Below, one piece after another: positions 1-64,000 of a DNA stretch of 64,000 nt. The translations under genes were made by a program, and so were the position numbers. A model generated the notes under the pieces. The model was not told the origin of the DNA and did not search any database. It was given only the letters and a program-made list of their open reading frames with translations. Source of the DNA: a virus. Each line of letters starts with the position of its first letter. The first letter of the stretch is position 1. The stretch is from positions 1 to 64,000 of IMG/VR virus record IMGVR_UViG_3300017773_000004. The stretch is one strand, 5' to 3'.

Positions 1-1
1 C

Positions 2-463
2 GCACTATATAATGGTGGCGTATGGGACCTTGTTATTCTGCACCCTCCTTGCACTTATCTGGCTGCTTCTGGATTACATTGGAATAACAAAATTGAAGGC
101 AGAGCTGAAAAGACAGAAGAAGCACTTAGATTTATCACACAACTCTGGAAAGCCCCGGTAGAAAAGATGTGCATAGAAAATCCCGTAGGTTGTATTAACA
201 CTCGATTAGATTTTATGCCAAAACCTCAGTATGTACAACCCTACAACTTTGGAGAGGATGCATCAAAGAAAACAGGATTATGGTTAAAAGGGCTGCCTCA
301 CTTAGAGCCCACAGAATATATTGAACCTAGATATGTAAACGATAAGCCCCGTTGGAGTAACCAAGGTGATACGGGGTATGATAAATTTGGTGGTGGTCAA
401 GGCAAAGAACGATCAGTAACATTTTTTGGAATCGCTGCAGCTATGGCTTTGCAGTGGGGGTGA
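2..463 (+). CDS. Methyltransferase-like protein, 3' end only (left edge)
   Basis: The reading frame is open from the left edge, so the N-terminus is missing; 153 codons plus the stop are visible. The visible part has a DLVILHPPCTYLA segment near its start, an IENPVG motif in the middle (codons from about 176), and ends with RSVTFFGIAAAMALQWG. This combination (PPC, IENP, a WLKGLP segment and a final GIA-x-AMA-x-QWG) is typical of a phage family usually labelled DNA cytosine methyltransferase. The canonical cytosine-5 PCQ motif is not seen and the SAM-binding N-terminus is outside the window, so the activity is inferred only. It ends directly at promoter P1, which suggests it belongs to a different transcription unit from the packaging genes. 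Confidence 0.7.
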   Translation, partial: ALYNGGVWDLVILHPPCTYLAASGLHWNNKIEGRAEKTEEALRFITQLWKAPVEKMCIENPVGCINTRLDFMPKPQYVQPYNFGEDASKKTGLWLKGLPHLEPTEYIEPRYVNDKPRWSNQGDTGYDKFGGGQGKERSVTFFGIAAAMALQWG

Positions 464-504
464 GAAAAATAAACCTTGACTTTCCACAACTTACATATTA
501 TAAT
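464..504 (+). promoter_or_regulatory. Promoter P1 (sigma-70 type) with A-rich upstream block
   Basis: The -35 is TTGACT at 476-481, the spacer is 17 bp, and the -10 is TATAAT at 499-504. Immediately before the -35 lies the 12-base block GAAAAATAAACC (464-475), which recurs in the same place at three other promoters in this window. It sits in a 69-bp gap and faces the small-terminase candidate, so it should start the packaging/lysis transcript. Confidence 0.88.
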
Positions 505-532
505 TTCACAGAAATAGGAGGAGTTGAGAGAT

Positions 533-997
533 ATGGGTAAAGAAATAACTCCAATATCTCCAGAAGGATTGGAAGTAGCGAATTGCTATCTGCAGTATGG
601 GAACATACGAGCAGTGTGTGATTATTTACAAGTGCCTGAGAACAAAGTAGTCGAACTTTTAAATAAACGAGAAGTTAAAAAGTATATCGACACTGTGTAT
701 TTAGACATGGGATATCGTAATAAAAACAATATCGCTTCTGTCCTCGACGAAATGATTGCCAGCAAACTAGAAGAAGCTCAGGAAAGTGGAGTGTACTCAA
801 ATAAGGACTTGGCCGACTTACTTCAGATGGCTCACAAGATGCGAATGGATGAAATTAAAGCACAAGCAGATCTAGTAAAAGCTGAAACTACAAACATAAA
901 AACTCAAAATAACGTACAAATAAATGAGAGTCTACCCTTCGGCCAAGGTAACTACGGAAAGCTGATGGAAAAGCTTCTCAAGGAGGATAAATCCTAA
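533..997 (+). CDS. Probable terminase small subunit
   Basis: This 154-residue, mainly helical, charged protein is the first gene behind promoter P1. ATG 533 is preferred over an in-frame TTG at 524 because a strong AGGAGGAG ribosome site (517-524) lies the right distance upstream and overlaps that TTG. The N-terminal half (about residues 10-60) looks like a helix-turn-helix: a YLQYGNIRAVCDYLQVPENKV segment followed by a basic KREVKKY stretch. The C-terminal half looks like an oligomerising coiled coil. Small terminase subunits have this design: they recognise viral DNA and hand it to the large subunit. Sequence conservation in the family is poor, so the call rests on architecture and its place at the head of the packaging transcript. 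The large subunit is about 4.7 kb downstream, which is unusually far. Confidence 0.6.
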   Translation: MGKEITPISPEGLEVANCYLQYGNIRAVCDYLQVPENKVVELLNKREVKKYIDTVYLDMGYRNKNNIASVLDEMIASKLEEAQESGVYSNKDLADLLQMAHKMRMDEIKAQADLVKAETTNIKTQNNVQINESLPFGQGNYGKLMEKLLKEDKS

Positions 998-1009
998 TAG
1001 AGAAATTCC

Positions 1010-1438
1010 ATGCTCGCAGAAATTGCGATCGCAAATGCAGCTTTTGGCGTAATTAAAGAAGCAATTGGCAATGGTAAAGACCTGTATGAGATGGGCGGCG
1101 TTGTTGCACAATTTTTTGACCAAAAAAATGCCTTGCAGAAAAAGTCAAATGCAAAAGGGTATAAAAGCGATATGGAAGCCTTCATGGAACTTGAGAAAAT
1201 CAAGGAAATGGAGGAGCACTTAAAACAACAGATGATCTGGGCAGGACGCCCAGGTATGTGGGACGACTGGCTAGCTTTTCAGAAAAAAGCTAAAGAAGAA
1301 CGAGAAGAAAGAGAAAGAGAAGAACGCGAGCGAAAAGCTTACTATGCACAAATGGCTTTATACGTACTATACTCTATTTGTGGACTTGCGGTATTTGTCC
1401 CTGCTTTATTTCTTATTCTAACAATACTTAAACCATGA
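1010..1438 (+). CDS. Hypothetical coiled-coil membrane protein
   Basis: 142 residues, family not recognised. Residues 1-40 are small and fairly hydrophobic. The centre (about 60-112) is strongly charged, with an EEREEREREERERK run that should form a single helix or coiled coil. Residues about 115-138 form one clear membrane segment (ALYVLYSICGLAVFVPALFLI). The predicted layout is a long cytoplasmic helix with a C-terminal anchor. It overlaps the next gene by 4 bases (ATGA), so the two are probably translationally coupled. Its place in a run of small membrane proteins ahead of a spanin pair makes a lysis or membrane-associated role possible, but nothing direct shows it. Confidence 0.6.
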   Translation: MLAEIAIANAAFGVIKEAIGNGKDLYEMGGVVAQFFDQKNALQKKSNAKGYKSDMEAFMELEKIKEMEEHLKQQMIWAGRPGMWDDWLAFQKKAKEEREEREREERERKAYYAQMALYVLYSICGLAVFVPALFLILTILKP

Positions 1439-1641
1439 GCGATGATCTACAAAGGCAAGTCGACCACATTGAATCTGAACTACAAGTTCATGCAGCTCAG
1501 TGTGAAGAGCGATGGAAAACTATATTTACTCGAATAGAAAATGTTGAAGATACACTTGCTCGAATGGAAAACAGAATTATAACTGCTTCAGGCATAATTA
1601 TAATGTTTCTACTAGGATTAATTGCAGCGCAGGTAATGTAA
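1435..1641 (+). CDS. Small tail-anchored coiled-coil protein, XhlA/holin-like
   Basis: 68 residues. Residues 1-48 form a heptad-like helix (DLQRQVDHIESELQVHAAQCEE onward) and residues about 49-67 are one hydrophobic segment (ITASGIIIMFLLGLIAAQVM). An N-terminal coiled coil with a C-terminal membrane anchor is the layout of haemolysin XhlA-type proteins, small phage proteins that sit beside holins and endolysins. The match is to architecture, not to a specific motif. It is coupled by 4-base and 1-base overlaps to its neighbours. Confidence 0.6.
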   Translation: MSDDLQRQVDHIESELQVHAAQCEERWKTIFTRIENVEDTLARMENRIITASGIIIMFLLGLIAAQVM

Positions 1642-1850
1642 TGAGACGAGGCAGAGAAAAAGACTTAGAAAAGTATATCAATGTGAGAATTGCCCAACTT
1701 AAACAAGATATGGAAAAAGCTCACGATGATTACGATAAGCAATGGTACAACCGTATCATCCAAGAACTATGCTGGGTAAAAAGTCAGCAACACAATTGCT
1801 ACTTTGATGAACTACAAAATTGGAAGGATAACTATTCGTACCTTCCCTAG
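1641..1850 (+). CDS. Hypothetical small charged protein
   Basis: 69 residues, unrecognised, soluble and charged. The N-terminal 45 residues are predicted helical (REKDLEKYINVRIAQLKQDM and onward), and the C-terminal part is aromatic and cysteine-containing (WVKSQQHNCYFDELQNW). The start overlaps the stop of the preceding gene by one base (TAATG), so it is likely co-translated. No membrane segment or signal peptide is seen. Confidence 0.5.
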   Translation: MRRGREKDLEKYINVRIAQLKQDMEKAHDDYDKQWYNRIIQELCWVKSQQHNCYFDELQNWKDNYSYLP

Positions 1851-1873
1851 ACGCGAAAGCGCAGAGAAATAAG

Positions 1874-2026
1874 ATGGCTTACGGGTATGGTAACGGCAAA
1901 AAGAAAAAGAAGAAAAAGAATGGTAAGAAGAAAAAGTCAATGGGTGGATTGACAGCCAAGCAGAAAAAATTGCCGCCTGCTTTAAGAGCAGCAATTCTTA
2001 AAAAGAAGAAGCGAGGCAAAAAATGA
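1874..2026 (+). CDS. Tiny poly-lysine protein (50 aa)
   Basis: A 50-residue frame starting at ATG 1874. It has two uninterrupted lysine runs (K7 and K4) separated by NG, a short middle (SMGGLTAKQKKLPPALRAAIL) and a KKKKRGKK tail. About half the residues are Lys or Arg. The end overlaps the next start as ATGA, the same coupling used along this operon, which supports it as a real gene. Such a peptide should bind DNA or another polyanion. I infer a nucleic-acid-associated role; it is not a known family to me. Confidence 0.55.
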   Translation: MAYGYGNGKKKKKKKNGKKKKSMGGLTAKQKKLPPALRAAILKKKKRGKK

Positions 2027-2118
2027 TTGACGTACTAATTGGTTGCGTTATAGGTTGGGTTGCTCATATTGCATGGACTAAGTGGGGTTCACTCTTAGTA
2101 GACTTAAATGACAAATGA
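2023..2118 (+). CDS. Very small single-pass membrane peptide (31 aa)
   Basis: The 31-codon frame starts at ATG 2023 and is linked by ATGA overlaps at both ends, to the poly-lysine gene before and the arginine-rich gene after. The peptide is MIDVLIGCVIGWVAHIAWTK followed by WGSLLVDLNDK, so residues 3-18 are hydrophobic enough for a short membrane helix. The double overlap is the main support; function unknown. Confidence 0.45.
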   Translation: MIDVLIGCVIGWVAHIAWTKWGSLLVDLNDK

Positions 2119-2303
2119 GACGGCGAAATAGATACTCAACATCAGCCGCTGCTCGACGAAGAGCAAGAAAACTAGGACTTCGCGGTGTGCACTCCCACGG
2201 GAAAGGAAAGAAAAAAATTTATATGCCGGGAAGAACCCATGCAGCGTATGAAAGAGCGCTGAGGAGAAAGCGACGTGGCAGTAAAACGAAGAAAGGCTAT
2301 TAA
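2115..2303 (+). CDS. Small arginine-rich basic protein
   Basis: 62 residues, dominated by Arg and Lys (MRRRNRYSTSAAARRRARKL at the start, ALRRKRRGSKTKKGY at the end). No fold is recognised. The composition resembles protamine-like or ribosomal-type nucleic-acid binders. Coupled by ATGA to the peptide upstream and overlapping the next basic gene by 29 bases. One of five consecutive highly basic small proteins between 1.87 and 3.27 kb. Confidence 0.5.
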   Translation: MRRRNRYSTSAAARRRARKLGLRGVHSHGKGKKKIYMPGRTHAAYERALRRKRRGSKTKKGY

Positions 2304-2589
2304 GAAAAAGAAAGCTGCACCAAAGCGAAAGCGAGCAGCAAAACCTCTTAGCGCAACAACTCAAAAAACTTTAAAAGCAAAGGCAAAAAAGACTCGATTC
2401 ACTTATGGGCAGCTTGCAAAGGTATATCGTAGAGGTCAAGGAGCCTTCCTTTCTTCTGGCTCTAGGGCAGGAGTAGGAATGGCTGGATGGGCAATGGGTC
2501 GTGTAAACTCATTTATTCGAGGAGGGCATTCACAAGACAATGATATTAAGCGTGGAGCCAAGAAGCGTAAGACGGCTAAAAAGAAATGA
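2275..2589 (+). CDS. Basic protein with conserved YRRGQGAFLSSGSR core
   Basis: 104 residues from a GTG start at 2275. The N-terminal 35 residues are lysine-rich (AVKRRKAIKKKKAAPKRKRA). The centre (about 45-85) has a structured core, FTYGQLAKVYRRGQGAFLSS followed by GSRAGVGMAGWAMGRVNSFIRGG, and the tail is basic again. This core resembles a domain of unknown function found in phages and some giant viruses (I think DUF5824, not verified). The basic arms suggest nucleic-acid contact and the small core a specific partner. It could be packaged with the genome or assist head assembly. Function unproven. Confidence 0.55.
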   Translation: MAVKRRKAIKKKKAAPKRKRAAKPLSATTQKTLKAKAKKTRFTYGQLAKVYRRGQGAFLSSGSRAGVGMAGWAMGRVNSFIRGGHSQDNDIKRGAKKRKTAKKK

Positions 2590-2590
2590 T

Positions 2591-2779
2591 ATGGAAGTCA
2601 ATTCTATTGCGGCTACAATACCTGAAAGCTATCAAAAAGATTATAAAGTTCAATCAGTTTCAAACGCACCCGATAATAAATATAAAGTAACTGATACTAT
2701 TTATATGGTCGTTACTTACGACAGGAACGGAAAGCTTGATCAAAGCACTAATGTTCGTTATCTGGATTATATCATATGA
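2591..2779 (+). CDS. Hypothetical small protein
   Basis: 62 residues from ATG 2591, one base after the upstream stop. Unlike its basic neighbours it is near neutral and looks like a small beta-rich domain (YKVTDTIYMVVTYDRNGKLD). Longer in-frame extension to 2540 would overlap the previous gene and has no better ribosome site. The 3' end overlaps the next gene by 4 bases. Function unknown. Confidence 0.5.
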   Translation: MEVNSIAATIPESYQKDYKVQSVSNAPDNKYKVTDTIYMVVTYDRNGKLDQSTNVRYLDYII

Positions 2780-2991
2780 AAAAGAAACGAGGCCCAGCAA
2801 AAGATAAAAAAACTAAAATACCTAAGAAGTATCTTAGCGGTACAAAAGGTAGTAAACGAACAGAGCTTGCAAGTCTCATAAAAAGAATCTCTAAACTTTA
2901 TAAAGAAGGTAAAACTGTACCTCGATCCCTAATTAAACGACGTGTAGAATTAGGCAAGAAGAAAACAAGTGGTCGTAAAAAGAAGAGGTAA
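2776..2991 (+). CDS. Small lysine-rich protein with IPKKYLSG core
   Basis: 71 residues. A basic N-terminus (KKKRGPAKDKKTK) leads into IPKKYLSGTKGSKRTELASL and a short helical stretch with a GK-x-VPRSLIKRR element, then a basic tail. The KKYLSG-x-x-G-x-x-R pattern is one I associate with short phage and large-virus proteins of unknown function. Coupled by ATGA to the previous gene and overlapped by 23 bases by the next one. A nucleic-acid-associated role is inferred from charge alone. Confidence 0.55.
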   Translation: MKKKRGPAKDKKTKIPKKYLSGTKGSKRTELASLIKRISKLYKEGKTVPRSLIKRRVELGKKKTSGRKKKR

Positions 2992-3274
2992 AAAGAAAGA
3001 CTCAAGATTAAAAAGAGCGGGAGTGTCAGGGTATAATAAGCCTAAGCGTACTCCAGGTCATCCGAAAAAGTCACATATTGTTGTGGCAAAAGTAGGAGCT
3101 AAGATCAAAACTATTCGTTTTGGTCAGCAAGGAGCAAAAACTGCAGGGAAGCCAAAAAAAGGGGAAAGCGAGCGCACGAAGAAAAAACGCGCTTCTTTTA
3201 AAGCCCGGCACCGTAAGAATATTGCTCGAGGCAAGATGAGCGCAGCTTACTGGGCCGATAAAGTTAAATGGTAG
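2969..3274 (+). CDS. Basic conserved phage protein (RAGVSGYNKPKRTPGHPKKSH type)
   Basis: 101 residues with a GTG start inside the preceding gene. It carries RAGVSGYNKPKRTPGHPKKS, then VAKVGAKIKTIRFGQQGAKTAGK, and ends FKARHRKNIARGKMSAAYWADKVKW. I recognise this combination from many marine phage genomes as a conserved protein of unknown function (possibly DUF6321, not verified). It is very basic and looks ribosomal-protein-like in composition, with invariant-looking aromatic and glycine positions, so it is probably a folded nucleic-acid binder. It closes the run of basic genes. Confidence 0.65.
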   Translation: MVVKRRGKKKDSRLKRAGVSGYNKPKRTPGHPKKSHIVVAKVGAKIKTIRFGQQGAKTAGKPKKGESERTKKKRASFKARHRKNIARGKMSAAYWADKVKW

Positions 3275-3282
3275 GAGATACT

Positions 3283-3684
3283 ATGAAATATTTTTTAGCT
3301 CTGCTAGCTATTGTTTCAACAAGTGTAGCAGCAGAAACCGTTATCAACTACGATGATGGGTCAACGTACACGCTCAAGGAAGGGCAAGAAATCTATATCA
3401 GTAATACTAATAGTTCGTTGTTTAAAAGACAACTAATGAAAAACAAGGACACGTTTTTTCGTGTACAAAAGCCTTGGACATCTAGAGACTACGTACCAGA
3501 ACCACAAGATCCTTTTCAACCTGGGTCTCATGAATGGTGTAAAGCCTACGTTCCTTGGAGCGAAGGACTTACATTTGACATGATTACATGGCAACGGTAC
3601 TGCGATACTGATAATGATGGAAAATATGGATGTGGAGATACTAATTTCGACTCATCCGAAGAGGGGAGTGTCTGCTCTCCATAG
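3283..3684 (+). CDS. Secreted protein with calcium-loop-like motif
   Basis: 133 residues. ATG 3283 is chosen over ATG 3268 because AGGAG (3273-3277) precedes it and because it gives a clean signal peptide, MKYFLALLAIVSTSVAA, with likely cleavage after VAA. The mature part has a small beta-type start (VINYDDGSTYTLKEGQEIYI), then a Trp/Pro-rich middle. Its C-terminal region has four cysteines and the loop DTDNDGKYGCGD, which spaces acidic residues as in an EF-hand or dockerin calcium site (D-x-D-x-D-G). It is likely exported to the periplasm and disulphide-bonded. Family not recognised. The next gene also has an EF-hand loop, and the two may act together. Confidence 0.65.
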   Translation: MKYFLALLAIVSTSVAAETVINYDDGSTYTLKEGQEIYISNTNSSLFKRQLMKNKDTFFRVQKPWTSRDYVPEPQDPFQPGSHEWCKAYVPWSEGLTFDMITWQRYCDTDNDGKYGCGDTNFDSSEEGSVCSP

Positions 3685-3693
3685 AGATATACC

Positions 3694-4029
3694 ATGGCAG
3701 ATGAAGAAGTAGTAACAGCGGATAAAGAAGTTGTTAAAAGAATGGACATCAATGGTGATGGTCATTTGTCCAAAGAAGAATACGAAATGGAACTAGAGTT
3801 TCGACGAAGGGAGCTAGAAGATGCCGATGCAATGCGAGACGCCCAAAGAAACATGGCTTGGTTTGCTTTGCTTGGCATGTTGGTATATCCTTTCGCTGTT
3901 GTTGGTGCTCAAGTTGCTGGATATGAGCATGCCGCTGATGTCCTTGGAGACATGGCCCCGACCTATTTTGTGGCTGTAGCGGGTCTTGTTGCAGCATTCT
4001 TCGGAGCTACTGCTTGGAGTAAAAAGTGA
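3694..4029 (+). CDS. EF-hand protein with two membrane segments; holin candidate
   Basis: 111 residues. Residues 18-29 (DINGDGHLSKEE) are a textbook EF-hand loop with ligands at D18, N20, D22, S26 and E29. A charged helix follows, then two hydrophobic segments (about 52-72, AWFALLGMLVYPFAVVGAQV, and 85-108, APTYFVAVAGLVAAFFGATAW). Small size, two membrane helices and position just before a spanin pair fit a class II holin. The calcium loop is not a standard holin part. The holin role is inference; the EF-hand and membrane segments are seen directly. It overlaps the next gene by 4 bases (GTGA). Confidence 0.65.
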   Translation: MADEEVVTADKEVVKRMDINGDGHLSKEEYEMELEFRRRELEDADAMRDAQRNMAWFALLGMLVYPFAVVGAQVAGYEHAADVLGDMAPTYFVAVAGLVAAFFGATAWSKK

Positions 4030-4583
4030 TTCTTGATCTAATGGTAACATTCTGGCAGCCAGTAGTTGTGGCTGCCATTATTTTAATAGCTTTTGTTATT
4101 AACATATTTGATGGGCAAGGGGAAGACCGTATTGGTTTCGAGTATGTAGAGATGCCCATGTTAAAACCTATAAAAATTTGCACAGCAGATAAAGGGTTTT
4201 GGAAAGCAATTTGGCTATGGCTTACTGGAACTCGACGCTGGCAGCTAATAGAAGATTGGTATTATTTTCTAGATGGAGAAGAGTATGTTATTGAGAAAGG
4301 CTTTGAGTTTGATGGTGCATCAGTACCTAAGTTTCTTGCAATGTGGCTTTCGCCCGTTGGAGTCTTGCTTATGGGTGGTCTTGTTCACGATTATGGGTAC
4401 AAGTACGCTGAGTTGGTAAAATGTGAAAAAGGCGAAGTGCCTAAAACACAGAAAGAGATGGATATAATTTTTCGAGATATTTGTATAGAACAGAATGGAT
4501 TTAAAGTGTTAAATTACTTAGCTTTCTGGTCTTTACGATTATTTGGATTCGTTGCTTGGAATAGGCATAGGAAAAATGACTAA
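4026..4583 (+). CDS. DUF1353 family protein with N-terminal membrane segment
   Basis: 185 residues from GTG 4026, which has GGAG six bases upstream and overlaps the previous stop; an in-frame ATG at 4041 is the alternative. Residues about 8-28 form a membrane anchor (WQPVVVAAIILIAFVINIF). The remainder carries the DUF1353 signature: EKGFEFDGASVPKFL, a GLVHDYGYKYA segment and an acidic residue further on (KEMDIIFRDIC). The conserved Asp, His-Asp and Asp/Glu pattern looks like a metal site, but the biochemical role of DUF1353 is not established as far as I know. Given its place in a lysis-like neighbourhood with no recognisable endolysin, a cell-wall hydrolase role is possible. Confidence 0.75.
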   Translation: MILDLMVTFWQPVVVAAIILIAFVINIFDGQGEDRIGFEYVEMPMLKPIKICTADKGFWKAIWLWLTGTRRWQLIEDWYYFLDGEEYVIEKGFEFDGASVPKFLAMWLSPVGVLLMGGLVHDYGYKYAELVKCEKGEVPKTQKEMDIIFRDICIEQNGFKVLNYLAFWSLRLFGFVAWNRHRKND

Positions 4584-4875
4584 GATTGAACAAAAACAAG
4601 AAGAAGAATTAGTAACTGTTGGCATCTGGCCAAAAATTAAACACTGGTGGCGTACTCTTATTCGAGAAGAATGGGAGCTAACAATATTCTTTCCCGGAGA
4701 TACACATTTTTTAGAGGATGGCTCAAGAATAGAAAGTGGATCTCCTAAAACTTATCGAGCAAAGCAATTGATAAAGATTAGTACAACTCATATTATTTTT
4801 GTAGATTTGCTTGGCGTAAAACATGAAATTAAAGTTGTAGCTCCTGTAGGATATGACTTAAGGAAGATATACTAA
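4576..4875 (+). CDS. Hypothetical protein
   Basis: 99 residues from ATG 4576, overlapping the DUF1353 gene by 8 bases and the next gene by one. No family recognised. The N-terminus is charged and tryptophan-containing (WPKIKHWWRTLIREEWELTI). The rest looks like a small beta-barrel-type domain (FFPGDTHFLEDGSRIESGSP, then IKISTTHIIFVDLLGVKHEI). There is no signal peptide. A cytoplasmic or membrane-peripheral protein of the lysis cassette is the simplest reading. Confidence 0.55.
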   Translation: MTKIEQKQEEELVTVGIWPKIKHWWRTLIREEWELTIFFPGDTHFLEDGSRIESGSPKTYRAKQLIKISTTHIIFVDLLGVKHEIKVVAPVGYDLRKIY

Positions 4876-5297
4876 TGTTAGGACTAATAAAAGCCATGCC
4901 CCTTATACTAGTTGTAGCCGGAGGTGCATACGCATACCATACTACAACTGTAAGTAAAGCAGAAGCAACAATCGCACAGCTTGAAGCAAATAATGTAATC
5001 TTAAAAGAAAATACATCAAAGCTAGAAACAGCCCTGGAAACAGAAACCGCTTCAAGAGAACAAGCAGAAAATAATTTAAAAGTACAACTAGAAGCCGTTG
5101 GAAAACTTACTGAAGCAAATACTACAATGCAAGCAGAAATGGATGACTACTTATCTATTTTCAAGAGGCATGACCTTACTAAGTTAGCACGAGTAAAGCC
5201 CGGGCTTATCGAGCCTCGAATCAACAACGGCACGAAAAAAGTGTTTGAACAGATAGAAAAAGACAGTGAAGAGGTGGAAAATGCGGACAGCAACTAG
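4875..5297 (+). CDS. Inner-membrane spanin (i-spanin, Rz-like)
   Basis: 140 residues. Residues 5-21 (IKAMPLILVVAGGAYAY) form an uncleaved signal anchor, followed by a long periplasmic coiled coil (about 27-105) and a conserved C-terminal block, KRHDLTKLARVKPGLIEPRI, then NNGTKKVFEQIE. An N-terminal anchor plus periplasmic coiled coil is the i-spanin layout. Spanins fuse inner and outer membranes in the last step of lysis of Gram-negative hosts. The following lipoprotein gene starts inside its 3' end (17-base overlap), the classic overlapping Rz/Rz1 arrangement, which supports both calls. Confidence 0.75.
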   Translation: MLGLIKAMPLILVVAGGAYAYHTTTVSKAEATIAQLEANNVILKENTSKLETALETETASREQAENNLKVQLEAVGKLTEANTTMQAEMDDYLSIFKRHDLTKLARVKPGLIEPRINNGTKKVFEQIEKDSEEVENADSN

Positions 5298-5652
5298 TTT
5301 TTTAATTATAGTATTTTTATCTGGTTGTTCTTTTATGAAAAGTGACCCTTTGCCAACCCCGGAGCCAGTTATAAAAACTGTAACTGAATATAAAACACTG
5401 GAGATCTATCAGCCTCAACTCCCTAAAAAAATAGATTTGCAAGATGTAGAATTTTTTGTAGTGACAGAAAAAAATCTTGAAGAACAGATTGCAAAAATCT
5501 CAAAAATGCAGGGCGGAACATTTGTTATATTTGGAATGACGCCCCAAGACTATGAAAATATGGCGTTTAACTTACAAGAACTTCGTAGGTATATACGCCA
5601 ACAAAAAGAAATAATTATCTACTATCGAGATGCAACAAAAGTAGAGCAGTAA
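5281..5652 (+). CDS. Outer-membrane lipoprotein spanin (o-spanin, Rz1-like)
   Basis: 123 residues from ATG 5281. The N-terminus MRTATSFLIIVFLSGC contains a lipobox (LSGC, Cys 16) for signal peptidase II, so the mature protein should be an outer-membrane lipoprotein. A proline-rich linker (DPLPTPEP) follows. The C-terminal domain ends with DYENMAFNLQELRRYIRQQK and IIIYYRD, a pattern I associate with marine-phage spanins. It is longer than lambda Rz1, but the lipobox and the overlap with the i-spanin gene argue for the o-spanin role. It implies a Gram-negative host. Confidence 0.75.
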   Translation: MRTATSFLIIVFLSGCSFMKSDPLPTPEPVIKTVTEYKTLEIYQPQLPKKIDLQDVEFFVVTEKNLEEQIAKISKMQGGTFVIFGMTPQDYENMAFNLQELRRYIRQQKEIIIYYRDATKVEQ

Positions 5653-5655
5653 ATT

Positions 5656-6960
5656 ATGACAGTACAAATAAGCAGAGCCGATATAGTATGGGAATCTCTG
5701 CTCGATTTACAATCTGAGACACGCTTCCTCAAGCTGCCAGTAGAGCCCTATTTAGAGCTGCTCGGCATAACTCCACTACCGTCCCAGGTAGCAATCATCA
5801 ATGCGATAAATAATAATAAGTATCGCTTCGTTTGCGCGGCAGTATCACGTCGACAGGGTAAAACCTATATTGCAAACATTATCGGCCAACTAGTCTCCCT
5901 AGTTCCGAATTCAAACATTCTTATAATGTCTCCTAACTATGCGTTGTCTCAGATTTCTTTTGATCTTCAAAGGAACTTAATAAAACATTTTGACTTGGAA
6001 GTTGTAAAAGATAACGCAAAGGATAAAGTTATCGAACTGAGTAATGGATCGACAGTAAGAATGGGCTCAGTAAACCAAGTTGATTCCTGTGTAGGTAGAA
6101 GCTACGATTTAATTATCTTTGACGAAGCGGCGTTGGCAGACGGGCGTGACGCATTTAACGTAGCACTTCGACCTACTCTTGATAAGGATAACTCAAAAGC
6201 TATCTTTATCTCGACGCCTCGCGGCAGGAACAACTGGTTTGCAGAGTTTTTTGATAGAGGATTTAACGATGAATTTTCCGAGTGGTGCTCAATTCGTGCA
6301 ACTTATATAGACAACCCACGAATGTCCGAGACTGATATTGCCGAAGCAAGAAAAAGTATGTCAGATGCTGAATTCAGACAAGAGTATGAAGCAGACTTTA
6401 ATACTTACGAAGGTCAGATTTGGAACTTCAACCACGAAATATGTATAGCTAATAACGAAGCGTTGGATATCAGCGGTATGGATGTATTTGCAGGGCTTGA
6501 TGTAGGTTATCGAGACCCTACTGCTTTTTGTGTAATTGCGTATGACTGGGATGAGCAAGTGTACTATGTACTTGATGAGTACATGGATGCTGAAAAAACA
6601 ACGGAACAACATGCCGCTAAAATACAAGAAATGATAGATAAGTGGGAAATTGATTATATTTATATAGATTCCGCCGCACAACAAACTCGATTTGACTTTG
6701 CACAGAATTACGATATTTCTACTATAAATGCAAAGAAGTCAGTTTTAGACGGAATCGCACACGTAGCCGCTATAGTTGATAACGATAAGCTACTAGTCGA
6801 TCAACGATCCGATCAAGTACTTTCTTGCCTTGATCAGTATCAATGGGACTCAAATCCAAATTTAGCTAGGGAGAAACCCAGGCATAATATGGCATCTCAC
6901 ATGGCTGACGCTTTGCGATACGCACTGTATTCATTTGAGACATCGCAGACCGGCTTTTAG
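5656..6960 (+). CDS. terL: Terminase large subunit (ATPase and nuclease)
   Basis: 434 residues. This is the packaging motor that pumps DNA through the portal and cuts the concatemer. The N-terminal ATPase has Walker A VSRRQGKT (63-70), Walker B LIIFDE (152-157, catalytic E157) and coupling motif STPRG (186-190). The C-terminal RNase H-like nuclease has its acidic metal ligands in GLDVGYRDPTA (D282), YIDSA (D338) and HMADALRYAL (D418). Length and motif order are complete for a functional large terminase. It starts three bases after the o-spanin stop, so it is transcribed with the lysis genes from P1. Which packaging strategy (cos or pac) it uses cannot be told here. Confidence 0.95.
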   Translation: MTVQISRADIVWESLLDLQSETRFLKLPVEPYLELLGITPLPSQVAIINAINNNKYRFVCAAVSRRQGKTYIANIIGQLVSLVPNSNILIMSPNYALSQISFDLQRNLIKHFDLEVVKDNAKDKVIELSNGSTVRMGSVNQVDSCVGRSYDLIIFDEAALADGRDAFNVALRPTLDKDNSKAIFISTPRGRNNWFAEFFDRGFNDEFSEWCSIRATYIDNPRMSETDIAEARKSMSDAEFRQEYEADFNTYEGQIWNFNHEICIANNEALDISGMDVFAGLDVGYRDPTAFCVIAYDWDEQVYYVLDEYMDAEKTTEQHAAKIQEMIDKWEIDYIYIDSAAQQTRFDFAQNYDISTINAKKSVLDGIAHVAAIVDNDKLLVDQRSDQVLSCLDQYQWDSNPNLAREKPRHNMASHMADALRYALYSFETSQTGF

Positions 6961-6970
6961 TAATACCTCA

Positions 6971-7011
6971 GAAAAATAATGTTTGACAATTTATCTTACA
7001 GAGGCTATAAT
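6971..7011 (+). promoter_or_regulatory. Promoter P2 (sigma-70 consensus) overlapping a start codon
   Basis: The -35 is TTGACA (6983-6988), the spacer is 17 bp and the -10 is TATAAT (7006-7011), a perfect match to consensus. The preceding 12 bases GAAAAATAATGT (6971-6982) form the shared A-rich block. The -10 overlaps ATG 7010 of the HNH gene, and the expected start of transcription (near 7018) falls on the next in-frame ATG at 7019. It should drive HNH, portal and capsid genes. Confidence 0.88.
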
Positions 7012-7402
7012 GCAAAGTATGAAAAAGCTCAAAAGAGATCCAGTGAAATACATAAGGGATCGAGCAAAATCAAAATACGAAAAAGAAAGTGAATGTTACA
7101 TCTGCGGAACGGACTCTCAGTTAGATTTTCATCATTTTTATTCTTTAGCTCCCCTACTTAGACAGTGGCTAAAAGTAAAAACAAAAGAACGTCCAGAACA
7201 TTATACTAATGAGTATATTGTCATTTGGAGAGATGAATTTATAGAAGATAACTGGGCAGAACTCTATGACCATACCGTTACTATCTGTCATGCACACCAC
7301 ATGGAATTACATAAAGTTTACGGAAGAAATCCCGGACTAGGAACAGCGACAAAACAAATGCGCTGGGTAGACATTCAAAGAGAAAAGCATGGCATGGTAT
7401 AA
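7010..7402 (+). CDS. HNH endonuclease
   Basis: 130 residues from ATG 7010, or 127 from ATG 7019. A zinc/HNH core is visible: CYIC (Cys pair), LDFHHFYS, then a second metal cluster in TICHAHHMELHKVYG. HNH proteins beside the large terminase and portal assist DNA cleavage during packaging in several HK97-like phages (HK97 gp74 is the known case). The start is ambiguous: a GAGG at 7001-7004 could serve ATG 7010 on transcripts reading through from terL, while transcripts from P2 would begin at about 7018 and could only use ATG 7019, without a leader. It overlaps portal by 14 bases. Confidence 0.85.
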   Translation: MQSMKKLKRDPVKYIRDRAKSKYEKESECYICGTDSQLDFHHFYSLAPLLRQWLKVKTKERPEHYTNEYIVIWRDEFIEDNWAELYDHTVTICHAHHMELHKVYGRNPGLGTATKQMRWVDIQREKHGMV

Positions 7403-8591
7403 TAACATTTTTAGCGGAAAGAAGGATGAAGATTTAGAAGAAAAACTAAATCCAATTCAGCCATACTACGACAAAACTTCTGAACGCTCACGCGAGTTTA
7501 CTTTTAATTATGAGAGAGCCTACGAAGAGCTCGAAATTGTAAACAGAGGCGTAAATTTAATTGTGGATGATTGTGCAGAAATAGACACAATCGTTCAACC
7601 TCTAGGTAGCTATCCTGGAATCGTAAAAGGCACTAAAGCTAGCAAAGTTTCAATTTTACTTAATAGAGAGCCAAATCCTTTTCAGGATATTTCTTCTTTT
7701 AGACGAAACTTATTCACAGACTACATCCTAGATGGAAACATTTTTATATATTTTGATGGTGCCCATGTGTACCATATGCCTGCAAGTAAAATGTCAATTC
7801 ATGCAAGCAAAACAACTTATGTGGATCACTATAAATTCGAAGCTTCAGAAGAGCGTTTTTCTCCTAATGAGATTATTCACATAAAAGACAATTCATTTTA
7901 CTCCATTTATAGAGGAGTGTCCAGACTAAAGCCGGCACTTCGAACAATGAATCTCATGAGAAGCATGAGAGATTTTCAAGATAACTTCTTTAAGAATGGG
8001 GCAGTTCCCGGGCTTGTACTAAAGTCCCCAAATACCCTCTCAGAAAAAATCAAAGAAAGAATGATTCAATCTTGGTCTTTACGGTATAGACCGGACGCAG
8101 GAGGTAGGAGACCCCTTATTCTAGATGGTGGACTAGAAGTAGACGAAATTTCAAATATAAATTTCAAGGAACTTGACTTTCAAGCAGCAATTGAAGAAAA
8201 CGAAAAAATTATTTTGAAAGCTCTTGGAGTTCCCCCAATAATGTTAGATTCTGGAAACAATGCAAACATTCGACCAAATATGCGAATGTACTATTTAGAA
8301 ACTGTTTTACCCATTGTAAGAAAAGTAAATGCAGCATACTCCAGATTCTTTGGATTTGTAATTAACGAAGATATTACAAACATTCCTGCACTGCAGCCTG
8401 AGCTACGAGACCAAGCAACTTTTTATACTTCTCTCGTAAATGCAGGAATCATTACGCCAAACGAAGCACGTACAGCTATGAATTTTGATGAGCTGCCCGA
8501 TGCAGATGAAATTAGAATCCCTGCGAATATTGCAGGCAGCGCGGTTGACCCCGCACAAGGCGGTCGACCAGTAGAGCAAGAGGAAGATTAA
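7389..8591 (+). CDS. Portal protein (HK97 type)
   Basis: 400 residues, the usual size for an HK97-type portal, which forms the dodecameric ring through which DNA enters and leaves the head. Supporting features are the N-terminal YEELEIVNRGVNLIVDDCAE helix, the central wing and stem region (DYILDGNIFIYFDG, HIKDNSFYSIYRGVSRLKPAL), the crown-side helix ENEKIILKALGVPPIMLDSG and the C-terminal FYTSLVNAGIITPNEAR motif typical of this family. It starts within the HNH gene and its stop overlaps the next start by one base, giving a tightly coupled packaging/head operon. Confidence 0.92.
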   Translation: MAWYNNIFSGKKDEDLEEKLNPIQPYYDKTSERSREFTFNYERAYEELEIVNRGVNLIVDDCAEIDTIVQPLGSYPGIVKGTKASKVSILLNREPNPFQDISSFRRNLFTDYILDGNIFIYFDGAHVYHMPASKMSIHASKTTYVDHYKFEASEERFSPNEIIHIKDNSFYSIYRGVSRLKPALRTMNLMRSMRDFQDNFFKNGAVPGLVLKSPNTLSEKIKERMIQSWSLRYRPDAGGRRPLILDGGLEVDEISNINFKELDFQAAIEENEKIILKALGVPPIMLDSGNNANIRPNMRMYYLETVLPIVRKVNAAYSRFFGFVINEDITNIPALQPELRDQATFYTSLVNAGIITPNEARTAMNFDELPDADEIRIPANIAGSAVDPAQGGRPVEQEED

Positions 8592-8923
8592 TGGCATCCA
8601 GAAATAGAATGCGACGTCAAGTTACTGCTAAATTAGTCCCCCAATTTAGAGATTGGGAACTACCACGTGACATTGACTACAAAAGTTACTGTGGTATTGT
8701 TGATAGGCCTGTTCTTCCAATAGAGATTCAAAAATCTTATTATAATTGGAAAACAGCAGTACTCTCTGTTGTACAGGCTGCTCCAGAAATTTTTAAGAAA
8801 AAGCCGGCTCCGACACCTAAAGCAGCACCTAAAGCAGCACCTAAAGCTGCACCTAAAGCTGATCCTTTGGAAAAACTGAGCCAAGCTGCACCTAAAGCAG
8901 AAGTAAAGAGTAAAGATAAATGA
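8591..8923 (+). CDS. Small head-module protein with Ala-Pro-Lys repeat tail
   Basis: 110 residues, unrecognised. Residues 1-68 look folded, with a basic N-terminus (ASRNRMRRQVTAKL) and an aromatic middle (KSYCGIVDRPVLPIEIQKSYYNW). From about residue 70 it turns into a low-complexity, positively charged tail with the unit P-K-A-A repeated several times, encoded by a 12-bp tandem repeat around 8816-8860. Its place between portal and the protease/capsid fusion, with 1-base and 4-base overlaps, suggests a head-assembly part. A disordered basic tail could contact DNA or the scaffold domain. Function is inferred only from position. Confidence 0.6.
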   Translation: MASRNRMRRQVTAKLVPQFRDWELPRDIDYKSYCGIVDRPVLPIEIQKSYYNWKTAVLSVVQAAPEIFKKKPAPTPKAAPKAAPKAAPKADPLEKLSQAAPKAEVKSKDK

Positions 8924-10929
8924 ATAAGATTTTTAACCTAACTTCTACGTTCAAAGCTCTCGAGGATGATGACGGATGCGTTACCATTACTGGAATGGCT
9001 AGTACAAAAGACTTTGATCGGGCAGGAGATACAATTGTACCCGAAGCCTGGACAAAAGGCGGACTAAGTAATTTTGAGAAAAATCCAATTATTTTGTTCA
9101 ATCATGATTATAACAAACCCATTGGCCGAGCCACTGGGTTAAAAGTTACAGAAAACGGACTAGAAATGAAAGCAAAAATTTCAAAATCAGCTCCTGATTC
9201 TGTTGCTCAACTTGTTAAAGAAGGTATCCTTGGAGCGTTTTCTGTCGGTTTCAAAGTCAAGGATGCTGATTACCTTGAAGAAACCGACGGATTAAAAATA
9301 AAGGATGCTGAGTTGTTTGAGGTATCAGTGGTATCGGTACCTTGTAATCAAGCAGCTACATTCTCTCTGGCGAAGTCTTTCGATTCTGAGCAGGATTATG
9401 AGGACTTCAAGAAAACTTTTAAAAGCGAGGAAGATTCCTCTTCAATGGAGAACGAAATGTCGGAAGAAACTAAAACTCCCGAAATCGACCTAGATGCTTT
9501 TGCTAAGAAGGTAGCGGAAGAGACTGCTGCTAAGATTGCAATTCGTCAGGCCGAAGAAAAAGCCGCAGCTGAGCAAGCTGTAGTTCAAGAACAACAAGAA
9601 ATGGCTAAAGCCGCTGAAGCTAAAGCTCAGCAGGAAGAAGAAGTACAGGCAGCAATCAAAGTCGGTGTTGAATCCGGCGCTGATCGCCTCATGTCTGATA
9701 TGGAAGCCAAGATGCAAGAGAAGGATGCTGATCTGAATAAGATTGTAGCAGAACACGCCGAAGTCCTTAAGGAGAAGCAGTCAGAGCTTGACGCAATGCG
9801 CGAGTCTAAGCGTGTATTCTCTGATCGTGATTCAGGAAATGTGGAAGCTTATGCAAAAGACCTCATGTATGCTCATATGCTGGGTGTTTATACGCAAAAA
9901 GGTTTTGACACTAACTATGCTCGAAATGTCTTCCAAAAAGCAGGTATTAGCTACCCCACGGGTGCTATTACAGGCGCTACGGATAACTTGCTTTCCTTGA
10001 CTGTTTCAACTCAGATCGAGAAAGAAGTACAGTTTCAGTACAAAGTAGCTCAACTTTTCCGTGAGATTCAAATGAACTCTCAATCTATGGTTCTTCCCCT
10101 GCAAAAAGATACTAGCACTGCCGTTTTCCACACTGGCGGTGAGAGTGAGCTGGGTGTAGGCGGTACTGCTAACTCAGGCGCTGGTACAGGTCTTTCTGCT
10201 GCCGGTGGCACTGCAGGTACATATGCTGTTACACAATCAGTAATGCAAGCACATCGATTGATTTCAACCACTTTCATGGACAATCACATTGACGAAGAAG
10301 TTCTTGTAAATCTTCTTCCTATGTTGACTGAAGGTGTTGCACGTGCTCACGCAAAAGCAGTAGATAAGATGGTCGTACTTGGGGAATCTTCTCCTGCCAT
10401 TACTGGCTTGGAAGGTGCAGCTCAAGCTTCTAACTATGGTGAGCTTGACCTTGACGGCGCTACTCTTGGTGCCACAGGTAACGACATTGACGCGGCTAGC
10501 CTGACTTCAGGTCTGCTTCTTGGCGCTCGACGTTCAATGGGTAAGTATGGTCTCGACCCTGCAGACGTAGTATATATCGTAGGCATGAACCGTTACTACG
10601 ATCTGATTGCAGATGCAGGGTTTGCAGACATCACTGATGTTGGTTCAAATATTGCAACCAAGATCACTGGTAGCATTGGTGCTGTATACGGCTCGCCCGT
10701 AGTTCTTACAGACCATGTAGAAGCAGAATCTGCTGGTAACAGTGTTGCATATGCTGTGAATGTTGCTAACTATGTGATTCCTCGACTCCGCGGTGTAACC
10801 GTAGAGCAAGACTATGAGATTGCTCGACAGCGTCAGCTGATCGTTGCTACTCAGTCACTTGGTTTCCACGAGATGTTCGCTGCCTCGGGCACTGATCAGC
10901 CTTGTGTTAAAGTAGTATTCCAGGCTTAA
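8920..10929 (+). CDS. Prohead protease / scaffold / major capsid protein fusion
   Basis: 669 residues in one uninterrupted frame. Residues about 15-150 are an HK97 prohead serine protease: FNHDY with H62, GAFSVGF with S108 and an acidic segment ELFEVSVVSVP. Residues about 160-300 are Glu/Ala/Lys-rich and predicted coiled coil, like the capsid delta (scaffold) domain. Residues about 305-669 match an HK97-fold major capsid protein (ISYPTGAITGATDNLLSLTV, the middle VLPLQKDTSTAVFHTGG, the end QRQLIVATQSLGFHEMFA). In many phages these are separate genes. Here the protease must cut itself out of every subunit, so one protease per capsid monomer is made. The capsid part uses codons more uniformly than its neighbours, as expected for a highly expressed gene. 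A strong terminator follows. Confidence 0.93.
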   Translation: MNKIFNLTSTFKALEDDDGCVTITGMASTKDFDRAGDTIVPEAWTKGGLSNFEKNPIILFNHDYNKPIGRATGLKVTENGLEMKAKISKSAPDSVAQLVKEGILGAFSVGFKVKDADYLEETDGLKIKDAELFEVSVVSVPCNQAATFSLAKSFDSEQDYEDFKKTFKSEEDSSSMENEMSEETKTPEIDLDAFAKKVAEETAAKIAIRQAEEKAAAEQAVVQEQQEMAKAAEAKAQQEEEVQAAIKVGVESGADRLMSDMEAKMQEKDADLNKIVAEHAEVLKEKQSELDAMRESKRVFSDRDSGNVEAYAKDLMYAHMLGVYTQKGFDTNYARNVFQKAGISYPTGAITGATDNLLSLTVSTQIEKEVQFQYKVAQLFREIQMNSQSMVLPLQKDTSTAVFHTGGESELGVGGTANSGAGTGLSAAGGTAGTYAVTQSVMQAHRLISTTFMDNHIDEEVLVNLLPMLTEGVARAHAKAVDKMVVLGESSPAITGLEGAAQASNYGELDLDGATLGATGNDIDAASLTSGLLLGARRSMGKYGLDPADVVYIVGMNRYYDLIADAGFADITDVGSNIATKITGSIGAVYGSPVVLTDHVEAESAGNSVAYAVNVANYVIPRLRGVTVEQDYEIARQRQLIVATQSLGFHEMFAASGTDQPCVKVVFQA

Positions 10930-10941
10930 TATTAGCCTTGC

Positions 10942-10972
10942 AAACTGGGGAGGTTCGCCTCCCCAAGTTTTT
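10942..10972 (+). terminator. Rho-independent terminator after the capsid gene
   Basis: A perfect 7-bp stem GGGGAGG/CCTCCCC with a TTCG tetraloop (10947-10964) is followed by AAGTTTTTAT. It lies just past the capsid stop. No promoter is visible before the next gene 13 bases on, so tail genes downstream probably depend on partial read-through. Confidence 0.9.
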
Positions 10973-10984
10973 ATCATTTGACTT

Positions 10985-11557
10985 ATGGCATTATTGATTA
11001 CTTTACAGCAATTTAAAGATGCGGAGCAGATTACGAATCCAAGGGATGACTATAAGCTTTCTCGCATAATTGATTCTGTGAGCCAAATGGTAAAAACTTA
11101 CTGTGGAAATAGTATTATTGACTACTATTCTACAAATTTTACAGAAGAATTTAGCATTAATTGGGGTACTCATGTAATTCAGCTAACAGAGAGTCCGGTT
11201 AATGCAATCGTTTCAGTTGAAAAAAGGGACACGGCAACGTCCAGCTACACTACTGTACCAACTACAGATTATTATCTAGACAAAAACACGGATAGTGTAC
11301 TGTACGTTGCCGGATCCTCTTATCAAAATTGGCCTCAAGGTGCAGGCTCTGTAAAAGTAACTTACACAGCCGGGTATGCCGCCACTCCTCACGATCTTCA
11401 AATAGCAGTAATTGATTTAATCAACTACTATTTCAAAGATGAGCATAAAACTCGACGAACTTTGCAAGGTGCAAGCATGGAAAATGCACCTAGCGGCGAA
11501 ACAAAAGGTTTTCCGGACCACATTAAACGAGTTTTAGATATGTATAAGAACTTTTAA
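10985..11557 (+). CDS. Head-tail connector (gp6-like adaptor)
   Basis: 190 residues. The N-terminal helices (LQQFKDAEQITNPRDDYKLS, then IIDSVSQMVKTYCGNSIIDY) and the later VTYTAGYAATPHDLQIAVID and LINYYFKDEH segments are the standard pattern of gp6-like connector proteins, which form a ring under the portal. A beta-rich insert (about 55-120) lies between. It directly follows the capsid terminator and its stop overlaps the next start by one base, consistent with the usual capsid-connector-neck-terminator-tube order. Confidence 0.82.
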   Translation: MALLITLQQFKDAEQITNPRDDYKLSRIIDSVSQMVKTYCGNSIIDYYSTNFTEEFSINWGTHVIQLTESPVNAIVSVEKRDTATSSYTTVPTTDYYLDKNTDSVLYVAGSSYQNWPQGAGSVKVTYTAGYAATPHDLQIAVIDLINYYFKDEHKTRRTLQGASMENAPSGETKGFPDHIKRVLDMYKNF

Positions 11558-12918
11558 TGTCTCGCGCTGATCAGATAGTTTTTTTATCAAAGCTAGATGC
11601 TGAAATGTCCAAGAAAAAGGGCAATAAACTATACAGAAGGCAGAGAGCAAATAGAAAGTTCCATAACTTTAGTATGAGTGTGGATAAGATTATTGAAGGA
11701 ATAAGTGATTTTTTAGTAAAAAATTATATTGACGACTTAAAAAATGCCGACCCTTCAACAACTCCGATAGGTTTTATAACTGATAAAGAAATTGCTACAA
11801 AAGTTCAAAGTTTTGTAACAAAAATTAGAAATAAAATTAATGCTTTGCCAGCAGAAACTGTGGTAAAAGAACCAAACTGGGATAAAGTAACATCTTTTAG
11901 CGTAGGTTTTAACTTTGAAGATAATGATGTATACAGAAAAATCTATAGGTTATACCAAAAAGAGATAGGAGAGTTAGCAGCAGAAGTTGCAGAAGAACTC
12001 ACCATTGTACTTGGAGGCAAAAAACAAGAGATAAAAGGCAAACAAATAGCAAATTTATCTCATGCCTTATTCCAAGGTGTTATAGAAAACTACATATATG
12101 ATATAATTGATAATGCTCGACAAAAACAAACCGAAATAGATCATACAAGTTTTAAAAGGTGGGTAGAAACACAAACAGAAGACTCTGGAGTTTTAGAAGT
12201 TATTCGAGACTCCAAAAATGATACCATGTCGGTGGAAATTGGTTCCTCAGTATTAAATGCTGAAGAAGGAAGAAAAGCTCAAAATGCAAAAAGACAACTA
12301 AGAGATCTTGTACGCGAAGGCTTAGAAAAACTTCGAGCAGATCCAAATGCAGTATTAGTAGAACTAGGCGGCTCCGACAGCTTTAAAACAAAACATCGAA
12401 AAAAAGTAGTAAAAGCAGCAACTGATCCTTTTATTAAAAAAACCAAAGCAAAAGTAAAGCGTGAAAATGTAAAGCCTCAAGAGTCTCGTACTCATACTAA
12501 AGGAAAAAAGAAAGGAAGTAATACTTTTTCTACTAAAAATCCAAGTCTTAAAAATAAAAAAGCCAGTGGAGCTGCTCCAAGATTTGCAAAAAAAGGTGTT
12601 GCATCTCAACCTTTTGAAATGCTAATAGGAGTTCTAAATAGTAAGCTACCTCAAGTAGTTGCAAAAAATATGGGTCCTCCTCGATTAGCATTTAGAACAG
12701 GACGATTTGCAAGATCAACAAGAATTACAGATATAGCAACAACAGGTAAAGGGTTTCCAAGTGTTGGCTATACTTATATGAGAGGACCGTACGAAACATT
12801 CGAAGTAGGTAATCGTCAAGGCAGTACTGATCGAGATCCTAGAAAACTAATCGATTTGTCCATACGAGAAATCGCAGCCGAGTACGCAATAGGAAGATTC
12901 TTTACTAGGAGAGTATAA
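11557..12918 (+). CDS. Neck / head-tail joining protein (unrecognised family)
   Basis: 453 residues. No family is recognised with certainty. The N-terminal 270 residues are mainly helical. A lysine-rich linker follows (about 275-340, e.g. KAKVKRENVKPQESRTHTKG). The C-terminal 110 residues form a domain with LAFRTGRFARSTRI and YMRGPYETFEVGN and a final IREIAAEYAIGRFFTRRV helix. The R-T-G-R-(F/L)-x-x-S element is reminiscent of HK97 gp10-type neck and tail-completion proteins, here with a long helical extension. Position between connector and tail terminator supports a neck role. Confidence 0.6.
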   Translation: MSRADQIVFLSKLDAEMSKKKGNKLYRRQRANRKFHNFSMSVDKIIEGISDFLVKNYIDDLKNADPSTTPIGFITDKEIATKVQSFVTKIRNKINALPAETVVKEPNWDKVTSFSVGFNFEDNDVYRKIYRLYQKEIGELAAEVAEELTIVLGGKKQEIKGKQIANLSHALFQGVIENYIYDIIDNARQKQTEIDHTSFKRWVETQTEDSGVLEVIRDSKNDTMSVEIGSSVLNAEEGRKAQNAKRQLRDLVREGLEKLRADPNAVLVELGGSDSFKTKHRKKVVKAATDPFIKKTKAKVKRENVKPQESRTHTKGKKKGSNTFSTKNPSLKNKKASGAAPRFAKKGVASQPFEMLIGVLNSKLPQVVAKNMGPPRLAFRTGRFARSTRITDIATTGKGFPSVGYTYMRGPYETFEVGNRQGSTDRDPRKLIDLSIREIAAEYAIGRFFTRRV

Positions 12919-12920
12919 CT

Positions 12921-13370
12921 GTGGCAAGACTATATACGACACGTAGGTCCGCTATCGTAGAAGCCCTAGTTGTTGAATTAAAGAAAATAAATCAAACTGG
13001 GAACTTTTTGACTGATGTATTTGATAATGTACATCCTCGCTTGAAGTTCTGGGATGAAGTCGATGCATTTCCTGCAATTCATTTGAATGCCGGGTCTGAA
13101 ACAAGAGAGTATCAAGGAGGTGGTTATAAAGATAGATTCTTAAATATCACTCTTCGCTGCTATGTAAAAGAAACCGATGCTACAGCAGCTCTTGACAGAT
13201 TACTGGAAGATGTAGAAACTGTTATCGAAGAAAACGGGCAGTTAGCCTATACAGATAGGCAAGGAAACAGTCAAAAAACTTTAGATATTTTAATAGTCAG
13301 TATTGAAACTGACGAAGGTGTTCTTGAACCGTTCGGCGTTGCTGAAATGTTGGTACAGGTTCATTACTAG
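12921..13370 (+). CDS. Tail terminator / tail completion protein
   Basis: 149 residues from GTG 12921, with AGGAGAG upstream. The fold looks like lambda gpU-type tail terminators: an N-terminal helix (RSAIVEALVVELKKINQTGN), a strand with FPAIHLNAGSE, a long middle strand pair (FLNITLRCYVKETD), then a helix (AALDRLLEDVETVIEENG) and a last strand pair. Such proteins cap the tail tube at its final length and join it to the head. Its position just before the major tail protein supports the call. Confidence 0.75.
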   Translation: MARLYTTRRSAIVEALVVELKKINQTGNFLTDVFDNVHPRLKFWDEVDAFPAIHLNAGSETREYQGGGYKDRFLNITLRCYVKETDATAALDRLLEDVETVIEENGQLAYTDRQGNSQKTLDILIVSIETDEGVLEPFGVAEMLVQVHY

Positions 13371-13430
13371 AAACGGCAGGCACGAACAAAGGTTCACGTC
13401 CTAGCCCTTTCAATCTCTAGGAGATAATTT

Positions 13431-15359
13431 ATGGCAGAACAATTATATTTTAGTAGAGATTCGAAACTATATGCAGGCTTTGATAATAAAGTCTGGGAAG
13501 TTCCGATTCTCGACGGCTTTAGTTTTTCTCAGTCTACAAACCAAAGTGAAATTGGTCTTGCAGAAATGCAGGGAACTGATGGTTTGAGCCGAAGAGGACA
13601 ACGTGTATTTACCGACTCTCTTGCTCCGGCAGAGTGGTCATTTAGTACTTATGTGCGTCCCTATCGAACCGCAACAGATAGTGGAGAATCACGAGCTGTA
13701 GAAGAAGTCCTCTGGGCGATTATGGCAGGTGCTGATAAGTATCAAGATGGTACAGATGCAGCAGGCGGTCTTATACAAGGTAACATTACTATTACTACTG
13801 CAGGTACTAGTACAACCGCAGGTACTTATATTGTAACGAATAGCACTACAGGTATTGGAGGTACTAAGGGCGTAGGTGCTGTAGGCTGGGAAATTGAGTT
13901 AACTGTAGGCGGAAGCGGTATTACTGCAGTAACAGTTATTGATTCAGGTGAAGGCTTTTCAGTAGGTGATACAATCACTATTCCAACTAGTGTTATCGGC
14001 GGTAGCGCAACTGCAACTCTAACGGTAGCCACAGCGGTAACCGGAGCAGTAGGTGGTATAGCAAGTGTAGCCGCTGCAAATAACACAGGCAGAACAGCAA
14101 ACAAAACTTACTCAATTAAAAATGGAGATACAGGTGTCACTGTAAAAACAGCAGGTGGAGCTACCGTAACTGATAGGGTTGGCTGGGAGCTTGACCTTAC
14201 TGCCGCAGCTAATGGTACAATTACAGCTGTTGTTGCCTCTCCTGGTTCTGGCTTTGTAGCAAATGATACTATTGAAATCAATAATAATAATGTAGGAGGA
14301 AGTGGAGGCGTACTTACTTTCACGGTTACAATTAGTACTATAAGTTCAACTTTCTATCGTTTATCTCAGCCCGATTCGGCCTCTCCTTTTGGCCCAACAG
14401 TTTCGCGGCCTGTAGGTACGGGAGATTCGGGTAAAACTGTTATTAATTTTGGTCAATCAAACCGATCAACTCTTGGAACTTGTGATCTTTACTTTGTAAT
14501 GGAAACAAGTTCAGCAAACCCAATGGTATATAAGTTGTCAGGTGCAGCATTTAATGAAGCATCTATTGACTTTGAAGTAGATGGTATTGCTACTATCAAC
14601 TGGTCTGGTTTTGCAGCAAATATTACGGATATGCAAAGCTCTGCTACTGCGGGCTCTTCTGTAACCGTTCAGTCAGGAAAAACTATTTCCGGCAACTCTT
14701 CTACAGGTAGTGCTTTCGCCGCAGGCGATGTAGTACTTGATAGCAATGATGGATTGAAGCTGGGAATTTGTACTGCAAATAATGCTGCAAACTTTGCAAT
14801 CGATGACGGTGTAGGCTCTACCAAGACCTTTATTCGAAATCGACTAACTCAGCTTGATATTACTGCAGATACTGCAGATCGTACTGCTTTCCCGGGTGTC
14901 GGCGGAAATGGTAAGTATCAGCTTACTCTTACTGGAGGAAATATTACAATTACAAATAATATTTCATACTTGGTACCGGAAGAACTTGGTGCTGTAAACG
15001 TTCCAATTGAGCACGTAACAGGAACTCGATCAGCTTCTGGAAGCTTTACTTGTTACTTGACTCTTGATGATTCAAGCGGTCAAAATGGTACTTCAGTAGA
15101 ACTATTTAACGATATGACTACAAGTGGTCCAGGTAAAGGTCTCGAAAAAGTTGTAAATAACTTCGAGACAACTTTCTCAGTAGGCGGTACGGTAGCAAAT
15201 ACTCCACGTCTAAATGTTAAGTTCCCGAAAGTACATATCAACGTTCCTACGCACTCAATTGAAGATGTAATCTCTCTTGAAACTACGTTTGCTTCTTACA
15301 CAGATGACTTTAACGTTGCTAATGAGGTACAACTTGAGTACTTTGGTACAGCACTTTAA
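13431..15359 (+). CDS. Major tail (tube) protein with two tandem inserted domains
   Basis: 642 residues, well above the usual 150-350 for a siphovirus tube protein. The N-terminus (QLYFSRDSKLYAGFDNKVWE, then LDGFSFSQSTNQ) and C-terminus (SLETTFASYTDDFNVANEVQ) look like a tube-fold module. Between them are two related beta-rich inserts, about residues 113-205 and 215-305, each with a VGWE(I/L)(E/D)L start and a G-x-GF-x-x-x-DTI element. They are likely surface-exposed decorations on the tube. A 60-bp leader with TAGGAGATAATTT before ATG and a terminator right after fit a highly expressed virion protein. The second tube-like protein follows downstream. Confidence 0.78.
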   Translation: MAEQLYFSRDSKLYAGFDNKVWEVPILDGFSFSQSTNQSEIGLAEMQGTDGLSRRGQRVFTDSLAPAEWSFSTYVRPYRTATDSGESRAVEEVLWAIMAGADKYQDGTDAAGGLIQGNITITTAGTSTTAGTYIVTNSTTGIGGTKGVGAVGWEIELTVGGSGITAVTVIDSGEGFSVGDTITIPTSVIGGSATATLTVATAVTGAVGGIASVAAANNTGRTANKTYSIKNGDTGVTVKTAGGATVTDRVGWELDLTAAANGTITAVVASPGSGFVANDTIEINNNNVGGSGGVLTFTVTISTISSTFYRLSQPDSASPFGPTVSRPVGTGDSGKTVINFGQSNRSTLGTCDLYFVMETSSANPMVYKLSGAAFNEASIDFEVDGIATINWSGFAANITDMQSSATAGSSVTVQSGKTISGNSSTGSAFAAGDVVLDSNDGLKLGICTANNAANFAIDDGVGSTKTFIRNRLTQLDITADTADRTAFPGVGGNGKYQLTLTGGNITITNNISYLVPEELGAVNVPIEHVTGTRSASGSFTCYLTLDDSSGQNGTSVELFNDMTTSGPGKGLEKVVNNFETTFSVGGTVANTPRLNVKFPKVHINVPTHSIEDVISLETTFASYTDDFNVANEVQLEYFGTAL

Positions 15360-15376
15360 TAATTATTTTAAACGAC

Positions 15377-15398
15377 AAACCCGCTTCGGCGGGTTTTT
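15377..15398 (+). terminator. Rho-independent terminator after the tail tube gene
   Basis: Stem AAACCCGC/GCGGGTTT with a TTCG tetraloop, running into TTTTTCTTT. It closes the connector-to-tube transcript, and promoter P3 begins a new one 15 bases later. Confidence 0.92.
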
Positions 15399-15412
15399 CT
15401 TTATCACCCACA

Positions 15413-15453
15413 GAAAAAAATTTCTTGACAAAATAGTTCAACTGAAGTATCAT
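15413..15453 (+). promoter_or_regulatory. Promoter P3 (sigma-70 type)
   Basis: The -35 is TTGACA (15425-15430), the spacer is 17 bp and the -10 is TATCAT (15448-15453). The 12 bases before the -35 are GAAAAAAATTTC, the third copy of the A-rich block. It lies between a terminator and the second tail gene and should drive tail tip and tape measure genes. Confidence 0.82.
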
Positions 15454-15477
15454 AGGCTGTACCAAGGAGCAAAATAA

Positions 15478-17784
15478 ATGGCAACAGATTTTGAAACCAC
15501 ATTTCTAAGTCAATCCGGAGTCAGCGGAGGGACATATCAAGTTTTGGTTAGAAATCTTACTAAAAATACTCAGGTAACTGCAAGCGGTATTCAGGCAGGA
15601 GCTGATGATACAAATTTATGGGCAGGAAATTATTCCGTTCTTGAAGCGGCCGTCGGAGACGAGATAATAGTTACGTTTGAAGGTAGAGACGAAACTAGTG
15701 GTGGCAATGATATGCTTTTTTTAAAAGCAGAGTCAGATGAGCCAGTATATGCAACAATAGGAGGACTTATAGATGATGCAAATATTTTATATTTAAATAA
15801 GTTCGCTTCTGAAAACCCCCAGCCTTCTTCTCCTCTTTCAAATCAATTTTTAACCCTTTTATATATGTTTGGCATTGATCCTATAGAAAATCACACGGGG
15901 TATATTCCTATAGGAGATAATTCCTTGTCGGGGTGGGATACAGAGGAGTACCAAGCATTAGAACTTCAAAATGCGGATAGTGCAGATCGCTTTCAGTTTG
16001 GAATAAAATTTACTATAAATAGCGAAAATTTTAATGCGCTTCATGTAAAAGTATCAGGAGGTCACCCAAACCCGATTACCGTGCCTGCTAATGCTTCTAC
16101 AATTATGACGGTAAAAATACCGATAAATGTTGAAACAGTACTTTCAAACCCAACAGATCCAGTCCCCCCAACAGAGCCTACCTTTCCTACGAGTTTAATA
16201 AATACTACTGATATATTCCCTGGACGAATATGGGCAAAACTTAAAAATGCAACAAAAGGAAGACAAGTAATATCTTCCGCTTTAGGATACGTTGCTCAAG
16301 GAGGACGAAATGTTTTTCCAATTTTAGATGCAGAAGTAGGAGATGAGTTAGTACTTACTGTACAAGTAAATGATAGTCTAACTTTAAGTGGAGGGGAGGA
16401 TGAAGTTTATCTTATATCTTCTCTTAGTAATACAATTAATTCAGCAACTGTAGGAGGATTACTACAACCTGATGATCCAACTATAGTATTTCGAAATCCT
16501 ACAACTGGAACTGTTCCGTTTCCTACTCTGACGCCCCCGAATCCAACAACAAATAATTCTGTAACATTTCCTTCAGTTACAATTGAGACAGAATATAGGG
16601 ATCCTGAGGACATAATTGATTTAAATTATATAGATCATAATTCAACTAATCGCGTACTTACAGTACAAAATGCAGATAGAGGAGAACGGTGGCAGGCATC
16701 TTTTAAATTCACAGTACCAAATGGATTAAGTGGAAAACATGCAATTGGTCTCGGAACAAAAGAAGGACTGAATACTCCTAATTTTGGCCCTACACTACCC
16801 TTCGCAACTGACCTTAGATTTCCTATAAATATTGTACTCAACGCTACCGGCGGAGGAAGTAATCCTCCACTTAGTGAAGGACCCGCAACAGACATTAACT
16901 ATATGCGGGAAACAAAACTATTTTTATATCAAGATGGCTCAAACTATGAGATAAAGTTAGATGGAGATTTTGATTTTAGTCAAACATTTTCAGAAAAATC
17001 AACTTCTTCAAATACTCTACATAATACTCAACATTTTGAGTCGTCCTCCATTGTAAAAGCAAATCCGGCAGATTTTGAGTTTAGAGCTAATTTATTATTA
17101 CAAAATGATGCTCAAATATTATTTGATAACTTAATAAACCCAAGATTTTGTGATTTATATTTTCAAACTAGTCATGCGACTTTTAAAATTGACAGAGCGA
17201 TATTTACAAATGGAAACTTTGAGATAGGACGAAATTCTATTTTAAAGTTAGGTGTTTCAGGACAAGGCGCACTATTACAGAGAGTAGGTGACGAGAGTTA
17301 CGCAATCCCTGGGGTAGACGTCATTCCTAGCACAGTAAGAACTCCGTTTATTCCAGGAATTAAAATAATTCTCAATGGCAGGGATATTAGTTTACTTATA
17401 GCAGATGTTCAAGCAGAGATACAGAATGATATAAAATGGGTTCCTTATGAAACAATGAATCAAGCACTAAAAGTTGTAGATAAAGGAAATGCAATGTATC
17501 CTTCTAATTTTGTTTTAAATAAAAGAATTTTTGCAGGATCAATTACAAAGTATGTTGCAACAGGAGATGAATCAACATTAATAAACTTTGATAAAGAAGC
17601 ACCCTTAAGAATAAAAGTAGGCAAAACAATATCCAATATATTTTACGGACTTGACTTCAATATGGCGTCTTGTTCTTTCACAAATCGAGTTAACCCAAAA
17701 GAAATTTATACACAAAACTTTGATTGGAGACTCACAAGCAACGCCGAATTAAACGGCATTTTAAAATATTTTACTCTCACATAA
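15478..17784 (+). CDS. Tail protein: two Ig-like repeats plus a second tail-tube-like module
   Basis: 768 residues. Residues about 18-215 and 250-455 are two copies of one domain: both contain VGDE(I/L), a GGL segment and an (L/V)QNAD-(S/R)-(A/G)-(D/E)-R-(F/W) strand. From about residue 478, KLFLYQDGSNYEIKLDGDFD and FSQTF resemble the N-terminus of the major tail protein (LYFSRDSKLYAGF to FSFSQST). The extreme C-terminus (CSFTNRVNPKEIYTQNFDW) matches that protein's end in position and style. I therefore infer a second tube-type subunit carrying an N-terminal pair of Ig-like domains. It has its own promoter (P3) and a good ribosome site (CAAGGAG). It could be a tube-initiator ring, a decorated tube subunit or a tail-tip collar. 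Confidence 0.65.
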   Translation: MATDFETTFLSQSGVSGGTYQVLVRNLTKNTQVTASGIQAGADDTNLWAGNYSVLEAAVGDEIIVTFEGRDETSGGNDMLFLKAESDEPVYATIGGLIDDANILYLNKFASENPQPSSPLSNQFLTLLYMFGIDPIENHTGYIPIGDNSLSGWDTEEYQALELQNADSADRFQFGIKFTINSENFNALHVKVSGGHPNPITVPANASTIMTVKIPINVETVLSNPTDPVPPTEPTFPTSLINTTDIFPGRIWAKLKNATKGRQVISSALGYVAQGGRNVFPILDAEVGDELVLTVQVNDSLTLSGGEDEVYLISSLSNTINSATVGGLLQPDDPTIVFRNPTTGTVPFPTLTPPNPTTNNSVTFPSVTIETEYRDPEDIIDLNYIDHNSTNRVLTVQNADRGERWQASFKFTVPNGLSGKHAIGLGTKEGLNTPNFGPTLPFATDLRFPINIVLNATGGGSNPPLSEGPATDINYMRETKLFLYQDGSNYEIKLDGDFDFSQTFSEKSTSSNTLHNTQHFESSSIVKANPADFEFRANLLLQNDAQILFDNLINPRFCDLYFQTSHATFKIDRAIFTNGNFEIGRNSILKLGVSGQGALLQRVGDESYAIPGVDVIPSTVRTPFIPGIKIILNGRDISLLIADVQAEIQNDIKWVPYETMNQALKVVDKGNAMYPSNFVLNKRIFAGSITKYVATGDESTLINFDKEAPLRIKVGKTISNIFYGLDFNMASCSFTNRVNPKEIYTQNFDWRLTSNAELNGILKYFTLT

Positions 17785-17798
17785 GGAGCATTGTAGTA

Positions 17799-18242
17799 AT
17801 GGAATTAAAAAAACTAGTAGTCAACGTAAAAGAAGTTTGGGTAGACTTTCCCGGGTTATCTGGGTTCAAAGTAAAAGTAGCAAATCTTTCTCGAAAAGAG
17901 CTTCTTGGACTTCGAAAGCGTTGTACTGTACAAAAATTTGATCGTAAAACTCGACAGTTAAACGAAGAACTTGATGATGAAAAGTTTGTTGTAGAGTTTA
18001 CAGGAGCAGTAGTAAAAGGGTGGGAAGGTCTTACTCTTGAACATTTAGAAACTCTTCTTCTAATTGATACAGAGGATAAGGATATGAGTGAAGAGCTCCC
18101 TTACAGTATTGATAACGCAGAAGTACTTGTCTCTTCTTCAACTGAATTTGATACTTGGCTCAACGAGGTAGTCTTTGATTTAGATAATTTTCGTAGCCAA
18201 CGAGAAAGAGGAGAGTCTCCAGCGCCTGGAGAGGATGTATAA
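17799..18242 (+). CDS. Tail assembly chaperone, first ORF (gpG-like)
   Basis: 147 residues from ATG 17799, preceded by AAGGAG. It is a small acidic protein (ELKKLVVNVKEVWVDFPGLS, ending ERGESPAPGEDV) with a mostly helical core. It sits immediately before a second small acidic ORF in another frame and the tape measure gene, which is the conserved position of the tail chaperone pair that coats the tape measure during tube assembly. A hairpin (18216-18232) lies just before its stop. Whether a frameshift fuses it to the next ORF, as in lambda G/GT, cannot be decided by eye. Confidence 0.7.
   Translation: MELKKLVVNVKEVWVDFPGLSGFKVKVANLSRKELLGLRKRCTVQKFDRKTRQLNEELDDEKFVVEFTGAVVKGWEGLTLEHLETLLLIDTEDKDMSEELPYSIDNAEVLVSSSTEFDTWLNEVVFDLDNFRSQRERGESPAPGEDV
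18216..18232 (+). promoter_or_regulatory. Hairpin at the tail chaperone overlap
   Basis: A perfect 7-bp inverted repeat TCTCCAG/CTGGAGA with a CGC loop lies in the last codons of the first chaperone ORF, just before the start of the second. It may regulate reinitiation or stimulate a frameshift. A +1 (or -2) shift between 18184 and 18242 would fuse the two ORFs, but no classic slippery heptamer is visible. Confidence 0.4.
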
Positions 18243-18609
18243 AAACTTAGACGCAAAAATGACGCGAGAGCGTTATTTACAAATGTGTGAACAGTTACAA
18301 AAAGAACCAAATCCGGATGAAATACCTCCAGACTTTGAAGATTTTCCTCCCGAAATGCAGCAAGCAATTTCTGTATTTAATTCTTTAGGCGATAGAGCAT
18401 ATCCCGACATAGGATACATAGGAAAAGATTACACAAATTTACCTATTCTTATAGACGTTTTTGGAATTAATGATACAGAATACTTAATAGAAGTATTGCA
18501 CTTTTTAGATGGACGAGCGATTGAAAAGTCCGCAGAAACTTTGAAGCGAGAGCGAGATAAGTTAAAGAGATCAACAAGTGGCAGCCAACGAAGTAGTCGT
18601 AAAGTTTAA
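18235..18609 (+). CDS. Tail assembly chaperone, second ORF (gpT-like)
   Basis: 124 residues from ATG 18235, overlapping the first chaperone ORF by 8 bases in the +1 frame and the tape measure start by 32 bases. It is proline- and glutamate-rich at the N-terminus (QLQKEPNPDEIPPDFEDFPP) and helical and basic at the C-terminus (SAETLKRERDKLKRSTSGSQ). The acidic PP/FEDFPPEM stretch and location match second chaperone ORFs of siphoviruses. It could be translated from its own ATG or only as a frameshift extension; its frame is open back to 18184. Confidence 0.62.
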   Translation: MYKNLDAKMTRERYLQMCEQLQKEPNPDEIPPDFEDFPPEMQQAISVFNSLGDRAYPDIGYIGKDYTNLPILIDVFGINDTEYLIEVLHFLDGRAIEKSAETLKRERDKLKRSTSGSQRSSRKV

Positions 18610-21600
18610 ATTAGATGCCGATGGTAATCTAAAAGCACTTGCAGCCGATGCTGATAAAGCCGCTGCTTCTACAGATAATCTTTCTAAATCTGCCAGAAGT
18701 CAAGATCGAGCACTAAAAGGTGCTGCCCAAGCATCTTCCAATAGTACGAAAAACTTTGCAAAAATGTCACAGGGCATCAGTGGAGGCCTTGTGCCTGCGT
18801 ATGCCGCACTGGCAGCAAATATCTTTGCAATTACTGCACTTTTCAATGCTTTACGAGGAGCTGCAAGAGTAGAGCAACTTACAAAAGGTTTGAGTGAGAT
18901 GGGTGCTGCTAGCGGACTCGCTTTAGGCACTCTTTCTCGTGGTTTACAAGAATCAACAGGATTTGCACTAAGTCTTGAAGAAGCTATGAGATCTACTGCA
19001 CTTATAACAAGTGCCGGTCTAGATGCAAGTAGTGTTGAAGAGTTTGGTAAAGCTGCAAAAAATGCATCTCTCGCACTTGGTAGAGATACTGCAGAATCAT
19101 TAGAACGATTTACTCGTGGTGTTACAAAGCTTGAGCCTGAACTTCTTGATGAATTAGGCTTATTTGTTCGCGTCGATGATGCAGCAGAAAAGTATGCACG
19201 TTCAATAGGAAAGAGTGCAGGAGAGCTTACAAACTTTGAAAAACGCCAAGCATTTGCAAACGAAGCCCTTGATCAAGCAAATGAAAAGTATGGAGCATTA
19301 GGAGATCTTGATGTTAGCTCTTTTGATAAACTTGCTGCTACCTTTAATGATTTATCTAAACAACTTCTTAGTATACTTAATATTGCTATTGTTCCTTTTG
19401 TATCTGCACTCGCAACTAATTCAGGACTATTATTAGCGGCACTCACAGGCCTTGGAGCTACTATATCAGGTCAGATACTAGGAGGCATAAAAGAATATGG
19501 TGCGGCTGCAGCACAGGCGGCTGAAGATACAAAACAAATGAACAAAGCAACAGTTGATGGACTGTCAGAAATTGGTAGTGCTAGGCCCAATGTGCAACAG
19601 CTGGGTACGGATATGCTAAAAGGTACCGCTAGTGCTAAGCAATTTCAAGACGCAATTTTTAAGCAACGTAGCGCTCTTGGAGGACTTACAGCAGCGCTAA
19701 ATAGGAACAAAGACAAAACAGAGGAGTACACTCAAAGAATTAAAGCGGCTAGAGCTGCTCAAGAAGCAATACGAAAGAGCGCAATAGACTACGGAAGAGC
19801 CCAACAACAAGCAGCTACTGCGGATGCAATTGCCGCAGTGGCTAATGGCGACTTTAAAGACGGTCTATCAAAAACCAAAGATATGGTAGCTGCTTATAAA
19901 CTAAATGTTTCTATGGCTACATTTCAAACAAGTAGACTTAGTAAAGCTCTGCATATTACTAGAGCTTCTGCACTACTTGCTGCTGGGGCATTTCGTATTG
20001 CAGGCGCAGCGGTTACTGCACTTCTAGGCCCGATTTCAGCAATAATTGCAGTAGTAAGTCTTTTAATTGAAGGCTTTAAATTTGTTATTGGGCTTTTTCA
20101 GTCTAAAGCATACAAAGAGTATAAAGATACGCTGGAGTCAGCTCGCGAAACAACAGAGGAGTTAGGTAAATCTTTACGCGAGGTAGACTCTGCTTTAGAA
20201 GGAACTTCAAAAAAGATTACTACAGTAACTGCAAGAACAATTGCCTATGGTAATGCTTTAGGAGGAATACTAGAGGAAGTTGAGAAACTCAAAGCAACAG
20301 GGTATGATGATAACGTAGAAGGTCAAATTGAGTTATTTAGACAAGCCGCTGAAGAGAGCGATCTTTTTGCTGCCGCTTTAAAAGAGGCGGGAATACAAAA
20401 AATTAATAAAGACACTATAGCAAGAGTAATTGATATTGCACAAGCGGCAGAAAGAGCATCAAAACAAACACAAGCACTTGCAGAATCTGCAAAAGCAGCC
20501 TCTACTGCTACTCAGGATTTTGTGAACTCATTTATTAAAACTACTCCTGTTGATGCAATGGCAGATAGTTTAAGTGACTTAGCAAAAGCTGCATCATCTG
20601 CTACTGAAGTAGGAGAGTTAGAAAAAATTCTCGATGAAAAAGCTGTTCAAGGATCAACTCTTCGAAGTCTTATAGATAGCCAAGAAGGTTCTAGTTTAGA
20701 GGAAAGAATTCAAGGAATAAATAAATTAATTTCAAAACAGCAAGAGTCTTTAAGAAGCGCGCAAGATCGAATTACTACAGCAAAAGAAGAATTAGATATT
20801 ATAAAAAGTCTTAATTTTACAACCCAAGAGGGTATTGCTCTAACAGTAGATGCAGAAAATAATCTTACACGCCAAAAGCAAGAACAGCTACGTACACAAA
20901 TTCAAGTTAATAAAGCAATGCTTAACGCAAACACTAGTTCTAAAGATCGAGCAGCAATACTTGCAGGAATACAAACTCTAGAAACACAACTACTTCAACT
21001 AGAAACTAAAATAATAAGTGAAGAAGATAGAAGAGTTCGTGTTTTAGAGGCACGAATGCAAAAAGAAAAACTGCTGGCACAGGCAAAAACAGGAGCAGCA
21101 GAAGCAACGAAAAGAGAAATAGAAAACGAAAGAGCTCTTGCATCTCTTGCAGTGAAAACAGCTCGTGCACGTGCAGGAAGTGGTTTAGACATTACAGATG
21201 AAATTGCCCTTCTAGAACAAAGAGAGACTGACTTAGTTGCAGCTGAAAAAGCAATTGCTGACGAAAAAATCAGAATTATAGACTTAGAGTTTGCACTACT
21301 CGAAGCACAAACAAAAGCAGCAAATGCAAGATTAGCAGAAACGGCTAGGCAAAAGTTTGTACCTGATACTGCAACTGACGAACTAGGCACAAGCACTCCT
21401 CAATTTACCGCAGAAGCACTTGCAGCACAGCAACAAATATCTTTAAATAACGAAATTCTAGGCATTCAAGAACGTATTAAAGATAGTCAGACAGAAGGTG
21501 TAAATACTGAGCAGGAGCATAATGCAGCTCTCAGAGCTGGAAACATAGAATTGAAGAAAGCACAAGAAGCTCGACAAAAGCAAGAGGAAACTATAGCAAC

Positions 21601-23335
21601 TATATCGGCCGGTTTTCAGCTACAACTGGCTCTTGGCACTGAATTAGTTGGTCTTAGTGCTGAAAAACTAGATTTAGAACTTAAAATTGCAGATCAAACA
21701 CAACGTTTGGCGAGTGGTGAATTAAGTGCCGCTGACTCTGCAAAAGTAAGGCTAGACTTACAAAATAATATGATTGCAAAGCGAGAAGCGGAGCTAGACT
21801 TGATGGAAGCCCAATTTGAAGAGGCTACCAGATTATTAAATGCCTCGCTAGATTCAGGAAAACAACTTTCTCAAATAAATAAAGAAATTGCAGACTTACA
21901 AAATACGGATATGTTTGGTAATACACGAAGCATTACAGAGGCTGTTCGTGCTGCCCAAACAGAAAGGCGAGAGAGATTAGCATTAGCAGAAACAGAAAAA
22001 GATTTAAAAATTGCTACACTTAACAATGAATTAGCTGTATTACAAACAAGAAGAGACTTACTAGAGGTAGAAATGGCCGCAAGAGGGCCTATGACCGAGC
22101 AACAAGCAAATGCACTTGCTGTATTTGATGCTCAAATAGAAACTGCTCATCAAGTTGCTCAACTAGAGATTAACGTTATAAATCAGCAGTATGCGTTAAT
22201 GAAAGCAAAAGTTGCTAATGAAGAAACCTTGGCAATAATGCAAAAAGCAAGAGAAGGAGCCGGGGAAAGCAACTTTGGAGGAGGACTCCTTGCGGGTGCC
22301 ACAATGGCTACAGATCTTTTCAATCCAGATAATCCCGAGAAATTAGAAGCATTAAAAGCAAAATTTGGAGAGCTTGGAGGAGTAATTGAAGGTGGCAAAA
22401 TGCTTCTTGCTGGTTTCTCCGCAGACTTAAAGAATCTGGGGCCAGAAGGCGAAGCAATGGCTGCAATGGTTGATGGCACCGTATTGTTAATGGATAATTT
22501 CCAAGCGCTGGGAGAGTCAGGAGCTAGCACTTCAGCAAAATTAGAAGCAGTTGCAGGAGTAATTCAATCAATTGGACAAATTCAAGCAGCCTCTTCTGCA
22601 GCAAAAATTGCTGGAATCGATAAAGAAATTGCAGCTGAGAAGAAAAGAGATGGAAAGTCTCGAGAAAGTGTTGCAAAACTCAAACAGCTTGAAAAGAAGA
22701 AAGAACAACAGCAGCGAAAAGCATTTGAACAAAATAAGAAAATGCAAATGGCAAGCACAATTATTAATACCGCGGGCGCAGCAATGAGAGCTGTTGCAGA
22801 ACTAGGGCCTATCGCTGGTATTATAATGGCAGGTATAATTACTGCAATAGGTGCCGCACAACTTGCAATAATTGCTTCTACCAACTTCCAAGGAGGAGGA
22901 AGTATAGGAGGAGACAGTGGTCCTACATCTGTTAGTGTAGGACAAAGAAAAACTTCTGTGGATATGGCTAAGTCTGCGGGAGGCTCAGGAGAACTCTCGT
23001 ACTTCCGAGGAGCAAGAGGGGTAGGAGGTCCAGAAGACTTTACTCCCGCATTCTCAGGATATAGAAATCGTGCAGAAGGGGGAAATACCGCATTTATGGT
23101 TGGAGAACAAGGGCCAGAAATGTTTGTCCCAGATAGGGCAGGTACAATTATTCCAAATGATGATATTGTAGCTCCGACTGCTGTAAATGCAACATTTAAT
23201 ATCTCAGCTGTAGATGCAACAGGCGTGGAAGATCTACTTACAAATCAACGTGGTAATATTATTGATATGATTCGTGAAGCAGCAAATGCAAACGGAGAAG
23301 AGTTCCTAGAAAACATAAGAACCTCGGAGTTATAA
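18578..23335 (+). CDS. Tape measure protein
   Basis: 1585 residues from GTG 18578. It spans the tail lumen and sets tail length. Features: a helical N-terminus rich in Ala/Lys (KALAADADKAAASTDNLSKS); hydrophobic segments near residues 65-85, 225-260, 470-505 and 1395-1435; and a very long coiled-coil region (about 530-1300) of Glu/Lys/Ala/Gln. The C-terminal AEGGNTAFMVGEQGPEMFVP followed by RAGTIIPN block is a hallmark of tape measure proteins. At about 0.15 nm per residue a tail near 230-240 nm would be expected, if no large part is processed away. The hydrophobic parts probably enter the host membrane at DNA ejection. It overlaps the chaperone ORF upstream. Confidence 0.95.
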   Translation: MAANEVVVKFKLDADGNLKALAADADKAAASTDNLSKSARSQDRALKGAAQASSNSTKNFAKMSQGISGGLVPAYAALAANIFAITALFNALRGAARVEQLTKGLSEMGAASGLALGTLSRGLQESTGFALSLEEAMRSTALITSAGLDASSVEEFGKAAKNASLALGRDTAESLERFTRGVTKLEPELLDELGLFVRVDDAAEKYARSIGKSAGELTNFEKRQAFANEALDQANEKYGALGDLDVSSFDKLAATFNDLSKQLLSILNIAIVPFVSALATNSGLLLAALTGLGATISGQILGGIKEYGAAAAQAAEDTKQMNKATVDGLSEIGSARPNVQQLGTDMLKGTASAKQFQDAIFKQRSALGGLTAALNRNKDKTEEYTQRIKAARAAQEAIRKSAIDYGRAQQQAATADAIAAVANGDFKDGLSKTKDMVAAYKLNVSMATFQTSRLSKALHITRASALLAAGAFRIAGAAVTALLGPISAIIAVVSLLIEGFKFVIGLFQSKAYKEYKDTLESARETTEELGKSLREVDSALEGTSKKITTVTARTIAYGNALGGILEEVEKLKATGYDDNVEGQIELFRQAAEESDLFAAALKEAGIQKINKDTIARVIDIAQAAERASKQTQALAESAKAASTATQDFVNSFIKTTPVDAMADSLSDLAKAASSATEVGELEKILDEKAVQGSTLRSLIDSQEGSSLEERIQGINKLISKQQESLRSAQDRITTAKEELDIIKSLNFTTQEGIALTVDAENNLTRQKQEQLRTQIQVNKAMLNANTSSKDRAAILAGIQTLETQLLQLETKIISEEDRRVRVLEARMQKEKLLAQAKTGAAEATKREIENERALASLAVKTARARAGSGLDITDEIALLEQRETDLVAAEKAIADEKIRIIDLEFALLEAQTKAANARLAETARQKFVPDTATDELGTSTPQFTAEALAAQQQISLNNEILGIQERIKDSQTEGVNTEQEHNAALRAGNIELKKAQEARQKQEETIATISAGFQLQLALGTELVGLSAEKLDLELKIADQTQRLASGELSAADSAKVRLDLQNNMIAKREAELDLMEAQFEEATRLLNASLDSGKQLSQINKEIADLQNTDMFGNTRSITEAVRAAQTERRERLALAETEKDLKIATLNNELAVLQTRRDLLEVEMAARGPMTEQQANALAVFDAQIETAHQVAQLEINVINQQYALMKAKVANEETLAIMQKAREGAGESNFGGGLLAGATMATDLFNPDNPEKLEALKAKFGELGGVIEGGKMLLAGFSADLKNLGPEGEAMAAMVDGTVLLMDNFQALGESGASTSAKLEAVAGVIQSIGQIQAASSAAKIAGIDKEIAAEKKRDGKSRESVAKLKQLEKKKEQQQRKAFEQNKKMQMASTIINTAGAAMRAVAELGPIAGIIMAGIITAIGAAQLAIIASTNFQGGGSIGGDSGPTSVSVGQRKTSVDMAKSAGGSGELSYFRGARGVGGPEDFTPAFSGYRNRAEGGNTAFMVGEQGPEMFVPDRAGTIIPNDDIVAPTAVNATFNISAVDATGVEDLLTNQRGNIIDMIREAANANGEEFLENIRTSEL

Positions 23336-23992
23336 ATGACAGCTCAAACTACTTTACCTGATCCAAATAACCGTATTAGTATTGCTGGTAATGATGACAG
23401 TGGTTCTTACGGTCCTGGATTTTCATCTGTAACTTTAAAATCAAATCAGCCTGTTGTTTCAAATAAATCAAATTCTGGTCTTTCTTTTCGTTCCATTGTA
23501 AAGTATCATCAGTGGGAATTGGATATTAAGTATAATGATCTTACAAAATCTGATTTTAATATAGTATACCCTTTTCTACTAGAAAGGCAACAAAGTCAAG
23601 AAGCCTTTTTTGTAGAGCTTCCTCAATATGGAAATGCTGTTGCAGCTACTCAAATAATAAATACTACAGCTAGTACAAGCCCTGGAAGAGAATTTTTAAA
23701 CTTAACGGGTACTAATGTAGATGATATTAATATGGGCGATATGTTTCATTTAATTAATAATGACGACAGTCTACACTTAAAAGCGTATAAAGTTACAAAA
23801 ATTGATGCAACAAATAATAGAATTTTCTTTTCTCCCGGGTTACAGCGAAAAATCACTGCAAATGATACTGCAAGAATTCTTATGACTCGTCCACGCCTTC
23901 GTGTACGAGTTAAAGGAGCTATGCTCACTTACTCAGTAAAAGCAAATGGACTGTATACTTTTTCAGTCAATGTAGAAGAGGCTTTGGCATAA
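23336..23992 (+). CDS. Distal tail protein
   Basis: 218 residues, immediately after the tape measure and just before the giant tip protein. The N-terminal half has KYHQWELDIKYNDLTKSDFN then YPFLLERQQSQEAFFVELPQ, a pattern repeated among marine siphophage tail-tip proteins that resemble distal tail hubs. The second half is a small beta-barrel-like domain (INMGDMFHLINNDDSLHLKA) and the end (AMLTYSVKANGLYTFSVNVE) returns to the hub fold. Such proteins form the ring joining the tube to the tip. Family assignment is by pattern and position. Confidence 0.65.
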   Translation: MTAQTTLPDPNNRISIAGNDDSGSYGPGFSSVTLKSNQPVVSNKSNSGLSFRSIVKYHQWELDIKYNDLTKSDFNIVYPFLLERQQSQEAFFVELPQYGNAVAATQIINTTASTSPGREFLNLTGTNVDDINMGDMFHLINNDDSLHLKAYKVTKIDATNNRIFFSPGLQRKITANDTARILMTRPRLRVRVKGAMLTYSVKANGLYTFSVNVEEALA

Positions 23993-26900
23993 ATGGCATT
24001 ACGAAATATACATGATGATATTATAACGGCGCTACAGAATCGAGTGCCTCTTTTAACCTATCATTTGATAAAATTTGAAAAACCTTCAAGTCTGCAAAAA
24101 GCTACTCGAAGAACTGATTTTTCGTATCTTACAGATGCTCCTTATGATGTAGACTATGATGAAGATGGAGATAACTCTACCAATGGCTATAAGGCAGGGG
24201 GAGTTGTAAAAATAGGAAAAGTACAAGAGGCAATAGAAGCAAAAGCCACTAAAATGAGCTTAACTCTTTCGGCCACTAAGCTAGGAGCAACTTGTATTGC
24301 ACAGGCTACTATGGCAGATACTCCGACTACTCCGGTCGCAGCAACTAGTAGTGGAGAAGGGACTGCAGGAATACTTAATTTAGATTTTGATATTTTTTCA
24401 GCAGGCTTTTATGTAGGAGACACTATAAGCCTAACTCGAACTGATGAAGGAACATTCCCTAAAAATACAAATTTTAACCTTGTTAATCCAGCCGCTCCAA
24501 CTGCACTTACGCTCAAAATTGATAAAATTCGAGGCGATGGAAAAACAATTGAAGTAACAAGTCTAGAAAAAGAAGGAATTGTAGCCTTTACTAACGTCGA
24601 GTGTAATATAGATTATGTTAATCCGGAAGTAACTACTCTTACTGCAAAAAATATAGGCTCTTTAAGCTATGAAAGTTATGTGAATAGAAGCGTAGAAATT
24701 TATAGAGTTTTTGCACATCCCGATACGGGAATTATAATTGGTAGTCCTTTTCTATATTTTAAAGGCGTTATTGCTCAGGGCACTCTCAATGAAAAAATTT
24801 CGGGGGAGCCTACGATTACTTGGTCTCTAACTAGCCATTGGGGAGATTTTATTAGAATACAAGGACGATTAACTTCAGACGAATTTCATAGAGGATTAGA
24901 TTCGGCAGGATATATTTTAGAAAATACAGCATTAAAACCGCAATATGCTAGTGATTTTGGATTTGAGCATGCAGATAAATCATTAAATGTTCTAGCAAAG
25001 TATACAGGCACGGACTCTCGGCTAAAATCTCGTAGAAGGGGAGGCCTTGCGGGTATGATGGGCGGCAGAAAATACTCTACAGAATATTTTGAAGTTGAAA
25101 AACAGCTTGATCTAAGACTAAATCTAGAGTCGAGACATATTCCAGTTGTTTATGGAGTGCAAAAAATTGATTCCTTTCCTGCATTTGCAGATGTAATAAT
25201 TACTCCGGACATTACTCCGGGACAGACAGGCTCAAATTCAAGTCAATTTACTGGTGGATTTACAACTATGTATTCCGCAAATGTGCTGTGTGAAGGGCCT
25301 ATTTCAGCATTGTTTGATGTATTTGTAGATGATGAGAGTTTAGTCTGTAAAGATGAGTCAGATAAAAGTGTACGAGAAATGGGCACACTTCCTACGGGAA
25401 CTACTGACACTACTGACACTGTAAAAGGGGTTGCTTGTTTCGGCTCGATGGAGAAAGGAGATGTAGCAGGCGGATCCTATTTTAATCAAGTTTCTGCACA
25501 AGCAGGAGGTCAAATAGCCTCAACACCCTACGGTACTTTTATAATAAGTGGGGGAACAAACCCTGAAGGCTTGGATATACAAGTATCTATGATTCTACCT
25601 GATGGTAGTATAGTAAGTGGAATAAACGAAGCTCAGTTTGACTCGGAAAATAATCAAATAGGTGGGTATTTCCCACAAAGTGACCCAGAGCAAAGAGGAG
25701 TTTTACACGAAAGAAGCTTAGGGCCTTTGCCCCAAGCTAAAAATTTAAAATTAACTTTTCATTCTGGAAAAGATGACCAAGAAGCAAATAAAATTTTAAT
25801 GAATAAAGCTGCCGGAGAAGGCAGTACAACCCCCCTATTTTTAGGGCAACAACAATATACAAAACTAGGACTAGATCCTGGAACATACTGGGGACAGTCT
25901 CATAGATTGCTGGATACTGCATACGCAGTACTTGAAGATAAAGTTAGTGATACAGATGCACAACTTCCTGATATAAGTTATGTTGTAAAAGGAAAATTTG
26001 TAAATTGTTTTAATTATGATGGAACTTACAGAAATAATCTGGTAAACGACCCTAATAGTGCACAGCATGTTGGTTATTTTGATTTAGCGGACAATGTACT
26101 TATTGAGCCCCACTACAGATCGGGGGCAAAGTATAATGCCACTATTATTGATAAGTGGTTCTTTGTGGACATGAACGGAGAGTATGATTATAGGTTCCGA
26201 TTCAAAGCAGGACTCAAAGGAATAGTAAGTGTTCAAAATGTTGATGAGCTAAATGTATTTTCTGTATTTTCAGCGCCGGGTATACGTACAGGCGACAAAG
26301 TTAAATATAAAGCAAGTGGCACGGCGATTTCAGGATTAGTAAATAATACAGAATACTTTGCTATTTATGATCCTAACTCCTCAGGATCAATTAAACTCGC
26401 ATCCACAAAAGAAAATGCAGTAGCAGGGACTACTCTTAGTATACCAACACAAACACTTCCTACAGGAACTCATGACCTAGAACTATTATTTTTAGATGAG
26501 CAATTAATTAATGATGGAATAAAAAGATTTGTTGTTGAAAATCCAACCCAAGTTACCATTGGAGGACAACTGGTTACTCCTAATTTTACTTGTACTTCGG
26601 AAACTTATGGCGGAGGAGCCAACATTGATGTTTCAAATGTCGAATATACTAGTGAAAGGTATATTCATCAACAAACTTCTAGCCCTCTTGTAAACTTTCC
26701 TATTTCTATAAAACGAACAGTTACTCGCGGAAAACAGATAAACACGAATATGTTTTCAAATGAATTTGGAATTGATACGGACGACAAGGTAACTGTTATG
26801 GGTCAACCGATTCCGAAAGCTTTACTCACAATGTTTTCGGGTTTGGTCGACGCTGCTCGTGCAGCAGCAATTGCCAACTCCAACGGTGCACTTACAACCG

Positions 26901-29900
26901 CTAATTTTTTTACAGACGCAAGTGGAGCTTTTCTAGCTCTTCCAGTAGGTGATGCATACGAATATGAAATCGATTTTTCTGGAACCCCCGCACTAGCAAG
27001 AAATCTTATAAGAGCAATAAAAGGTGCACCAGCTGCTGCACAAGCAATTGACTTACAGATAAAACGAGAGCATAAAGGCGGTAACGTTGTAAATGGAGTT
27101 TTGCAAGACGGAATAACTGTAGAAGTAAGTCCTTTTACAACTGTGAGTGGCTGGCCCGGACTTACCGCTGCTTATGACGAAAGCACTGATAAAATAATAA
27201 TTAAGGGCTTTAATACTCAACTAGACGAACTATTTGATGCTGTAGATACAACGGCTCCAGGACCTGGGCAATTCGATAGTAATAATTCTAATCAACAACA
27301 AGTAAATACAGATACAAAAGTACATTCATCTAATGTTACTGCAACTTTACAGTTCTTTCAAGTTGTAGTTCAAGATACGACAAGTCCAGTTATAGATACA
27401 ACTGATGCAGATACATTAGATGGAACTACTATTACTTTTAAGAAAGAAAATGTTGAGGATAGAACAGTAGGACTAGCATATCCAAGTATTACTGCAAACC
27501 CAGTAGCCAATACTCCGGGAAACCCCGGAAGTCTTAATATTGCACTTAGAAATGCTAACTTATTAATACTTACGGAACATTTAAATACTACAGACCACGG
27601 AGGAACCTCAACATATTCCTATGGCGGACGAAGCTATGAAGGTAGTGCTGTTCCCTCTAAATCTGATCGTAGAGTTTCAACTAATCCCGCATTACAGTTA
27701 TTAGACTACTTAAGAAGCACTACATATGGTAAAGGACTCTCCGATGATCTTTTAAATATTGAGTCTTTTCGAGAAACTGCACGAGCATGCGATCAGCAGT
27801 CTCGCGTAACAGTTCTTGGTTCTCATATACGGCCTCCTGCACATATAAGTGTGGGAGATGTATACGAGTATAGATTCAGTAGTAAAGTATTTTTTAGAGG
27901 TACTCTTGAAGAAGTATCCAATACAATACAACATACTGTTGTAGAGTACGATTCAACCACAAATACTTCAACTACAGTAACTAGAAATTATATACAGTAT
28001 ACTTTTAAAGATGTAATTGGAAAACTTGGAAGAAAGTGGTATAGTTACACTAAGTATCACCGAGGAGAAATTGTATGGACAGTAGACGGAAAAGCCCTTA
28101 TTGTAGATTCCGGATCCATCAGCGGACCTTATCCTAAAACCATATCACAGCCGGACAGTCCGCTACCTCAAGCTACCATAAGTGCTGGATATACGGGCGG
28201 AAGTGCCACAGGAGGGGTGGCTTACCTTACTAAAGTAAGTGGCGCATCAAATAGCGATACGGAACTGCATCTAGATACTGAGCAGCACTCAGGAAGTACG
28301 GGAAATCCTATTGTCAAAAAATTGCTTGGTGATGGTAGAATTGCTTCTGGCTATGATTTGTATGATTCTTGTGACGTAAGATACTGGAAATATTTAGGCT
28401 GGGAAGAAAGAACTCAGCGACACGCTACGCGCCATCAAATGAATCAAACTATTGATACGAGTGCTCCTCTCTTTGATAACGTAAATCAGATGCTTACACA
28501 GTTTAATGGAATTCTTCGATATTCTAATGGAAAGTATGAGTTAGATTTAAAAACTAAAGCGCCCACTACTATTAGTTCCCTTGAACAAATAACCACTGAC
28601 AAAATTGTTGGTGATATAAAAATAACTGATAAAGGAATTAGTAAAACATACAATTCTGTTACTACTGGCTATATTGATCCACAAAATGGATTTAACTCAA
28701 AAAATATAACATACTACAATTCGAATTATAAAAAAGAAGATAAAGGAATTTCTCGTCAAGGTCAGTATAAAGCACCGGGAATCACAAATTATTTTAATAA
28801 CCGAATGAATATCAAGCAAATGCTTGATGAGTCTCGTTCTGGTCTTACTGCTACTTTTACAGGCTCTCCAGAAACTTATGTATTACTTCCGGGTAATATT
28901 ATAGACATTACTTACGAAAGATTTAACTGGACAAATAAACTCTTTCGCATACAATCCATGAGCCCCCGAGACGATTTATTAGTAGATTTTACAGTTGTTG
29001 AACATAATGATGATGCTTACGTACTTGAGGCTCTTCCTTCAGATTTAGTAGAGGCTACTTATCCAGAGGGTCCCGGATTCCCTGTAGTTAACCCTATTGC
29101 TCCAACTGGGCTTACTGCAGTAGGAACTACTGATGGAATACGTCTTAACTGGAATAATGTAGTCAACTTTAGTCAAGAAACGCACATAATAGAGGTTTGG
29201 AGAAGTACGAATTCTAGTTTTAGTACTTCTTTTCCTACCTTTGGCACAGCGAATGATGTAGAAAAACCCCATAAAACATCTTCTGTAAATACTACAACCG
29301 ATGATGCGAATCTTGATCCTGATCTTACATATTATTACTGGATTCGATATGCACTACCTTCTAATAAAGGTAGTCCTGGAGTAAGAAATTTTTCAAGTTT
29401 TCATCCTCAAAGAAATGAACCCGGCGTTAGTGCTACCGCTCTAGATAATAGATCTTATAGTGTAGACTTTTTTGGGCCTCAAACAGCAAACTATGATGCT
29501 GCAGGGGATCTGTTGTCTGGAAGTACTTTTACATATACTGCAACAGCTTTTAACTTTTTAGATCCAAGATTTAAGTTTACATTTGACGGCGCAGCAGAGC
29601 CCTCATTTACTGCCCCTGCAAGTGGTTTTCAAAAAACTTTTAATATAACTGTTCCATCAACTATCTTTACCGGTGTAAAAGACATAAAGGTTGAAATTCA
29701 AGAAGGTGCGGCGGGGGGCACAAAAATAGAAGAAACACTTACGTTGACGGCCGTTCAACAGCCCCAAACTCAAAAAACAGTAGAACTGTTTAAAAAGTTA
29801 AATAATGTTAATACTACAACAGGTATTACAAATCCTACGCAGCAAACATTTGCAAATCCTACAAATGGTATTTCGGGATGGTCAACAACTCAGCAAGATC

Positions 29901-32509
29901 TTACTCAAAATCTAGATGTAATCTTTATGGTAGAAAGAGTCTTTACAACGGACGGTCTTTCTCCTCAAGATGCAACTTGGTCAACTCCAGTAATTGTAGC
30001 TAGGCGAAATGATGGCATTACCGGCCCCCAAGGCCCGGGTACTCCGCAAATGGATTTAACCAATGAAAATCACAGTGTTACAGCAGATAATGCTGGAAAT
30101 GTTCTTAATAGTAATTTTCCGGGTGCAGTCACTGCTGCTATTATTTATGAAGGTGGAACAAATGTAACAAATAATTGGACTTTTGCTACTCCTGTGCAGA
30201 GTCACCCAGGATTAGGATTTAGCTGGAATAGTACTTCAAAAGTTCTTCAGATCACTTCCATGTCCGCAGCACTAACAGAAGCAACAGTTACTATTAGTGC
30301 TAGCTATCTAGGCACTACTTTAACTAAAACATTTACTATAACTAAAGTTAATGCGGGATCAGCGGGAGACGAGGGAGAGTCCGTAAACATTATATTTGGT
30401 AGATTCTCTACACCTCCGAATGCACCCGCAGACTCTACTAGTCCTAACAATAGTATTGGATGGTATGATGATCCTCCTGCAGACCAAGGAAATCCTTTAT
30501 ATGCTTCGAGAGGCACAAAAGCTTCAGGAGCAACTAATTTTGTCTGGAGTACCCCCTATAGAGTTGATGGTGATTCAGTAGCAGAAGTCTATGTTTACTC
30601 TGATGTTGTTACTGGAACCACAATACCAACTCCTCCTACGTCGTCAACATATAACTTTAGAACTAGTACTCTTACTATTAATAACGCTAGCTGGAACAAG
30701 AATCCTCCAAGTCTAGTAAACGATGGAGACCAAATATACGTGTCCGTAGGATTAGCTGCAGGCACCCCTAGAGGCACCCCGACCGTTACTTTTGGGCCTG
30801 CAGCACGATATGCAGTGAAAACAGATGGAAACGATGCAGTAGTATATAGTTTGAATATAGTTCCTTCAGTAATCAAAAAGACAATACCAGCCACTGGTTC
30901 TGCAACTTTTGATTTTACTACTCTAAATGTTTCAACAATTAAAACAGCAGGAACTACTGTAACACAGTCACCTTTGCCTGCAAATGAAGTAACTATAAAG
31001 GCGTATCTAAATTCAGCGAACAGCGCCCATGCCACTAGCAGTAATGGTAATATGACTCTTACCTCATCTGGTGATTATGGTTCTGCTAGTTCAATTAAAT
31101 TTGAGCTAATCAAAAACAATGTTGTTATAGATACCGAAACAGTACCTATTTTGGAACAAGAGCAAGGGGATCCGGGCCCAAGAACTATTCAAGGATACCT
31201 GTACTATAGAAAAACAGGACCTAATCATGCATTCGCTCCATCCGCTCCTAGTGGTAATACATATACTTTTTCAACAGGAGTGGTAACAGGCACCGATATT
31301 AATGATGCAGCAAATCCCCCGAACAATGTATGGCAAAACCAGCCTCAAACAACAAATGCAGCGGCACAAGAAACAATCTGGACTGTTCGATACTACGGAA
31401 CAGAAGCTTCCTCAGGAGCTACTTCAATAGCTGTAAATTACTCAAGTGTTGTTCAACATACTAATTTTACAGGAATAGTTACTTTTAGCTCGGGAACTCA
31501 ATTAACTGATGGTAGTGTTACTATTGACCCACTTACAGCAAATGAAGTAAATGGCACCTCGGGAGTCACTCAAACAATAATTGATGGAGCAAATATAAGC
31601 GCAGGTTCAATTCGAGCTGGAAACTTCGTGGGTGATGTTACTGAAACTTATACGCTTTCTTATGGAGATCAACAAGCAGGTATTGCAGCATCTTTTACTC
31701 AATCTAGTACTAGCACTTTTCACTTTTACATACCGGCCCCTAAAGATAATGGTACAACGCTGAATGGAGTCTCTGCAAATGTTGCGAGATCGCTTTTTGG
31801 AAATATGCACGTAGTTTTAGAAAGTAGTAGTCAGTATATTATTCGTGCATACACTGAAATTTTCTTAAGAAGCGGAACAATATTTGGGCAGGCAACTGGT
31901 ACGATGTACAGACAAAACTGGAGTGGCTATTCTTTCATTTCTTCCTACCCAGTGTCCCCTTTCAGTGGTTCCGCGCTTAAGTATTTAGAGATATATGGAA
32001 ATAAAATGGGCGAACTAAATACTGGGGGGCTGCTCTATAAACATGGAGGTACAGGAGGCTACTCTCCTATAGTTAGTTTAGAGTATTTTCCTACAGGGGC
32101 TCTATACCACGGCTATGAGTGTACTCGAGTCTACTTTTATAGTAATAATAGTCTTAGTTCAAACAATAGAGCCAATCTTAAAGGTACTTTTAGTCCTAGT
32201 TACATGATTTGGGAACATTGGCCTAGTACCTATAACACTAGTTTATCTACCAGTCCTAGCATAGCACAGGTTTCTATGCGAGCCAGAATAGGGGGTATTT
32301 ATAAAGCTTCTGGGCCTGGAATTTGTGTAATGCCCATAAACTTTAGACTGCCAAAAAGAGTTCATACGTCTCCAGTTCAATTAACTGCAAAAACGACTAT
32401 TGTACATCATACAACTAATAGTGTTAATAATAGCACGAATCCAACAGGAGGCTCTACCATCCCTGTATCCGTGCGTTTTGTAGGAGGAACTTTTGGCTAT
32501 TCAGTATAA
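23993..32509 (+). CDS. Giant central tail-tip / host-recognition protein (gpJ-like)
   Basis: 2838 residues, over twice lambda gpJ. The first ~1650 residues form the hub: a beta-rich N-terminus, a segment RHIPVVYGVQKIDSFPAFAD (about 385-405) typical of J-like tip proteins, and a later hub region with YDSCDVRYWKYLGWEERTQR (about 1458). A fibronectin type III domain lies at about 1700-1806 (APTGLTAVGTTDGIRLNWNN). Further beta-sandwich modules are separated by collagen-like turns (GITGPQGPG near 2010, NAGSAGDEGES near 2120, EQGDPGPR near 2388). The last ~300 residues are Ser/Tyr/Gly-rich and probably exposed, hence the likely receptor-contact end. It would seal the tube and detect the host. Length and domain order are seen; the receptor-binding role is family knowledge. 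Confidence 0.85.
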   Translation: MALRNIHDDIITALQNRVPLLTYHLIKFEKPSSLQKATRRTDFSYLTDAPYDVDYDEDGDNSTNGYKAGGVVKIGKVQEAIEAKATKMSLTLSATKLGATCIAQATMADTPTTPVAATSSGEGTAGILNLDFDIFSAGFYVGDTISLTRTDEGTFPKNTNFNLVNPAAPTALTLKIDKIRGDGKTIEVTSLEKEGIVAFTNVECNIDYVNPEVTTLTAKNIGSLSYESYVNRSVEIYRVFAHPDTGIIIGSPFLYFKGVIAQGTLNEKISGEPTITWSLTSHWGDFIRIQGRLTSDEFHRGLDSAGYILENTALKPQYASDFGFEHADKSLNVLAKYTGTDSRLKSRRRGGLAGMMGGRKYSTEYFEVEKQLDLRLNLESRHIPVVYGVQKIDSFPAFADVIITPDITPGQTGSNSSQFTGGFTTMYSANVLCEGPISALFDVFVDDESLVCKDESDKSVREMGTLPTGTTDTTDTVKGVACFGSMEKGDVAGGSYFNQVSAQAGGQIASTPYGTFIISGGTNPEGLDIQVSMILPDGSIVSGINEAQFDSENNQIGGYFPQSDPEQRGVLHERSLGPLPQAKNLKLTFHSGKDDQEANKILMNKAAGEGSTTPLFLGQQQYTKLGLDPGTYWGQSHRLLDTAYAVLEDKVSDTDAQLPDISYVVKGKFVNCFNYDGTYRNNLVNDPNSAQHVGYFDLADNVLIEPHYRSGAKYNATIIDKWFFVDMNGEYDYRFRFKAGLKGIVSVQNVDELNVFSVFSAPGIRTGDKVKYKASGTAISGLVNNTEYFAIYDPNSSGSIKLASTKENAVAGTTLSIPTQTLPTGTHDLELLFLDEQLINDGIKRFVVENPTQVTIGGQLVTPNFTCTSETYGGGANIDVSNVEYTSERYIHQQTSSPLVNFPISIKRTVTRGKQINTNMFSNEFGIDTDDKVTVMGQPIPKALLTMFSGLVDAARAAAIANSNGALTTANFFTDASGAFLALPVGDAYEYEIDFSGTPALARNLIRAIKGAPAAAQAIDLQIKREHKGGNVVNGVLQDGITVEVSPFTTVSGWPGLTAAYDESTDKIIIKGFNTQLDELFDAVDTTAPGPGQFDSNNSNQQQVNTDTKVHSSNVTATLQFFQVVVQDTTSPVIDTTDADTLDGTTITFKKENVEDRTVGLAYPSITANPVANTPGNPGSLNIALRNANLLILTEHLNTTDHGGTSTYSYGGRSYEGSAVPSKSDRRVSTNPALQLLDYLRSTTYGKGLSDDLLNIESFRETARACDQQSRVTVLGSHIRPPAHISVGDVYEYRFSSKVFFRGTLEEVSNTIQHTVVEYDSTTNTSTTVTRNYIQYTFKDVIGKLGRKWYSYTKYHRGEIVWTVDGKALIVDSGSISGPYPKTISQPDSPLPQATISAGYTGGSATGGVAYLTKVSGASNSDTELHLDTEQHSGSTGNPIVKKLLGDGRIASGYDLYDSCDVRYWKYLGWEERTQRHATRHQMNQTIDTSAPLFDNVNQMLTQFNGILRYSNGKYELDLKTKAPTTISSLEQITTDKIVGDIKITDKGISKTYNSVTTGYIDPQNGFNSKNITYYNSNYKKEDKGISRQGQYKAPGITNYFNNRMNIKQMLDESRSGLTATFTGSPETYVLLPGNIIDITYERFNWTNKLFRIQSMSPRDDLLVDFTVVEHNDDAYVLEALPSDLVEATYPEGPGFPVVNPIAPTGLTAVGTTDGIRLNWNNVVNFSQETHIIEVWRSTNSSFSTSFPTFGTANDVEKPHKTSSVNTTTDDANLDPDLTYYYWIRYALPSNKGSPGVRNFSSFHPQRNEPGVSATALDNRSYSVDFFGPQTANYDAAGDLLSGSTFTYTATAFNFLDPRFKFTFDGAAEPSFTAPASGFQKTFNITVPSTIFTGVKDIKVEIQEGAAGGTKIEETLTLTAVQQPQTQKTVELFKKLNNVNTTTGITNPTQQTFANPTNGISGWSTTQQDLTQNLDVIFMVERVFTTDGLSPQDATWSTPVIVARRNDGITGPQGPGTPQMDLTNENHSVTADNAGNVLNSNFPGAVTAAIIYEGGTNVTNNWTFATPVQSHPGLGFSWNSTSKVLQITSMSAALTEATVTISASYLGTTLTKTFTITKVNAGSAGDEGESVNIIFGRFSTPPNAPADSTSPNNSIGWYDDPPADQGNPLYASRGTKASGATNFVWSTPYRVDGDSVAEVYVYSDVVTGTTIPTPPTSSTYNFRTSTLTINNASWNKNPPSLVNDGDQIYVSVGLAAGTPRGTPTVTFGPAARYAVKTDGNDAVVYSLNIVPSVIKKTIPATGSATFDFTTLNVSTIKTAGTTVTQSPLPANEVTIKAYLNSANSAHATSSNGNMTLTSSGDYGSASSIKFELIKNNVVIDTETVPILEQEQGDPGPRTIQGYLYYRKTGPNHAFAPSAPSGNTYTFSTGVVTGTDINDAANPPNNVWQNQPQTTNAAAQETIWTVRYYGTEASSGATSIAVNYSSVVQHTNFTGIVTFSSGTQLTDGSVTIDPLTANEVNGTSGVTQTIIDGANISAGSIRAGNFVGDVTETYTLSYGDQQAGIAASFTQSSTSTFHFYIPAPKDNGTTLNGVSANVARSLFGNMHVVLESSSQYIIRAYTEIFLRSGTIFGQATGTMYRQNWSGYSFISSYPVSPFSGSALKYLEIYGNKMGELNTGGLLYKHGGTGGYSPIVSLEYFPTGALYHGYECTRVYFYSNNSLSSNNRANLKGTFSPSYMIWEHWPSTYNTSLSTSPSIAQVSMRARIGGIYKASGPGICVMPINFRLPKRVHTSPVQLTAKTTIVHHTTNSVNNSTNPTGGSTIPVSVRFVGGTFGYSV

Positions 32510-32520
32510 GGAGAGAAAAT

Positions 32521-32925
32521 ATGTCTTTTAATTGGAAAGTAACAGGAATGCTAAAAAATTCTGATGGTGGAGTTTATAGTGCTCATATTCACTGCTCTAA
32601 AGCAGAAACTATGGATGGAGTAGACCAGGTAGCAGATTTTGCTTATGTACTAACTTTTGAGCCCGATTCTACTTCAGCAAATTTTATTCCTTATGAAAGT
32701 TTAACCGAAGAAATAGTATTAGGGTGGGCGCATAACGGGGACTCGGAGTCTAAAGCCGAGGAAGACTGGATATTAGAAGTTGACGACTTGGGATACCCTA
32801 CTATGGCCACATATGACAATTACAGTCACGGAAATGCGGATCCTAAAGCCTATGTAGAAATGATAGTAGAAGGTGAATTAGCGGAAATAAGAACTGCTAC
32901 TGCACCTGCAGTTTTACCTTGGTAA
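32521..32925 (+). CDS. Hypothetical virion-module protein
   Basis: 134 residues with a strong ribosome site (TAAGGAGAG). The sequence SFNWKVTGMLKNSDGGVYSA, HIHCSK and a later VLGWAHNGD resemble a short family I recall from marine phages in which a W-x-(V/I)-x-x-(L/M) start is followed by G-V-V-x-x-V/A-H; function unknown. It is acidic and predicted all-beta. Located between the tip protein and promoter P4, it is the last gene of the P3 transcript if no terminator intervenes (none is evident). Confidence 0.55.
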   Translation: MSFNWKVTGMLKNSDGGVYSAHIHCSKAETMDGVDQVADFAYVLTFEPDSTSANFIPYESLTEEIVLGWAHNGDSESKAEEDWILEVDDLGYPTMATYDNYSHGNADPKAYVEMIVEGELAEIRTATAPAVLPW

Positions 32926-32935
32926 TCATACCCCC

Positions 32936-32976
32936 CAAAAATAAATCTTGACATTTTATGTCTGTATTGTTATAAT
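32936..32976 (+). promoter_or_regulatory. Promoter P4 (sigma-70 consensus)
   Basis: The -35 is TTGACA (32948-32953), the spacer is 17 bp and the -10 is TATAAT (32971-32976), again preceded by an A-rich 12-mer, CAAAAATAAATC. It occupies the 99-bp gap before the fibre region and is the only promoter found between here and 57.3 kb. Confidence 0.88.
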
Positions 32977-33024
32977 CATTTTTAATTAAATATAAAAGCC
33001 TCCTCGTGAGTAAGTTAAACCTCA

Positions 33025-33357
33025 ATGGATATAATTCAAGTAGTAAAAGGCGATACAGGCCCAAACCTTAGAGCAACTGTGACTCGCTCAGACACTGGAG
33101 GAGCTTTTGTAGGGACGAGTAACTGTATCTTGAAGATACGTAAAAAAGGAACTACAGTAGTAATCTCAACGATTTCCCTTAATGCAGCTGCATCTAATCT
33201 TGCTACAGGAACATTAGTATTTCCTTTGTCCTCTTTCTTGACTGATAATAATACAGTAGAGGGATTTTATGAGGGAGAAATTACATTTACTCTGACAGAT
33301 AATACTACTATGAGTGTATTTGAGCTAATAGACTTTAAAGTTAGAGAAGATTTCTAA
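33025..33357 (+). CDS. BppU-like N-terminal domain protein (baseplate/tip candidate)
   Basis: 110 residues, all-beta. The start VVKGDTGPNLRATVTRSDTG, the central NCILKIRKKGTTVVIS and the end GFYEGEITFTLTD then FELIDFKVRED follow the pattern of small phage domains resembling the N-terminal domain of baseplate upper proteins (BppU/DUF2479 type), which dock fibres to the tail tip. As a stand-alone domain it could be an adaptor for the fibres encoded downstream. First gene behind P4. Confidence 0.55.
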   Translation: MDIIQVVKGDTGPNLRATVTRSDTGGAFVGTSNCILKIRKKGTTVVISTISLNAAASNLATGTLVFPLSSFLTDNNTVEGFYEGEITFTLTDNTTMSVFELIDFKVREDF

Positions 33358-33358
33358 A

Positions 33359-33535
33359 ATGAAAAAAAGTTTAGTATATAAAGAGCCTGTTAAGCTATTC
33401 AATGTCCCTGAACGAGGCAAATATTATTCAAACGGCCCTATCCTTAATACCAGTAGTATTAGTATCCCAGTATTTTTTAAAAAGTCCTCGGATACTCCTC
33501 TACTTGCAACAGTAACGGTGGTAGGCACAACTTAA
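33359..33535 (+). CDS. Small hypothetical protein (58 aa)
   Basis: The frame starts at ATG 33359, one base after the stop of the previous gene, and ends four bases before the next start, filling a gap that would otherwise be 182 bp. The peptide (KKSLVYKEPVKLFNVPERGK, a middle GPILNTSSISIPVFF and the end LATVTVVGTT) looks like a tiny beta-hairpin domain. The snug fit between neighbours is the main evidence. It may be a tail-tip adaptor piece; family unknown. Confidence 0.5.
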   Translation: MKKSLVYKEPVKLFNVPERGKYYSNGPILNTSSISIPVFFKKSSDTPLLATVTVVGTT

Positions 33536-33539
33536 ATAA

Positions 33540-35786
33540 ATGTCTGATTTTAAATTAAAATTTTCAATTGCAGAATTATTATCAGACCCAGAAATAGCAG
33601 AAGCAATAGATAATGCTCCTAGACTAAATTCTGCAGAAAGAAATGCTGAGCCTTTGGTACAAGATGTTTTAATTCCAGATCAGCCAGTACTTTTTTCGTT
33701 TGATTCAGATACTCCAAATTTTTTAGATTTACGTTTGGATATGTTCGTGACTCGTAGACACAGTATATTAGAAACAGAAGTAAATGCTATAGATCTTTCA
33801 CAAATACTTAGGATCTCAAAAGAAAATCCAGTAGAATTATTAACTACTATTGATGAAGTGGTAACAGAATTAAAACGCGGTTTCCAAGGAATGAAAGATC
33901 GAATACTTGTAAACGCAGAAGCGGATACTCTTTATGCAAAACAAATATTAAATTTTGAAAATGTACAAGCAGCAGACATAGTCCAAGACTTAACTTTAGA
34001 CAAAGAGTTTTTAAATTCCGCAAGTACAAAAACCTTACTACAATTATTTACTCGACGATCTTTCGATTTTGATGTAGAAGTAATAGAAGAGATAGAAACC
34101 TTTTTACAAGTAAGACGCGAGTTTAAACAGCTTGTACATGTAAATAATACTAATTTATTTAGCGGAAAGCACAATTTAATACGAGATACACTAACTTTAC
34201 AGGATAGTAATACTCAAAAGCCCGGAAAGGGCGGAACATTAAGCTCTGCTCAAACAGAAATATTTGTAGAAATACTTAATAGAACAAAAGCATTTAGAGA
34301 AAGAATACATACAAGACAATTAGTAATTCCTGCAAGAGCTAGAATTGAACGAGATAAAGTTAAAACAAATGCAACTGATATTCGATTTTTTCGAGGGTTA
34401 GGAAAGTTAGATGAAGCATTCGTAGAAGAGTTTGATCCTGCTTTTTTAGTTGGCAAAGGCTTCAAGGAAAGATTATTTACAAAAGAATCGGCACTAACTC
34501 CTAAAGCACGGATAGCAGAAGAGTCAATAGGTATAAAAGATTTTGATGAACGAGATGTATTTAAGGGAGTTCATAATAGTGATCTAGCTGAAACTTCTAT
34601 GAGTAGATTCTTAAAGACTTCTAAAGGTTTCACTCATAAAACATCCATAACAGATACAGACTTAGTAGCTCGAGCAAGAATAGCAGAAGAATTAATAGAG
34701 CTTAATTTAGAGCAACGTAAAAAATTAGATAAAAATCTTGAAGAAGACGTTGTTTTAGAAAGTTTCAGAGACTTCATAGTTTCTTTAATAAAATCAAATA
34801 AAGTAGGTATTTTAGATGACACTATAGTTGCAAAAGCAGACATATTTGAACAAACGTTAAAAACAAATATGTTTACTCAGCTAAAAGTAATTTTACCAGA
34901 AATTGATGAGGTATTACTTAAAAATTTACTTAGTTTCAATCCAAAAAGTAATCTTAATACTAAAGCAAATGTATCTAATGAAGTAATTTATGTAGGTAAG
35001 TCCCAAGAAATCTTTAAAAATATAGTAGAAACTTCTTTTGATATAGATTTAAGAAGAATTGCAGACCCAAAAGACTTTATAGCTTCAGAAGTATTTAGCC
35101 GAAATTCATTTAGTAAAGTATTAGAACTTGAAAGTCAACTAAATGAGCTTATAGTATCTAAAAGTAGAGTTCCTGATGAACTTTTAAGGGATACAATAAA
35201 AGCAATTAGTGAGATACATTTCTATAAATTTGGGCGAAAATTGTTTGAATTTATAAATACAAGATCTACTGTACGGAAAAAAACTTTTGCGAATTTTAAA
35301 AACTCTGTCAGTACAAAAAATCATGAAGAATTACATAGAGTTTTAAGTGAAGGTATTACTTTCGAGAATGCGCAAACAAAAGAAAGTTCTACTATTCACT
35401 CAAACAAAAATTTAGTTGTAGATGTTAATTTTATAGAAAGAATACGAAAATTCTTTGCTAGAAACGATATTAAAAGCAGCGCTAAAGTAAGTCAATCAAT
35501 TATTCTTGCTCGAGTAGTAAAAGACGCTTTATTAGAAAATAGCACTACAGCAGCACTAACAGTGCGAAAAGGATTAGTTAACCGTTTAGATACTGATATA
35601 GATGTAAATGATCCGAATCTAAACAAATTTATAAAAGAATTACACGTGGATACAGCATTTACGAGTATAAAAGGGTCCGCTTGGAACAGGGACAAAGAGT
35701 ATCTGAGCGGCCCATACTATTTAGAAGCATATGTTTCTGATTCACCTGCTGCGCCAGGTGCGCCTGGCTTAGCAAGCCAATTCTAA
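33540..35786 (+). CDS. Large fibrous structural protein with degenerate ~55-residue repeats
   Basis: 748 residues, family not recognised. From about residue 120 to 550 a motif of the form (A/K)-(R/K)-A-(R/D/N)-(I/V)-x-(E/N)-E recurs: at residues 265 (ARARIERD), 322 (KARIAEES), 377 (ARARIAEE), 431 (AKADIFEQ) and 473 (TKANVSNE). Spacing is mostly near 55 residues, and aromatic and charged residues alternate between. The whole is rich in Asp, Lys, Leu and Phe with almost no Cys or Trp. The end is short and collagen-like (SPAAPGAPGLASQF). I read it as an elongated, repeat-built virion protein, perhaps a stalk or spacer in the tail-tip complex. It has no clear ribosome site and is probably coupled to the small gene upstream. 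Confidence 0.55.
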   Translation: MSDFKLKFSIAELLSDPEIAEAIDNAPRLNSAERNAEPLVQDVLIPDQPVLFSFDSDTPNFLDLRLDMFVTRRHSILETEVNAIDLSQILRISKENPVELLTTIDEVVTELKRGFQGMKDRILVNAEADTLYAKQILNFENVQAADIVQDLTLDKEFLNSASTKTLLQLFTRRSFDFDVEVIEEIETFLQVRREFKQLVHVNNTNLFSGKHNLIRDTLTLQDSNTQKPGKGGTLSSAQTEIFVEILNRTKAFRERIHTRQLVIPARARIERDKVKTNATDIRFFRGLGKLDEAFVEEFDPAFLVGKGFKERLFTKESALTPKARIAEESIGIKDFDERDVFKGVHNSDLAETSMSRFLKTSKGFTHKTSITDTDLVARARIAEELIELNLEQRKKLDKNLEEDVVLESFRDFIVSLIKSNKVGILDDTIVAKADIFEQTLKTNMFTQLKVILPEIDEVLLKNLLSFNPKSNLNTKANVSNEVIYVGKSQEIFKNIVETSFDIDLRRIADPKDFIASEVFSRNSFSKVLELESQLNELIVSKSRVPDELLRDTIKAISEIHFYKFGRKLFEFINTRSTVRKKTFANFKNSVSTKNHEELHRVLSEGITFENAQTKESSTIHSNKNLVVDVNFIERIRKFFARNDIKSSAKVSQSIILARVVKDALLENSTTAALTVRKGLVNRLDTDIDVNDPNLNKFIKELHVDTAFTSIKGSAWNRDKEYLSGPYYLEAYVSDSPAAPGAPGLASQF

Positions 35787-35797
35787 GGAGAAATTAA

Positions 35798-37867
35798 ATG
35801 TATAAAGACGATTGTCGATTAAAGGGGGTTGTAAACCTCGTTCTTCGAGATAAGGACGGCAAGGTGAAGCAACATAAAACAATTCGCAATAAAGTAACTG
35901 ATTATGGTATTGCACATATGATTGGCCGCATGATTGATGATAATCAAGATAAAGCGGGAGCTCATATTATGCCACGCATGATGAGTCATATGGGCATCGG
36001 TGTAGGTGCTGCAGGTCAAGATGGTACTCATACTACCACATCTACTCGAGATAGTAATAGTGTTCAAAATCTATATGAAGATAGAACTTTTGGCACTCTT
36101 GATTTGAAAAAAGCATCTGAAGCAGCAACTTTTGATAGAATGCTGCAAAATGAGCGAGGACGTCGAGTTCAGCTCATGAAAGATAGTAGTTTAGCTTCTG
36201 ATTATGCTATTGAGCAAGCTCTTAACTTAACAGCTATTACTGGAGGAGGAGCTGTATATCAAGAAGTAGGCGGTGTAGGATACTTTGTTATTAATAGTAC
36301 AAGTGCAAATGCTGCTCAAATTAAAACTTTTAGAACTCTTCGTGGCGGAGATGCTCTTCGAGTGGTTGGATTACGAGAGACCGCATCAGGTACTCTAGTA
36401 GAACCGGCAGATAGCATGCTTACTATAAAAGAAATTATTAGTGGTAAAGATGCAAATGGAAATACTTTATCAGGTGCGGTTACAATTAAGCTTGATGCAG
36501 TGCTTGGTAACGAGAAAGGGCAGTCTACACTTCTAAAAAATAATACGGATATTGCTAGTGGAATTTCTGCTGGTACACTATTTTTAGATGTAGAGTATGT
36601 TGGACGCTTAAAGAATAAGTCAGAGGAGAGAGCCGATCTTGGATTAAATACTGCTGCATTAATGCATCCTACTTTTGACTCTACGCGAATTCATATGGAT
36701 TTTGGCGGACAAAAAACCTCAACTGGGAAACCTGAAAGTTTTGCGGTTACTACTTTTAGCGGTGGCTCAGGCCAATCTCGAGGCCCATTCCTTGTTGATG
36801 CGGGCGCTTCTGGTCCTTTTGAAAATGATATAAAACTTCTTGGTATTCAAAGAGGTCGAATTGGAGCTTTTTATGAGCGTGAGATTGAAAGACCTCGACT
36901 GTTTAATACTGATAATAGTGCGTCAGGGTTTCCAAATGCTGCAGCTTATAATGATACTTCAGGGCAAGAAACTCCAACTCTAACAGGATATTCTGTTCCA
37001 ATTACAGGAACAAGTCGAGCAGGCTTCCCCTTCTTGGGAACTAGTGAAAACAAACCGGCGGGTCGCGCAGAGGGAGAAGATAGTTTCCTTTTAGGCACTG
37101 TATTTGAGCAGTTTGGCACCTCGGTAGATGGTATTTTCCAAGGCTCTGAACTTGGTGGAAGTATTGTAGAGGATGCAGGAACTCAAGCTGAAGGTTACCC
37201 AAAAAATGAAAATAACTACGGTGTAGTTGGTGGTTTGCAAAAAGTTGGCAACGCTGTAAATTATACTATTCCAACTGCTAATCTACTTAACTATAGCTCA
37301 AATAATGTTTATACTGCGAATGCTCAAGCAGGAACTAAAAAAGTTGGCAAAAGAATTGTTTATATTGGAACTTTCAAGGAGCACAATCCTCGTCTTGAAA
37401 CAGACTATAAGCCTCTTACTGAAGAAGGCATGACAGGTTCTACAGCAAATACTGCGTATACACATATTAACTCACCTCAAGATGGAGTTTACCCGATTAC
37501 AGAAGCGGGTATCTTTAATCATCACAAAAAAGATGTAGGTATTTTCGATATTTTCAATCGTACGATAGGAAGTTCTCCTGCAAATAAAGCAAATCAAGAT
37601 GCTAGAGATGCTAATCAAAATACTGCGATTACAGGGGCTAATCAAACGATTCCTTTAACAATTGGAAAAAATGTTGAGCACCAAGAAGTTAAGGACGTAT
37701 TAACTGGAGGCAACGAAAAAGTTATTGCAAATGCTCGAGGCTTTACCCAAGGTCCGATTACACAAACAATGCTTTGCCGTACTACTTTTGATCCTATTAA
37801 CAAAGCTGTATCGGATACCCTTCAGATTACTTGGTCTGTTCAGCTTACGGATAACAGCGTTTCATAA
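35798..37867 (+). CDS. Structural (tail-tip/fibre) protein, unrecognised
   Basis: 689 residues with a strong ribosome site (TAAGGAGAAA). The N-terminal ~75 residues (CRLKGVVNLVLRDKDGKVKQ, then a His/Met-rich MPRMMSHMGIGVGAAGQDG) resemble a head segment I associate with phage structural proteins in which GIG-x-G is followed by a Thr/Ser-rich loop. The middle and C-terminus are beta-rich, with TYSVPITGTSRAG-like stretches and a terminal LQITWSVQLTDNSVS strand. No enzymatic motif is seen. Position between the repeat protein and the first fibre suggests it joins fibres to the tail. Confidence 0.55.
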   Translation: MYKDDCRLKGVVNLVLRDKDGKVKQHKTIRNKVTDYGIAHMIGRMIDDNQDKAGAHIMPRMMSHMGIGVGAAGQDGTHTTTSTRDSNSVQNLYEDRTFGTLDLKKASEAATFDRMLQNERGRRVQLMKDSSLASDYAIEQALNLTAITGGGAVYQEVGGVGYFVINSTSANAAQIKTFRTLRGGDALRVVGLRETASGTLVEPADSMLTIKEIISGKDANGNTLSGAVTIKLDAVLGNEKGQSTLLKNNTDIASGISAGTLFLDVEYVGRLKNKSEERADLGLNTAALMHPTFDSTRIHMDFGGQKTSTGKPESFAVTTFSGGSGQSRGPFLVDAGASGPFENDIKLLGIQRGRIGAFYEREIERPRLFNTDNSASGFPNAAAYNDTSGQETPTLTGYSVPITGTSRAGFPFLGTSENKPAGRAEGEDSFLLGTVFEQFGTSVDGIFQGSELGGSIVEDAGTQAEGYPKNENNYGVVGGLQKVGNAVNYTIPTANLLNYSSNNVYTANAQAGTKKVGKRIVYIGTFKEHNPRLETDYKPLTEEGMTGSTANTAYTHINSPQDGVYPITEAGIFNHHKKDVGIFDIFNRTIGSSPANKANQDARDANQNTAITGANQTIPLTIGKNVEHQEVKDVLTGGNEKVIANARGFTQGPITQTMLCRTTFDPINKAVSDTLQITWSVQLTDNSVS

Positions 37868-37877
37868 GAGACCGTAA

Positions 37878-39812
37878 ATGAGTTCACCTACCTTTCCCGC
37901 AGGTCCGTCTAATGGACAGGCTCACACTGAGTTCGGTATTACTTGGAATTACAATTCCAGTTCCGGCCTGTGGGAAAGTGCTATTGGTGAAAATACAACT
38001 GTAGTTACTAAAAATAAACTTCAAGAGTACACTTTTGGAGCAACAAACCTTACTGATGTTGCCTCTAAATTATCCCATCAACTTTTAAGCATTGAAGAAG
38101 TTGATAGTAATATTGTAAATTTAAAACAAGCACTATTAAATTCTGAATTTGAGTTTCAAAGATTAAATACAGGTATACATAGTCGTGTAGATACTGGGCT
38201 TGCCCGTATATTTACACTAGAAAAGCAGCTAGGAGGAGCAGCGGCTCCTGGAGCAAATGAAAGTACAAGTCTTGCAGCACTCACAACTTCGACAAAAACA
38301 AACTTAATTGCTGCAATTAATACTTTAGCCCCGAAAGCGGGGCCTTCTTTTACAACTAACGGAAATATTCCTGCGAGTTTTGATCATTTTCCAGACCTAC
38401 CAGTACAAAGTTCAAAATCTATATTAACCAGGAATACTGTAGCACCTTCAGATAGCCCTATTTTTACAGGGGCTCCGTCAATGACAGCAAGTCCGGTTTT
38501 AACGGATGAAAGTACAAAAATTTCAACAACCTTGTACACAGCACAAAAAATTAGAACGGAATTACAAAATACTTCAGTTAGTATTGTTCCTGAAAATGCG
38601 AATGTAGTTCTTGATTTAGGTGCGTCTGGAAAAGAATTTAATGATATTTATATTAAGGGAGATATTCTTCCAAAAACAGATCAACAAAATATAGGAAGCG
38701 CTACACAGCCTTTTGGAACAATATTTGCAAATACTGGTAGACTTGCAATCAATACTCTGTTTATTGGTGATGACTCAATTTCTGGTAATGCAAATGGAGG
38801 TGTAAATCTTCCCGACGGTACTTCAATTGGAGACGCAGAAAATGTAATCTCTAGTGGAATTTTTTCAACTATACTTGATGAGAAAATCTCAAAAGCTACA
38901 GGATACACTAAGTTAAGAGGTACTTTTAGTTCAGCAGGCTCAGTAATATCTGCAAGAACTCCGGTGTGCTTAGACTCAAACGGCGAATTAGTAGATGTAG
39001 TAGGCGGAGATCTAAATTCTTTTATAGGATTTACAGAGGCCCGAATCGAAGGAAATGGAAGTGGATTTGTAATTGTACATGGCCCCGTAACAGGTTTTAG
39101 TAATTTAACGGCAAATAGTGTTTATCATATAACTACTGGGGGAGTTTTAACAGAAACCTCATCAAGCACGACAAAAAAGGTAGGAATAGCAACAAGTACA
39201 ACAGAGTTATTTTTATTTAGTACACCAATTGATCCATATATACTAAATAAAGATAAAGTAAGTTTATCAGATTTTTCTATTTCTACACTGGCAGCTAGTT
39301 CTAATGGTGGATTGAGCTATAATGCTGCAACAGGAGTGTTTTCTTTTACTCCTCCAAATTTAGGAATTTTTGCTGAAAAAGCAAGTCCTGCATTAACAGG
39401 TACTCCAACAGCACCTACTGCAGGAGTGGGTGATAATCCTTCCACGCAAATTGCTACAACAGCATATGTAACAAGTAAAATTGCAGCAACTGCTCCAAGT
39501 CAGCACAACGCAAATCTTACAGGAACACCAACTGCTCCAACGGCAGGTACAAGTGAAGAAAGTACACAAATTGCAACAACCGCATATGTTGCAAATAAAA
39601 TTGCAGCTACCCCATTAAATACATTATCAGATGTTGTTATAAATAATCCTTTAAATGGACATGGAATCGTATATAATTCTACTACATCAAGATTTGAAAA
39701 TGGACTAGTAGGCGGAGGCGGTGGTGCAGGAATAGACTTTATAGTGGATGGAGGTACAGCTACAACAGCTGCAACTTCTATTCAGATAATACTAGACGGG
39801 GGCAGTGCATAG
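37878..39812 (+). CDS. Tail fibre protein with shared N-terminal signature (fibre 1)
   Basis: 644 residues. The first ~35 residues (SSPTFPAGPSNGQAHTEFGI, then WNYNSSSGLWESA) are a variant of the signature found on six other proteins here. The centre is beta-rich. The C-terminal half has two copies of a tail-fibre repeat, LTGTPTAPTAG followed by STQIATTAYV. A glycine-rich end (GGGGGAGIDFIVDGG) closes the protein, and its stop overlaps the next fibre start by one base. Likely a trimeric fibre; the final residues resemble a trimerisation or attachment tip. Confidence 0.72.
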   Translation: MSSPTFPAGPSNGQAHTEFGITWNYNSSSGLWESAIGENTTVVTKNKLQEYTFGATNLTDVASKLSHQLLSIEEVDSNIVNLKQALLNSEFEFQRLNTGIHSRVDTGLARIFTLEKQLGGAAAPGANESTSLAALTTSTKTNLIAAINTLAPKAGPSFTTNGNIPASFDHFPDLPVQSSKSILTRNTVAPSDSPIFTGAPSMTASPVLTDESTKISTTLYTAQKIRTELQNTSVSIVPENANVVLDLGASGKEFNDIYIKGDILPKTDQQNIGSATQPFGTIFANTGRLAINTLFIGDDSISGNANGGVNLPDGTSIGDAENVISSGIFSTILDEKISKATGYTKLRGTFSSAGSVISARTPVCLDSNGELVDVVGGDLNSFIGFTEARIEGNGSGFVIVHGPVTGFSNLTANSVYHITTGGVLTETSSSTTKKVGIATSTTELFLFSTPIDPYILNKDKVSLSDFSISTLAASSNGGLSYNAATGVFSFTPPNLGIFAEKASPALTGTPTAPTAGVGDNPSTQIATTAYVTSKIAATAPSQHNANLTGTPTAPTAGTSEESTQIATTAYVANKIAATPLNTLSDVVINNPLNGHGIVYNSTTSRFENGLVGGGGGAGIDFIVDGGTATTAATSIQIILDGGSA

Positions 39813-42736
39813 TGGCAATAGCAAGAATACAACTAAGACGAGATACTGCCTCTGCATGGACTACTGCAAATACTGTTCTTAATGCGGGCGAGCTCGGCTT
39901 AGAAACAGATACTAAAAAGATAAAAGTTGGAGACGGTACAAATAGTTGGCAAAATCTAGACTATATTGTGTATGAAAAAGCTTTTTCTGACCTAACGTCT
40001 ACTCCAACCACTATAGCTGGATATGGCATTACTGACGCATTTGATGGAGCTTTTAACAGCTTATCAGGTAAGCCCACAACTGTAGCAGGATATGGTATTA
40101 GTGATGCACTTACTGGGGTATCTTTTGCTCAAGTAACAGGCAAACCAACAACTGTAGCAGGATATGGTATTAGTGATGCTCTAACTTCTGTTACTTTTGG
40201 AATAATTCAAAATCGACCAACCACCCTAGCGGGATATGGTATTACCGATGCTTTTGACGGAGTATTTAGTTCTTTAACAGGTAAGCCAACTACCCTAGCG
40301 GGATATGGTATTACCGATGCTTTTGACGGAGTATTTAGTTCTTTAACAGGTAAGCCAACCACCCTAGCGGGATATGGTATTACAGATGCTTTTGACGGAG
40401 TATTTAGTTCTTTAACAGGTAAGCCAACTACTCTTGCTGGGTATGCAATTACAGATGCCGCTCCGCTGGCCTCCCCGGCTCTTACAGGAACTCCAACAGC
40501 TCCTACCGCGGCAAATGGTACAAACACGACTCAAATTGCTACAACCGCATTTGTTAATACGGCACTTACTCCGTACGCAGAAATAGATGCAACTGCAAAA
40601 TTGTACTTTCAAGAAACTGCTCCTACAATACTGGCATTAGATGAAGTATGGCTTGATACTAATGCAGGAGCGTTTTATAAAGCTAGTCCAGGCTCTTCAA
40701 CAGTTCCTCTTGATAGTAGTTTAGTTTCATCTTCTTCAGCAAGTGTAACTATTCCTGCCGCAGGAGCAACAGATACAAGATTAGAACTATCTGCGGGTAC
40801 TCCTTTTGGAAGTATAACCTTCAATATTCCTGTATTTCTAGAAGCTTTTTCTTCTACAGGCAGTAATCAGCCTACTTTAGGCACTTTAACATATCACGAT
40901 AATACTACTGCGACTGCAAATACTACAAGTATAACTAGAGCTTCTGGAAATGCTTTAGATAAGAAAGTAAAAAGTTTTACATACTACTCCGGCGGTATAA
41001 GTAATTCAAATGTTTCCCATATGACAATAACAGTTTCTGGGAAACCTGAATGGCAAGTACAAGAAAGTCATATTCAATCAAAAGTTGATGCAGTAATAGA
41101 CTCTGCTCCAGGAGCTTTAGATACTTTAAATGAATTAGCTGCTGCTCTTGGGGACGATGCAAACTTTTCTACAACATTAACAAATACCCTAGCAACGAAA
41201 GCCCCTTTAGCTTCTCCTGCTCTTACAGGAACTCCAACAGCTCCTACTGCTTCAGCGGGATCAAATACAACTCAAATTGCAACAGCAGCATTTGTAACAG
41301 GTGCGATTGCAAGTAAAATTGCACTTACAGATTTAAGTGTAACACAAAACTCTGCTTCCGGAACAGGAGCATTGTCTTATAATAACTCAACTGGAGTATT
41401 TAGCTATACTCCTCCCTCTACAGTAACTTTTGCCAATATTAGTGGTAAACCTACAACTGTAGCAGGATACGGTATTGCTGACGCACTCACAACAGGTGCA
41501 GATGCAGATATTGGCAGTAATGATTTTATTACAACTGGAAAAGCATATTTTGCAAATATGTTTGCCAATACAAACAATCTTCCAAGTGCTACAACATATC
41601 ATGGCATGTTTGCCCATGTACACGCCACTGGAGCAGGATACTTTGCCCATGGAGGTAGCTGGGTACGCTTAGCAAACCATAGCGAATTATTTAGTGGATC
41701 TTTTACAGCTCTTAGCAATAAACCAACTACTGTAGCAGGCTATGGAATTACTGATGCATTTGATGGTGCATATAGTAGTCTTACAGGAAGACCCACTACT
41801 TTATCTGGATTTGGTATTACAGATGCTGCACCTTTAGCCTCTCCAACCTTTACAGGAACTCCTGCAGGTCCAACTGCTACAAGTGGTACAAATACAACAC
41901 AGCTTGCTACTACAGCATTTGTTCAAGCCGCTATTTCAGGATTTAGTGCTGGTGCAAATGTATCCGTATCTACTTCTGCTCCAAGTAGTCCAGCAGCAGG
42001 AGACTTATGGTTTGATTCAAGTGAGCTAATACTTTATGTATACTATGCTGATGGAACTTCCAACCAGTGGGTGCAAACAAACCCAAGCTCTGTACAATCA
42101 GGTGGTTTTGATGGTGCATTTAGTAGTCTTACAGGAAAGCCTAATACTATATCTGGGTATGGGATAACAGATGCTGCGCCTACAAACTCACCAAGTTTCA
42201 CAGGTACACCAAGTGCTCCGACTGCATCAAGTGGAACAAATACTGGACAGATAGCAACAACAGCTTTTGTACAGCAAGAAGTATCTTCCGCGGGTGGCTA
42301 TAATGATGCGTCTGTAAATACTCACTTAAACAGAAGTACTGCGGCAACTGGAGAAGTACTAAGCTGGAATGGTAGTGATTATGATTGGGTGGCGCAGCCT
42401 ACAATTCCTGCTCAAGAATTTATTAAGGCATATAGATTTGATGGGACACTATCTACGAATACTGGAACAAAAAGACTTTATGTACAAAAAGCATATACTT
42501 TAAAAAGTGTTCATGCTTATGTTGATACTGCATCTGCAGGTGCTGCAATAAATATTACTATAAATAAAAATGGATCAAGTCTACAGACTTTAAGCATAAC
42601 AGCAGGAGCTACAGTAGCAAGTGTAACTTCATTAAATCACTCAGTTGCTGCAAATAATTATTTAACAATTGATATAACTCAGGTAGGCTCTTCAACAGCG
42701 GGCGAAAATTTATACCTAGTGTTTACATTTAACTAA
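39812..42736 (+). CDS. Long tail fibre with tropism-determinant-type N-terminus and tandem repeats (fibre 2)
   Basis: 974 residues from GTG 39812. The N-terminus MAIARIQLRRDTASAWTTAN, followed by LNAGELGLETDTKKIKVGDG, matches the N-terminal domain of phage major tropism determinants and related fibres, a virion-docking module. A shaft follows, made of 23-residue units (SSLTGKPTTLAGYGITDAFDGVF) and LTGTPTAPTA/TTQIATTAFV units, interrupted by a beta-sandwich module at about 275-440. The block FITTGKAYFANMFA to YFAHGGSWVRLAN recurs in the 44,588 fibre. The C-terminus (about 870-974) is a distinct beta domain. The long repeat shaft implies an extended rod. Confidence 0.8.
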   Translation: MAIARIQLRRDTASAWTTANTVLNAGELGLETDTKKIKVGDGTNSWQNLDYIVYEKAFSDLTSTPTTIAGYGITDAFDGAFNSLSGKPTTVAGYGISDALTGVSFAQVTGKPTTVAGYGISDALTSVTFGIIQNRPTTLAGYGITDAFDGVFSSLTGKPTTLAGYGITDAFDGVFSSLTGKPTTLAGYGITDAFDGVFSSLTGKPTTLAGYAITDAAPLASPALTGTPTAPTAANGTNTTQIATTAFVNTALTPYAEIDATAKLYFQETAPTILALDEVWLDTNAGAFYKASPGSSTVPLDSSLVSSSSASVTIPAAGATDTRLELSAGTPFGSITFNIPVFLEAFSSTGSNQPTLGTLTYHDNTTATANTTSITRASGNALDKKVKSFTYYSGGISNSNVSHMTITVSGKPEWQVQESHIQSKVDAVIDSAPGALDTLNELAAALGDDANFSTTLTNTLATKAPLASPALTGTPTAPTASAGSNTTQIATAAFVTGAIASKIALTDLSVTQNSASGTGALSYNNSTGVFSYTPPSTVTFANISGKPTTVAGYGIADALTTGADADIGSNDFITTGKAYFANMFANTNNLPSATTYHGMFAHVHATGAGYFAHGGSWVRLANHSELFSGSFTALSNKPTTVAGYGITDAFDGAYSSLTGRPTTLSGFGITDAAPLASPTFTGTPAGPTATSGTNTTQLATTAFVQAAISGFSAGANVSVSTSAPSSPAAGDLWFDSSELILYVYYADGTSNQWVQTNPSSVQSGGFDGAFSSLTGKPNTISGYGITDAAPTNSPSFTGTPSAPTASSGTNTGQIATTAFVQQEVSSAGGYNDASVNTHLNRSTAATGEVLSWNGSDYDWVAQPTIPAQEFIKAYRFDGTLSTNTGTKRLYVQKAYTLKSVHAYVDTASAGAAINITINKNGSSLQTLSITAGATVASVTSLNHSVAANNYLTIDITQVGSSTAGENLYLVFTFN
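40217..40440 (+). repeat. 69-bp tandem repeat in fibre 2
   Basis: The unit beginning CCAAC(C/T)ACCCTAGCGGGATA recurs at 40217, 40286, 40355 and, more diverged, 40424. The period is exactly 69 bp (23 codons). The first three units are nearly identical, so the copy number has probably changed recently. It encodes fibre shaft repeats and keeps frame in any copy number. Confidence 0.9.
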
Positions 42737-42747
42737 GGAGAAAATAT

Positions 42748-44001
42748 ATGTATGCTAAATTAGTATTCCCCGGCGACACCAAAACAGGGGAGCAGGTTAG
42801 GGACATTGTAAGGCTAATTACAAGCTCTACATCAAGTACTGCAAGCCTTTCAGGACTTGAGTTTATTACAACCGCACAATCTACAGTATCGGGCGGAAAT
42901 AGCGGATGGAGTTTACACTCTAGTTCGCCTTCTATTCCAAGTTCGGGAACAGCTGTAAGTGCAGCAGACTCAAACTTTACACTAGAAGCTCCGTGTGTGA
43001 CGAGTGGAAAGACAAAGTACTGCAGTATTCATGTAAATGGAAGCTGGACTCATGCGGCTGCAACTCATACAGGGGATGATTTTGCATTTACACTGGCAAG
43101 TGTTGTAGATCCTGGTGCTGCTACCGAATTAATCAGTAATGGCTATAGTAGTACGAATTCTGCTTATGGCGAAAACTATGGAATCTGCGGAAATACAGAG
43201 CATTCAGATCAAGGAATTCACATCTTTGCAGATAACCGAAGAATTATTATTCATGGAAAAGATGGAAAAAACCATACTGTAACATTAATTAATGGAGAAT
43301 TTGCTGAAACCGATACCACAACTCGATATACTCTTGTTCCTCAAGCTCAAATGTGTTTAAGTAGTATGTATCATATTTCAGACACAAGAAATGTTAGTTA
43401 TCGAGGAGATACTTATACTCCTTGGGACAGCTTTAGCTATACAGTTCCTTTTATTAGCTTTTTAGAGTCAATGTACTCTTATCAAAGTGGTTGGACTGGA
43501 AAAATAAGATTTACAGGGTGGCATCAATATAATGATAGAGCTACTTATGGTGGAAAATGTCGTTATCGTAGCCGTATTGACGATGGAACTCAATATGGAG
43601 ATTCAACTTTAGAGTCCTCTCTTGGCTACGGAAGAGCACATATGGGGTATGAAATGCTTGATTGGCCTCAAATTTATATGTTTGGGCCAAATCAGTATAA
43701 CCAAGGATGGAATGATAACTCTAATTATGATAGTAGATTCGGAAGAGCTGCCTCAGGTGCTGTAGAGTATGATTCAAGTGGAAATGCAGGACTTGCTTTG
43801 TACAAAATGTGGTGGTCATCCCCTTCTTGCTGGAATTCAGATAAACAAGTTTTTTCTGATCTTTGTAATATTTGGAGATGTGCAGGCGGTCTAGGATCAG
43901 ACGGCGACACTGTAACTATTGGTAGTAATACTTATGTTTATTTACAGCAGAATCCTACAACTCCTGATACTCTCGGCGGATTTTTAATTAAAAGGACTTA
44001 A
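42748..44001 (+). CDS. Putative adhesin / fibre-tip protein
   Basis: 417 residues with a strong ribosome site. The N-terminal ~55 residues (YAKLVFPGDTKTGEQVRDIV, then RLITSSTSS) are unlike the other fibres and may be a separate docking module. The rest is rich in Tyr, Trp, Gly, Ser and Asn with several Cys and a WHQYNDRATYGGKCRYRSRI segment, a composition typical of exposed receptor-binding heads. No known fold is recognised. It follows the long fibre and precedes the three-repeat mini-protein. Confidence 0.55.
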   Translation: MYAKLVFPGDTKTGEQVRDIVRLITSSTSSTASLSGLEFITTAQSTVSGGNSGWSLHSSSPSIPSSGTAVSAADSNFTLEAPCVTSGKTKYCSIHVNGSWTHAAATHTGDDFAFTLASVVDPGAATELISNGYSSTNSAYGENYGICGNTEHSDQGIHIFADNRRIIIHGKDGKNHTVTLINGEFAETDTTTRYTLVPQAQMCLSSMYHISDTRNVSYRGDTYTPWDSFSYTVPFISFLESMYSYQSGWTGKIRFTGWHQYNDRATYGGKCRYRSRIDDGTQYGDSTLESSLGYGRAHMGYEMLDWPQIYMFGPNQYNQGWNDNSNYDSRFGRAASGAVEYDSSGNAGLALYKMWWSSPSCWNSDKQVFSDLCNIWRCAGGLGSDGDTVTIGSNTYVYLQQNPTTPDTLGGFLIKRT

Positions 44002-44003
44002 TT

Positions 44004-44327
44004 ATGGCTGCTTTGCAAATTACTTATGGAGGCTCTTCCTATAATATTACTCGACTAGATGTGCAAGATGTTCCTACGCCTTCTCGGGTTCTATTACAGG
44101 GAGGGCAAAATTTGTTTACAAACAATACTACACGACTAGATGTTCAAGATACAGTAGCTCCCACTAGAACTTTTGCGCAAAATGCACAAAAATTATTTGA
44201 AAACAATACTTCACGATTAGATATTCAAGAACATATAAGCCCTAATCGTGTGTTTATTCAAGGAGGGGTTGCGAGTCCTAATGCACAGACAACAGGGGCT
44301 CCAGCATCAAAAGAAAGCTGGGAGTAA
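44004..44327 (+). CDS. Small three-repeat protein (27-residue repeats)
   Basis: 107 residues. A unit containing T-(R)-RLDVQD-x-x-x-P-(S/T)-R-x-(L/F) and ending NLF-x-NN is repeated three times, with RLDV at residues 17 and 44 and RLDI at 71. The period is exactly 27 residues. Between these are Q-G-G-Q-N or Q-N-A-Q-K turns. The final 20 residues are non-repetitive (ASPNAQTTGAPASKESWE). Such regular, short repeats suggest a small beta-solenoid or one strand per repeat added to a trimer. Family unknown. Confidence 0.6.
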   Translation: MAALQITYGGSSYNITRLDVQDVPTPSRVLLQGGQNLFTNNTTRLDVQDTVAPTRTFAQNAQKLFENNTSRLDIQEHISPNRVFIQGGVASPNAQTTGAPASKESWE

Positions 44328-44329
44328 TC

Positions 44330-44578
44330 ATGAACTTGACAAAAACATATACAAATTCTGACGACAAAATAACTCATGTAGAGATAACTCTTTCTCACAT
44401 AGAAGATGAAGTAACAACATCAGTATCGGATATATTTGAATTAAGGGAGCCTTTAGATTCAATTACTGAGACTGAAGCAATAATGGGTGTGGGAATCTGG
44501 TGGGCACAATTACGTGCTTTACAAAAAGCACTACAAACAAAATTAAGTCTTGCATTTCACACGGAGGCCACAGTTTAG
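44330..44578 (+). CDS. Hypothetical small protein
   Basis: 82 residues. A beta-type N-terminus (TKTYTNSDDKITHVEITLSH) is followed by an acidic segment and a C-terminal helix (WWAQLRALQKALQTKLSLAF). Not recognised. It starts two bases after the previous stop. Small helical proteins beside fibre genes sometimes act as fibre assembly chaperones; there is no direct evidence here. Confidence 0.5.
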   Translation: MNLTKTYTNSDDKITHVEITLSHIEDEVTTSVSDIFELREPLDSITETEAIMGVGIWWAQLRALQKALQTKLSLAFHTEATV

Positions 44579-44587
44579 GAGTAGCAA

Positions 44588-47449
44588 ATGTCAGCATATA
44601 ATTTTCCAAATAGTCCGAGCAATGGAGATACTGTAAATGTTGCAGGTATTGTTTATACCTATGACTCTACAGATAATGCATGGAAAACCGGAGCAGGTCA
44701 AAGTCCTGCTATACTAAGTAATGGTACTACTCCTAGCTTGGCTTCTGGAATTACTGCTGCTGAAATACGTACACTTATTGATGCTTCAGCTGACCCAGTA
44801 GACTTATCTTCTGTAGCTCAAAATATTATTCCTGATGCTGATTCGACTCGAGATTTAGGTACGAGCAGTAAAAAGTTTAGGGATCTTTATCTAAGTGGAA
44901 GTAGTTTGCACTTAGGCAGTATAACAATTGAATCAGATGCAACTTCTATAGTTCTTCCTCAATTAAAGATTGGTACAGGCGCTAACCAAGTAACTCTAAG
45001 CGGTTCTGGAGGCGCACTACAGGCAGGAGGAGCTGGAATTACTTTTGCAAGTCTTTCTGGTAAACCTACAACTATAGCTGGATACGGTATTACTGATGCT
45101 CTCACATTAGGAACTTCAGCTACAACTGCACTTGCAGGAAATACTACATTCTCCTTTGCAAGTCTTACAGGTAGGCCTACTACTATAGCCGGGTATGGTA
45201 TTACTGACGCTCTCACATTAGGAACTTCAGCTACAACTGCACTCGCTGGCAACACTGCTTTATTTAGCGGAGCATTCAGTGCTCTTACAGGTAAACCTAC
45301 TACTATAGCAGGCTATGGTATTACTGATGCACTTACATTAGGAACTTCGGCTACAACTGCACTTGCAGGAAATACTGCTTTATTTAATGGCGCTTATAGC
45401 TCTTTAACTGGCATACCTACTACCATAGCACATAAAAATGCAGACATTGATATTGGTAGTAATGATTTTATTACAACCGGTAAAGTTTTATTTGCAAATA
45501 TGTATTCAGCGCTTTCTGATTTACCCAGCGCTACAACTTATCACGGCATGTTTGCTCATGTACATGCTACAGGAGCGGCATACTTTGCACACGGCGGAAA
45601 CTGGATAGAACTCGCAAACAAAAGTTATGTAGATACTCAAGTCTCTGCTCTCGTAGACTCTGCTCCTGCAACACTAAATACACTAAATGAGCTTGCAGCA
45701 GCACTAAATGATGATGCAAGTTTTTCTACAACAGTTACAAATAGTTTAGCTGCAAAAGCACCTTTAGCAAGCCCTACTCTTACAGGCACTCCAGCAGCTC
45801 CAACCGCAGCAAGCGGTACAAATACTACACAAATAGCAACAACTGCATTTGTAACGGCAGCAGTAGCCGGAGCTTCTGGAACATATAATAACGCAGCAGT
45901 AGATACTCACTTAAATACAGGCACTGCTTCTACAAATGAAGTATTATCTTGGAATGGTAGTGATTATGACTGGGTGGCACAGTCTGGGGGAGGAGGGGGA
46001 GCCTCTGTAACTACGTCAGATGCTGCACCAAGTAGCCCAAGTGCAGGAGACTTATGGTATAATACAAATGCTGGTGGTTTATTTGTATACTATACTGATG
46101 CAAATTCTTCTCAATGGGTGGAAATTGTAGGTAAAACAGGTGCTACAGGTGCTACAGGTGCTGCAGGTGCTGCAGGTGCTGCAGGTGCTGCGGGGTCTAG
46201 TGCTGCAATAACTCGTTATGCTAATGTTGCAGGCTTTCCAGGAAGTCCTACTGCCGCTGATTTAGCTTATGCAAATGATACAAATACTTTATACTTATAT
46301 AATGGCACATCTTGGGAAGTAGTAGCATCTGGAAATGACGAAAGTCCCGTAATTACTACTGAACCTCCTACAAGCACACAAACACTATCAAATTCAGGAA
46401 GTACTAGCACAGTAACAATGGTAGCACAAGACCCTGAAGGATTTGCTATTAATTATGGTATTGCATATAAAACAGCAAATAATGCTTTACCTTCTCAGCT
46501 TGCTTCTGCTCCTTCTATTAATCAAAGTACCGGAGTATACACTTTTACACCTAGTACTAATTCAGCTCACGCAGGAAGTTTTAAAGCACGATTAAGTGCA
46601 TCTGATGGAGCAAGAACTACAACTCGTCTAATAGACTTTAGTTTATCTTTCACTGTATTAGTAGAATACTTAGTTATCGGCGGAGGCGGCGGAGGCGGAG
46701 GCGGATCAGCCGCCGGCGGTGGTGGTGGTGCGGGCGGTTATCGTACTGCTACTGGGTTTGCGTTAACACCCGGTACGGCCTATTCAATTACTGTAGGCGC
46801 AGGCGGCGCAGGCACTACAAGTCCTGACAATAATAATGCATCAAATGGAAGCAACTCTGTATTTGGAAGTATAACAGCTTTAGGCGGAGGCGGAGGTGCC
46901 GGTACGGGCCCCGCTAACCAGTCATATGCTGGTAATGGATTAGTTGGTGGATCCGGCGGTGGTGGTCGTTACGGTGGTACTGGGGGCGCAGGCACTTCTG
47001 GACAAGGTTATGCAGGGGGTGCCTCTACTTCCGCAGGTTCTAGAGGTTCTGGTGGCGGTGGTGGTGCTAGCGCTGCTGGTGGAGACGGTAATTCAAGTAC
47101 TCCAGGTACTGGGGGTGCTGGACTGGCTTCTTCCATAACAGGTACTTCTGTAACCCGTGCAGGAGGGGGTGGAGGTGCTCTTTGGAGTAATGCTGCTTTC
47201 ACTAATGGCGGAGCTGGTGGCGGTGGAAACGGTGGATCTTCTGCATCGGCAGGAACAGCAAATACCGGCGGTGGCGGTGGCGGTAATGGTAGTAGCGTTG
47301 CTGGTCAAGCGGGCGGTTCCGGTGTAGTAATTATCGCAGCACAGCAAGCAGCATCTTCTGTATCAGGAACTTATAGTGTAGATACTAGCGGTAGGTCCGG
47401 ATGGCATGTTTATACATTTACAGCAGGCACTGGTAGTATAACTTTCTAA
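44588..47449 (+). CDS. Fibre with shared N-terminus, repeats, collagen-like stalk and glycine-rich head (fibre 3)
   Basis: 953 residues. It opens with the shared signature (YNFPNSPSNGDTVNVAGIVY, then TYDSTDNAWKTG). Residues about 155-280 hold four copies of a 37-40-residue shaft repeat (GKPTTIAGYGITDALTLG, then TSATTALAGNT). A LTGTPAAPTA/TTQIATTAFV unit, a SPSAGDLWYNT module, a collagen-like GATGATGAAGAAGAAG run (about 516-540) and a cadherin-like module (PTSTQTLSNSGSTSTVTMVA) follow. The last 260 residues are glycine-rich (IGGGGGGGGGSAAGGGGGAG onward) and end YTFTAGTGSITF. Glycine-rich heads of this sort act as adhesins in some T-even-like phages. Confidence 0.8.
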   Translation: MSAYNFPNSPSNGDTVNVAGIVYTYDSTDNAWKTGAGQSPAILSNGTTPSLASGITAAEIRTLIDASADPVDLSSVAQNIIPDADSTRDLGTSSKKFRDLYLSGSSLHLGSITIESDATSIVLPQLKIGTGANQVTLSGSGGALQAGGAGITFASLSGKPTTIAGYGITDALTLGTSATTALAGNTTFSFASLTGRPTTIAGYGITDALTLGTSATTALAGNTALFSGAFSALTGKPTTIAGYGITDALTLGTSATTALAGNTALFNGAYSSLTGIPTTIAHKNADIDIGSNDFITTGKVLFANMYSALSDLPSATTYHGMFAHVHATGAAYFAHGGNWIELANKSYVDTQVSALVDSAPATLNTLNELAAALNDDASFSTTVTNSLAAKAPLASPTLTGTPAAPTAASGTNTTQIATTAFVTAAVAGASGTYNNAAVDTHLNTGTASTNEVLSWNGSDYDWVAQSGGGGGASVTTSDAAPSSPSAGDLWYNTNAGGLFVYYTDANSSQWVEIVGKTGATGATGAAGAAGAAGAAGSSAAITRYANVAGFPGSPTAADLAYANDTNTLYLYNGTSWEVVASGNDESPVITTEPPTSTQTLSNSGSTSTVTMVAQDPEGFAINYGIAYKTANNALPSQLASAPSINQSTGVYTFTPSTNSAHAGSFKARLSASDGARTTTRLIDFSLSFTVLVEYLVIGGGGGGGGGSAAGGGGGAGGYRTATGFALTPGTAYSITVGAGGAGTTSPDNNNASNGSNSVFGSITALGGGGGAGTGPANQSYAGNGLVGGSGGGGRYGGTGGAGTSGQGYAGGASTSAGSRGSGGGGGASAAGGDGNSSTPGTGGAGLASSITGTSVTRAGGGGGALWSNAAFTNGGAGGGGNGGSSASAGTANTGGGGGGNGSSVAGQAGGSGVVIIAAQQAASSVSGTYSVDTSGRSGWHVYTFTAGTGSITF
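45059..45430 (+). repeat. 111-120-bp shaft repeats in fibre 3
   Basis: The segment GGTAAACCTACAACTATAGC and close variants recur at 45059, 45170, 45290 and 45410, at intervals of 111, 120 and 120 bp. They encode GKPTTIAGYGITDAL-type fibre shaft units. The copies are diverged at synonymous sites but clearly related. Confidence 0.8.
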
Positions 47450-47466
47450 GGAGTAAAGAATGGCAA
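47437..47466 (+). repeat. 30-bp direct repeat, copy 1 (fibre junction)
   Basis: This 30-bp segment covers the last codons and stop of fibre 3, the AAGGAG ribosome site and the first codons of fibre 4. An exact copy lies at 49022-49051. The two copies bracket fibre 4 exactly. Confidence 0.92.
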
Positions 47467-49034
47467 CAGATTTTCCAAATAGCCCCTCAAATGGAGCAAC
47501 CCATACTTTTGGAGGAAATACTTATACGTATAACTCTACAATGGGGGCATGGACAGGTCCGGCTGGAGGGTCGGGCGGAGGAGCATCTGTAACTGTATCA
47601 GAAACTGCTCCTTCTAGTCCTGCTGAAGGTGATTTATGGTTCGATCCAAGTGTACTCAAAACGTTTGTGTATTATAATGATGGAACTGCAAGTCAGTGGG
47701 TACAAAGTAATCCTACAGGTAGTGGAAGTGGTGGCAGTGCTGGAGCATCTGTAACTGCATCAGATACTGCGCCTTCGTCTCCAAGTGCAGGAGATTTGTG
47801 GTATAAATCAGATACAAATGCATTGTATGTATACTATAATGATGGAGACTCTAGCCAATGGGTAGGTGTATCCGGCCCTGCTGGAGCTGATGGAGCCGCG
47901 GGAGCCGCGGGAGCCGCTGCTACTGGTTATGGACAAGTTCCAATTATTTATACTGAACCTCCTACGACTCATGACTTAAATAGTGATGGTAGCACTAGCA
48001 CAGTACAAATGCAGGCAGTAGATCCAGAAGGAACTGCGATTACTTATGCGATTGCATATGCAAATGCTACAAATGCACGTCCAAATCAACTTGTAGCAGA
48101 TACAGCTATAAATCAAAGCACCGGTATTTTTACTTTTGATCCTTCTACAAACTCAACCCACGCAGGTACTTTTAAAGCACGTTTAAGTGCTTCAGATGGA
48201 ATTACACACGCTACACGATTTGTTAATTTTACCCTAGCTTTTAATGTTACCGCAGAACTGCTACTTGTTGCTGGAGGTGGAGGCGGTAATAATGACGCTG
48301 GCGGCGGCGCCGGTGGTGGTGGCTACGTCGAAGATTCTTCGTATGTATTTTTAAGTGGTACTACATATAATATTACAGTAGGAACTGGAGGAGCTGTTGC
48401 GACAGCACAAGGTGCAGTTGGATCAAGGGGTGGAAATAGTACTTTTGCCACAGGAGGTTCTGATATTTATGTAGCTACCGGAGGAGGTGGCGGAGGTGGT
48501 GTTGGTAACTTTACTGGTAGTGATTTAAGCACTCAACTTAATGGTGGTTCTGGCGGAGGTGCAGGTCGTGCTTCAGACGGGCCAGGAATAGCCCTACAAG
48601 CTTCATATGGTGGAAAAGGCTTTGGTTTTAATGGCGGAGATGATTATTCGAATGAAGGCGGTGGCGGTGGAGGCGGTGCTGGCGGAGCAGGTACAGACGG
48701 TACCGCTGCTTTAGGTGGTAATGGTGGAGCTGCAAAACAGTCTTCAATTACCGGCACAGCAACCTACTATGCAGGAGGAGGGTACGCTGGAGGTTATGAT
48801 GTATCTTTAGGCTCTTATGGTACTGGCGGTGGAGACAATGTTATTGGTAATGGAGGCTATGGTGGTATTTGGAGCAACGGCACATATGGTAGTAAAGCAG
48901 GAAATAATGGAGTTGTAATTATTGCAGCACAAACAGCAGCAACATCAGTTACTGGTGCTTATACCTCAAGCACTTCAAGTAGATCAGGGTACACTGTGTA
49001 CACTTTCACAGGCACAGGTACTATAACTTTCTAA
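47460..49034 (+). CDS. Glycine-rich fibre with shared N-terminus (fibre 4)
   Basis: 524 residues. The N-terminal signature is ATDFPNSPSNGATHTFGGNT then YTYNSTMGAW. Two SPAEGDLWF/SPSAGDLWY modules, each ending in a (Y/V)YYNDG-x-x-SQWV strand, follow. Then come a short collagen-like run (GADGAAGAAGAA), a cadherin-like module (about 165-258, HDLNSDGSTSTVQMQAVDPE) and a glycine-rich head of about 260 residues ending VYTFTGTGTITF. The signature and cadherin-like module are nearly the same as in fibre 8 (55,997), so one is probably a recent duplicate of the other. Bracketed by 30-bp direct repeats. Confidence 0.78.
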   Translation: MATDFPNSPSNGATHTFGGNTYTYNSTMGAWTGPAGGSGGGASVTVSETAPSSPAEGDLWFDPSVLKTFVYYNDGTASQWVQSNPTGSGSGGSAGASVTASDTAPSSPSAGDLWYKSDTNALYVYYNDGDSSQWVGVSGPAGADGAAGAAGAAATGYGQVPIIYTEPPTTHDLNSDGSTSTVQMQAVDPEGTAITYAIAYANATNARPNQLVADTAINQSTGIFTFDPSTNSTHAGTFKARLSASDGITHATRFVNFTLAFNVTAELLLVAGGGGGNNDAGGGAGGGGYVEDSSYVFLSGTTYNITVGTGGAVATAQGAVGSRGGNSTFATGGSDIYVATGGGGGGGVGNFTGSDLSTQLNGGSGGGAGRASDGPGIALQASYGGKGFGFNGGDDYSNEGGGGGGGAGGAGTDGTAALGGNGGAAKQSSITGTATYYAGGGYAGGYDVSLGSYGTGGGDNVIGNGGYGGIWSNGTYGSKAGNNGVVIIAAQTAATSVTGAYTSSTSSRSGYTVYTFTGTGTITF

Positions 49035-49051
49035 GGAGTAAAGAATGGCAA
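49022..49051 (+). repeat. 30-bp direct repeat, copy 2 (fibre junction)
   Basis: Exact copy of 47437-47466, covering the end of fibre 4, its stop, a ribosome site and the start of fibre 5. Homologous exchange between the copies would remove 1585 bp containing the whole of fibre 4 and leave intact flanking genes. Confidence 0.92.
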
Positions 49052-50382
49052 TCAATTTTCCAAATAGCCCATCAAATGGGGATACACATACAGCAGCAGG
49101 CCAAACTTTTACCTATGATGGCACTGTATGGAATCCTCAATCAGGTACTCCTGTATCTACTGGCACAAGTGCGCCTTCTAGCCCCTTTCCTGGCGATCTT
49201 TGGTTTGATACGTCTTCGGGGACTCTTTACTTTTACTATGCTGATGGTTCTTCGAATCAGTGGGTTGGTGTAACTGGTCCTACAGGTGCAAATGGAACTA
49301 ATGGTGCTGATGGTGCTGATGCAACTCCAACAAGTTATACCGCACAAGGAAATCTTCCAACCTCTGGAAATACTGTAGGAACACTTGCTTGGCTTACAAG
49401 CACAAATCAACTTGCGGTAGCACAATCTGCACAGGATTGGAGTATATTTACCAGAGATGCTACTACAGCTTTTACTGCAACTGGAGGTACAATTACAACT
49501 TATACTGGTGATGGTACTAATGGAACAAATGGTACTAGCTATAAAGTGCATACTTTTACTTCTTCTGGAAACTTTGTAACAACTGGATCAAAAAGTTATG
49601 ATTATATTGTAGTCGCAGGTGGAGGATCAGGAGGCCCAAGACACTCTGGAGGTGGCGGTGCCGGGGGATATATCGCACAAACAGGAGTAACGATCGCAGC
49701 AGGAACCCATGCAATTGTAATTGGAGCAGGTGGAGCAGGTATCTCATCAGGAACAGGAACAAGCGGAAATAATGGTAGTAATACAACTTTTAATAGCCAT
49801 ACCGCGATAGGAGGCGGTGGAGGTGGATACTCTAGTTCTGCAGCAGGTAGCGGAGGTTCCGGGGGCGGAGGATCTAGTTGGAATGCATATACTGGGGGTG
49901 CTGGTACATCAGGACAAGGATATGCAGGTCGAGATGGACATTGGACATCTAGTGGAGATCACAGAGTTTCTGGAGGCGGCGGCGGTGCTGGAGGACAAGG
50001 ACCCGCACCTACACACAGCCCTCAGCAAGCGGGAGATGGTGGTGTAGGAGTACAAAACTATATAAATGGAACAGGCCATTACTGGGCTGGTGGAGGCGGT
50101 GGGGGTACGTGGAATTCTGGTGGAAGTCGAGGAGGAAATGGGGGTAACGGTGGAGGCGGCGGTGGAACTCATACGGGTACCGGTACTTTAACTGGAGGAA
50201 CTGGCGGCTCTGGTTTAAATGCTGGAGGCGCTGGAGGAACAGGAACGACTAACCTGCCAGGAGCAGGCGGGCAAAATACCGGAGGTGGCTCAGGAGGGGC
50301 AGGGCAAGACGTTCATGCAAGCCATGTTGGTGGTTCTCAAAGCGGAGGCTCTGGCATTGTAATTATAAGGTATGAGGCATAA
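49045..50382 (+). CDS. Glycine-rich fibre with shared N-terminus (fibre 5)
   Basis: 445 residues. The signature is AINFPNSPSNGDTHTAAGQT then FTYDGTVWNP, followed by one SPFPGDLWFDTS module, a collagen-like GPTGANGTNGADGAD run and a small linker domain (about 95-170, LPTSGNTVGTLAWLTSTNQL). The glycine-rich head (about 190-445) ends VGGSQSGGSGIVIIRYEA. It lacks the cadherin-like module of fibres 3, 4 and 8. Glycine-rich C-termini of this type may fold as packed polyglycine-II helices with exposed loops that bind receptors; that is family-level inference. Confidence 0.76.
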   Translation: MAINFPNSPSNGDTHTAAGQTFTYDGTVWNPQSGTPVSTGTSAPSSPFPGDLWFDTSSGTLYFYYADGSSNQWVGVTGPTGANGTNGADGADATPTSYTAQGNLPTSGNTVGTLAWLTSTNQLAVAQSAQDWSIFTRDATTAFTATGGTITTYTGDGTNGTNGTSYKVHTFTSSGNFVTTGSKSYDYIVVAGGGSGGPRHSGGGGAGGYIAQTGVTIAAGTHAIVIGAGGAGISSGTGTSGNNGSNTTFNSHTAIGGGGGGYSSSAAGSGGSGGGGSSWNAYTGGAGTSGQGYAGRDGHWTSSGDHRVSGGGGGAGGQGPAPTHSPQQAGDGGVGVQNYINGTGHYWAGGGGGGTWNSGGSRGGNGGNGGGGGGTHTGTGTLTGGTGGSGLNAGGAGGTGTTNLPGAGGQNTGGGSGGAGQDVHASHVGGSQSGGSGIVIIRYEA

Positions 50383-50384
50383 AA

Positions 50385-50696
50385 ATGGCACACTACGCAA
50401 AAGTAAAAAATGGAATAGTAGAAAATGTAATTGTAGCAGAAGCAAAGTTTTTTGAAACTTTTGTTGATGATTCTCCAGGTGAGTGGATTCAAACATCCTA
50501 TAATACACAGGGAGGAGTACATTATGACCCTACAACTGGAGAGCCTAGCGAAGACCAAAGCAAGGCTCTTCGAAAAAATTACGCGACCCCGGGTGGAAAC
50601 TACAACGAAGAGGCGGATGCGTTTTATCATCCCCAGCCCGGAGCAGACTGGACACTGAATACTACTACGTATTTGTGGGAAGCACCAGAGGAGTAA
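50385..50696 (+). CDS. Conserved small fibre-associated protein
   Basis: 103 residues. AHYAKVKNGIVENVIVAEAK at the start, QTSYNTQGGVHYDP in the middle and DAFYHPQPGADWTLN then LWEAPEE at the end form a compact domain I recognise from tail regions of many marine phages, often as a separate gene or as the end of a fibre. Function is not established; fibre assembly or a small virion component are plausible. It sits between fibre 5 and the LamG fibres. Confidence 0.68.
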   Translation: MAHYAKVKNGIVENVIVAEAKFFETFVDDSPGEWIQTSYNTQGGVHYDPTTGEPSEDQSKALRKNYATPGGNYNEEADAFYHPQPGADWTLNTTTYLWEAPEE

Positions 50697-50699
50697 AGA

Positions 50700-53162
50700 A
50701 TGACAGCATTAAATTTTCCAGACAGTCCGAGCAATGGTGATACGTACCAAGGATATACGTACAATAGTACAAAAGGCACTTGGGCGAAACCAGCGGATCC
50801 TGATGCAAGAACTGCAGTATACGCAAACATTGCAGCACTGCCTACAAGCGGCACTGCTGGTGATATGGCGTATGTAACTGCTACAAATCGTTTATATATT
50901 TGGACAGGCACTGGATGGTACAATATTGCATTAATTAATACAAATCCTACTATTTCCGGAGTCAGTTCAAGTTATACTCTTGCAATTGATGGTAGTGCAA
51001 CGACAGTCACAATCACAGCTACAGATCCAGAAGGATTACCAATTACATACAGTATCGTTTCTGATACTTCTGGAAATATTGCTACGGTAGCACAAGGTAC
51101 CGGTGCAAATACAAATGTATTTACAATTACTCCTTCAACAAATACGGCTCATGCAGGAACTTTTTCGCTTACTTTCCGTGCTTCAGATGGAGTAAATCTT
51201 GCATCTTCGGCAGCATCTTTTACGCTTCAATTTAAAGTAGACAATAGTCACTATACAACGGGATTATTTACTTCTGTAGGAGCAAATAATGCTACAAATT
51301 CTTCTTTTGACGATAAATCAGCGAGCAATCACACACTAACAGTAGCAAATCAAGCTCATCAAACTACGTTCAGTCCTTATAGGCCTGGAGGATATTCAGT
51401 TTACTTTGATGGTAGCGGAGATTATTTAGCCTCAGACAATAATAATATAGGAAACTTTGGCACAGGAGATTTTACACTCGAAGGATGGATCTGGGTTCCT
51501 GATCGAAGTGCTTTATATACCATACTTGATGGTCGTCCTACAAGCCTTACTTCTGCAACTGGGTGGTCTGTAGCAATTAATACTTCCGGAGGTATCTATG
51601 TTTATAGTGGGGGGCATCACATTACAGGAACTGCAGGAGATGTTACTACTCAAACTTGGCATCACTGGGCACTAACTCGATCTTCCGGAGATATGAAACT
51701 ATTTTTAAATGGTACTCAACAAGGGAGCACAAACTCAACTGCGAGAGACTACACCGCAAATTTATTCAGAGTAGGAGCAAGTGGTACAGGAGGAGAAGTT
51801 TTTAAAGGCTATCAAAGAGATGTTCGAGTAATAAAAGGTACTGCACTTTATACAAGTAATTTTACTCCTACTACCGAACCTCTTACAGCAGTAACAAATA
51901 CTACTTTCCTTGGATGTCACTTGCCTTATATTGCCGATGGATCAACGAATGATCATACTATCGCTATAAACGGGGATCCATCAACTGAACCTTTTGCTCC
52001 CTTTGATCATCAAGAATACTCAGCATCAAATCATGGTGGTTCAATGGCTTTGGATGGCACTGGGGACTCAATAAGTGCAGCTGCCAGTGCAGATTTTGGT
52101 TTTGGAACAGGAGACTTTACAGTAGAATGGTGGATTAAGTTTAATACTATTTCAAACTATCCTACAGTAATTGATATGAGATCTGCAGACAATGATACTC
52201 CATTAGCTTTATTTCCTAAAACAAACTTACAAAATCAACTTGGAGTGTATGTAAGTGGAGGATATATTGCATCGGGAACAAATAGTTTTAAAGCGGGTAT
52301 TTGGATTCATTATGCAATTTGTAAAACTGGCGGATACCTTAAAGGATATTTTAATGGCAAACAAGATTTTTCGATAGCTTGTACAAGAGATTATGGAAGT
52401 AGTGAAAGTATAAGAATTGGAGCAGTTTATGGCAATGGAAACTATTTTGTAGACGGTAATATGGCAGATGTTCGTATTGTAAAAGGTACGGCAGTTTATA
52501 CATCAGAGTTTACACCTCCAACAGCTCCTCTCCCAGCAGTTACAAATACAAAACTACTTGTACAGAGTACAGATGCCGGTATTATTGATAAGTCTCAAAC
52601 TGCACAATTAGTCGCCCTTATGGGGAATACAAAGTCTTCTACAACTCAAACAAAGTTTTTGTCAAGTTCTATGTACTTTGATGGTACTGGAGACTACATT
52701 AATGCAGAAAACTTTGAGATAGGAAATGTAGGTACAGCGCCTTTTACTTTTGAAGGGTGGTTTTATCTAACAGCATCTCCTGCAAACTATATTACTATCA
52801 TGCAGACCCGAGGTAGTAATGCATCTCAAACAGGTTTTGTAATGGCAATAAGTGCAGCAGATTTTTATATCTACTCCGGAGCATTTATCGGACAGAAAGG
52901 CAGTGCAATTTCCTCAAATCAGTGGTATCACTGGGCATATACAAGAGATACATCTGGAAATCAAAGAGTATTTTTAGATGGAACTCAAACTGGTAGCACT
53001 TACACAACTGCGCGAAACTATACAGACGATAAACTTTGGATAGGCGCTAAGTATGATGGATCAGAATACTTTACAGGGTACCAAAGCGATATTCGCATCA
53101 CCAAAGGCTTAGCAAGATATACTTCAAACTTTACAGCGCCGACGGCGGCATTAAAGGGATAA
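50700..53162 (+). CDS. Fibre with three LamG lectin-like modules (fibre 6)
   Basis: 820 residues. The signature is TALNFPDSPSNGDTYQGY then TYNSTKGTW. A cadherin-like module (about 97-175, ATDPEGLPITYSIVSDTSGN) is followed by three concanavalin/LamG-type modules starting near residues 234, 448 and 657. Each opens with a (Y/A)-(F/L)-DG-(S/T)-GD pattern (e.g. SVYFDGSGDYL), has an inner GTG-DF-T-(L/V)-E-(G/W)-W or matching strand, a WHHWALTR-type strand, and ends in a V-(I/R)-x-KG-(T/L)-A-x-YTS-(N/E)-F-T-P motif. LamG modules usually bind glycans, so surface polysaccharide is a likely target. Its 3' end shares a 44-bp exact repeat with fibre 7. Confidence 0.8.
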   Translation: MTALNFPDSPSNGDTYQGYTYNSTKGTWAKPADPDARTAVYANIAALPTSGTAGDMAYVTATNRLYIWTGTGWYNIALINTNPTISGVSSSYTLAIDGSATTVTITATDPEGLPITYSIVSDTSGNIATVAQGTGANTNVFTITPSTNTAHAGTFSLTFRASDGVNLASSAASFTLQFKVDNSHYTTGLFTSVGANNATNSSFDDKSASNHTLTVANQAHQTTFSPYRPGGYSVYFDGSGDYLASDNNNIGNFGTGDFTLEGWIWVPDRSALYTILDGRPTSLTSATGWSVAINTSGGIYVYSGGHHITGTAGDVTTQTWHHWALTRSSGDMKLFLNGTQQGSTNSTARDYTANLFRVGASGTGGEVFKGYQRDVRVIKGTALYTSNFTPTTEPLTAVTNTTFLGCHLPYIADGSTNDHTIAINGDPSTEPFAPFDHQEYSASNHGGSMALDGTGDSISAAASADFGFGTGDFTVEWWIKFNTISNYPTVIDMRSADNDTPLALFPKTNLQNQLGVYVSGGYIASGTNSFKAGIWIHYAICKTGGYLKGYFNGKQDFSIACTRDYGSSESIRIGAVYGNGNYFVDGNMADVRIVKGTAVYTSEFTPPTAPLPAVTNTKLLVQSTDAGIIDKSQTAQLVALMGNTKSSTTQTKFLSSSMYFDGTGDYINAENFEIGNVGTAPFTFEGWFYLTASPANYITIMQTRGSNASQTGFVMAISAADFYIYSGAFIGQKGSAISSNQWYHWAYTRDTSGNQRVFLDGTQTGSTYTTARNYTDDKLWIGAKYDGSEYFTGYQSDIRITKGLARYTSNFTAPTAALKG
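53100..53143 (+). repeat. 44-bp direct repeat, copy 1 (3' end of fibre 6)
   Basis: The 44-bp segment encodes the KGLARYTSNFTAP tail of fibre 6. An exact copy is at 55930-55973 in the end of fibre 7; the few bases beyond differ only at third positions. Confidence 0.92.
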
Positions 53163-53166
53163 TACA

Positions 53167-55992
53167 ATGGCAGTAGTAAATTTACCAGATAGTCCAGCCA
53201 ATGGCAGTACACAAACTGTTGATGGAATTGTTTATACTTACAACTCTAGTAAGGGGTACTGGACGGCCGCGAGTTCCGGCGGAGGCACAATACAGGTAAC
53301 TACAAGTGATTCGGCTCCTTCTAGTCCGGCAGATGGTGACCTATGGTATGATACTGATGATGGAGGTATGTTTGTATACTATGCAGACGGTTCTTCAAAT
53401 CAATGGGTAGAAGTAGTAGGCTCACAAGGGCCTCAAGGAACCTTAAGTACTAGTGATTCAGCTCCTTCTAATCCTTCAGCCGGGGATCTTTGGTATGATA
53501 CTGATGATGGTGGATTATTTATATACTATTCAGATGGATCTTCAAATCAGTGGGTAGAAGTAGTTGGTCAAGCAGGGGCTCAAGGTCCCGCAGGTCCATC
53601 GGGGTCATCAACAATTGTAGCAAATACGACAGCCTTGCTAGCACTTTCTTCCCCCTCTGCGGGGGACCAAGCATTTGTAACTGGAAATAACACTTTATAT
53701 TTCTATAATGGCAGTGGTTGGTATAAAATTGCACTCATCAACACAACTCCTTCTATTTCTGGTGTAAATGCATCTTACGCTCTTGCAATTGATGGGTCAG
53801 CAACTACAGTCACTATTGTAGCATCTGATCCAGAAGGATTACCAATTACTTACAGTATTGCGAGTGATACCTCTGGTAATATTGCTACAGTAGCTCAGGG
53901 CACTGGAGCGAGTACAAATGTATTTACAATTACGCCTTCCACAAATAGTGCTCATGCCGGTACATTTAGTCTTACCTTCCGAGCATCAGACGGCGTAAAT
54001 TTTGCAACAGCAGCATCAAGCTTTACATTGCAGTTTAATGTACAAAATCAACGATATACAACTGCCTTGATTACTTCAGTGGGTGCAAATAATGCTGTAA
54101 ATTCTTCGTTTGATGATAAATCCACTTCGGATCATACAATCACAGCAAATGGAGATGCTCATCAAACTACATTTAGTCCTTATCGACATGGAGGATATTC
54201 AACTTATTTTGATGGCACAACAGATTATTTAAAAGTAACAGACTCAGCCGAACATGACTTTGGAACAGGTGATTTCAGTATGGAATTTTTCTGGTGGCCT
54301 GAAACGGTAACTGGAAATAGTGGAAACATACATATAATGATTTCTGCTCCAAATAATAGTCATAATCAGTTTATCTACCATGAGTCCAACTATTGGTACT
54401 ACGCTGCCGGGTCTGGAGGTGCTACAGTTATACCCAGCTCTACAGGAGCTGCTACTGTAAAGGCATGGAATCATGTAGTTCTTTGCAGATCTGGAACTAC
54501 AATGAGTATATTTAGTAATGGTAGTCGAACTGCAACAGTGCAGTCAAGTGCAGCAGTTGATTTTTCTCATGCAACTATTGGTCGATATGATAGTGGAGGC
54601 TATGAAGTAGACGGATATATTCGAGATATGAGATGGTTAAAAGGAAGCTCTGCCTACGATGCTACACAAACATCTATAACAGTTCCGACCGAGCCTCTTA
54701 CAGCAGTAACAAACACTACTTTCCTTGCTTGTCACTTACCTTATATTGCTGATGGTTCTACTACAGGCCATAGTATTGCTGTAAATGGAAATACAAGCAC
54801 AAAACCATTTGCACCTTATGATGGAGAAGAATATGCAGTAGCAAATCATGGAGGCTCTCTACATTCTGATGGTAGCGGAGATTATCTGGCAGTTGCAGCA
54901 AGCTCTGATTTTGATTTAGGAACATCTGACTTTACTATAGAAGGATGGGTGTACCCTACAGCTTACGGTAATGCAAACTTTCTTGTAGGACAAAATTATT
55001 TTTCAAGTATTGTTCAAATTAATTCTGGCAAACTGCAATTTTATTCGTCTCCAGCAAGTGCATATATAATTACTGCTGCAACTGATATTCCCCTCAATGC
55101 TTGGACTCATTGGGCAGTGGTACGAAATGGAAATGCTTGGGCTATTTATCTAAATGGTAAATCAGATGCTACTGCTACCAATGCTGCGGATGCGGGTTTT
55201 GATGGTACAAATCCGTTACACATAATGAGATGGAATAACTCTAACGGCACTACCGTAGGAAATGTAGCAGATCTTCGTTTTGTAAAAGGAACCGCAGTTT
55301 ATACTTCCAACTTTACACCTCCCACTGCGCCACTCACGGCAGTTACAAATACAAAACTGCTTGTGCAGAGCACAGATGCAGGTATTATTGATAAGGCTCA
55401 AACAGCAGATGTTGTCCTTCTTGGGGCAGATGCTAAATCTTCTACAACTCAAAATAAGTTTTTAACAAGTTCAATGTATTTTGATGGTACAGGAGACTAC
55501 TTAGCAGCAGATATAGACGGAAAATTTTTTACAAAGCCTTGGACAATAGAAATGTGGATATGGGCTCCAAACTATACAGGAACAAAAGCGATAGGGCCGT
55601 CTTTTGGGGGAGGATCAGGAGCTTGGAATACTACAAATGGTCATCAATGGATTTCTTATACCTATAATGGCGACTTATGGTTCCAGTATTTTGGCACAAA
55701 TAATAGCTATAACAATATTAATATAGGAACTGTTCCCCTAACTAATTCTACTTGGTGTCACTGGGCGTATTGCTGGGACGGCACAACTCTTAGATTCTTT
55801 AAAGATGGAACTTTAGAGCACTCAACTACAACTTTTACGCCAAAAGATGTAGCTACCACTAATCTTAATCTCGGTAGACATAACAATGATTCAGAGTATA
55901 AAGAGGCTTATTATTCTGATGTAAGAATTACCAAAGGCTTAGCAAGATATACTTCAAACTTTACAGCGCCGACAGCGGCTTTAAAAGGATAA
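53167..55992 (+). CDS. Fibre with three LamG lectin-like modules (fibre 7)
   Basis: 941 residues, paralogous to fibre 6. The signature is AVVNLPDSPANGSTQTVDG then YTYNSSKGYW. Two SPADGDLWYDTDDGG/SPSAGDLWYDTDDGG modules and a collagen-like GPQG/GPAGPSG pair follow. A cadherin-like module (about 215-285) precedes three LamG modules beginning near residues 346, 565 and 769. The C-terminus RITKGLARYTSNFTAPTAAL is identical to that of fibre 6. The LamG modules themselves differ substantially between the two genes, as expected if they bind different glycans. Confidence 0.8.
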   Translation: MAVVNLPDSPANGSTQTVDGIVYTYNSSKGYWTAASSGGGTIQVTTSDSAPSSPADGDLWYDTDDGGMFVYYADGSSNQWVEVVGSQGPQGTLSTSDSAPSNPSAGDLWYDTDDGGLFIYYSDGSSNQWVEVVGQAGAQGPAGPSGSSTIVANTTALLALSSPSAGDQAFVTGNNTLYFYNGSGWYKIALINTTPSISGVNASYALAIDGSATTVTIVASDPEGLPITYSIASDTSGNIATVAQGTGASTNVFTITPSTNSAHAGTFSLTFRASDGVNFATAASSFTLQFNVQNQRYTTALITSVGANNAVNSSFDDKSTSDHTITANGDAHQTTFSPYRHGGYSTYFDGTTDYLKVTDSAEHDFGTGDFSMEFFWWPETVTGNSGNIHIMISAPNNSHNQFIYHESNYWYYAAGSGGATVIPSSTGAATVKAWNHVVLCRSGTTMSIFSNGSRTATVQSSAAVDFSHATIGRYDSGGYEVDGYIRDMRWLKGSSAYDATQTSITVPTEPLTAVTNTTFLACHLPYIADGSTTGHSIAVNGNTSTKPFAPYDGEEYAVANHGGSLHSDGSGDYLAVAASSDFDLGTSDFTIEGWVYPTAYGNANFLVGQNYFSSIVQINSGKLQFYSSPASAYIITAATDIPLNAWTHWAVVRNGNAWAIYLNGKSDATATNAADAGFDGTNPLHIMRWNNSNGTTVGNVADLRFVKGTAVYTSNFTPPTAPLTAVTNTKLLVQSTDAGIIDKAQTADVVLLGADAKSSTTQNKFLTSSMYFDGTGDYLAADIDGKFFTKPWTIEMWIWAPNYTGTKAIGPSFGGGSGAWNTTNGHQWISYTYNGDLWFQYFGTNNSYNNINIGTVPLTNSTWCHWAYCWDGTTLRFFKDGTLEHSTTTFTPKDVATTNLNLGRHNNDSEYKEAYYSDVRITKGLARYTSNFTAPTAALKG
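55930..55973 (+). repeat. 44-bp direct repeat, copy 2 (3' end of fibre 7)
   Basis: Exact copy of 53100-53143. Exchange between the two copies would delete 2830 bp including all of fibre 7 while restoring an intact end on fibre 6. Confidence 0.92.
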
Positions 55993-55996
55993 AATA

Positions 55997-57334
55997 ATGG
56001 CAACTAACTTTCCAGATAGTCCGTCCAACGGCGCCACACATACGTTTGGAGGGACTACTTATACTTACAATTCTACAAAAGGTGTGTGGACAGCGCCTTC
56101 AGGAGGCAGCTTTACAGGGCTTTCTGATACTCCTTCTAGTCTTAGCGGACAAGGAGGAAAAACATTAAAAGTAAACTCTGCCGGAAATGCCGTCGAGTTT
56201 GCTAGTGTAGCTGCAGGGGACGGACAATCTCCGATTGTCTATACTGAACCTTCTGCAACTCATGATTTAAACAGTGATGGCAGTACTAGCACAGTGCAAA
56301 TGCAGGCAGTAGACCCAGAAGGAACTGCTATAACTTATGCGATAGCATATGCGAATGCCACGAATGCACGTCCAAATCAACTTGCAGCAGATACCGCTAT
56401 TAATCAAAGCACTGGTACTTTTACCTTTGATCCTTCTACAACTAGTGGACATGCAGGCAGTTTTAAAGCAAGACTAAGTGCCTCAGATGGCATTTCAAGT
56501 GCTAGTCGTTTTGTAAACTTTAATCTTAGCTTCAATCCAGATATTACATATTTAATTGTAGCAGGCGGTGGTGGTGGAGGTACACAGTCCGGTGGTGGTG
56601 GAGGTGCTGGAGGACTTCTTACTGGAACTAGTACTCTTGCTATCGGAACAACGTACACAGTTACAGTTGGAGCAGGAGGTAATGGCTCTGCAACAGGTCC
56701 AGGAGCTGCACAAGATGGTGGAAATAGTGTGCTCTCTGGTAGTGGATTTACTACTCTTACTGCGATCGGTGGTGGTAAAGGAGGTATCTATAATGGTGGT
56801 TCAGGAGGCAACGGAGGTTCCGGTGGCGGGGGCGCTGTAAACAACGGTGCGGCAGGCACAGGAACATCAGGTCAAGGAAATGCAGGTGCCTCGGGCGGAG
56901 TAGATAATGGTAGTGCTACTGACTTCGGAGGAGGCGGTGGAGGTGCTGGTGAAGCCGGAAACACTGATGGGCCCGGACATGGTGGCGATGGTTTACAGTC
57001 AAGTATAACAGGAACGGCTACTTACTATGCTGGTGGTGGTGCTGGTGCTCACCACCCTGCAAGTCAGTCTCCTGCTAGTGGAGGCCAAGGTGGTGGTGGT
57101 GCTGGAGTAAACTCATCCACGAATAGTGGTAACGGCTATCCTGGTACCGCAAATACTGGAGGCGGTGGTGGTACTGGCGCAGAGCACAATAATACTGGAG
57201 GCGCAGGAGGTTCAGGAGTAGTAATTATTAGAACTACTTCAACAGCTGCTTCAAGTACTGGATCTCCCACTCTAACTACCGACGGATCTTTTAATGTATA
57301 TAAATTTACTGGGTCTGGTAGTATAACATTCTAA
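55997..57334 (+). CDS. Glycine-rich fibre with shared N-terminus (fibre 8)
   Basis: 445 residues. The signature is ATNFPDSPSNGATHTFGGTT then YTYNSTKGVW. A short spacer with FTGLSDTPSSLSGQGGKTLK leads to a cadherin-like module (about 80-170) almost identical to that of fibre 4 (HDLNSDGSTSTVQMQAVDPE). The glycine-rich head (about 185-445) ends NVYKFTGSGSITF. It is the last gene of the rightward block and is followed at once by the bidirectional terminator. No collagen-like stalk is seen, unlike fibres 3, 4, 5 and 7. Confidence 0.78.
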   Translation: MATNFPDSPSNGATHTFGGTTYTYNSTKGVWTAPSGGSFTGLSDTPSSLSGQGGKTLKVNSAGNAVEFASVAAGDGQSPIVYTEPSATHDLNSDGSTSTVQMQAVDPEGTAITYAIAYANATNARPNQLAADTAINQSTGTFTFDPSTTSGHAGSFKARLSASDGISSASRFVNFNLSFNPDITYLIVAGGGGGGTQSGGGGGAGGLLTGTSTLAIGTTYTVTVGAGGNGSATGPGAAQDGGNSVLSGSGFTTLTAIGGGKGGIYNGGSGGNGGSGGGGAVNNGAAGTGTSGQGNAGASGGVDNGSATDFGGGGGGAGEAGNTDGPGHGGDGLQSSITGTATYYAGGGAGAHHPASQSPASGGQGGGGAGVNSSTNSGNGYPGTANTGGGGGTGAEHNNTGGAGGSGVVIIRTTSTAASSTGSPTLTTDGSFNVYKFTGSGSITF

Positions 57335-57338
57335 TAAA

Positions 57339-57359
57339 AAAGGGGCTTAGAGCCCCTTT
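57339..57359. terminator. Bidirectional terminator between convergent operons
   Basis: Stem AAAGGGGCT/AGCCCCTTT with a TAG loop is flanked by an A-run on the left and TTTATTTCTT on the right, so it can act for both strands. It is the end point of both the rightward virion block and the leftward replication block; the leftward gene's stop codon lies inside the hairpin. Confidence 0.88.
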
Positions 57360-57640
57360 ATTTCTTCTTGAAGTGCCATTGTGAATCCACGTATTGCCAT
57401 TTCAAGTCTTTGTACTTTTAGATTTTCTTGCTCTAATTGTTCTTGTAAATCTTGAATTTGAGCAAGATATGAGATTGCTTTATCAGATAAGCTTTTTGGA
57501 TCTATTTTCTCATCATCTACTTGCATTGCAAGGCCGTCTCTATACCCTCCTTCATTTTCCCAATCTTCTTCTGGTAGCAGAGGTATTTCTACTCCATTAC
57601 TCGGCTGAAGCTTCTTCTGCGGGGGCTTCTTCGCTACCAT
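57347..57640 (-). CDS. Short coiled-coil protein (paralogue of its neighbour)
   Basis: 97 residues from the ATG at 57640, chosen over the ATG at 57661 because a GGAGGAGAGG ribosome site then lies correctly placed. The N-terminus is basic and Pro/Gln-rich (MVAKKPPQKKLQPSNG); the C-terminus is a coiled coil (ISYLAQIQDLQEQLEQENLK). The pattern Y-x-x-QIQDL-x-x-Q plus a later E-x-A-x-x-GF matches the upstream neighbour, so the two look like a duplicated pair. Similar short proteins occur in marine phages without known function (possibly DUF6447-like). Last gene of the leftward operon. Confidence 0.55.
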   Translation of the reverse strand: MVAKKPPQKKLQPSNGVEIPLLPEEDWENEGGYRDGLAMQVDDEKIDPKSLSDKAISYLAQIQDLQEQLEQENLKVQRLEMAIRGFTMALQEEIKGL

Positions 57641-57878
57641 CTTCGTCCTCTCCTCCAGCAAAAATTCTCTCCTGAGCTTCTAGTTCTGCTTTCAGCAGGC
57701 TTACAAAACCTACTCGTGCAACTTCAATCTGATGAGATTTTGCTTTCAGTTGATTTGTTTGTATATTCAAATCTTGGATTTGATCTACGTAGTACTTTCC
57801 ATTGTCGGTCATTTTTGAGACTTCGTATTCTTCTCCTCCAAGAACGACCGTAGGATTTTCTGGGTTAATAATTTGCAT
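57597..57878 (-). CDS. Short coiled-coil protein with acidic tail
   Basis: 93 residues with a strong ribosome site (AGGAGAG). A beta-type start, VVLGGEEYEVSKMTDNGKYY, leads to a coiled coil (VDQIQDLNIQTNQLKAKSHQ) and a GFVSLLKAELEAQ segment, then a very acidic tail (GGEDEDGSEEAPAEEASAE). It resembles the next gene in the coiled-coil part. Overlap of the two genes is 44 bases. Function unknown; perhaps a small regulator or structural factor, without direct evidence. Confidence 0.6.
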   Translation of the reverse strand: MQIINPENPTVVLGGEEYEVSKMTDNGKYYVDQIQDLNIQTNQLKAKSHQIEVARVGFVSLLKAELEAQERIFAGGEDEDGSEEAPAEEASAE

Positions 57879-57886
57879 TTTCTCTC

Positions 57887-58846
57887 CTATTTAAAAATAT
57901 CTTGCCAGTTACCCGTAGTGCTAGCTCTTGCATACTCTGTAGCACGATTCTCAAAAAAGTTGGTATGCTCAACCGCATTTAGCATATAGTCTAACCATGG
58001 CAAAGGATTATCTTCACTATGAAAAATCTTTTTCATGCCAAGACCAAGCAATCTTCGATCTGCAATATATCGAATATATTCCTTAACTTCTTCTGCTGTA
58101 AGGTCTGGAACATCTGCGCCTTCAAAGCAAAGATCAATAAAAGCATCTTCTAACTCTACTGTGCGCTCCGCTGCACAATAAATTTCATACTTTAGATCGT
58201 CATTCCAAAGTTCTGGATTCTCTGCAATAAATGTTCGGAATAGTTGAGACATTCCTTCTACATGCAGGCTTTCATCTCGAATGCTCCAAGTTACAATTTG
58301 TCCCATACCTTTCATAAGATTATGACGAGGAAAGTTAAGTAGAATTGCAAAACTACTAAATAGCTGTACTCCTTCTGTAAATCCAGAGTAGATAGCCATA
58401 GTCTTTGCAATGTTCATTGGACTATCCATACCAAAGTTAGAGAGATGCTCATGCTTATCCATCATGGCTTTATGTTCCATGAATTTTTGATACTCATCGT
58501 CCCCAAAGCCCAATGTTTCTAAAAGCAGAGAATACGCTTCTTGATGTACGGCTTCCATTGCAGCAAATGCAGATAACATCATGCGTACTTCAGGCTGCTT
58601 AAATGTTGGTAGATAATGTGTGGCATAGCCACAGCAAACATCTACATCTGCCTGAGTAAAGAAACGAAAAATTTGATTAATAAGTTTCTTGTTCCCGGGT
58701 GTTAGTTTCTCCCTATAATCCTTTAAATCATCCGCAAGATTGACTTCATCCGGAAGCCAGTGCATATGCTGTTGATTTTTGTAATGCTCATAAGCCCAAG
58801 GATAGTTAAAAGGCTTATAATATTCTCTTTCCGCTAATAAATTCAT
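57887..58846 (-). CDS. nrdB: Ribonucleotide reductase class I, small (beta) subunit
   Basis: 319 residues from the ATG at 58846, two bases after the nrdA stop; AAGGA inside the nrdA end serves as ribosome site. It holds the radical cofactor for dNTP synthesis. Iron ligands are visible: an Asp in TQADVDV (about 67), E98 and H101 in MEAVHQEAY, E158 in GFTEGV, and E192 and H195 in RDESLHVEG. The radical tyrosine is Y105, four residues after H101 as in E. coli NrdB, so it is a tyrosyl-radical type. The C-terminus NWQDIFK would dock into NrdA. Complete and apparently functional. Confidence 0.95.
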   Translation of the reverse strand: MNLLAEREYYKPFNYPWAYEHYKNQQHMHWLPDEVNLADDLKDYREKLTPGNKKLINQIFRFFTQADVDVCCGYATHYLPTFKQPEVRMMLSAFAAMEAVHQEAYSLLLETLGFGDDEYQKFMEHKAMMDKHEHLSNFGMDSPMNIAKTMAIYSGFTEGVQLFSSFAILLNFPRHNLMKGMGQIVTWSIRDESLHVEGMSQLFRTFIAENPELWNDDLKYEIYCAAERTVELEDAFIDLCFEGADVPDLTAEEVKEYIRYIADRRLLGLGMKKIFHSEDNPLPWLDYMLNAVEHTNFFENRATEYARASTTGNWQDIFK

Positions 58847-58848
58847 AT

Positions 58849-60624
58849 TTATCCTTCGCACGCTACACAAGCGTCCTCGTCCATAGACTCAAATATTCTT
58901 TTCCGTAGGACTTCATCTGATATTGTTTCCGCTCTTTTATGTGCTTCACTTCGTAAGTAGTAAAGTGTTTTTACTTTCTTTTTCCATGCCATCATATGTA
59001 TAGCATGAAGTTCTTGCTTTGATATATCTGAAGGGAAAAATACATTTAGAGATTGACTTTGACAAATTTGTTTTTGTCGATCTGCTGCCATATCAATAAC
59101 CCATCTCTGATCTATTTCTACCGCAGTTTTAAATACATATTTTGTCCATTCATCTAAAAACTCCAGATGCTGAACAGACCCTCCACTTGTTACAATATCT
59201 TTCCATACTTCCTCTGTATCCATTTCGATGTCTTGGAGGACAGCCTGTAAATACTCATTTTTTTGTAAACTGGAGCCGGATTTAGTTTTTTGAGTAAATG
59301 CGTTAGCCCGATATGGCTCAATACTAGGACTTGTATTACCGCATATGATAGAGCTACTAGCATTAGGAGCCACAGCCAACAGATGAACGTTGCGACGACC
59401 AGTGCCGACTGCATCAGGCGCTTCTCCGCGTTCTTTAGCCAATTGTTCACTTGCTGCCTCCGCGCATGATTTTATATGCCAAAACATTGCCATATTTCTA
59501 TTTTTTGCCTGAAAAGATTCAAATGGTATGCTATGTCTTTGTAAATAGGCATGGAACCCCATTGCACCAAGTCCAATACTTCTTTCCCGTGCAGCACTGT
59601 ACTTAGCTTTTTTTAGCTCATTAGGAGCATTTTCAATAAAATGAGTAAGTACATTATCTAGCATACGAACTAGATCAGGAATAAACTGAGGATCATTACT
59701 CCACTCATCGTATTCTTCCAAATTTACACTTGAAAGACAACATACTGCAGTGCGCTCTTCATCTGTAGGGAGCGTGATTTCACTACAAAGATTAGACTGA
59801 TTTACTTTTAGTCCAAGTTGCTTTTGACACTCTGGCAGCCCTTCTTGTACTGTATCGCCGAACATGATATAGGGCTCTCCAGTCTCTACGCGATTTTGAA
59901 TAAGTTTTACCCAGAGAGTCTTAGCTGATACAACTTTTGTAGTAATACCACTGTTTGGATCAATTAAAGGCCAACTATCATCGAATCCTTCTTCTTTTGT
60001 GGCTCTTTCTATAAGTTCCATAAAATTGTCAGGGATAATGACACCATGATGAAGGTTTGTAGACTTACGATTAATATCGCCTCCAGTAGGCTTACGCATA
60101 TCCAAGTATTCTTCAATTTCTGGATGACACATCGGTAAGTACGAAGCATAGCTTCCACGTCTTGTTACTCCTTGTGAGAACGCAAGCATCTCCGCGTCTA
60201 CGACTTTAAGAAATGGTATAACGCCTGTAGACTCAGATCCATTACTGGTTTTCGAACCCACTGAACGTATATCCCCCCAATAACCACCAATACCGCCACC
60301 GACTGAACTGAGAAACGCATTTTCTGTATAGTGGTCGGTGATACCTGTTCTACTATCATCCACGTAATTGAGAAAACAGCTAATAGGAAGACCGCGCTTA
60401 GTACCTCCATTGCTAAGGATGGGAGTAGAGAACATGAACCAAAGTTTACTAGCGTAATCATACAGTCGCTGGGCATGTCCTTCATCATCTGCAAATGCCT
60501 CCGCTGCTCGTGCAAATGCTTGTTGTGGAGAACCTTCTCCGTCAACTAAGTATCTGTCTTGTAATGTTCTTATACTAAATTGTGAGAGATAACGATCTCT
60601 ACGAAAATCAATATCTATATTCAT
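58849..60624 (-). CDS. nrdA: Ribonucleotide reductase class I, large (alpha) subunit
   Basis: 591 residues. It converts ribonucleoside to deoxyribonucleoside diphosphates with NrdB. Catalytic parts are present: first redox Cys in LPISCFL (C83), the N-x-C-x-E triad in SNLCSEI (N278, C280, E282), second redox Cys in AVCCLSS (C295), the radical-transfer pair YY in TLYYLRS, and the C-terminal shuttle cysteines CVAC (586, 589). It is about 170 residues shorter than E. coli NrdA because the N-terminal ATP-cone is missing, so the usual dATP feedback site is absent. It overlaps the exonuclease gene upstream by 17 bases. Confidence 0.95.
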   Translation of the reverse strand: MNIDIDFRRDRYLSQFSIRTLQDRYLVDGEGSPQQAFARAAEAFADDEGHAQRLYDYASKLWFMFSTPILSNGGTKRGLPISCFLNYVDDSRTGITDHYTENAFLSSVGGGIGGYWGDIRSVGSKTSNGSESTGVIPFLKVVDAEMLAFSQGVTRRGSYASYLPMCHPEIEEYLDMRKPTGGDINRKSTNLHHGVIIPDNFMELIERATKEEGFDDSWPLIDPNSGITTKVVSAKTLWVKLIQNRVETGEPYIMFGDTVQEGLPECQKQLGLKVNQSNLCSEITLPTDEERTAVCCLSSVNLEEYDEWSNDPQFIPDLVRMLDNVLTHFIENAPNELKKAKYSAARERSIGLGAMGFHAYLQRHSIPFESFQAKNRNMAMFWHIKSCAEAASEQLAKERGEAPDAVGTGRRNVHLLAVAPNASSSIICGNTSPSIEPYRANAFTQKTKSGSSLQKNEYLQAVLQDIEMDTEEVWKDIVTSGGSVQHLEFLDEWTKYVFKTAVEIDQRWVIDMAADRQKQICQSQSLNVFFPSDISKQELHAIHMMAWKKKVKTLYYLRSEAHKRAETISDEVLRKRIFESMDEDACVACEG

Positions 60625-61453
60625 CTAATTTACATCCAATATCTGAAATATTTTCCTTGCCTATTGCATCATCGCAGTAGGTCATTAAGTCCATTAGCTC
60701 ATAGTTTGTGAGTAATTGTTCTGCATTTTCATTTAATGCTTGTATATGTTTATACTTACTCGGTATTGGAGTAGCATTATAAATGTCCATTGCATCGCCG
60801 TAATCTTTTATAAGCTGAACTGCTCTCTTCGGGCCAATGCCAGGAATTCCTGGAACATTATCGCCTTTATCCCCTGTAAGACACTTTAGGGAGATATAAT
60901 CTTCAGGTTCAACTTCGTAATGTTCTCTCCAGTTATCCAACCTTACTTCTTTTCTTGTTACATAAGAGAATCTACTTACAGTGTCTTGAATAAGTAAGTC
61001 CCAGTCTCGGTCACTTGATACTAACCATATAGTTTCTAAATTATAAGCATTTTTATGCTTTACTAAGTGTGCTGCAACATCATCTGCCTCCACACCCTTA
61101 TAGCGAAGAATAGGATATTTTTCTGAAAGTATCTCTAAAGACGCTTCAAACTCTTCGAAGAACTCTTCAAATGCTATCTTTTCTTCTTCGCTTTGATTTG
61201 CAAATTTTTCTTTTCGATTTTGTTTGTAATCTGGAGAAATGTCTTTTCTATAGGTAGAAGATCCCCAATCTGCTGTAACAATAATCTTTTTACAATTATA
61301 CGAGTTAGCTAAACTTTCTATAGTTTTTTCATACTCGTATCTAAAGTCTGTTCTACCTTGGTGTTTCCAGCGAAATGCTAAATTCAAAGCATCTACGACT
61401 AGCACTGCATTTTCCTCACCATCAAGTAGTTTATCTGTAAAGTTAAATGCCAT
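60608..61453 (-). CDS. 5'-3' exonuclease / flap endonuclease
   Basis: 281 residues, similar to the 5' nuclease domain of Pol I and to T5 and T4 flap nucleases, which remove RNA primers and flaps. Metal ligands are seen in VVDALNLAFR (D21), VTADWG (D62), GVEADDVAAH (E122, D124, D125) and SSDRDWDLL (D148, D150). The helix-hairpin-helix-type DNA-binding segment is TGDKGDNVPGIPGIGPKRAV (D195, D198). A basic KQNRKEK stretch and acidic helices form the probable arch. It overlaps the nuclease gene upstream by 11 bases and nrdA downstream by 17. Confidence 0.92.
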   Translation of the reverse strand: MAFNFTDKLLDGEENAVLVVDALNLAFRWKHQGRTDFRYEYEKTIESLANSYNCKKIIVTADWGSSTYRKDISPDYKQNRKEKFANQSEEEKIAFEEFFEEFEASLEILSEKYPILRYKGVEADDVAAHLVKHKNAYNLETIWLVSSDRDWDLLIQDTVSRFSYVTRKEVRLDNWREHYEVEPEDYISLKCLTGDKGDNVPGIPGIGPKRAVQLIKDYGDAMDIYNATPIPSKYKHIQALNENAEQLLTNYELMDLMTYCDDAIGKENISDIGCKLDEYRY

Positions 61454-61889
61454 TTAGAAACTCCAGCTTTTCGTTCTTTAACCACTCATCTGCAACCATA
61501 ACATAACAGCCTAAAAAGTTTATATCTATCCATAGAGAAAAATTTTCGGGCTTATCTTTTGCCACTACAAATATAGGAGAACGATTATATTTAAAAAACA
61601 ACAACGGTTCTTGATTCCCTTGGTGCGCTTGTTGTACTACTTTATTCCACCATCGAATAAGATTATTTGTTCTAGGCGCGGTAAAAATTTTATCAGTAAG
61701 AGGAGAGTCTGAATAGTTTTTTACTTCTATGCAATACTTATTTTTTTCATGAGGAACATATAAATCTCCCTTTAAATACTCAAGAGCCCCGGAACTTGGG
61801 ACTCTTTCAAACTGAAGGCCTGTATGTTCTCTTAATAAATCTCTTACTAGATATTCCCCTCGAGCACCTTTTGCTCTGCTATCTACCAC
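61443..61889 (-). CDS. PD-(D/E)XK nuclease, Holliday-junction-resolvase-like
   Basis: 148 residues from a GTG start, overlapping the gene upstream by 7 bases. The N-terminus AKGARGEYLVRDLLREHTGL gives the catalytic glutamate helix. SSGALEYLKGDLYVP then YCIEVKNY provide the Asp and E-x-K of a PD-(D/E)XK fold in the right order. This layout fits archaeal-type Hjc resolvases and related phage nucleases. Neighbouring gp46-like and flap nuclease genes suggest recombination-dependent replication. Junction-specific activity is inferred; a role as a general nuclease cannot be excluded. Confidence 0.78.
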   Translation of the reverse strand: MVDSRAKGARGEYLVRDLLREHTGLQFERVPSSGALEYLKGDLYVPHEKNKYCIEVKNYSDSPLTDKIFTAPRTNNLIRWWNKVVQQAHQGNQEPLLFFKYNRSPIFVVAKDKPENFSLWIDINFLGCYVMVADEWLKNEKLEFLNGI

Positions 61890-62128
61890 AATCTCCTCTC
61901 TATTTCTCGAAGTATATCTAATTTTTCTTTGTACTCTGCAAGCTTTCCTAGTTCATCCTCGATTGCACCTACAACATCAGGATGCTCTCCTATTCCCACA
62001 GGACTTTTGAAATAGATTTGTATATTTGTTTCGTGGTACTTTATCTTTCCTAAAAGATAGTCTTTCATGTTTTCACACATCATGAAGCCTTGCGTCCATT
62101 GTGTGCCTAAATTATCATCTGGTTCCAT
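61883..62128 (-). CDS. Conserved hypothetical protein (VGIGEHPDVV type)
   Basis: 81 residues. A mainly helical protein with KDYLLGKIKYHETNIQIYFK then SPVGIGEHPDVVGAIEDELG and a C-terminal coiled coil. I recognise the PVGIGEH-x-D motif as a small conserved protein of marine and T4-like phage genomes, usually near replication or recombination genes; no function is assigned. A GGAG ribosome site sits at the end of the gp46-like gene, which it follows by 3 bases. Confidence 0.7.
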   Translation of the reverse strand: MEPDDNLGTQWTQGFMMCENMKDYLLGKIKYHETNIQIYFKSPVGIGEHPDVVGAIEDELGKLAEYKEKLDILREIERRLW

Positions 62129-62131
62129 TGT

Positions 62132-63925
62132 TTACTCCAGTTTGCTTATATTTCCTGACTTGATAACTTCTACTTTTTCAAGTAAAGGATGCGTCCATCC
62201 ATGGCTTACTACATAAGTATTTAAATCTTCGCCTAAAAGAACTTCCACTAATTTTTCTCTACCAGTTTCATCAAGCACATTAATTACTTCATCAAGAAAA
62301 AGAATGTTAATCTTTGACTTTGATATACTACTCATCAGCTTACGAATAGCTATGAGAGTGGCAGTATTCACGCGAGCTAGCTCTCCACTAGACAGTGCGA
62401 GAATATCTACAATATTACCATTGTCCGTAATCTGAACATTGAGTTTATCATTCGATACAACAAACTCAAGTGTAAATCGTCCATCTGAAAGTTCTGCAAG
62501 ATATGTGTTCGTTAACTCTTCTAAGTCTTTTACGAGATTTTCTATTTTATATGCAAGTAATCCATTTGTACTAAAAGCTTTTTTCAATACTTCTAAATTA
62601 TTTACAATCTCTTGTTGTGCCCCTAACTCCTCTTGAGCAGAGTCTAGCTGGCTTTTGAACTCGTCTGTTTGCTCAAGAATTACTTGGATTCGGGTGTTTC
62701 TTCTGGTGATTCGCTCATTGTTTCTCGCTGTTTCCTCCAAAGACTCTTTTGCTGAAACCAAGTCAGCTCGTACTCTTGCCAAGCGCTCTTCCAGCTCTCC
62801 TTTGTCCAAGACGGCCACTGGGAGAGTTCTGTCAATGCTTCTGTACAAATCCTCCCACTCTCGCTGATCTTTTCTTGCAGCGTCATACTCTGCATTGTCT
62901 CGTTTAATTTCTGATATTCTTCCCTCAATTTCATATTCTTCCTTCCTAGCTTCCGCTATTTTTCTTGCCTCATCATTTATTAGAGACTGTTTAAATTCTG
63001 GATCAACGGCCTGCTCGCAAGTTGGACAATGATCTCCTAATTTTTCTAGCTTTGCCAAAAGTTTCTTTGACCCCGCTACCGATTGTGATAACTTTCCAAG
63101 ATCGCTCTGCAAGCTATCATAGGATTGTGTACTTGTGATACTACAGTTTTGTGCTTTTGTTATATTTATCTTAGCCAGTAAATCTTTATAAGTATTATTT
63201 TGTACAATTTTTTTATTTTTTTCGGAAATATTTTTAATTTCCATCATAAGCCTGGCGGATTCTGTTTCGTCTTCAGATGTGTCGATAGAAATTTCAGACA
63301 GAGGCAGTATGGATGTATCACTTAATTTATTATCATTCAACCATTTTTCTATTGTTGATATTTTTGATTCTATGCTACTAAGAGCTATTGTGCACTGTCT
63401 TGACTCTTCTTTAAATAATTCAAAGAACTTTACGTAATGCTCAAGTTGAAGTAAGTCGATAAGAAACTTTTTGCGGTTCGTATCTGTTGCAGTAAGAAAC
63501 TGCAAACTGCTATTTGTGTTCTGGTAGACCAACTGAGAGAAGGTTTTGAAATCGATTCCAATAATAGTTTGGAGTGTCTTATATGTATTGGTCGCTGTAT
63601 GAGAGCTAATATCTTTCCCATCTTCCAAAAGACGAAGCTTAATACTAGACTTGCGATCAATAATGACGTCATACTCTTTCTCATCTTTTGTAAATGTCAA
63701 GTGTATATGATACCCTGCATTTACATATCTATTTGGTATATCTGCCTTTTTAATTCCTTTTGAGTTTTTGTTGTAAAGTGCTTCCTCTATAATTAAAGGT
63801 ATGGACGATTTGCCCATACCATTTGTTCCAACTAATTGAGTTACTGTATTCGAGGAAAGGTCTAGTTCATTATCTGAACCATAACTAAAACAGTTACTCC
63901 ATTTCAACTTTTGCAGAGTAATCAT
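62132..63925 (-). CDS. Recombination exonuclease ATPase subunit (gp46/SbcC/Rad50-like)
   Basis: 597 residues from the ATG at 63925 (a GTG three codons earlier is the alternative). It is the SMC-like ATPase partner of an Mre11-type nuclease, used in phage recombination-dependent replication and host DNA breakdown. Walker A is GTNGMGKS (33-40). Two coiled-coil arms flank a zinc-hook CPTC near residue 300. The ABC signature is LSSGELARVN and Walker B is ILFLDEV (about 541) with a nearby D-loop, LDETG. Length fits T4 gp46-type proteins. It overlaps the upstream gene by 32 bases, so the two are probably co-translated. Confidence 0.93.
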   Translation of the reverse strand: MITLQKLKWSNCFSYGSDNELDLSSNTVTQLVGTNGMGKSSIPLIIEEALYNKNSKGIKKADIPNRYVNAGYHIHLTFTKDEKEYDVIIDRKSSIKLRLLEDGKDISSHTATNTYKTLQTIIGIDFKTFSQLVYQNTNSSLQFLTATDTNRKKFLIDLLQLEHYVKFFELFKEESRQCTIALSSIESKISTIEKWLNDNKLSDTSILPLSEISIDTSEDETESARLMMEIKNISEKNKKIVQNNTYKDLLAKINITKAQNCSITSTQSYDSLQSDLGKLSQSVAGSKKLLAKLEKLGDHCPTCEQAVDPEFKQSLINDEARKIAEARKEEYEIEGRISEIKRDNAEYDAARKDQREWEDLYRSIDRTLPVAVLDKGELEERLARVRADLVSAKESLEETARNNERITRRNTRIQVILEQTDEFKSQLDSAQEELGAQQEIVNNLEVLKKAFSTNGLLAYKIENLVKDLEELTNTYLAELSDGRFTLEFVVSNDKLNVQITDNGNIVDILALSSGELARVNTATLIAIRKLMSSISKSKINILFLDEVINVLDETGREKLVEVLLGEDLNTYVVSHGWTHPLLEKVEVIKSGNISKLE

Positions 63926-64000
63926 TAAAAACACTCACTATTTTAGGGATTTGGGTTTCTGATAATTCTAGAATATATGTTAAATACTCTACCAATTCTT
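63894..64000 (-). CDS. C-terminal end of upstream gene, probably gp47/Mre11-type nuclease
   Basis: The leftward frame is open from the right edge and reads ELVEYLTYILELSETQ then IPKIVSVFNDYSAKVEME before a TAA at 63894-63896; 34 codons are visible. It overlaps the gp46-like start by 32 bases. In T4 and most relatives gene 47 precedes and overlaps or abuts gene 46, so identity as the nuclease partner is inferred from position alone; the fragment has no diagnostic motif. Confidence 0.5.
   Translation of the reverse strand, partial: ELVEYLTYILELSETQIPKIVSVFNDYSAKVEME

Follow-up and report, generated by a model that had tools for sequence, protein, structure and literature searches.

A conserved EF-hand in a family of two-helix membrane proteins frequently found near lysis genes of marine phages

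The window analysed here is a stretch of 64,000 nucleotides taken from the start of a virus record of 69,055 bases (IMG/VR IMGVR_UViG_3300017773_000004). Head, tail-tube, baseplate-tube and distal-tail genes in it match T5-type families, so the virus is assigned to the T5-like siphoviruses. Close to the start of the window lie two neighbouring genes, here termed A and B, that are separated by nine bases and encode a secreted protein and a membrane protein, respectively (Table 1). An earlier reading made from the sequence alone (the sequence-only reading) had assigned a signal peptide and a D-x-D-x-D-G loop to the first protein, and a complete EF-hand loop followed by two membrane helices to the second. 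The open reading frame of A, with its VAA-ending leader and the loop DTDNDGKYGCGD, and the open reading frame and predicted helices of B agree with these assignments. The pair had also been placed just before DUF1353 and spanin genes, and matches to Pfam DUF1353, phrog_739 and phrog_812 are indeed found downstream.

Table 1. Positions of genes A and B, their features and the genes downstream of them in the window
Feature	Coordinates	Strand	Basis
Gene A, 133-aa secreted protein with dockerin-like/EF-hand-like DxDxDG loop	3283..3684	+	ORF
Signal peptide of A, residues 1-17, ending in VAA	3283..3333	+	Read by eye
Calcium-type loop of A, DTDNDGKYGCGD, residues 108-119	3604..3639	+	Sequence
Gene B, 111-aa EF-hand two-helix membrane protein	3694..4029	+	ORF, profiles, model
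EF-hand loop of B, DINGDGHLSKEE, D18-E29 (residues 18-29)	3745..3780	+	Sequence, homologue alignment
TM1 of B, ~residues 54-73, continuous with helix leaving EF loop	3853..3912	+	Model and charge
TM2 of B, ~residues 89-107	3958..4014	+	Model and charge
DUF1353 protein with N-terminal membrane helix, likelier start ATG at 4041	4026..4583	+	Pfam, E 8.5e-11
Small protein, no assigned function	4579..4875	+	ORF, profile searches
Rz-like i-spanin	4875..5297	+	phrog_739, E 4.8e-11
Rz1-like o-spanin lipoprotein, LSGC by eye	5281..5652	+	phrog_812, E 1.1e-13

Gene A begins at an ATG (position 3283) that is preceded by GGAG. Its product is modelled with a beta-rich N-terminal half, at low confidence, and with the calcium-type loop after a helix in the C-terminal region, where pLDDT is ~90 over residues 101-130. 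Profile searches with A, including Pfam, PHROGs and NCBIfam, gave no named family at a significant E-value, and a Foldseek search of the PDB with the A model, including its low-confidence N-terminal half, gave no match at E ≤ 0.001. A dockerin-like loop of the form DxNxDGxx...D is present in 65 of 67 distinct matches to A. One of the two loop-less matches (L166, from Mycobacterium phage Colt) is a false match to an HNH protein, and is retained as one row among the 67.

Lysis-type genes are common near A. They occur within 2.5 kb in 25 of the 31 distinct A loci having at least 1.5 kb on either side, and in 19 of the 25 A loci that lack B; M15 and GH24 endolysins and GTA_holin_3TM are among the neighbours. 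Where a locus contains both A and B, the two stand side by side in 26 of 27 cases, all but one of them from close relatives of the window. Most loci carry A without B or B without A, and co-occurrence is nearly confined to the T5-like group of the window. Given this association with lysis genes, A probably serves the lysis programme as a periplasmic accessory that, it appears, joined B in one phage group. On a T5-like contig (L022 and L136) A resides in a segment away from B, which indicates that the position of A shifts between related phages.

The canonical EF-hand loop of B fits the PROSITE EF-hand pattern, written as a regular expression. Its conservation was assessed in 183 distinct homologues that represent six or more gene neighbourhoods. 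Loop position 1 is D in all 178 readable homologues, positions 3 and 5 are always N or D (181/181 each), and G at position 6 and E at position 12 are each found in 180 of 181, whereas positions 2, 7, 10 and 11 are free to vary. Mean entropy is correspondingly 0.47 bits at ligand positions versus 1.99 bits at non-ligand positions of the loop, and every readable homologue but one holds a metal ligand at positions 1, 3, 5 and 12. Seven sequences failed a relaxed loop pattern, of which the single true loss is an E-to-K change at position 12; by eye, the other six comprise four cuts at contig ends, one sequence with an X and one whose loop lies past the scanned stretch. Three residues beyond the loop, D49, G61 and P66, are shared by all homologues (183/183), and Y91 is found in 181/181.

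Such a loop arises in 0.034% of shuffled B sequences, and of the 3580 other distinct proteins that were called in the fetched loci, 6 have its pattern. In a search with a profile built from 31 B proteins, solved EF-hand proteins are found with a best E-value of 8e-7. With B as a single sequence, the best Pfam EF-hand E-value is 4.2e-4, and its score of 20.1 bits lies under the curated cut-off of 25.9, so standard annotation would miss the domain. Searches of Pfam, PHROGs and NCBIfam likewise returned weak EF-hand matches and no family to which B itself belongs, and a BFVD fold search returned one strong match, to an unnamed protein. Judged from the homologue alignment and these comparisons, the EF-hand of B is real and under strong constraint, and is not a chance occurrence.

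There is one loop per chain in the B sequences read, with no second EF-hand to pair with it, and in many homologues the entering helix is replaced by HPAD. An EF-hand that stands alone may be a weak calcium binder, and the ligand could be Mg2+; the EF-hand signature is the sole reason for putting calcium first as the putative ligand.

In the structure model of B, a short helix (residues 11-17) is followed by the loop, a long helix (27-74) that continues through TM1, a helix at 78-86 and TM2 at 88-110. Structure prediction had been proposed by the sequence-only reading as a check, and its yield is mixed: pLDDT is ~90 in the membrane part, where helix 27-74 spans TM1, but only 61-64 round the loop. 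K and R residues average 5.3 ahead of TM1, 0.5 in the turn between TM1 and TM2, and 2.1 in the tail (65 sequences). By this rule-based prediction B is likely to have an N-in/C-in topology, and the EF-hand would thus be cytoplasmic. Class II holins also have two helices with both termini inside, and B, as a small protein, shares this form by prediction. No match was found between B and the holin families of Pfam, PHROGs and NCBIfam.

B might be a lysis protein whose EF-hand is a constitutive structural Mg2+ or Ca2+ site that does no calcium sensing. Having one EF-hand per chain is compatible with such a site, and near-invariance of the loop suits a structural role as well as a sensing one. The predicted continuity of the loop with TM1 would better suit coupling, which argues weakly against a purely structural site, and we regard this explanation as unlikely.

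Loci for neighbourhood analysis were fetched by similarity to A and B of the window and to the B proteins of CRP-345, CRP-810 and CRP-207, keeping the best 80 per search, and genes in them were called with a simple script. The counts that follow apply to the loci so fetched and are no census. Among 81 dereplicated B loci, which have flanks of 2.5 kb or more in both directions and from which identical B C-termini were removed, 55 carry a lysis-type gene within 2.5 kb, always on the same strand (92 of 127 before dereplication). By simple arithmetic on three reference genomes, ~10% of genome length lies that near to lysis genes. Related loci are not independent; at 70% identity they form 13 clusters, of which 12 include some member with a lysis-type gene and 11 a majority of such members. 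These counts include DUF1353, Lipase_3 and phrog_2524, which are presumed lysis genes, and one locus (L336) whose Rz1 match overlaps B and may be spurious. Another holin-like gene is nearby in 23 of the 81 loci, which speaks against B merely filling the place of a missing holin, and in 32 there are lysis-type genes with no other recognised holin.

The gene orders in which B takes part are diverse. In the window type, the order is A-B-DUF1353-g4579-Rz-Rz1-TerL. Elsewhere, B is preceded by a GH19 endolysin, Rz/Rz1 and a small membrane protein, and followed by DnaJ, deformylase and Clp ATPase genes. A Lipase_3 gene (in L031-L034 and L069-L070) or a GH24 lysozyme gene may be directly ahead of B. 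Other orders are B-lipoprotein (spanin-like)-M15; B-GTA_holin_3TM followed by GH19, M15 or GH108; and B-phrog_2524 followed by GH19 or M15. In most of the loci L026-L061, which represent one phage group, genes for DnaJ, peptide deformylase (recognised by eye) and a Clp-type ATPase are directly downstream of B.

In 26 of the 81 loci there is no lysis-type gene within 2.5 kb of B, and these loci belong mainly to the CRP-207 group of roseophages, where 1 of 27 loci has a lysis-type match, and to T4-like phages, where B is located between baseplate and tape-measure genes. In HTVC008M and Melnitz, for example, B has the baseplate-hub catalyst gene on one side and the tape-measure position on the other, and other T4-like loci are alike. 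Because of these positions, the main rival explanation gives B, as a membrane-bound protein, a role in morphogenesis or in the virion, such as that of a tail protein, baseplate hub or DNA-ejection factor, with a structural metal site, and holds that proximity to lysis genes merely reflects a compact late region. The frequent presence of a basic late protein near B (cluster 1, with 90 members within four genes) is in keeping with this explanation, as are the CRP-207-type loci with no lysis genes nearby. However, B is shared by a T5-like siphovirus and HMO-2011-type roseophages, whose late-gene content is unrelated, and among its recognised neighbours lysis genes are the most frequent. Moreover, the upstream genes of CRP-207-type loci (c8 and c2) occur elsewhere together with B, a holin and GH19, which ties the CRP-207 group to a lysis arrangement. 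On balance, a virion or morphogenesis role seems somewhat unlikely. The gene adjoining B in CRP-207, gp73, is annotated as a putative lysozyme; it has no Pfam or PHROGs support and resembles a membrane coiled-coil protein, and it was left uncounted.

Host takeover and the exclusion of superinfecting phages are frequent jobs of small phage membrane proteins, and this frequency is the argument for assigning B to such a task, apart from lysis and assembly. In the gene orders observed, however, B is among late genes, and the assignment is highly improbable.

The sequence-only reading had proposed that calcium might gate or time lysis. What stands of this proposal is a constrained EF-hand, a two-helix membrane protein and a link to lysis genes that recurs across unrelated gene orders; in T4-like and CRP-207-type loci, B is not next to recognised lysis genes. 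Together, the neighbourhood and the calcium-type loop suggest that calcium may help control lysis.

EF-hands had also been said to be rare in phage membrane proteins, which is misleading, as in one collection (viral_contigs) the B family by itself counts at least 596 relatives. The family spans pelagiphages, methylophages, roseophages and T5-like phages. Isolates that carry it are HTVC008M, four Melnitz phages, CRP-345, CRP-810 and CRP-207, and in all of these B is annotated as a hypothetical protein. CRP-207 and CRP-345 belong to an HMO-2011-type group, and the available text of the paper concerned mentions lysis genes only in general (PMC9038755). An origin of B as a host gene was rejected: of 44 candidates in genome_contigs, two were matches, and both lie on TerL-bearing, phage-like contigs of one MAG. 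The family is unnamed and occurs in many marine phages, usually beside lysis-type genes.

We tentatively prefer a holin-like or holin-modulating role for B, in which the binding of a divalent cation at the EF-hand is coupled to TM1; this is a real possibility that stops short of being probable. B would be a small inner-membrane protein of the lysis programme, a role that we infer, either acting as a holin-like protein itself or adjusting the action of the holin as its partner. Its single EF-hand, predicted to be cytoplasmic, would sit at the start of one long helix running into TM1. We infer that metal binding could order the start of this helix and thereby alter the pairing of monomers or the seating of TM1 in the membrane. 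Until leakage of the membrane sets in, the cytoplasm contains little calcium. The site might therefore be empty or loaded with magnesium early in infection, and calcium might occupy it once seawater ions enter, so that the collapse becomes more abrupt. If B is calcium-responsive, a simple ion signal would be linked to the timing of lysis in seawater. A stronger version, in which B is the founding member of a calcium-responsive holin-like family and a leak-filled cytoplasmic EF-hand fused to TM1 drives all-at-once collapse in several unrelated marine phage groups, Melnitz among them, is quite unlikely.

Some components of this proposal have known counterparts, as described in the available parts of the papers cited. 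The mycobacteriophage protein LysF1a is a two-helix, N-in/C-in holin-like protein (PMC13056207). Like class II holins and LysF1a, B proteins are ~90-110 amino acids long, have two helices and a predicted N-in/C-in topology, lie near lysis-type genes in many though not all loci and may be accompanied by a second holin-like protein; unlike them, B, which is known from sequence alone, has a 50-amino-acid cytoplasmic part with an EF-hand and matches no holin family. The endolysins EndoT5 (PMC10487532) and LysGH15 (PMC4022735) are soluble and calcium-activated. They resemble B in that calcium acts on a phage lysis component via a calcium-binding loop, putatively so in B, but they are peptidoglycan hydrolases whereas B is a membrane protein without an enzymatic domain. 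EfhP of Pseudomonas aeruginosa is a bacterial EF-hand protein thought to be a calcium sensor (PMC11559002); it is predicted to be periplasmic, has more than one EF-hand and is not from a phage, whereas the loop of B is single and predicted to be cytoplasmic. Calcium control of soluble endolysins and two-helix holin-like proteins are thus already known. Literature searches of titles and abstract openings found no description of an EF-hand holin, of a conserved EF-hand on a two-helix holin-like protein, or of the B family.

In Melnitz, B corresponds to gp108, a two-helix protein that the available text of the genome paper does not discuss (PMC9004378). According to the same text, there is no lysin-like gene besides gp67, no conventional holin is named, and a curli pore is proposed as a pinholin-like device. 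B (gp108) is an alternative candidate for this pinholin-type role.

The DUF1353 protein downstream of B carries a His-Asp motif (HDYG and MDx[IL]FRD) that is present in 19 of 19 full-length homologues. TtaP, another DUF1353 protein, has phospholipase A2 activity according to the available part of its description (PMC11525133). The window protein shares with TtaP the domain and the conserved H-D motif, but it has an extra N-terminal membrane helix, its activity is putative, and it is a neighbour of B rather than B itself. A phmmer comparison of the window protein with solved structures found no solved PLA2. By analogy with TtaP, and given the Lipase_3 genes directly ahead of B in some loci, a lipid-cleaving step beside B is possible.

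Searches for PF13539, PF00959, PF08291 and PF01510 found no endolysin in the record of the window, which is a fragment. Close relatives (L352, L353 and L355) encode lysis enzymes of the M15 and GH24 types in a different region, and in one relative the endolysin candidates are ~17.5 kb away on the opposite strand. Near the GH24 gene of L353 and L355 is a 111-amino-acid two-helix protein, different from B, that is another holin candidate. This arrangement counts against the preferred reading of B.

Several other regions of the window have distinctive features. Positions 1874-3274, ahead of A, encode a run of small, very Lys/Arg-rich proteins that are possibly DNA-condensing or packaged; the family of the last of these (2969-3274; cluster 1) is found again, only a few genes away from B, in several groups of phages. 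At 1435-1641 is a gene for a 68-amino-acid protein with a coiled coil and a C-terminal helix, with weak matches to a hemolysin PHROG (E 0.032) and, below cut-off, to a GTA head-formation model (E 1.9e-4). Genes resembling it stand near A in L124, L125 and L139. The ORF at 8920-10929 (669 amino acids) contains a prohead protease (Peptidase_S78) that is probably fused to the major capsid protein. A large block at 33540-57334 consists of long presumed tail-fibre ORFs. Three of these are of similar size (42748-44001, 49045-50382 and 55997-57334), two of them have small ORFs beside them (44004-44327 and 50385-50696), and they may represent repeated modules.
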